Source: Candidatus Altarchaeota archaeon (GTDB lineage Archaea; Altiarchaeota; Altiarchaeia; JAFGQM01). Taken from it: a stretch of 17,922 nucleotides of DNA. Each line of letters starts with the position of its first letter. The first letter of the stretch is position 1. Below the pieces are notes generated by a model that ran no database searches, was not told the DNA's origin, and saw only the letters and a program-made list of their open reading frames with translations. The stretch covers positions 1 through 17,922 of the forward strand of contig JAFGQM010000061.1 in NCBI GenBank assembly GCA_016935655.1, given 5' to 3'. Position numbers and translations under genes: made by a program. This document shows, one piece after another, positions 1 to 17,922 of this stretch.

Positions 1-2000
1 GAGCTTGAGACGTCCACACCGTTTGACAAGTATTTGTCAACCCCATAAAGTTCACTATTCAGTATCCGGATGTTGTTTCCCTTAATGACGGCGATCTCCC
101 CTATGAAGTGCCTGCAGCCGTCCGCAGGTGGCGCCGGTACTGGCATAAGTTGCTGGATTTTTATCGAGTCGAACCTTATGTATAAATTCTTCCCCTGCGC
201 GCTGACATACACCTTGTCGAAGACCGGCTTGTTGTTCGCATCAAGGGCTTCCCAGGTGGCCCAAGAGGTCCTCTCTAGAGGAGACGTCAGGGTAAACGTC
301 CCGTAATTACCAGCTGCTAAAAGGAATGTGATCTCCTCGCCGAGATGCGCATTAGCATAATTCTGTGCTTCAGCCAAAGTGAATTCGTTTCCAATGCTTC
401 CATCATGATTTCCCGCGCCCGTAGGGGAGACATAGAACATAGTCTCCTCACAGTCATATGAGCAGCTTTCAGGGGCCTCGTCCCCGTTGCAGGAATTATC
501 GCCACAATAGGTTATCGGGCCGTTCAGTGTGCGGTATTCCGTCCACATCGAGCCCATGAAGCCGGTCAGGCCAGCATAGGTCTTATCCCCATGGGATGAA
601 AGGAACCTTCCGCTTCCAGGAATGCATTCCCCTGTGGATGAATCGACACCATAAGTCTCCCCCATATCATCTATGCTGCCTTGGAATGGGGCGGCAGGGT
701 CAGGGCTGGCCCAGAGGCCCTGGGTCTGATACCTGTCCATGAACTCTATAGCGTAGCGGCTTGTCCAGAGGGCCTTCAACTCGGGCATGATATGCCCAGC
801 CAGGGCAGTGTATTTCCATGGTCCGTTTGTGTTCCCGAGATAATTACCAATAGGATACCCACCATCTATATACCCACAAGGGTCTGCGACAGTAGTAGCA
901 GTTTTGCAGGATGTGAACATGCACCAGTATTTTGTCTCCCCGAAGACTTCCAGGGCTTCATAGTCCCCATAAAGGACGACCCCGTCCTCTCTTTTCACAA
1001 CCTGGCTCGATTCGGCGTATACTCTTGGTGACGCCGAGATAATAGTTTCCTTCATCACAGGGTCATCTAACATGACTGCCGCAAAGCTGATAGGCAAGAG
1101 CCTTCCGCTCCCCTGGCCCCCGTCGCATGGCCATTTGACTCCCGCCTCCTGCAGGGCGAATGTGTCTATCCCGAGCTGAACATAGCCTATGAGCAGGGGC
1201 ATCTTTTCCTCGATAGGATCATCCAGCATTAGTCCTAATGCCGCCTCAGCATTGCTTAAGCCATAACCCTGGCCATAGCCAGGCATGTAATCGTTGCAGT
1301 GTATCAATTGGGCCGTACCCCCCCCACCGGGGTGGTCCATCCACAGCCTCAAGTATCGCGATGCCAATGCATCCATATCCGGGACTGACTGAATCCCGGA
1401 TTTTGAAAGGCTAGGCAGAAGCTCAAGATGGAGCTCGTCTATAGACCTGGATCCTTTTTTAGCATCTATGTAAGGCGGCCGGAAGAGAGTCCTACCGTTG
1501 TCGACAGGTATCCTGTCGAGCACTGTGAGGACTGAAGCCGTCTTGAGACAGCCCCGCTCCCCCCCTGTCGGATTACATGCGGACGTTTGTTCATAAGGCT
1601 CCCTGCTTATTGCTTTGATCACGGTCGCATTACCGGTTACAGTCTTTGGGAATGTAGGGATTCTCGATAAATCAAAAACTGATGGCAGGTTTACGAGCGC
1701 GGCGATTCTGCTGTCGAATGCCTGCGTGAACGCGCTGTGGTCCACCTCCCAGCCGTTGTGGTAGTATTGGCCGTCATAGAAGACTGCAGGGGTTATGTCC
1801 TCTATGGTCACAGGCCCCAGGACCCACGGGTCGCCATTCACAAAGGTCCCGTTTTTGTAGCAATCGTCGAAGTACCATGTGACGTCATACTGTGATATAA
1901 CATCTGTCTGGCCAGCTGGACAAATCCCATCAACGAAGTTGAGAAGGATAACCGCAGTAATAGCAGTATAAATCCCCAATTTCCAGAGTCTCGGGTCCAT
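1..2000 (-). CDS. Large secreted protein with beta-helix start, partial (C-terminus beyond left edge)
   Basis: I translated this frame base by base: it stays open for 666 codons from an ATG at 2000 to the left edge with no stop. Residues 1-29 look like a Sec signal peptide (basic DPRLWK start, hydrophobic core to about 24). Residues 30-500 form one region I cannot name with certainty; stretches such as GIDTFALQEAG, GSGRLLPISFAAVMLDDP and GFMGSMWTEYR recall bacterial proteins with (alpha/alpha)-toroid, heparinase-like folds, which is only an inference. Around 500-517 lies a Cys-rich linker (CGDNSCNGDE, then SCSYDC). From 521 the pattern FYVSPTGAGNHDGS is a typical opening of right-handed parallel beta-helix proteins. 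The role is probably extracellular glycan binding or cleavage. It has its own promoter 26 nt upstream, separating it from the UPF0210 operon. Whether it ends in a dockerin-like tail cannot be seen here. Confidence 0.85.
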   Translation of the reverse strand, partial: MDPRLWKLGIYTAITAVILLNFVDGICPAGQTDVISQYDVTWYFDDCYKNGTFVNGDPWVLGPVTIEDITPAVFYDGQYYHNGWEVDHSAFTQAFDSRIAALVNLPSVFDLSRIPTFPKTVTGNATVIKAISREPYEQTSACNPTGGERGCLKTASVLTVLDRIPVDNGRTLFRPPYIDAKKGSRSIDELHLELLPSLSKSGIQSVPDMDALASRYLRLWMDHPGGGGTAQLIHCNDYMPGYGQGYGLSNAEAALGLMLDDPIEEKMPLLIGYVQLGIDTFALQEAGVKWPCDGGQGSGRLLPISFAAVMLDDPVMKETIISASPRVYAESSQVVKREDGVVLYGDYEALEVFGETKYWCMFTSCKTATTVADPCGYIDGGYPIGNYLGNTNGPWKYTALAGHIMPELKALWTSRYAIEFMDRYQTQGLWASPDPAAPFQGSIDDMGETYGVDSSTGECIPGSGRFLSSHGDKTYAGLTGFMGSMWTEYRTLNGPITYCGDNSCNGDEAPESCSYDCEETMFYVSPTGAGNHDGSIGNEFTLAEAQNYANAHLGEEITFLLAAGNYGTFTLTSPLERTSWATWEALDANNKPVFDKVYVSAQGKNLYIRFDSIKIQQLMPVPAPPADGCRHFIGEIAVIKGNNIRILNSELYGVDKYLSNGVDVSS

Positions 2001-2021
2001 CAAATCTATTATTTTTAAGAG

Positions 2022-2030
2022 GTTAAAAAT
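2022..2030 (-). promoter_or_regulatory. TATA box for the partial secreted-protein gene
   Basis: The minus strand reads ATTTTTAAC, centred 26 nt before the ATG at 2000, and there is no Shine-Dalgarno sequence. This is the spacing expected when transcription begins at or next to the start codon (leaderless mRNA). It lies just past the stop of the UPF0210 gene, so the secreted gene is probably transcribed independently. Confidence 0.6.
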
Positions 2031-2039
2031 AGCATAAAA

Positions 2040-3395
2040 TCAGTTCCTCATGCTCGTTATCGTGCTCGGAAACCTTCCGCCCCTCCTGATGAAGTCCTTG
2101 GCCGAGTATTTGTTCACAGCCATCACAGGGCCCCCGCCGAGAAGCCCGCCGAAGTCCACCCAGTCGCCCGCCTTTTTACCGGGAACAGGTATTATCCTTA
2201 CACCGGTTGTTTTATTATTTACTATCCCGATCGCCAACTCATCCGCAATGATGGCGGATATCTTCTCTGGCTCGATGTCCCCAGGGACCGTGAACATGTC
2301 CAGGCCCACGGAACACACGGCAGTCATGGCCTCCAGCTTGTCTAAGGAAAGCGCGCCTTTCTTGACGGCTTCAGCCATTCCCGAGTCTTCGGTCACAGGT
2401 ATGAAAGTACCACTTAAACCGCCAACATTCCCGCTGGCCATTGTCCCGCCCTTTTTGACCGCGTCTATCAGCAATGCCAAGGCGGCAGTGGTACCATGGG
2501 CTCCGACGACCTCAATCCCCATACCCTCTATTATGCGCGCGACCGAGTCGCCTGCAGCCGTTGTGGAGGCTAGAGACACGTCTACAATACCAAAAGGCAC
2601 ACCAATCCTTTCAGCCAGTTCCCTCCCGATCAACTCACCTGCGCGCGTTATCTTGAATGTGGTTTTTTTGATAATCTCGGAAAGTTCAGTCAGGTCGCAC
2701 TCCCTGTTCTTTTCTACAACACTCCTGACCACTCCCGGCCCGCTGATGCCGATGTTTAAGGAAAAGTCAGGCTCGCCCACGCCATGGTACGCCCCGGCCA
2801 TGAAGGGGTTGTCCTCGGGCGCGTTCGCGAATACCACCAGGCGCGCGCAGCCGGAGCCGTCGGTCTTCTGGGAAACGCTTTTTATCGTTTGTCCCGTTCT
2901 TATGATGGCGTCCATGTTCATGCCTGCTCGAGTGGACGCCACATTCAAAAACGCGCATACCCTTTCTGTCTTTGAAAGAACCTCGGGCAACGAATCTATG
3001 AGCTTCTCATCCGCATTTGTCATCCCCTTCTGCACCAGCGCGCCGTAGCCGCCTATGAAGTCGATTCCTGACTCCTTGGCAGCCTTGTCTAAGGTTTGGG
3101 CGATCTGTAGCAGGCCATCCTTCTCTTTAACTGATTCGACAATCAGGGAAACCGGGGTGACAGAAATCCTTTTGTTTGTTATCGGGACGCCGTATTTCTT
3201 TTCTAAAAACTCGGCTTCCTTCACGAGCTTTTTCGCGTATGTCGTAATCTTCTCATATACGTTTTCCTTAAACCTTCCCAGGTCAGAGTCGATGCAGTCC
3301 TTGAGGTTTATCCCCAGCGTGACCGTGCGGATGTCGAAGTTGTAATACACCGTCATCTTCACTGTTTCGTAGATCTCCTCGATTGAGTAAGCCAT
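2040..3395 (-). CDS. UPF0210 (PFL/DUF711) family protein
   Basis: The 451-residue product has the usual length and the Gly-rich signatures of UPF0210: FIGGYGALVQKG (about 113-124), SLNIGISGPGVVRSVV (about 212-227), DVSLASTTAAGDSVA, VGAHGTTAALALLIDAVKKGG and a C-terminal VDFGGLLGGGPVM. It is cytoplasmic with no signal peptide or membrane segment. The reaction is not established; the family is compared with pyruvate formate-lyase only by name and remote similarity, and no glycyl-radical motif is evident here. The gene starts on the last base of the upstream stop codon (TAATG), so it is probably translationally coupled to the 81-residue gene. In bacteria and archaea this family is often paired with an ACT-domain UPF0237 protein, as it is here with one extra gene between. 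The family call is firm, the function unknown. Confidence 0.93.
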   Translation of the reverse strand: MAYSIEEIYETVKMTVYYNFDIRTVTLGINLKDCIDSDLGRFKENVYEKITTYAKKLVKEAEFLEKKYGVPITNKRISVTPVSLIVESVKEKDGLLQIAQTLDKAAKESGIDFIGGYGALVQKGMTNADEKLIDSLPEVLSKTERVCAFLNVASTRAGMNMDAIIRTGQTIKSVSQKTDGSGCARLVVFANAPEDNPFMAGAYHGVGEPDFSLNIGISGPGVVRSVVEKNRECDLTELSEIIKKTTFKITRAGELIGRELAERIGVPFGIVDVSLASTTAAGDSVARIIEGMGIEVVGAHGTTAALALLIDAVKKGGTMASGNVGGLSGTFIPVTEDSGMAEAVKKGALSLDKLEAMTAVCSVGLDMFTVPGDIEPEKISAIIADELAIGIVNNKTTGVRIIPVPGKKAGDWVDFGGLLGGGPVMAVNKYSAKDFIRRGGRFPSTITSMRN

Positions 3396-3640
3396 TATTT
3401 GTCGACAATCCTGACGGACTTTATCCTTAGAAACTCACCGACTACGCCCTGATATTGTAGTGCGCTCTTTTTGCCGTAATTCTTAGGAATGGAGTGGTCA
3501 AGATATCCAGTCACCTCGAGGGTCTTACCACCGTACCTATCCATGTCCAGATCGGGGACATATATCCCGCCGACCCTTGCCCCGCCCTTGGCCTCTATTG
3601 GGATTCCCTTTACAGTTATCAGCTCTTTTTTCATAGCCAC
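3395..3640 (-). CDS. Unknown 81-residue protein between UPF0237 and UPF0210 genes
   Basis: I do not recognise this protein. It is small, soluble and basic at the N-terminus. It contains GGARVGGIYVPDLDMDRYGG and then GKTLEVTGYLDHSI, a strand pattern ending EFLRIKSVRIVDK. The alternating hydrophobic strands and VTG turn suggest a small beta-barrel such as an OB-fold, by eye only. The start is either a GTG at 3640, one base after the upstream TGA, or an ATG two codons inside (MKKELITV); neither has a strong ribosome site. The stop codon overlaps the UPF0210 ATG by 1 nt. Its position inside a tightly coupled three-gene operon argues that it is real and linked in function to its neighbours. Confidence 0.8.
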   Translation of the reverse strand: MAMKKELITVKGIPIEAKGGARVGGIYVPDLDMDRYGGKTLEVTGYLDHSIPKNYGKKSALQYQGVVGEFLRIKSVRIVDK

Positions 3641-3641
3641 T

Positions 3642-3920
3642 TCATACCCTGTGCATGGTCTTGAATATCTCCTCGTGCTGGACCTGTATCTTAAGGTTCA
3701 TCTCTCTCTCTATCCTGCCCATCCTCTCCTTGATCTCGTCCATGTTCAGCTTCGATTCGGCCACATCCACGAACATGCTCATGACGAAGTAGCCCTCCAT
3801 GACCTTCATGTCCACGTCCTCTATGTTGATGTTTGCTTCGAACAGGGCGTTGGAGATGCGCGCGACTATGCCCTTCTTGTCCTTCCCGATGACCGTTATG
3901 AAACAGAGTTCCTTAGCCAT
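3642..3920 (-). CDS. ACT-domain protein, UPF0237 family
   Basis: The 92-residue protein is almost entirely one ACT domain: strand ELCFITVIGKDKKGIVARIS, where the GKDKKGIVA loop is the usual ligand-binding turn; helix; strand INIEDVDMKVMEGYFVMSMFVDV; and a second helix KLNMDEIKERMGRIEREMN. ACT domains bind amino acids or other small ligands, usually as dimers, and this free-standing type (UPF0237, distant relative of GcvR) is commonly encoded beside UPF0210. It may sense a ligand for the UPF0210 protein, which is an inference. It is the first gene of a three-gene operon; the next gene begins 1 nt after its stop. No Shine-Dalgarno sequence precedes the ATG, and a weak AT-rich box (TTCAAATTAT, 3941-3950) sits at about -26. 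Confidence 0.92.
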   Translation of the reverse strand: MAKELCFITVIGKDKKGIVARISNALFEANINIEDVDMKVMEGYFVMSMFVDVAESKLNMDEIKERMGRIEREMNLKIQVQHEEIFKTMHRV

Positions 3921-4180
3921 TTTGATTTGAGAACTAGCGGATAATTTGAAAGGGAGGGGTAATAAAGTTGATTTATTTCAAAAACTCGTATGATAAATGC
4001 GTGCTATGTTATCCTAAGCACATCCCTCACCTATAAGCTTTTTGTAATACTGATCTGCTTGAATCACGCTCTCTGCCATGGTTACTTGGAGTATCTTTCC
4101 ATACTCATCTTGCGAAGTACCTATGTCCTCAGGTTTCGAATCCGGTGGGTTTCTTTTCTTTTTCGGTGTTTAAACAAGAG
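3921..4180. other. Intergenic stretch with no convincing gene
   Basis: About 260 bases separate the ACT gene start from the terminator of the membrane-protein gene. I find no tRNA or other RNA gene. On the minus strand a frame is open from about 4172 to a TAG at 4014 (53 codons), but its only ATG is at 4079, giving 21 residues, with no ribosome site. The last 40 bases before 3920 probably hold the ACT operon promoter. Confidence 0.5.
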
Positions 4181-4218
4181 AAATAAAAAAATAAAAAAAG
4201 GAGAGGCTTATGCCTCTC
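4181..4218 (-). terminator. Hairpin plus U-tract terminator overlapping a stop codon
   Basis: On the minus strand a perfect 7-bp stem (GAGAGGC / GCCTCTC, 4201-4218) with a 4-base loop is followed at once by CTTTTTTTATTTTTTTATTT. The loop and its flank carry the TAA stop of the membrane-protein gene, so the stem is built partly from its final codons. The form is that of a bacterial intrinsic terminator; in archaea the U-tract alone is usually the active part. Confidence 0.75.
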
Positions 4219-4690
4219 TTGCAGTCGAGTAAATCACCTTCAGAGCCACGATTATGGCTGCTGGGGCTACAAAGACCGCTAGCATACTGACCAGTCCGGT
4301 CAGGAAAGCGGCGACTGCTCCAAGGCCTATTGCGCTAAGAGCGCCAAACCCTGCTGAGCCGGCCATTATCGCAATCGTAGCCACCAAGAAGGATATTGCC
4401 TCCCTTGTCGTTACGTTCACAAGCCCTATTACTATACCTAGCAGCACAAGGAAACCTGTCATGCCTCCTGTTATCGCAATGTCAATCTGCGTCACACCAG
4501 CCGCGTTCAATCCAGCTATAAGGCCAGCTACCAAGGCTATCAAAAAGCCTATGATAAAGGCCCAACCACCTATGGCCTTGCCTTTCTTCGATTTGGAGAA
4601 TTTGCCTACATATTCCCCCGGCTTTGTAATGACATCTTCTAGTTTGTCGTCCCCACGTTCCATAATCTCATCAGCAACTTTTTTAACCAT
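4208..4690 (-). CDS. Small polytopic membrane protein, unknown function
   Basis: The 160-residue protein begins with about 40 hydrophilic, charged residues (ERGDDKLEDVITKPGEY, then KSKKGK) and continues with roughly four hydrophobic segments: about 43-62 (WAFIIGFLIALVAGLIAG), 69-91 (IDIAITGGMTGFLVLLGIVI), 98-128 and 131-155. The helices are rich in Gly and Ala, and only a few charged residues remain in the loops. I recognise no family. It is a single-gene transcript: it has a TATA-like box and strong GGAGGT site upstream and a hairpin terminator at its end. The strong ribosome site and terminator suggest substantial expression. It could be a small envelope or stress protein, but nothing in the sequence decides this. 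Confidence 0.85.
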   Translation of the reverse strand: MVKKVADEIMERGDDKLEDVITKPGEYVGKFSKSKKGKAIGGWAFIIGFLIALVAGLIAGLNAAGVTQIDIAITGGMTGFLVLLGIVIGLVNVTTREAISFLVATIAIMAGSAGFGALSAIGLGAVAAFLTGLVSMLAVFVAPAAIIVALKVIYSTAREA

Positions 4691-4695
4691 TTTTT

Positions 4696-4733
4696 ACCTC
4701 CCAGAAATAAACCGTACCTTACTGCTTAAATAA
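4696..4733 (-). promoter_or_regulatory. TATA box and strong Shine-Dalgarno site of the membrane-protein gene
   Basis: On the minus strand TTATTTAA (4726-4733) lies about 26 nt before a likely transcription start near 4703. GGAGGT (4696-4701) is placed 5 nt before the ATG at 4690. This gene therefore has a short leader, unlike the probably leaderless genes elsewhere in the window. Confidence 0.6.
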
Positions 4734-4761
4734 CGGTTACTCAAATAAAAACTTTTAGAAC

Positions 4762-5304
4762 TTATGGTAAGAACACCGCTGCAGCAATCACCGTGGTCCA
4801 AAGGCCGTGCTTGTTGCCCTCGGCGGACTGGACTATGTGCTGGGTCTTGAATATCTTGCCGCTGGCCTTGTACACCTGCTTCCTCTGGTCCCAGGCGATG
4901 TTTATGTCGAAGTCTATGCCCAGGGTGGTGGCCAGCATGGTGGCGGCCAGGTCCTCGGCGTATTCACCGGTCTTTTTCGCGGTTTCCCCGTATGAGTGGT
5001 GCTCTGAGATATAGCCATACCCGGATTTCCCCTTCGGCAGGGCAAGCCCTATGGCGGAGGACACAAGCCTGTTGGGCTCACTGGTCTCGTTCCTTGCCAT
5101 GACGACGTATGTTACCTCCCCGGCCTCCAATAGCTTCAGCCCCCTCTTGGCAGTTATGAGTTTACACTCCGGTGGGAATATGCTGGAGACCATGACAAGG
5201 TTGCACTTCTGGATTCCGGCCTTCCTGAGGGCCAGCTCGAAGGATGCCAGCTTGTCCTTGTGTACCCCCACACCCTTGGTGAAAAAGCATTTCGTCGGTA
5301 TCAT
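4762..5304 (-). CDS. pdaD: Pyruvoyl-dependent arginine decarboxylase
   Basis: This enzyme decarboxylates L-arginine to agmatine, the first step of archaeal polyamine synthesis. The 180-residue length suits the archaeal PvlArgDC family. The proenzyme self-cleavage site is visible as [10 protein letters not shown]: cleavage between Ser40 and Ser41 would turn Ser41 into the pyruvoyl cofactor. Further family signatures are [20 protein letters not shown] near the start, [25 protein letters not shown] (about 95-108) and [17 protein letters not shown]. It is the last gene of a three-gene polyamine operon; its ATG overlaps the stop of the deoxyhypusine synthase-like gene by 4 nt (ATGA). Downstream T-rich sequence (AAAAGTTTTTATTTG on the minus strand) may end the transcript. 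Confidence 0.96.
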
Positions 5305-6326
5305 TTTTTCTCTAAAGCACTGTTGAACCTCTTAGGCTTCCTGTTTTTCCAGGCCTTGGAATTATAAGCGTAGCTTGCTAATAAAGGCAATGCTATTGTG
5401 GCCTCGCAGAAGACCATCTGCTCGCTGCCGCTGTCCACCTTGCCCCAGGAGTGCGCCTCCTTCAATGTAGAACCCGAGAGCGCGCCGTCCCTCTCGTCGG
5501 CGACCGTTATCTGGACCGCGTATTTGTGCATCTTCCCCTCCTTCCCGAGTATTTCCGCTGCCACCGGGGTATCCTGTGCGAAGTTCTTGGGGACTCCTCC
5601 ACCTATCATGAGCAGGCCCGTCTCCTCTGAGGCTACCTTCAGCTTCGTCAGCTCTAGGAAGTCCTTGGCGCTGTCTATGCTGACCTTCGGTTTCTCCCCG
5701 CGCTTCTCTTGGTGGTAGATCAGCCCAAAGCCTGCGCTGCAGTCGGAGAAGGCGGGGACGAAGATTGGTACCTCCTTCTTGTAGGCCCCCAGGACAACGG
5801 ATTCAGCCTCCGGCTTGTTCCCCTTTAGGTATGCCCCCATCTCGGTTATGAACTCCCTGGAGGAATAGGGGCGCGGCTCTAAACCATCTGCAATCTTCGC
5901 AACGGTCATGTCGCAGACGCGCAGCTCCTCCTCATCTATATACGTATCATAAATTCTATCAACCGAGTTTTGCCTCAGGGCCTCGTCGTCTGCCAGCGGA
6001 CTTCCAAGGTAGTGCTTGAATCCCAGGCCCTCGAAGAAGTCTTGGTCGACTATTATGGCCCCGGTGGAGACTATTATGTCAACCATATCGTTCTTCACCA
6101 TGTCGGAGACAACCTTCTTCAGCCCTGCGCTGAATATGGAGCCTGCAAGGCACAGTATTATGGAACAGTCCTTGTCCTCCAGCATCTTCACATATGTCTT
6201 TGAAGCAGCGGCGAGGTTCCTGGCCTGGAAGGACATATGGGAAAAAGACTCGATTATAGGCGTGGAGTCGAATTCTTTTATGTCGATATGCTTCAATTCG
6301 TCCTTAAGAAAATCGCTTTTTTTCAT
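5301..6326 (-). CDS. Deoxyhypusine synthase-family protein
   Basis: Deoxyhypusine synthase moves an aminobutyl group from spermidine to one lysine of aIF5A in an NAD-dependent reaction. The 341-residue protein has the fold signatures: [19 protein letters not shown] (about 55-73), [27 protein letters not shown], and [12 protein letters not shown] (239-249). The reactive lysine motif HSWGK is kept, with Lys296. Around it, however, the sequence is [21 protein letters not shown], unlike the NTG-EFDGS-SGA-PDEA pattern usual in eukaryotic and archaeal enzymes and closer to the DHS-like clade seen in bacteria. Some members of that clade are thought to make homospermidine or use other donors, so the acceptor is uncertain. 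It lies between agmatinase (7 nt upstream) and arginine decarboxylase (4-nt overlap), which fixes its role in polyamine metabolism. Confidence 0.9.
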
Positions 6327-6333
6327 TGAAAAA

Positions 6334-7209
6334 TCATTTGTTTTTGTCTAATAAAAATTTGCTGTTCAGTAGGCCGACGGTCTTGTAGACCAGCTTCGCG
6401 GTGATGAAATCCGGCCCTTTGTTTAAGGAATTCGGGCAGAGCTCGACGGCGTCGAACCCCACGACCTCCCTTTTTTCGATAACGTTCCTGATTATGTCCA
6501 GCACCTCGTACCAGCCCAGCCCTCCGGGCTCCGGGGTGCCCACCGACGGAATCAGGGAGGGGTCAAATACGTCCATGTCGCACGTTATGTAAACCCTCCC
6601 CCCCAGTTTTTTTATTATGTCCTCGGTGCAGTCTCTGTCCCTCATCCTGTGGGCGAAGAAGACCGTGCCCTTGTATTTTTCCTTTATCAAGTCGGCCTCC
6701 TCGTCGCTCAAGCTCCTTATGCCCACCTGCACAGCATCGGCATGCTCCCTAATCCTGCCCATGACGCATGCGTGGTTGAATCTTGAGCCCTCATACTCCC
6801 CCCGCAGGTCAGCATGCGCATCAAGCTGCAGCACTGTCAGGTCCTTGTAGAACTCCTTCAGCGCCAGGAAAAAGCCCACAGAAACGGAATGCTCGCCGCC
6901 CAATATGATCGGAAACTTTTTATCCTTTAGTATTCTGGTGCAAGCCGCCTTCACCCTTTCCACCATCACCTCCGGCGCGTCCTCGATCACCAGAGGGTCC
7001 AGAGTTGCAATTCCCGCCTCTGCGGGGTTGGAGTCGGTTTCCTCGTCATAGAGCTCCATGTTACAGGAGGCCTCTATGATTGCCTCCGGCCCTTTTGCTG
7101 TGCCTTCAATGTAGGTGGTCGTCTTCTCATACGGCACCGGAAGTATCACGAACCTTGCGTTTTTGTAATCCGAGAAGTCCGAATGAAGGCAGCCGAAAGA
7201 TTTGTCCAT
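6334..7209 (-). CDS. speB: Agmatinase (ureohydrolase family)
   Basis: It hydrolyses agmatine to putrescine and urea with a binuclear manganese centre. All metal ligands are present: GGEHS (His), DAHAD (Asp, His, Asp) and DMDVFDP (two Asp), followed by the family segments SVGTPEPGGLGW and VVGFDAVELCPN. The open frame extends to an ATG at 7251, but I prefer the ATG at 7209 (MDKSFG): it has AAAGGA 5 nt upstream, an AT-rich box at about the right distance, and gives 291 residues, the usual length. An ATG at 7230 is a further option. It is the first gene of the operon with the deoxyhypusine synthase-like gene and arginine decarboxylase. Homologous guanidinobutyrase or formiminoglutamase activities cannot be excluded by motifs alone, but the neighbouring arginine decarboxylase supports agmatine. 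Confidence 0.94.
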   Translation of the reverse strand: MDKSFGCLHSDFSDYKNARFVILPVPYEKTTTYIEGTAKGPEAIIEASCNMELYDEETDSNPAEAGIATLDPLVIEDAPEVMVERVKAACTRILKDKKFPIILGGEHSVSVGFFLALKEFYKDLTVLQLDAHADLRGEYEGSRFNHACVMGRIREHADAVQVGIRSLSDEEADLIKEKYKGTVFFAHRMRDRDCTEDIIKKLGGRVYITCDMDVFDPSLIPSVGTPEPGGLGWYEVLDIIRNVIEKREVVGFDAVELCPNSLNKGPDFITAKLVYKTVGLLNSKFLLDKNK

Positions 7210-7230
7210 ACCTGTCCTTTCATTTGTCAT

Positions 7231-7260
7231 TTTTAGAATAAATATGCGCATGTTTTTATC
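7231..7260. promoter_or_regulatory. Shared AT-rich promoter region between divergent genes
   Basis: On the plus strand TTTTTA (7253-7258) is centred 26 nt before the ATG at 7282. On the minus strand the same patch reads ATAAAAAC, 26 nt before an agmatinase ATG at 7230, and TTTATTCTAAA just beyond it precedes the ATG at 7209. Two opposed TATA boxes thus sit in about 30 bp and may compete for TBP. Confidence 0.5.
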
Positions 7261-7281
7261 CCTTTACCGCTTTATCTAGGT

Positions 7282-7647
7282 ATGCCCGTCAGACACATAC
7301 GAAAATGGGTTTCCAAGAGAAGAAAGCTTAAGGAGTTCGACCCGCGGCCCTATTATGACCATCTCTTCAAGACGAGCAGCGGCCATACCTATTGGATTGA
7401 CAAGCAGGGCAGGATGCACGGCAGGGAGAGCGTCGAGGGCGCTAGGGTCCTATACGTAGCGGGGTTGAATCCTATGGGAAACCATAATAGGCTCATTGCC
7501 CTAGGATATGACAAGAAGCATCTAAAGCGGGTGATAGTCCCGCACATGCTCGAGTCTGCTACCAAGCCCAGGAGCGGCAAGAGACTTCTTGTAGTCTTCG
7601 GGCGTGGCTCTAAGAGGGCAGCATTCATATCATCGCCGTTGCAGTAG
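7282..7647 (+). CDS. Unknown basic 121-residue protein
   Basis: This is the only likely plus-strand gene. I do not recognise the product. It starts PVRHIRKWVSKRRKLKEFD, then HLFKTSSGHTYWIDKQGRMHG, suggesting a short beta-hairpin, and ends with KRLLVVFGRGSKRAAF. It is strongly basic and has no signal peptide or membrane segment, so it may bind nucleic acid or the ribosome; this is inference. Support for reality is a TATA-like box at -26 for a leaderless start and the neat fit between the divergent agmatinase and the convergent ligase (25 nt after its stop). An opposite-strand frame at 7389-7658 is a shadow without such signals. Confidence 0.7.
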   Translation: MPVRHIRKWVSKRRKLKEFDPRPYYDHLFKTSSGHTYWIDKQGRMHGRESVEGARVLYVAGLNPMGNHNRLIALGYDKKHLKRVIVPHMLESATKPRSGKRLLVVFGRGSKRAAFISSPLQ

Positions 7648-7672
7648 TAGGAGTCCAATTACCTAAATAAAC

Positions 7673-9424
7673 TCATTTTTCATACATCTGAATCACTTCT
7701 TCTGTGCTCGTCGCGTCCTCAGGCTTCTTCTCCCTGAACTGCTTGAACCTCGGGAACCTTAAGGAAAGACCCTTCCCCAGTTCATCGGAGGCGCATGTGT
7801 GGAGCGGGCTCTCGGTTATCTCCGCGCCAGAGATCTCCATGACCACGGCTGGCTCGAACCAGACGTCCGGCTTCATGTCCCTGTGCGCGCGCACCCTAGC
7901 CGGCTTCTCCCTAGCGACGAATTCCTTAAACCTCCCTGGCATGTCCTCGAGGATCTCGTCGGTGAAGCCCGTACCGACCTTGCAGAAGGTCTCGAACATG
8001 TCCTTGTCTGCGTTGTAGACCGCCCCAAGGACGGTTCCATATACCCCCGCCCTCTTGCCGGTGCCCATGAAAGCGCCGACGAGAACGAGGTCAAAGGTAT
8101 CTACCAGCCCCTCCAAATAGTCCTTCTTCCACTTTATCCAGAGCCACTCGCGCGCGCCTGCGCGGTAGATTGAGTCGTAGGACATGGACTTCGCCATGAT
8201 GCCTTCCGTGCCATGCTTGAGCCCTTCGTCGAAGAATCCCCGGATTTCATCCAAGTCGTTGGATACAATCCTGCGCGCGAATGTGAGGTCCTTCGATTCT
8301 TTGACGATTCCCTCCAGCTTCTTTCTCCTTTCCGTATATGGTTTTTTCAAATAAGACTCTTTCTCAAAAAACAGTAAATCGAAGAGGAACACCCTGATGG
8401 GTATCCTCTTCACGTATTCGTCTATGTCATACTTCCTCTTCCTCTGCATGAGAATCTGGAACGGCTGGAGCCTATTGCCCTTGACTGCTACCACCTCCCC
8501 CTCCAAAATAACCTTGTCAGCCTTTATGCCCCTTTTCACCAGCCCTATGACATCCGGATACTGCGCTGTGATGTTCTCGAGCCTTCTAGAGAAGATGTTT
8601 ATTTCGGCGCCGTCCTTGTGTATTTGGACCCTCTCCCCATCATACTTCTCCTCCACGGCGAACTTCTCCATCTTCTCCGGAATCTCCTCCAGTCTCTGCA
8701 CCCTCTGTGCGGCCATCATCTTTATCGGCCTTCCCACGATCGGCTTAATTCTTTCGACTCCCTTCAGGCCCCCAGTCGCCAGCTCGCGCGCGACCAGGCC
8801 TATGTCGGAGGAGATGTTGTAAGCGTTCTCGATTATGGGTCGGTTCTTCTTCTCCCTCGCATAGAGTGTTGCAAGAGCGTCTAGGAGGGTCATCGCCCCC
8901 GTCCCCAGCCTGAGGGTCTCGAGGCCTATCCTGACTATGTAGCGCGCTTCCAGGGGTTTTGCCTTCGAAAGCAAACCCGCCAGCGTTTTTATCTTCACGT
9001 CCTGCGATTTTTTACCCGAGGCATTTGCTATCTTCCTTAGGCTGACGAACACCTCATTGACCGTGAGCTGGCCTGTGTCCTGCCCTGTGAAAGAGGCCAG
9101 GGAGAATCCCTTCCCGGAGCCCATCATACTCTCTGCTGTGGAACCGAGGTCGCCGATCTCCTTAAACCTTGCGGTCACCTCACTAGGCATCCTGTGGGAG
9201 GCCATGGAGATGGCATGTATCATCGTCTTGTCGCCTATCCCCAGGACGATGTCCTCATACTCAGGGGCAAAATGGCCGAGGCACAGATACGCCACCTTGT
9301 CAATCTCTTCCCCCGGGGTCTTTTTGAAGAGCTCGACTAGAAACTCAGTCATCTGCAGGCGGGAGGAAGTAGACTCAAGCTTTTGGAAGTATTCTGCGAC
9401 AACAGAGAACGGCATGGAATCCAT
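7673..9424 (-). CDS. lig: ATP-dependent DNA ligase
   Basis: It seals nicks in duplex DNA through an enzyme-AMP intermediate, acting in Okazaki fragment joining and repair. The 583-residue length fits archaeal replicative ligases. Residues 1-220 form the helical DNA-binding domain. The adenylation domain has motif I EEKYDGERVQIHK with nucleophile Lys260, motif III around EGEVVA (308-313), motif IV EGIMAKS (407-413) and motif V WIKWKKDY (429-436). The rest is the OB-fold domain with motif VI near LRFPRF. The C-terminal EEVIQMYEK helix is typical of archaeal ligases. Translation may begin at Met1 (9424) or Met4 (9415). It has its own AT-rich promoter in the 36-bp gap after the beta-helix gene and converges on the plus-strand gene. 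Confidence 0.97.
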   Translation of the reverse strand: MDSMPFSVVAEYFQKLESTSSRLQMTEFLVELFKKTPGEEIDKVAYLCLGHFAPEYEDIVLGIGDKTMIHAISMASHRMPSEVTARFKEIGDLGSTAESMMGSGKGFSLASFTGQDTGQLTVNEVFVSLRKIANASGKKSQDVKIKTLAGLLSKAKPLEARYIVRIGLETLRLGTGAMTLLDALATLYAREKKNRPIIENAYNISSDIGLVARELATGGLKGVERIKPIVGRPIKMMAAQRVQRLEEIPEKMEKFAVEEKYDGERVQIHKDGAEINIFSRRLENITAQYPDVIGLVKRGIKADKVILEGEVVAVKGNRLQPFQILMQRKRKYDIDEYVKRIPIRVFLFDLLFFEKESYLKKPYTERRKKLEGIVKESKDLTFARRIVSNDLDEIRGFFDEGLKHGTEGIMAKSMSYDSIYRAGAREWLWIKWKKDYLEGLVDTFDLVLVGAFMGTGKRAGVYGTVLGAVYNADKDMFETFCKVGTGFTDEILEDMPGRFKEFVAREKPARVRAHRDMKPDVWFEPAVVMEISGAEITESPLHTCASDELGKGLSLRFPRFKQFREKKPEDATSTEEVIQMYEK

Positions 9425-9447
9425 ACATTAATTTTCAGACCAACTCA

Positions 9448-9460
9448 GAAAAATTAAAAA
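9448..9460 (-). promoter_or_regulatory. TATA box of the ligase gene, also U-tract after the beta-helix gene
   Basis: The minus strand reads TTTTTAATTTTTC immediately after the stop of the 699-residue gene and about 24-36 nt before the ligase ATG. It can act as a promoter for the ligase, leaving a leader of only a few bases, and as a U-rich terminator for the gene before it. Confidence 0.5.
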
Positions 9461-9664
9461 CTAGCAAGTGTTGCCCCACAACCCTATTATAGCAATGATG
9501 TCGCTCAGGCCTACATTACCGTTTGAGTCTATGTCTCCGACGGGTCCTGCAGTCGCCCAGCGCGCCATGACTTGAATAACATCTCCGAGACCTATGTTAG
9601 TACCTCCATCTAGGTTAGCGTTATTATTGATGCAAGCCGAGTCCTTGCAGAGGTCGTAGGTGCA
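9461..9664 (-). repeat. Dockerin-like module, copy 2
   Basis: The last 67 residues of the 699-residue protein match the last 67 of the 905-residue protein at 51 positions, with no gaps. The module starts at CTYDLCKDS and ends in Cys. The second calcium loop, DIDSNGNVGLSD, keeps positions 1, 3, 5 and 12 of a dockerin F-hand loop; the first, NLDGGTNIGLGD, is a degenerate version. Confidence 0.85.
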
Positions 9665-11560
9665 CAGCTCAGCGTCTTCACAGTCTGAGTTATCATCGCA
9701 CAGGATCTCACTACCTATTGGTGTGCATGGCAACCCTTTGTCGCGCCTCTCTGCTGGCAGGATGTTCAAGTTGTCCAAGTCGTCTACATCCGCCCCGACC
9801 GCAGGCCATGGTAGCTCCTTGCACCAGAAAGGCGGGGGCATTGGGGAATCCCAGAATAGCGATGCAGGCATATTGAAGTCAGCCCAGGCGGATGGAGGCT
9901 TCCTGCCGTCATAGCCTGTTTGACTATAGCAGTAACCATTGCATGTTTTTATTCTCGGACCCGCAAAACCCGCACATAAATCCCCGTTTTGTGGGCAAAC
10001 CCCCGGCGCAGGCACAAGCGTGGTCGTGGGACCTGTATTGTACTGTATGAGAAGACCAGTGTATCTATTTTTCTCAGCCCATAGGTTTGTCATTTTAGTA
10101 TCAAATGGTTTGACGCACCCCTCGGGAAAAGGATAAGCAGTATTGCAACCAGGACTTCCATAAAAAGACGGTCCAACATTGCCAATAAACGAGAACATGT
10201 CCCCGATAAGAGGCCAAGACCTATCGTCGAAGGTTCCAAATCCTCCGGCCTGTGTCCCAGTTATACGGTTTCTGAAAAAGATGTTTCTAGGACCTTGCTT
10301 TCCCCAGATGTTGTCATGCCACATGGTAGTCCCCTCCCCCATACCCGTGCGATCCGAGACCCCTACATTGCCTTCAAACAAATTTTCTTGCGGATACCAA
10401 CCATGCAGCATTATATACGAAGCCTGAGGACGAACATCCCTAGCATAGTTGTAGGCAAAGACATTCCCAATAGGTCCGCCCTCGAATTTCACAACCTGTT
10501 CATTGTTCGCGAATATATTGTTCCAAACAAGACAATCTGTAGCCCCCCCGACAACGTTCATTAAATGGGAATTCGCTACTTGCCCTGCCCCGCCCACCTC
10601 AATCGGAGCATTGTATTCTGTCCATTCGAATTTTGAAGATTCTACAGTTACGTCACGGCTGTTTCTAATCCCGAGAAGCCACATCTGCCCCCAATACAAA
10701 TGGACGTTTTTTACCCAGCAATTAACCGCATAGTTAAATCGGACAAGCCCGTCGTAGCCCCAAGACTGGTCTCTTGGATAAGTAATACTTTCTGGATGCC
10801 TTATTTTAATATCTTCAATTCCAGAATTTACAATCGGATTCATTATCTGGACCCTCTGATTTATAGTAAAACCATCCCTCAATGGCCTGTCAAGTGTAAT
10901 CGTATTCCCGTTCACGCTCGAAACCCTAATTACTTGAGAAATAGTATTAGGGTATGTAGTATCATCGATTTTTGCCGGATCGCGGTCTTCCATAATCAAT
11001 AGATATGTTCCGCTTGCAATGCCCTGTGTCGAACTCAGAGTAAGCTGCTGGCTGTCCCGCGTGTTTCCTGATACAACCGAAATAGTAGCTCCAAGAGAGC
11101 CGTATACTATGACTGGTGGTGGGTCAGTGCTTTTGGGCCCTATTGTGATTGTGCTTTTATCTATGCCTGCCCCCTTCAACACTACATTGCTTTTCAGGGC
11201 CAAAGTCTGAGAACTCAAAAAATCATAGCAGCCTTCGGGCAGATAAACGACCGTTCCCTTTCTTCCGTCGCCGAAGGCTGCAGCAGCTGCATTAATTGCA
11301 TTTTGCATCGCAATATAATCGTTTCCGCCATCGCAGGCCGGATTCGCATTATAAGGCGGCTGTGTGGCATCTATGACCGGCCAATCTGAAGTATCCGGAA
11401 TCCCTCCGTCCACCCCGGCATATGTCCAGTCAGGTATCCTGTCCCTTGGGATTGTCAAATCCCCAAGGTACAATGGCGTTGATGAGAGGCCGGTCGGCAA
11501 AAAAGCAAGAAGAACAAATAAGCACAACATATCCATTCCCTTAAAGATCTTTACATTCAT
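9461..11560 (-). CDS. Secreted pectate-lyase-like beta-helix protein with dockerin-like tail
   Basis: The 699-residue protein has a Sec signal peptide (MNVKIFKGMD, then LCLFVLLAFLPTGLSS). Residues about 55-480 form a right-handed beta-helix of the pectate lyase/GH28 superfamily: the opening DYIAMQNAINAAAAAFGDG, KGTVVYLPEGCYDF and SNVVLKGAGIDKSTITI is typical, followed by coils such as NSGIEDIKIRHP, RDVTVESSKFEW and NCWVKNVHLYW. Catalytic residues cannot be assigned by eye. A Pro- and Cys-containing region follows, then a Cys-rich segment (CDDNSDCEDAELCTYDLC) and a terminal dockerin-like pair of calcium loops (649-699) ending in Cys. It probably cleaves or binds polysaccharide outside the cell. 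It starts 9 nt after the stop of the glycosidase gene, so the two are co-transcribed. Confidence 0.88.
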   Translation of the reverse strand: MNVKIFKGMDMLCLFVLLAFLPTGLSSTPLYLGDLTIPRDRIPDWTYAGVDGGIPDTSDWPVIDATQPPYNANPACDGGNDYIAMQNAINAAAAAFGDGRKGTVVYLPEGCYDFLSSQTLALKSNVVLKGAGIDKSTITIGPKSTDPPPVIVYGSLGATISVVSGNTRDSQQLTLSSTQGIASGTYLLIMEDRDPAKIDDTTYPNTISQVIRVSSVNGNTITLDRPLRDGFTINQRVQIMNPIVNSGIEDIKIRHPESITYPRDQSWGYDGLVRFNYAVNCWVKNVHLYWGQMWLLGIRNSRDVTVESSKFEWTEYNAPIEVGGAGQVANSHLMNVVGGATDCLVWNNIFANNEQVVKFEGGPIGNVFAYNYARDVRPQASYIMLHGWYPQENLFEGNVGVSDRTGMGEGTTMWHDNIWGKQGPRNIFFRNRITGTQAGGFGTFDDRSWPLIGDMFSFIGNVGPSFYGSPGCNTAYPFPEGCVKPFDTKMTNLWAEKNRYTGLLIQYNTGPTTTLVPAPGVCPQNGDLCAGFAGPRIKTCNGYCYSQTGYDGRKPPSAWADFNMPASLFWDSPMPPPFWCKELPWPAVGADVDDLDNLNILPAERRDKGLPCTPIGSEILCDDNSDCEDAELCTYDLCKDSACINNNANLDGGTNIGLGDVIQVMARWATAGPVGDIDSNGNVGLSDIIAIIGLWGNTC

Positions 11561-11569
11561 TTCTCTTGA

Positions 11570-11773
11570 CTAACAGTAGTTACTCCACAATCCGATTATC
11601 GCCAATACATCACTCAGCCCCACGTTGCCGTTTGAGTCTATGTCCGCTATGGAATCGGTGGTCGCCCAGTGGGCTATCACCTGTATGATATCACCAAGGC
11701 CGATGTTTGCTCCATTGTCCAGATTGGCGTTCTTGTTTATACAGGAGGAATCCTTGCATAGGTCGTAGGTGCA
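11570..11773 (-). repeat. Dockerin-like module, copy 1
   Basis: This is the partner of the module at 9461-9664. Loops are NLDNGANIGLGD and DIDSNGNVGLSD, each followed by a hydrophobic helix with a Trp (IIQVIAHWA; VLAIIGLW). Differences between copies are mostly conservative (V/I, I/L, R/H), suggesting selection for the fold rather than very recent copying. Confidence 0.85.
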
Positions 11774-14287
11774 CAGGTTATCATCAGTGCATTGGGAGTT
11801 TGATGAACATGTCGGTCCGCCGCCAAAACCTTCATCAACCAGACCGTCGCAGTCGTTGTCCAAGTCGTCGTCCTTCTCGAACCCGCCGATATAATAGCCA
11901 TCCGCTTTGTTGCAATCGCAGTAGCTGTTCCCGTTCGGATGTATGTTCGGGTTGAAGTCCACACAGTCGACCAGTCCAGGGTGCGCGCATCCCGAGGTCT
12001 CATACTCGTTCGCACCGTATCCGTCGCCGTCCTCGTCCAGGCAGACAGAAGCCCCCTGGGCATAGTTTACCAGCATGTAGGCCGAGAACGGATTGACAGA
12101 AAGTGTGTAGCCATCGCCGAAGTTCGTGATGGCTTGGTGTTGCATATTCACATTCTCAGTGTCCTCATTCGTCAGGGAGGGGTCGCTGCCCGTCACCATG
12201 AAAAGTTCGGCCTTGGCCGAGGGAGCATAGTTCTTTATGTTGAAGACGACATTGGTCGGCGTGGCCCTCAGGTCTCGGTTGATTATGAGATACGAGTATC
12301 TGCCCCCTGACTTGAAGGGGTAAATCTGGATGTAGGGCACATCTAGGGGGTAGTACCAGTTGCTCAGCCCGAAGTTGGAGTTGTGGCAGGAGCTCTGATG
12401 CGACCTCGTGCAGCCGTAGGACTCAACCAGATTCGCCCCCGGGCCGAAGGGATCGAATGTTTCAATATTCCCACTCAAGGTATGCTCTATGAAGTCGCCC
12501 CTCTGGTACTGGCCGTACATCTTGAACGCATAGTAAGCAGGCCGTTTCCTTATGTTCGGGTAGTCGTCCATTATGGGCCATGAGTAGGAGTTCTGCCAGT
12601 AGTAGGGGGACTTGCCGAAACCGCCCTGGTAGACGAAAAGCCCCAGCGGGTCCATCCCCGTCTTTTTCATCATGACGCTCATGTCGAGCCATGAGATGCC
12701 GAAACCGAGGCTGTTCTCCAGCATCCACACATCCTTTAGGCTGCTGCCCAATGGGCCGCTTGGCCCGTATTCGTATATGCCGAGTATCAAATCCTTGCCA
12801 TAGAAGGTTTGGACGACCTCTTTTTGGTATAACGTATATATCCTTGCATATTCAGCTTCACCCAATACCCTGTTGAAAAAGAGGTTCTTGTTTACAGATA
12901 CTTGGCTTTCTGAGTAGGTGGTGGGCGTTCCCTGCTCGTTGTAGACTGTCGGAGTCCTGCCGCTGTAATACTTGGCTGGCATCCAGAACTCTGCCTTGCC
13001 CCCTCCGGTATTCGCCTTTTCCTCCTTTAATGTATTAGAGTTGAGATATGTCGAGTCATACCATACATTGAAGCCTAGGAGCATCCTCACAGGCTCCCAA
13101 TAAGTGGAGGCCATGAACCTTGTTATCTTGTCGGTTGACCAGTCGGCGTAGTTCGCAGGCGGCCACTCGCAGCCGTACATGTCACTGCAGAGGAGCTCGT
13201 TGCCCAATTCAAAGAAAAACCTTGGGAAGGAGTCCTTCCAGGACGAATAGCCATAGCTCTCCCTCTGTGAGCCATATGCGGTCTCATTGTCTCCGAACAT
13301 GTACTCAAGGAGGTTGTCGTACTGTTCTCCGCTGAAGACCGCAGAGATGACGTAGTCGGGGTTCGCGCCTGTCAGCTCGTTGAGTTTAAGGAACTCGCTG
13401 ATGCCCATGACCTCCTTGGGCCTCCCCAATGCTGGACCAACGAGATTATCCCACGTGAGCTTGTTTGCCCCTAACCCACCGTATCTTAGACTTCCTGGCC
13501 TGAGTGCAATAAGATTGTCTATGTAATTCTGGCTTATTTGCCAGTCCGTATCGAGGGAGGCGTCTATCAACCTGCAGTGGTCGACCCAGAGTGTCCCTGC
13601 ATAATACAAGTTAATACGCTTAGTGTTCGCTCCATTGCCCAAGGATGGGTGCGGGTCCTTCAGCCAGCACTCGTTGGGCACTGTGAAGTCCATATAGTGC
13701 TCCTGCCAGTCGCCGGTTACAGACACCTTTTTCCTCGCATTGACATTACAGCTCGGGACGCCGTCCGGGAAATAGACCCTGAATTCTACGTTGTCCTGGG
13801 TCGGCATCCCCGTCTGTTTCATATAACAAGAGAAGCGATAGGTCCTGTTAGGTATGAATGTTCTTCCAGACTCCCACTGGCCAAATCCGCCAGGCAACGC
13901 GCTCTGCTGGGTTGCAACGACCTTCAAGGACTGCTTCCCGTCATAGAATGTTGAAGTGTCATAGGACAATGTCAACCCTGTGACATCGCCGCCCCACTTG
14001 CTACTGTCGATGGTCTCAAACCAACTTGTCCCATCCTCAAAATCTGAGTCCCCCAGGAAGTTCATATATAAATTCATACTAGCCCTGCCTGCCCCCTCAG
14101 GCAGGTGGAAGCCCATCCTCTTGTCCTCTGCCTGGTCTTGGATCGGGTCGTTTGAGAAGGTGGCAGTCACGGTCGCCGCAGAGATTAACGGGCACAAGAC
14201 AATCACACAAGCTACAATAGTCAGGGCTATAACGAGATACATATACTGCCTGAAGTATTCATCAGTCGGTTCTGATGCTATTGCCAT
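11570..14287 (-). CDS. Secreted GH51-like glycosidase with CBM, MopE-like and dockerin-like domains
   Basis: The 905-residue protein begins with a hydrophobic leader (15-38, ending ISAA). Residues about 80-245 resemble a CBM4/9-type jelly roll (GDSDFEDGTSWFE at its start, LWVDHCRL at its end). Residues 260-600 form a clan GH-A barrel: SLRYGGLGANKLTWDN, then FFFELGNEL with Glu364 as acid/base, and GIYEYGPSG with Glu506 as nucleophile. The beta-domain at 650-745 includes MVTGSDPSLTNEDTENV, much like the C-terminal domain of GH51 alpha-L-arabinofuranosidases. A calcium-binding MopE-like segment (749-820; DEDGDGYG, DNDCDGLVDEG), a Cys-rich stretch and a dockerin-like tail (855-905) follow. It likely cleaves arabinose-containing or related glycans outside the cell; the substrate is not certain. 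It leads a two-gene operon and appears leaderless. Confidence 0.88.
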   Translation of the reverse strand: MAIASEPTDEYFRQYMYLVIALTIVACVIVLCPLISAATVTATFSNDPIQDQAEDKRMGFHLPEGAGRASMNLYMNFLGDSDFEDGTSWFETIDSSKWGGDVTGLTLSYDTSTFYDGKQSLKVVATQQSALPGGFGQWESGRTFIPNRTYRFSCYMKQTGMPTQDNVEFRVYFPDGVPSCNVNARKKVSVTGDWQEHYMDFTVPNECWLKDPHPSLGNGANTKRINLYYAGTLWVDHCRLIDASLDTDWQISQNYIDNLIALRPGSLRYGGLGANKLTWDNLVGPALGRPKEVMGISEFLKLNELTGANPDYVISAVFSGEQYDNLLEYMFGDNETAYGSQRESYGYSSWKDSFPRFFFELGNELLCSDMYGCEWPPANYADWSTDKITRFMASTYWEPVRMLLGFNVWYDSTYLNSNTLKEEKANTGGGKAEFWMPAKYYSGRTPTVYNEQGTPTTYSESQVSVNKNLFFNRVLGEAEYARIYTLYQKEVVQTFYGKDLILGIYEYGPSGPLGSSLKDVWMLENSLGFGISWLDMSVMMKKTGMDPLGLFVYQGGFGKSPYYWQNSYSWPIMDDYPNIRKRPAYYAFKMYGQYQRGDFIEHTLSGNIETFDPFGPGANLVESYGCTRSHQSSCHNSNFGLSNWYYPLDVPYIQIYPFKSGGRYSYLIINRDLRATPTNVVFNIKNYAPSAKAELFMVTGSDPSLTNEDTENVNMQHQAITNFGDGYTLSVNPFSAYMLVNYAQGASVCLDEDGDGYGANEYETSGCAHPGLVDCVDFNPNIHPNGNSYCDCNKADGYYIGGFEKDDDLDNDCDGLVDEGFGGGPTCSSNSQCTDDNLCTYDLCKDSSCINKNANLDNGANIGLGDIIQVIAHWATTDSIADIDSNGNVGLSDVLAIIGLWSNYC

Positions 14288-14310
14288 CGGGCTACTATAA
14301 GGGTTTTTTG

Positions 14311-14318
14311 CTTAAAAA
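14311..14318 (-). promoter_or_regulatory. TATA box of the glycosidase operon
   Basis: The minus strand reads TTTTTAAG, centred about 27 nt before the ATG at 14287, with no ribosome site between. The spacing fits a leaderless transcript covering the 905- and 699-residue genes. Confidence 0.6.
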
Positions 14319-14402
14319 CCAGTCCATACCCTATGACCTAGAAAGGCACAACCTTCAGACTAACCCAGAAAAATCACTGATGTGGCAGTCAATTTATCAA
14401 CC

Positions 14403-14504
14403 CTACATCAGAGGGAAGATGACTATCATGCAGGCCAAAAAAGCCAATACTGCCACAAAATATAAATACTGCTTGAATTCGTCGTTAACGGGTCCTGATT
14501 CCAT
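14403..14504 (-). CDS. 33-residue single-membrane-span mini-protein resembling the glycosidase leader
   Basis: This short frame runs from an ATG at 14504 to a TAG at 14403, with an in-frame stop just upstream. Residues 1-13 are polar (MESGPVNDEFKQY); 14-33 form one hydrophobic segment ending IFPLM. Residues 3-33 align without gaps to residues 5-35 of the following glycosidase with 14 identities, including the shared P, F-QY-Y, AC and PL positions, yet it stops where the glycosidase passes into its secreted part. An AT-rich box lies about 32 nt upstream. It may be a real small membrane protein or the remnant of a duplicated leader. Confidence 0.5.
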   Translation of the reverse strand: MESGPVNDEFKQYLYFVAVLAFLACMIVIFPLM

Positions 14505-14531
14505 ATTTTTGGGATATTATTGCAGTTTTAT

Positions 14532-14540
14532 CTTTAAAAA
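14532..14540 (-). promoter_or_regulatory. TATA-like box before the mini-protein
   Basis: The minus strand reads TTTTTAAAG, centred about 32 nt before the ATG at 14504. It matches the TTTTTAAG box of the next gene, so the promoter as well as the leader may have been duplicated. It begins 6 nt after the GGDEF gene's stop. Confidence 0.45.
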
Positions 14541-14545
14541 TGGGC

Positions 14546-15250
14546 CTATCTCGGTTTTGGGTATCTGGCACCTCTCACTCGGTTCCTTCTTTCCTTTGCC
14601 CTGTAGAGTGCTTGGTCGGCGTCCCTTATCACATCGTTGCTTGCCCTGGGGTTGTAGCGCGCATAACCGATGCTGGCGGTAACGAAACCCTTGCCCTCTG
14701 GATTTGCTCTGTGTTCGATTCCCGCAGCCTCGATTTGTGACCTAATCCTCTCAGCTACCTTATGGGCACCGTTCATATTTGCACCGGGCAGTATTATGGC
14801 GAACTCCTCCCCGCCTACCCTTGCCAGTTCGTCGTGTTTTCTAAGGTTCGATTTTAGGAGTTTCCCAACCCGTGCAAGCAATTCATCGCCCGCCGGGTGG
14901 CCGTATGCGTCATTGTACCCCTTAAAGTGGTCTAGGTCCAACATTATGACGCTTAGAGGGAACCTGTTTCCATGCTGATCACTTAACCCCCTATAGCGTT
15001 TCATAGCCCTGTTGAAGGCTCCCTTGTTGGGCAGTTGCGTCAACGGATCGATGTATGCCCGTCCCCTCTCAGTCCTGATGCGCATCTTATCCAAAAAATG
15101 CGCGAATGCAATCTGGTTGGATATATCCGGCCTGACGCCTCTCCCCTCATAATACGAGGCGACCCCCCTCACATATCTCTCCCTCACTTGTGGCCTTATC
15201 TGTGACTTGTCCCCTGCCTTGGCCTTTTTGATAATCCTTTTGATGCCCAT
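14546..15250 (-). CDS. GGDEF-domain protein (putative diguanylate cyclase)
   Basis: Diguanylate cyclases join two GTP into cyclic di-GMP. The 234-residue protein has a complete GGDEF domain from about 66: DPLTQLPNKGAFN (68-80), metal and nucleotide site DLDHFKGYNDAYGHPAGDEL (105-124), active-site GGEEF (146-150) and the late segments VTASIGYA and ADQALYRAKERRN. An RxxD inhibitory site (RKHD, 137-140) sits five residues before GGEEF, as in feedback-controlled enzymes. The N-terminal 65 residues are basic, with no membrane segment and no sensor domain I can name. The start follows the mptA stop by one base, and GGAGGTG lies inside the end of mptA, so the two genes are co-transcribed. GGDEF proteins are rare in archaea; I see no EAL, HD-GYP or PilZ protein here. 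Confidence 0.93.
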   Translation of the reverse strand: MGIKRIIKKAKAGDKSQIRPQVRERYVRGVASYYEGRGVRPDISNQIAFAHFLDKMRIRTERGRAYIDPLTQLPNKGAFNRAMKRYRGLSDQHGNRFPLSVIMLDLDHFKGYNDAYGHPAGDELLARVGKLLKSNLRKHDELARVGGEEFAIILPGANMNGAHKVAERIRSQIEAAGIEHRANPEGKGFVTASIGYARYNPRASNDVIRDADQALYRAKERRNRVRGARYPKPR

Positions 15251-15251
15251 C

Positions 15252-16046
15252 TTAGCTTGACACCTCCCCCTCCGCGATCACGTCATGGCGGTGGATGGAC
15301 TCCTGGGCGGTGGTCTTGGCCCTTATCTTACAATCTTTGAACATTCCCCTAGCGTTGTTAAGGATCGCGCGCGTGACGTCCTCGACGAACATGGGGTTTT
15401 CGTACATCCTCTCGACCATGTGGTTCTCGTCCTCTGTCTTGATCAGGGTGTAGACCTCTGTGGAGAAGGATTTCTCCACGCATTCCACCATGTCCTGGAG
15501 AATCACTTGGTTGTTGATGCCAGTCTCTATCTCCAGCTCCCCTATCGCGCGCTGTATGTGCGGCCTCTTCGTGTTTTCTAGGGAGTGGGGGCATACCGTG
15601 TTCCCCAATACCTTGACTTTTAGAACCTTTCTATACCCCCCCTTTTCATAAATGACCTTTATGAGGACGTCATGGGTCTCCATGGTCTCCCTTCTGCTGA
15701 CGGGTGTCCTTTTCTTAATCACCAGCTCGGTGGCCATGGAAACCTCCCCCCTCTTATAAGGGTGCTTTTCCCTTAATTTTTCAAGCACGTTCTTCTCCAG
15801 CTCTTCAAAGGTCATGTGCTTCTCAAAAGCCTCCTCCGAGACTGTCTCAGCTATAGATTCGACAAGGCGGGACATATGCACGCCCTTCTTCTCCCTTGGG
15901 AGGTCTATGGTTATCTCGATTTTGGGGACGAACCGGTATTCCTTGTTCTCCTTGCCTGTCTTGACCAGGATGCGAAGGTTGGTTATCCCTACCCTGTTCA
16001 GGCTTTCAGGGATCTGGGGAGTGTACTCTTGAGTCTCTTTTTTCAT
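15252..16046 (-). CDS. mptA: GTP cyclohydrolase MptA/FolE2 family
   Basis: MptA opens the ring of GTP to give a 7,8-dihydroneopterin 2',3'-cyclic phosphate, the first step towards methanopterin-type or other archaeal pterins; FolE2 relatives give dihydroneopterin triphosphate. The 264-residue protein shows VGITNLRILVKT near the start, CPHS with candidate metal ligand Cys152, RPHIQRAIGELEIET, the segment HMVERMYENPMFVEDVTR (209-226) with conserved Glu, and AQESIHRHDVIAEGE at the end. These match the Fe(II)- or Zn-dependent T-fold family. MptA and FolE2 cannot be separated by eye; the archaeal context favours MptA. It lies 29 nt after the winged-helix gene, with a TTTTTTT run between, and one base before the GGDEF gene. 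Confidence 0.93.
   Translation of the reverse strand: MKKETQEYTPQIPESLNRVGITNLRILVKTGKENKEYRFVPKIEITIDLPREKKGVHMSRLVESIAETVSEEAFEKHMTFEELEKNVLEKLREKHPYKRGEVSMATELVIKKRTPVSRRETMETHDVLIKVIYEKGGYRKVLKVKVLGNTVCPHSLENTKRPHIQRAIGELEIETGINNQVILQDMVECVEKSFSTEVYTLIKTEDENHMVERMYENPMFVEDVTRAILNNARGMFKDCKIRAKTTAQESIHRHDVIAEGEVSS
15261..15267 (-). promoter_or_regulatory. Shine-Dalgarno site of the GGDEF gene inside mptA
   Basis: GGAGGTG on the minus strand lies 10 nt before the GGDEF ATG and within the last codons of mptA (Gly-Glu-Val region). It shows that the GGDEF gene is translated from the mptA transcript and that its start at 15250 is right. Confidence 0.7.
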
Positions 16047-16075
16047 CAGCTATTTTACGCTACAACAGAAAAAAA

Positions 16076-16363
16076 TCACCCAGTCCGCGCATAAACCGGT
16101 TGGCCGCCTTTCTCTTCCTCTTTGCTGACCCTGCCCTCGGTTTCCAGCTGCTTTAGAAGAAGGGCGGTCCAAGTGCTGTTCCTCCTCAGCCTCTGGGCCA
16201 TCTCCAGGGGTGTCATGGGTTTGTCCAGGGCATCCAGGACCCGGGCCTTGTCCCTGCCTATCTTGCTCTGGCTCTTTTCCTCGAGGGCGCTCATCCTCTC
16301 CTCCAACTTCTTTATCCTCGCTTGTAGCTCTTCTATACCAAACATTTGCGTTAAGAATGACAT
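16076..16363 (-). CDS. Small coiled-coil/winged-helix DNA-binding protein
   Basis: The 95-residue protein has an N-terminal coiled coil (about 10-34, IEELQARIKKLEERMSALEE) followed by a winged-helix domain: KARVLDALDKPMTPLEMAQRL, recognition helix NSTWTALLLKQLETEGRV, and a wing EEKGGQPVYAR. It is probably a dimeric transcription factor of the MarR/ArsR-like archaeal type; target unknown. It lies upstream of mptA and the GGDEF gene on the same strand, so it may regulate them. Translation could start at Met1 or at Met7 (MFGIEEL). No ribosome site is seen; ATAGTATAG (16382-16390) is a possible TATA box. Confidence 0.85.
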   Translation of the reverse strand: MSFLTQMFGIEELQARIKKLEERMSALEEKSQSKIGRDKARVLDALDKPMTPLEMAQRLRRNSTWTALLLKQLETEGRVSKEEEKGGQPVYARTG

Positions 16364-16447
16364 CTTTTGATAAGGAATCGACTATACTATCCAAACCCCT
16401 AAAAAACACTGTTAAATTTTTTCTGCAAAAGATAAAAACACCTGACT

Positions 16448-17431
16448 CTATGGGCACAGCCCACTATTCTCCATACCAAGGGTTTCCTTGAATCCTGCCA
16501 TGAGGTTCATGTTCTGCACGGCCTGTCCGGAAGCGCCCTTTACCAGGTTGTCTATGGCAGAGAAGACAACCAGGCGATCGCCGTCGTTGGTGAAACCCCC
16601 GACTTGGCAGTAGTTTGACCCCCTCACTGCAAGGACCGAGGGTATGCCGTCTACCACTTTCGTAAACGGCTCGTCCTTGTAGGTCTTTTTGTAGACGTCC
16701 TTGACCTTCTCTGTGTCTCCCTTGACAAATGCGTGAGCTGTTGTTAGTATGCCCCGTGTTACGGGAAGCAGATGAGGGGTGAAATGGACCTTCATGCCCA
16801 GCTCTTGTTCCATCTCTGGGATGTGCCTATGGTCGGCGACCTTGTAGGGGATGACGTTCTCGTTTGCCCAACAGAAATGCGTCGTGTCACTAGCCTTCTT
16901 GCCCGCCCCACTGACCCCGGTTTTTGAGTCTATTACGACCCTCTCTACTTTGAAGTTTCTCACCAAAGGCCACAGAGCTAAGATAGCCCCTGTTGAGAAG
17001 CACCCAGGGTTTGCCACCAATTGGGCCTTCTTTATATCCCCCCTGTGCAATTCCGGTAGCCCGAAAACTGCCTGCGGTATCAGTTCCGGCGAGGCATGTT
17101 TGACCTTATACGTCTCCTCGTACTTCTTTGCGCTCTTCAAGCGGTAATCTGCGCTTAGGTCTACCACCTTTGTGTCTATGCGGGGGATTACCGACATCGC
17201 TTCTGTATGCGGCACGCAGGTGAAGACAAAATCGCATTTGTTGGCTTCATCCAAGCTGAAACCCTCGAATTTTAGGTTTGTTTCGAGGCCAGGATGCATT
17301 CCCCTTATGTCCTTCCCCTCCAGCTGTCTTGAACTCACCCTGATTCCATCCACCTTTGGATGGTTTAGCAATATTCTCAACAACTCGCCGCCAGTATAGC
17401 CTGAGCCGCCGATTATGTAAACCGAGACCAT
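16448..17431 (-). CDS. argC: N-acetyl-gamma-glutamyl-phosphate reductase (ArgC/LysY family)
   Basis: This enzyme reduces an acyl-glutamyl phosphate to its semialdehyde with NADPH in arginine synthesis; archaeal relatives may also serve lysine synthesis on the LysW carrier. The 327 residues open with the nucleotide-binding GGSGYTGGELLRIL (8-21). VVDLSADYRLK, the catalytic cysteine motif NPGCFSTG (Cys144) and the basic HRHIPEMEQELG (His203) follow, then TPHLLPVTRGILTTAHAFV and GSNYCQVGG at the C-terminal side. All key residues are kept. Its ATG overlaps the pyrE stop by 1 nt (TAATG). I cannot tell ArgC from LysY specificity by eye. Confidence 0.95.
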   Translation of the reverse strand: MVSVYIIGGSGYTGGELLRILLNHPKVDGIRVSSRQLEGKDIRGMHPGLETNLKFEGFSLDEANKCDFVFTCVPHTEAMSVIPRIDTKVVDLSADYRLKSAKKYEETYKVKHASPELIPQAVFGLPELHRGDIKKAQLVANPGCFSTGAILALWPLVRNFKVERVVIDSKTGVSGAGKKASDTTHFCWANENVIPYKVADHRHIPEMEQELGMKVHFTPHLLPVTRGILTTAHAFVKGDTEKVKDVYKKTYKDEPFTKVVDGIPSVLAVRGSNYCQVGGFTNDGDRLVVFSAIDNLVKGASGQAVQNMNLMAGFKETLGMENSGLCP

Positions 17432-17922
17432 TATAAACCCTCCAGATAGACTAGCACCTTCGAATACTGTTCCTGGCTTATGTGGTTCTTCTTGACCATA
17501 TACGCCAGCAGTTCCTTAATCGTTATGAGTTTGCGCAGGTTGATGCCCTCCTTGAGAAGGGTGTCCTCCCCGCCCTGCTGCCGGTCCAGGACTACCACAA
17601 CATCCTCTATCCTCCCTCCAGCCTCCTTTATCGCCTTTACGAACTGGAGCTTGCTGCCCCCGTCGGTTATCAGGTCATCCACCAAGACTGCCTTGTCATC
17701 ATGCCGCAGCACGCCTTCTATCCTGCTGCCGGTCCCGTATTCTTTTGGTTTCTTCCTGACATATATCATGGGCATTTTGCTTTTTAGGGATATAGCCGTG
17801 GACAGGGGTATTCCAGCGCTCTCAACTCCCGCGACCACATCTGCCTTTAACCCCCTGACTTGATCAGTAAGCGCCGCTGTGACGGTTTCGAAGGAGGAGG
17901 GATATGACGGCAGGACCCTTAA
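17431..17922 (-). CDS. pyrE: Orotate phosphoribosyltransferase, partial (N-terminus beyond right edge)
   Basis: It joins orotate to PRPP to give OMP in pyrimidine synthesis. The frame is open to the right edge, adding 28 codons before the GTG at 17838, so the true start lies outside; 163 residues are visible. Signatures are VLPSYPSSFETVTAAL, DVVAGVESAGIPLSTAIS, the conserved YVRKKPKEYGTGSRIEG, and the PRPP loop AVLVDDLITDGGSKLQFV. The C-terminal helix region (ITIKELLAYMVKKNHIS) is also typical. It is co-transcribed with argC, its stop sharing a base with the argC ATG. Confidence 0.94.
   Translation of the reverse strand, partial: LRVLPSYPSSFETVTAALTDQVRGLKADVVAGVESAGIPLSTAISLKSKMPMIYVRKKPKEYGTGSRIEGVLRHDDKAVLVDDLITDGGSKLQFVKAIKEAGGRIEDVVVVLDRQQGGEDTLLKEGINLRKLITIKELLAYMVKKNHISQEQYSKVLVYLEGL

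Follow-up and report, generated by a model that had tools for sequence, protein, structure and literature searches.

An intact-looking diguanylate cyclase gene downstream of mptA in an altiarchaeal contig

Cyclic di-GMP is a signal that has been described almost exclusively in bacteria. The closest described systems to the protein presented here are DgcB of Caulobacter, in which a coiled coil is joined to a GGDEF domain, and SiaD of Pseudomonas, a stalk-only cyclase; a further one is the GGDEF protein CAJ37382 of Methanocella arvoryzae. In a 2018 census, a single archaeal GGDEF protein was named, from Methanocella, together with an inactivated one in Micrarchaeum; for signalling proteins of bacterial type encoded in unfinished archaeal genomes, the census raised the question whether they are genuine or stem from contamination (PMC5847659). 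A 2021 paper reported more than 300 BLAST matches to GGDEF across archaea and found no cyclic di-GMP in two model archaeal species (PMC8646023), and a 2022 review described the presence of GGDEF in archaeal contigs as still needing confirmation (PMC10086821). A groundwater study counts diguanylate cyclases in ultra-small microbes, in its accessible sections without a tie to Altiarchaeota (PMC9938205). Our literature search, whose scope most subscription journals lie outside, returned no paper on Altiarchaeota with cyclic di-GMP and none for archaeal-GGDEF phrases. As archaeal GGDEF genes have already been reported from database searches, the gene described here adds to a known kind; its case is distinctive for an unusually secure archaeal context.

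The gene lies on the minus strand at 14546..15250 of the window, which is the whole stretch of 17,922 nucleotides that was analysed. It encodes a protein of 234 aa, recognised from its open reading frame, the Pfam domain PF00990, an AlphaFold model and Foldseek. The protein resembles DgcB, its best fold match, in having a short helical part and a single GGDEF domain. SiaD was found at Foldseek rank 7, and the NCBIfam SiaD model matched over the GGDEF domain only, with 129.6 bits against a cut-off of 290. In contrast to DgcB and SiaD, the window protein lacks the Gly of the GRN motif, is strongly basic at both ends, belongs to an archaeal host and carries a stalk that gave no relative when searched alone. 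Its nearest full-length relative, the metagenome protein P0002, has a longer basic tail. A GGDEF-HD-GYP protein of the altiarchaeal genome G002 shares with it GGEEF, RxxD and an archaeal contig, but is fused to HD-GYP and stands apart in the tree.

We regard this archaeal gene for a diguanylate cyclase, which looks intact and sits in a local operon, as real. We consider it likely that the gene was gained long ago from bacteria and encodes an active cyclase of the ordinary GGDEF family, which would dimerise, be inhibited by its product and be co-transcribed in an operon formed locally in this altiarchaeon.

Domain, residues and fold of the GGDEF protein

The GGDEF domain comprises residues 65-222 (14585..15058, minus strand), as determined by hmmscan and a check of alignment columns; PF00990 matched with E=6e-45 and 153.3 bits, over a cut-off of 23.8, covering positions 1-158 of 161. 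For the comparison of single residues, 7997 candidates sharing most words with the protein were scored, and 70 rows picked from the best 120 relatives listed made up the alignment. The GGEEF signature (residues 146-150; 14801..14815, minus strand) and the residues D105, N113, D114, D122, E148, E149, K219 and R222 all fall in columns that were invariant or nearly so in the 70 rows; D105, N113, D114 and D122 belong to the metal and guanine sites, and K219 and R222 to the phosphate site. The RxxD inhibitory-site motif, here RKHD (residues 137-140; 14831..14842, minus strand), provides R137 and D140 five residues ahead of GGEEF and aligns with RSSD of WspR, with R in 69 rows and D in all 70. The claim, made earlier from the letters alone, that GGEEF, the metal-site residues and RxxD are kept was therefore borne out.

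One exception was found in the nucleotide-phosphate motif from K219 to N223 (14582..14596, minus strand), which reads AKER-RN where AKxxGRN is usual. The Gly of the GRN motif, kept in 67 of the 70 rows, is deleted between K219 and R222, which are both kept; the rows without it are the window protein itself (P0001), P0002 and P0055. The sequence-only reading had overlooked this loss. The deletion, which adjoins two phosphate-binding residues and is found in P0002 as well, was counted against the reading as a cyclase. From a one-residue loss in a near-invariant loop, shared with P0002, and the lack of PilZ in all 29 altiarchaeal genomes searched, one could suspect a receptor: a GGDEF protein that folds but is catalytically weak, and that binds either cyclic di-GMP, at RxxD, or GTP, at the altered site. 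We consider such a receptor unlikely, since every other catalytic residue that we checked is kept, K219 and R222 included, and since it would require a cyclase elsewhere in the genome.

With respect to the product, Asp122 is the residue that we take to occupy the Hypr selectivity position; it is not Ser or Thr, and it is combined with GGEEF. Hypr GGDEF enzymes, which make cyclic AMP-GMP, do exist and carry Ser or Thr instead of Asp at this position, according to PMC6456294. Under the rule of that paper and on the presumed mapping, specificity for GTP is predicted from Asp122 and GGEEF taken together. Hypr specificity was rejected on this basis, and we regard cyclic AMP-GMP or another purine dinucleotide as a most improbable product.

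The N-terminal stalk, residues 1-64 (15059..15250, minus strand), is basic, with 17 Lys and Arg against 6 Asp and Glu, and is helical in the model. No sensor domain was found in it: the Pfam scan placed no domain there, and residues 1-65 as the sole query matched only themselves among 5 candidates. The AlphaFold model has a mean pLDDT of 90.9, and its helices 20-36 and 41-65 lead into the GGDEF fold. Searched with this predicted model, Foldseek returned bacterial diguanylate cyclases as the best solved structures, namely DgcB (6ttr; chain 6ttr_B with E=2e-16 and probability 1.00) and WspR (3bre), and also SiaD, DosC and PleD. For an active cyclase we propose that two copies of this small cytoplasmic protein would pair via their helical stalks, that each GGDEF domain would bind GTP and metal, and that the dimer would join two GTP into cyclic di-GMP. 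Binding of cyclic di-GMP at RxxD would then turn the enzyme off.

The operon with mptA and its surroundings

The gene before the GGDEF gene, mptA (15252..16046, minus strand), encodes a GTP cyclohydrolase of the MptA/FolE2 type with 264 aa, which matched PF02649 (GCHY-1) with E=3.2e-62 and 210.8 bits over a cut-off of 25. Both NCBIfam models for MptA/GTP cyclohydrolase IV stayed under their cut-offs (TIGR00294 with 190.2 against 220, NF010204 with 301.2 against 468), so that the product may be named either MptA or FolE2-like. Among the 120 mptA relatives listed, 11 came from named organisms, 10 Altiarchaeota and one Methanofastidiosia, at 53-59% identity.

The stop codon TAA of mptA at 15252 is separated by a single base from the ATG of the GGDEF gene at 15250. 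The ribosome-binding site of the GGDEF gene, GGAGGTG (15261..15267, minus strand), lies within the 3' end of mptA and ends 10 nt ahead of this ATG; it was identified as a match to the complement of the 16S tail. At 7 nt it was the longest such match among 16 open reading frames tested (the next were 6 and 5 nt, and 13 of the 16 had 4 nt or fewer). Among 20000 random 25-mers drawn from the window, 388 contained a match of at least 6 nt. The sequence-only reading had placed the start one base after mptA and the ribosome site inside it, and we found both as described.

Just upstream of mptA, a 95-aa protein (16076..16363, minus strand) with a coiled coil and a winged-helix-like part, as judged by eye, gave no Pfam or NCBIfam match and one weak match (25.4 bits) in the 29 altiarchaeal genomes. 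Its gene is probably the first of the mptA-GGDEF unit. The GGDEF protein would be translated from the tail of this winged-helix/mptA unit, so that mptA would set the timing of the protein and not its function.

The codon fit of the GGDEF gene was -0.061, the third lowest of 15 genes, with the other 14 between -0.227 and +0.134. The flanking genes encode a pyruvoyl arginine decarboxylase, a member of the deoxyhypusine-synthase family, an ATP-dependent DNA ligase and the MptA-family protein, all of archaeal type. The order pyrE-argC-mptA is common to the window and to the genome G031 of the altiarchaeal phylum, whose contig ends inside mptA. A chimeric contig or bacterial contamination could be suspected, as several GGDEF proteins matched in genomes of other archaeal phyla look bacterial by eye. 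With the ribosome site inside mptA, a codon use that fits the neighbours and archaeal-type genes on both sides, we consider this explanation highly improbable. The earlier view that the gene belongs to an archaeal operon, an assembly join or fresh cargo being unlikely, was thus upheld by the ribosome site in mptA and by codon use within range.

In the window, an Rfam scan gave 0 matches, and thus no cyclic-di-GMP riboswitch. Directly after the GGDEF gene, a 33-codon open reading frame (14403..14504, minus strand) is similar to the N-terminal signal region of the secreted enzyme encoded at 11570..14287, with a score of 81 that 0 of 1000 shuffles reached (the best of them scored 37); it is perhaps a truncated duplicate of the N-terminus of this secreted enzyme. 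The genes at 9461..11560 and 11570..14287, both on the minus strand, encode two probably secreted proteins of carbohydrate-active type. One of the pair is pectate-lyase-like, the other has a CBM_4_9 domain and a weak arabinofuranosidase C-terminal match, and the two have a C-terminal part in common, about 100 residues long and dockerin-like by eye.

MptA-type cyclohydrolases and GGDEF cyclases both use GTP. This, with the one-base spacing and the ribosome site inside mptA, would agree with a functional pair, in which the use of GTP is controlled jointly or a link to pterin or archaeosine exists. We compared mptA regions of other Altiarchaeota: mptA was matched in 23 of 29 genomes and 20 regions were taken, G009-G011 being left out and the closest mptA relatives, P0122-P0140 (60-82% identical), lying outside these regions. 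A GGDEF homologue, searched among open reading frames of at least 70 aa, was present in 0 of the 20 regions, some of which are cut by contig ends (L131, L133). In a neighbour list of 18 regions, from which the distant homologues L134 and L135 had been dropped, a queE-like gene stood directly upstream of mptA in 11, and in 10 of these 11 a queC-like gene was close by (names by eye). This position of the queE-like gene indicates the preQ0/archaeosine route, and deazaguanine genes thus are the usual partners of mptA in Altiarchaeota. MptA in archaea feeds archaeosine synthesis (PMC5485725). We concluded that a functional pair, which had been raised with the discovery of the gene, is very unlikely, and a conserved mptA-GGDEF unit was rejected on the same counts from the 20 regions and the list of 18. 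The neighbourhood appears to be an operon of local origin rather than a conserved partnership; the GGDEF gene seems to have settled beside mptA in a lineage-specific way, and the coupling is probably incidental.

Two side observations concern mptA itself. Five regions (L120, L121, L122, L123 and L126) have queC-/queE-like genes before mptA and, after it, genes for a DhnA-type aldolase and for a CBS-domain-like protein, by eye. The altiarchaeal MptA-family protein P0179, of 462 aa, has radical-SAM domains on the same chain, which fits the QueE link.

Relatives and origin of the GGDEF gene

P0002, a protein of 267 aa, is 46% identical to the window protein over 98% of the query, and shares with it the stalk motif AHFLDKxRIR besides the missing Gly. 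Trees were drawn from 143 GGDEF proteins in which the domain had been matched; of these, a length filter removed the short matches L083, L084 and L161 to leave 140; as a consequence two weak altiarchaeal GGDEF proteins, L083 and L084, are in no tree. The quick tree held 80 of the 140, namely 60 of the 120 relatives and all 20 loci. The careful tree had 39 rows, 31 of P0001-P0040 and 8 of the 20 loci, after nine long-branched or near-copy rows had been dropped. P0001 and P0002 were grouped with support 98/92 in the careful tree, and with an SH-aLRT of 88 only, unstarred, in the quick tree. Only 5 of the 36 inner branches of the careful tree were well supported, and the gene could not be placed among bacterial groups. 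A GGDEF tree including archaeal sequences, as the sequence-only reading had proposed, thus secured the pair with P0002 and not a position among the bacterial proteins. A joint clade of the window protein with the G002 protein was absent from the tree and was not rejected (p-AU 0.101).

The simplest reading is that the gene was gained long ago from bacteria. A recent transfer was rejected, as codon use is within the range of the neighbours and the nearest relative is only 46% identical. The possibility had been put forward of a recent single transfer with the gene absent from close relatives; the absence was found (26 of 29 genomes lack the gene), the recent transfer was not. A viral source was likewise rejected, since among 23 relatives in IMG/VR none was above 44% identical and none reached into the stalk beyond residue 34. 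For plasmids, a search that extended to 5000 records gave only matches below 60% identity, of which the eight listed were all bacterial, and this source was rejected too.

Cyclic di-GMP proteins in Altiarchaeota and other archaea

PF00990 was found in 3 of the 29 altiarchaeal genomes, for which completeness figures are not given; two matches were weak (49.8 and 33.3 bits) and one, in G002, was strong. In the G002 protein (L081, 1288..2568), a GGDEF domain is fused to HD-GYP, and GGEEF and RxxD are intact by eye. Its gene adjoins DUF373, on a contig where a wyosine gene and one for an archaeal A24 peptidase are also found. GGEEF with HD-GYP among archaeal genes makes diguanylate cyclase chemistry plausible in Altiarchaeota. 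On the window contig and the G002 contig alike, GGDEF genes with intact catalytic residues are linked to archaeal genes to either side.

HD_5 (HD-GYP) was matched in 2 of the 29 genomes, in G002 and, as a stand-alone protein with an intact HHExxDGxGYP motif, in G026. EAL was found in 0 of 29 and PilZ in 0 of 29, while 6 and 5 of 14 control genomes, respectively, were matched. A search for these three domains, suggested earlier, was thus positive for HD-GYP and negative for EAL and PilZ, and no known cyclic-di-GMP receptor is in sight in the 29 genomes. The lack of PilZ and EAL there, the lack of a riboswitch in the window and the absence of the gene from 26 of the 29 genomes were counted against the cyclase reading.

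Other archaeal phyla were surveyed with a two-row profile as the query, not with Pfam. Matches were obtained in 2 of 227, 4 of 115 and 3 of 389 genomes. A further survey gave 0 of 398, an empty answer that by itself carries no weight, although the same query matched in the other phyla. One of the two matches among the 227 genomes (G114, 19 bits) was rejected as chance, as it covers stalk positions only, in an AAA-ATPase-like open reading frame without GGDEF by eye. None of the other matches extends into the stalk; of the 269 profile positions, the first that they cover is 84 or higher. The statement that cyclic di-GMP signalling is rarely reported in archaea is supported by these surveys, by the 3 of 29 genomes and by the literature cited above.

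If the window protein is active, a bacterial second messenger is present in at least one archaeal phylum. Altiarchaeota are known for biofilms. We tentatively suggest, as a possibility that we rate somewhat below even, that Altiarchaeota run a home-grown cyclic-di-GMP system of stalk-type cyclases, GGDEF-HD-GYP and stand-alone HD-GYP enzymes of sister lineages, and receptors of an undescribed kind, the last since PilZ and EAL were not found. Such a system may control surface or secreted-glycan behaviour.

The two weak altiarchaeal GGDEF domains, L083 in G027 and L084 in G029, look degenerate. They are homologues of each other, with 93 identities over 348 aligned positions, and form a second, separate altiarchaeal GGDEF family.
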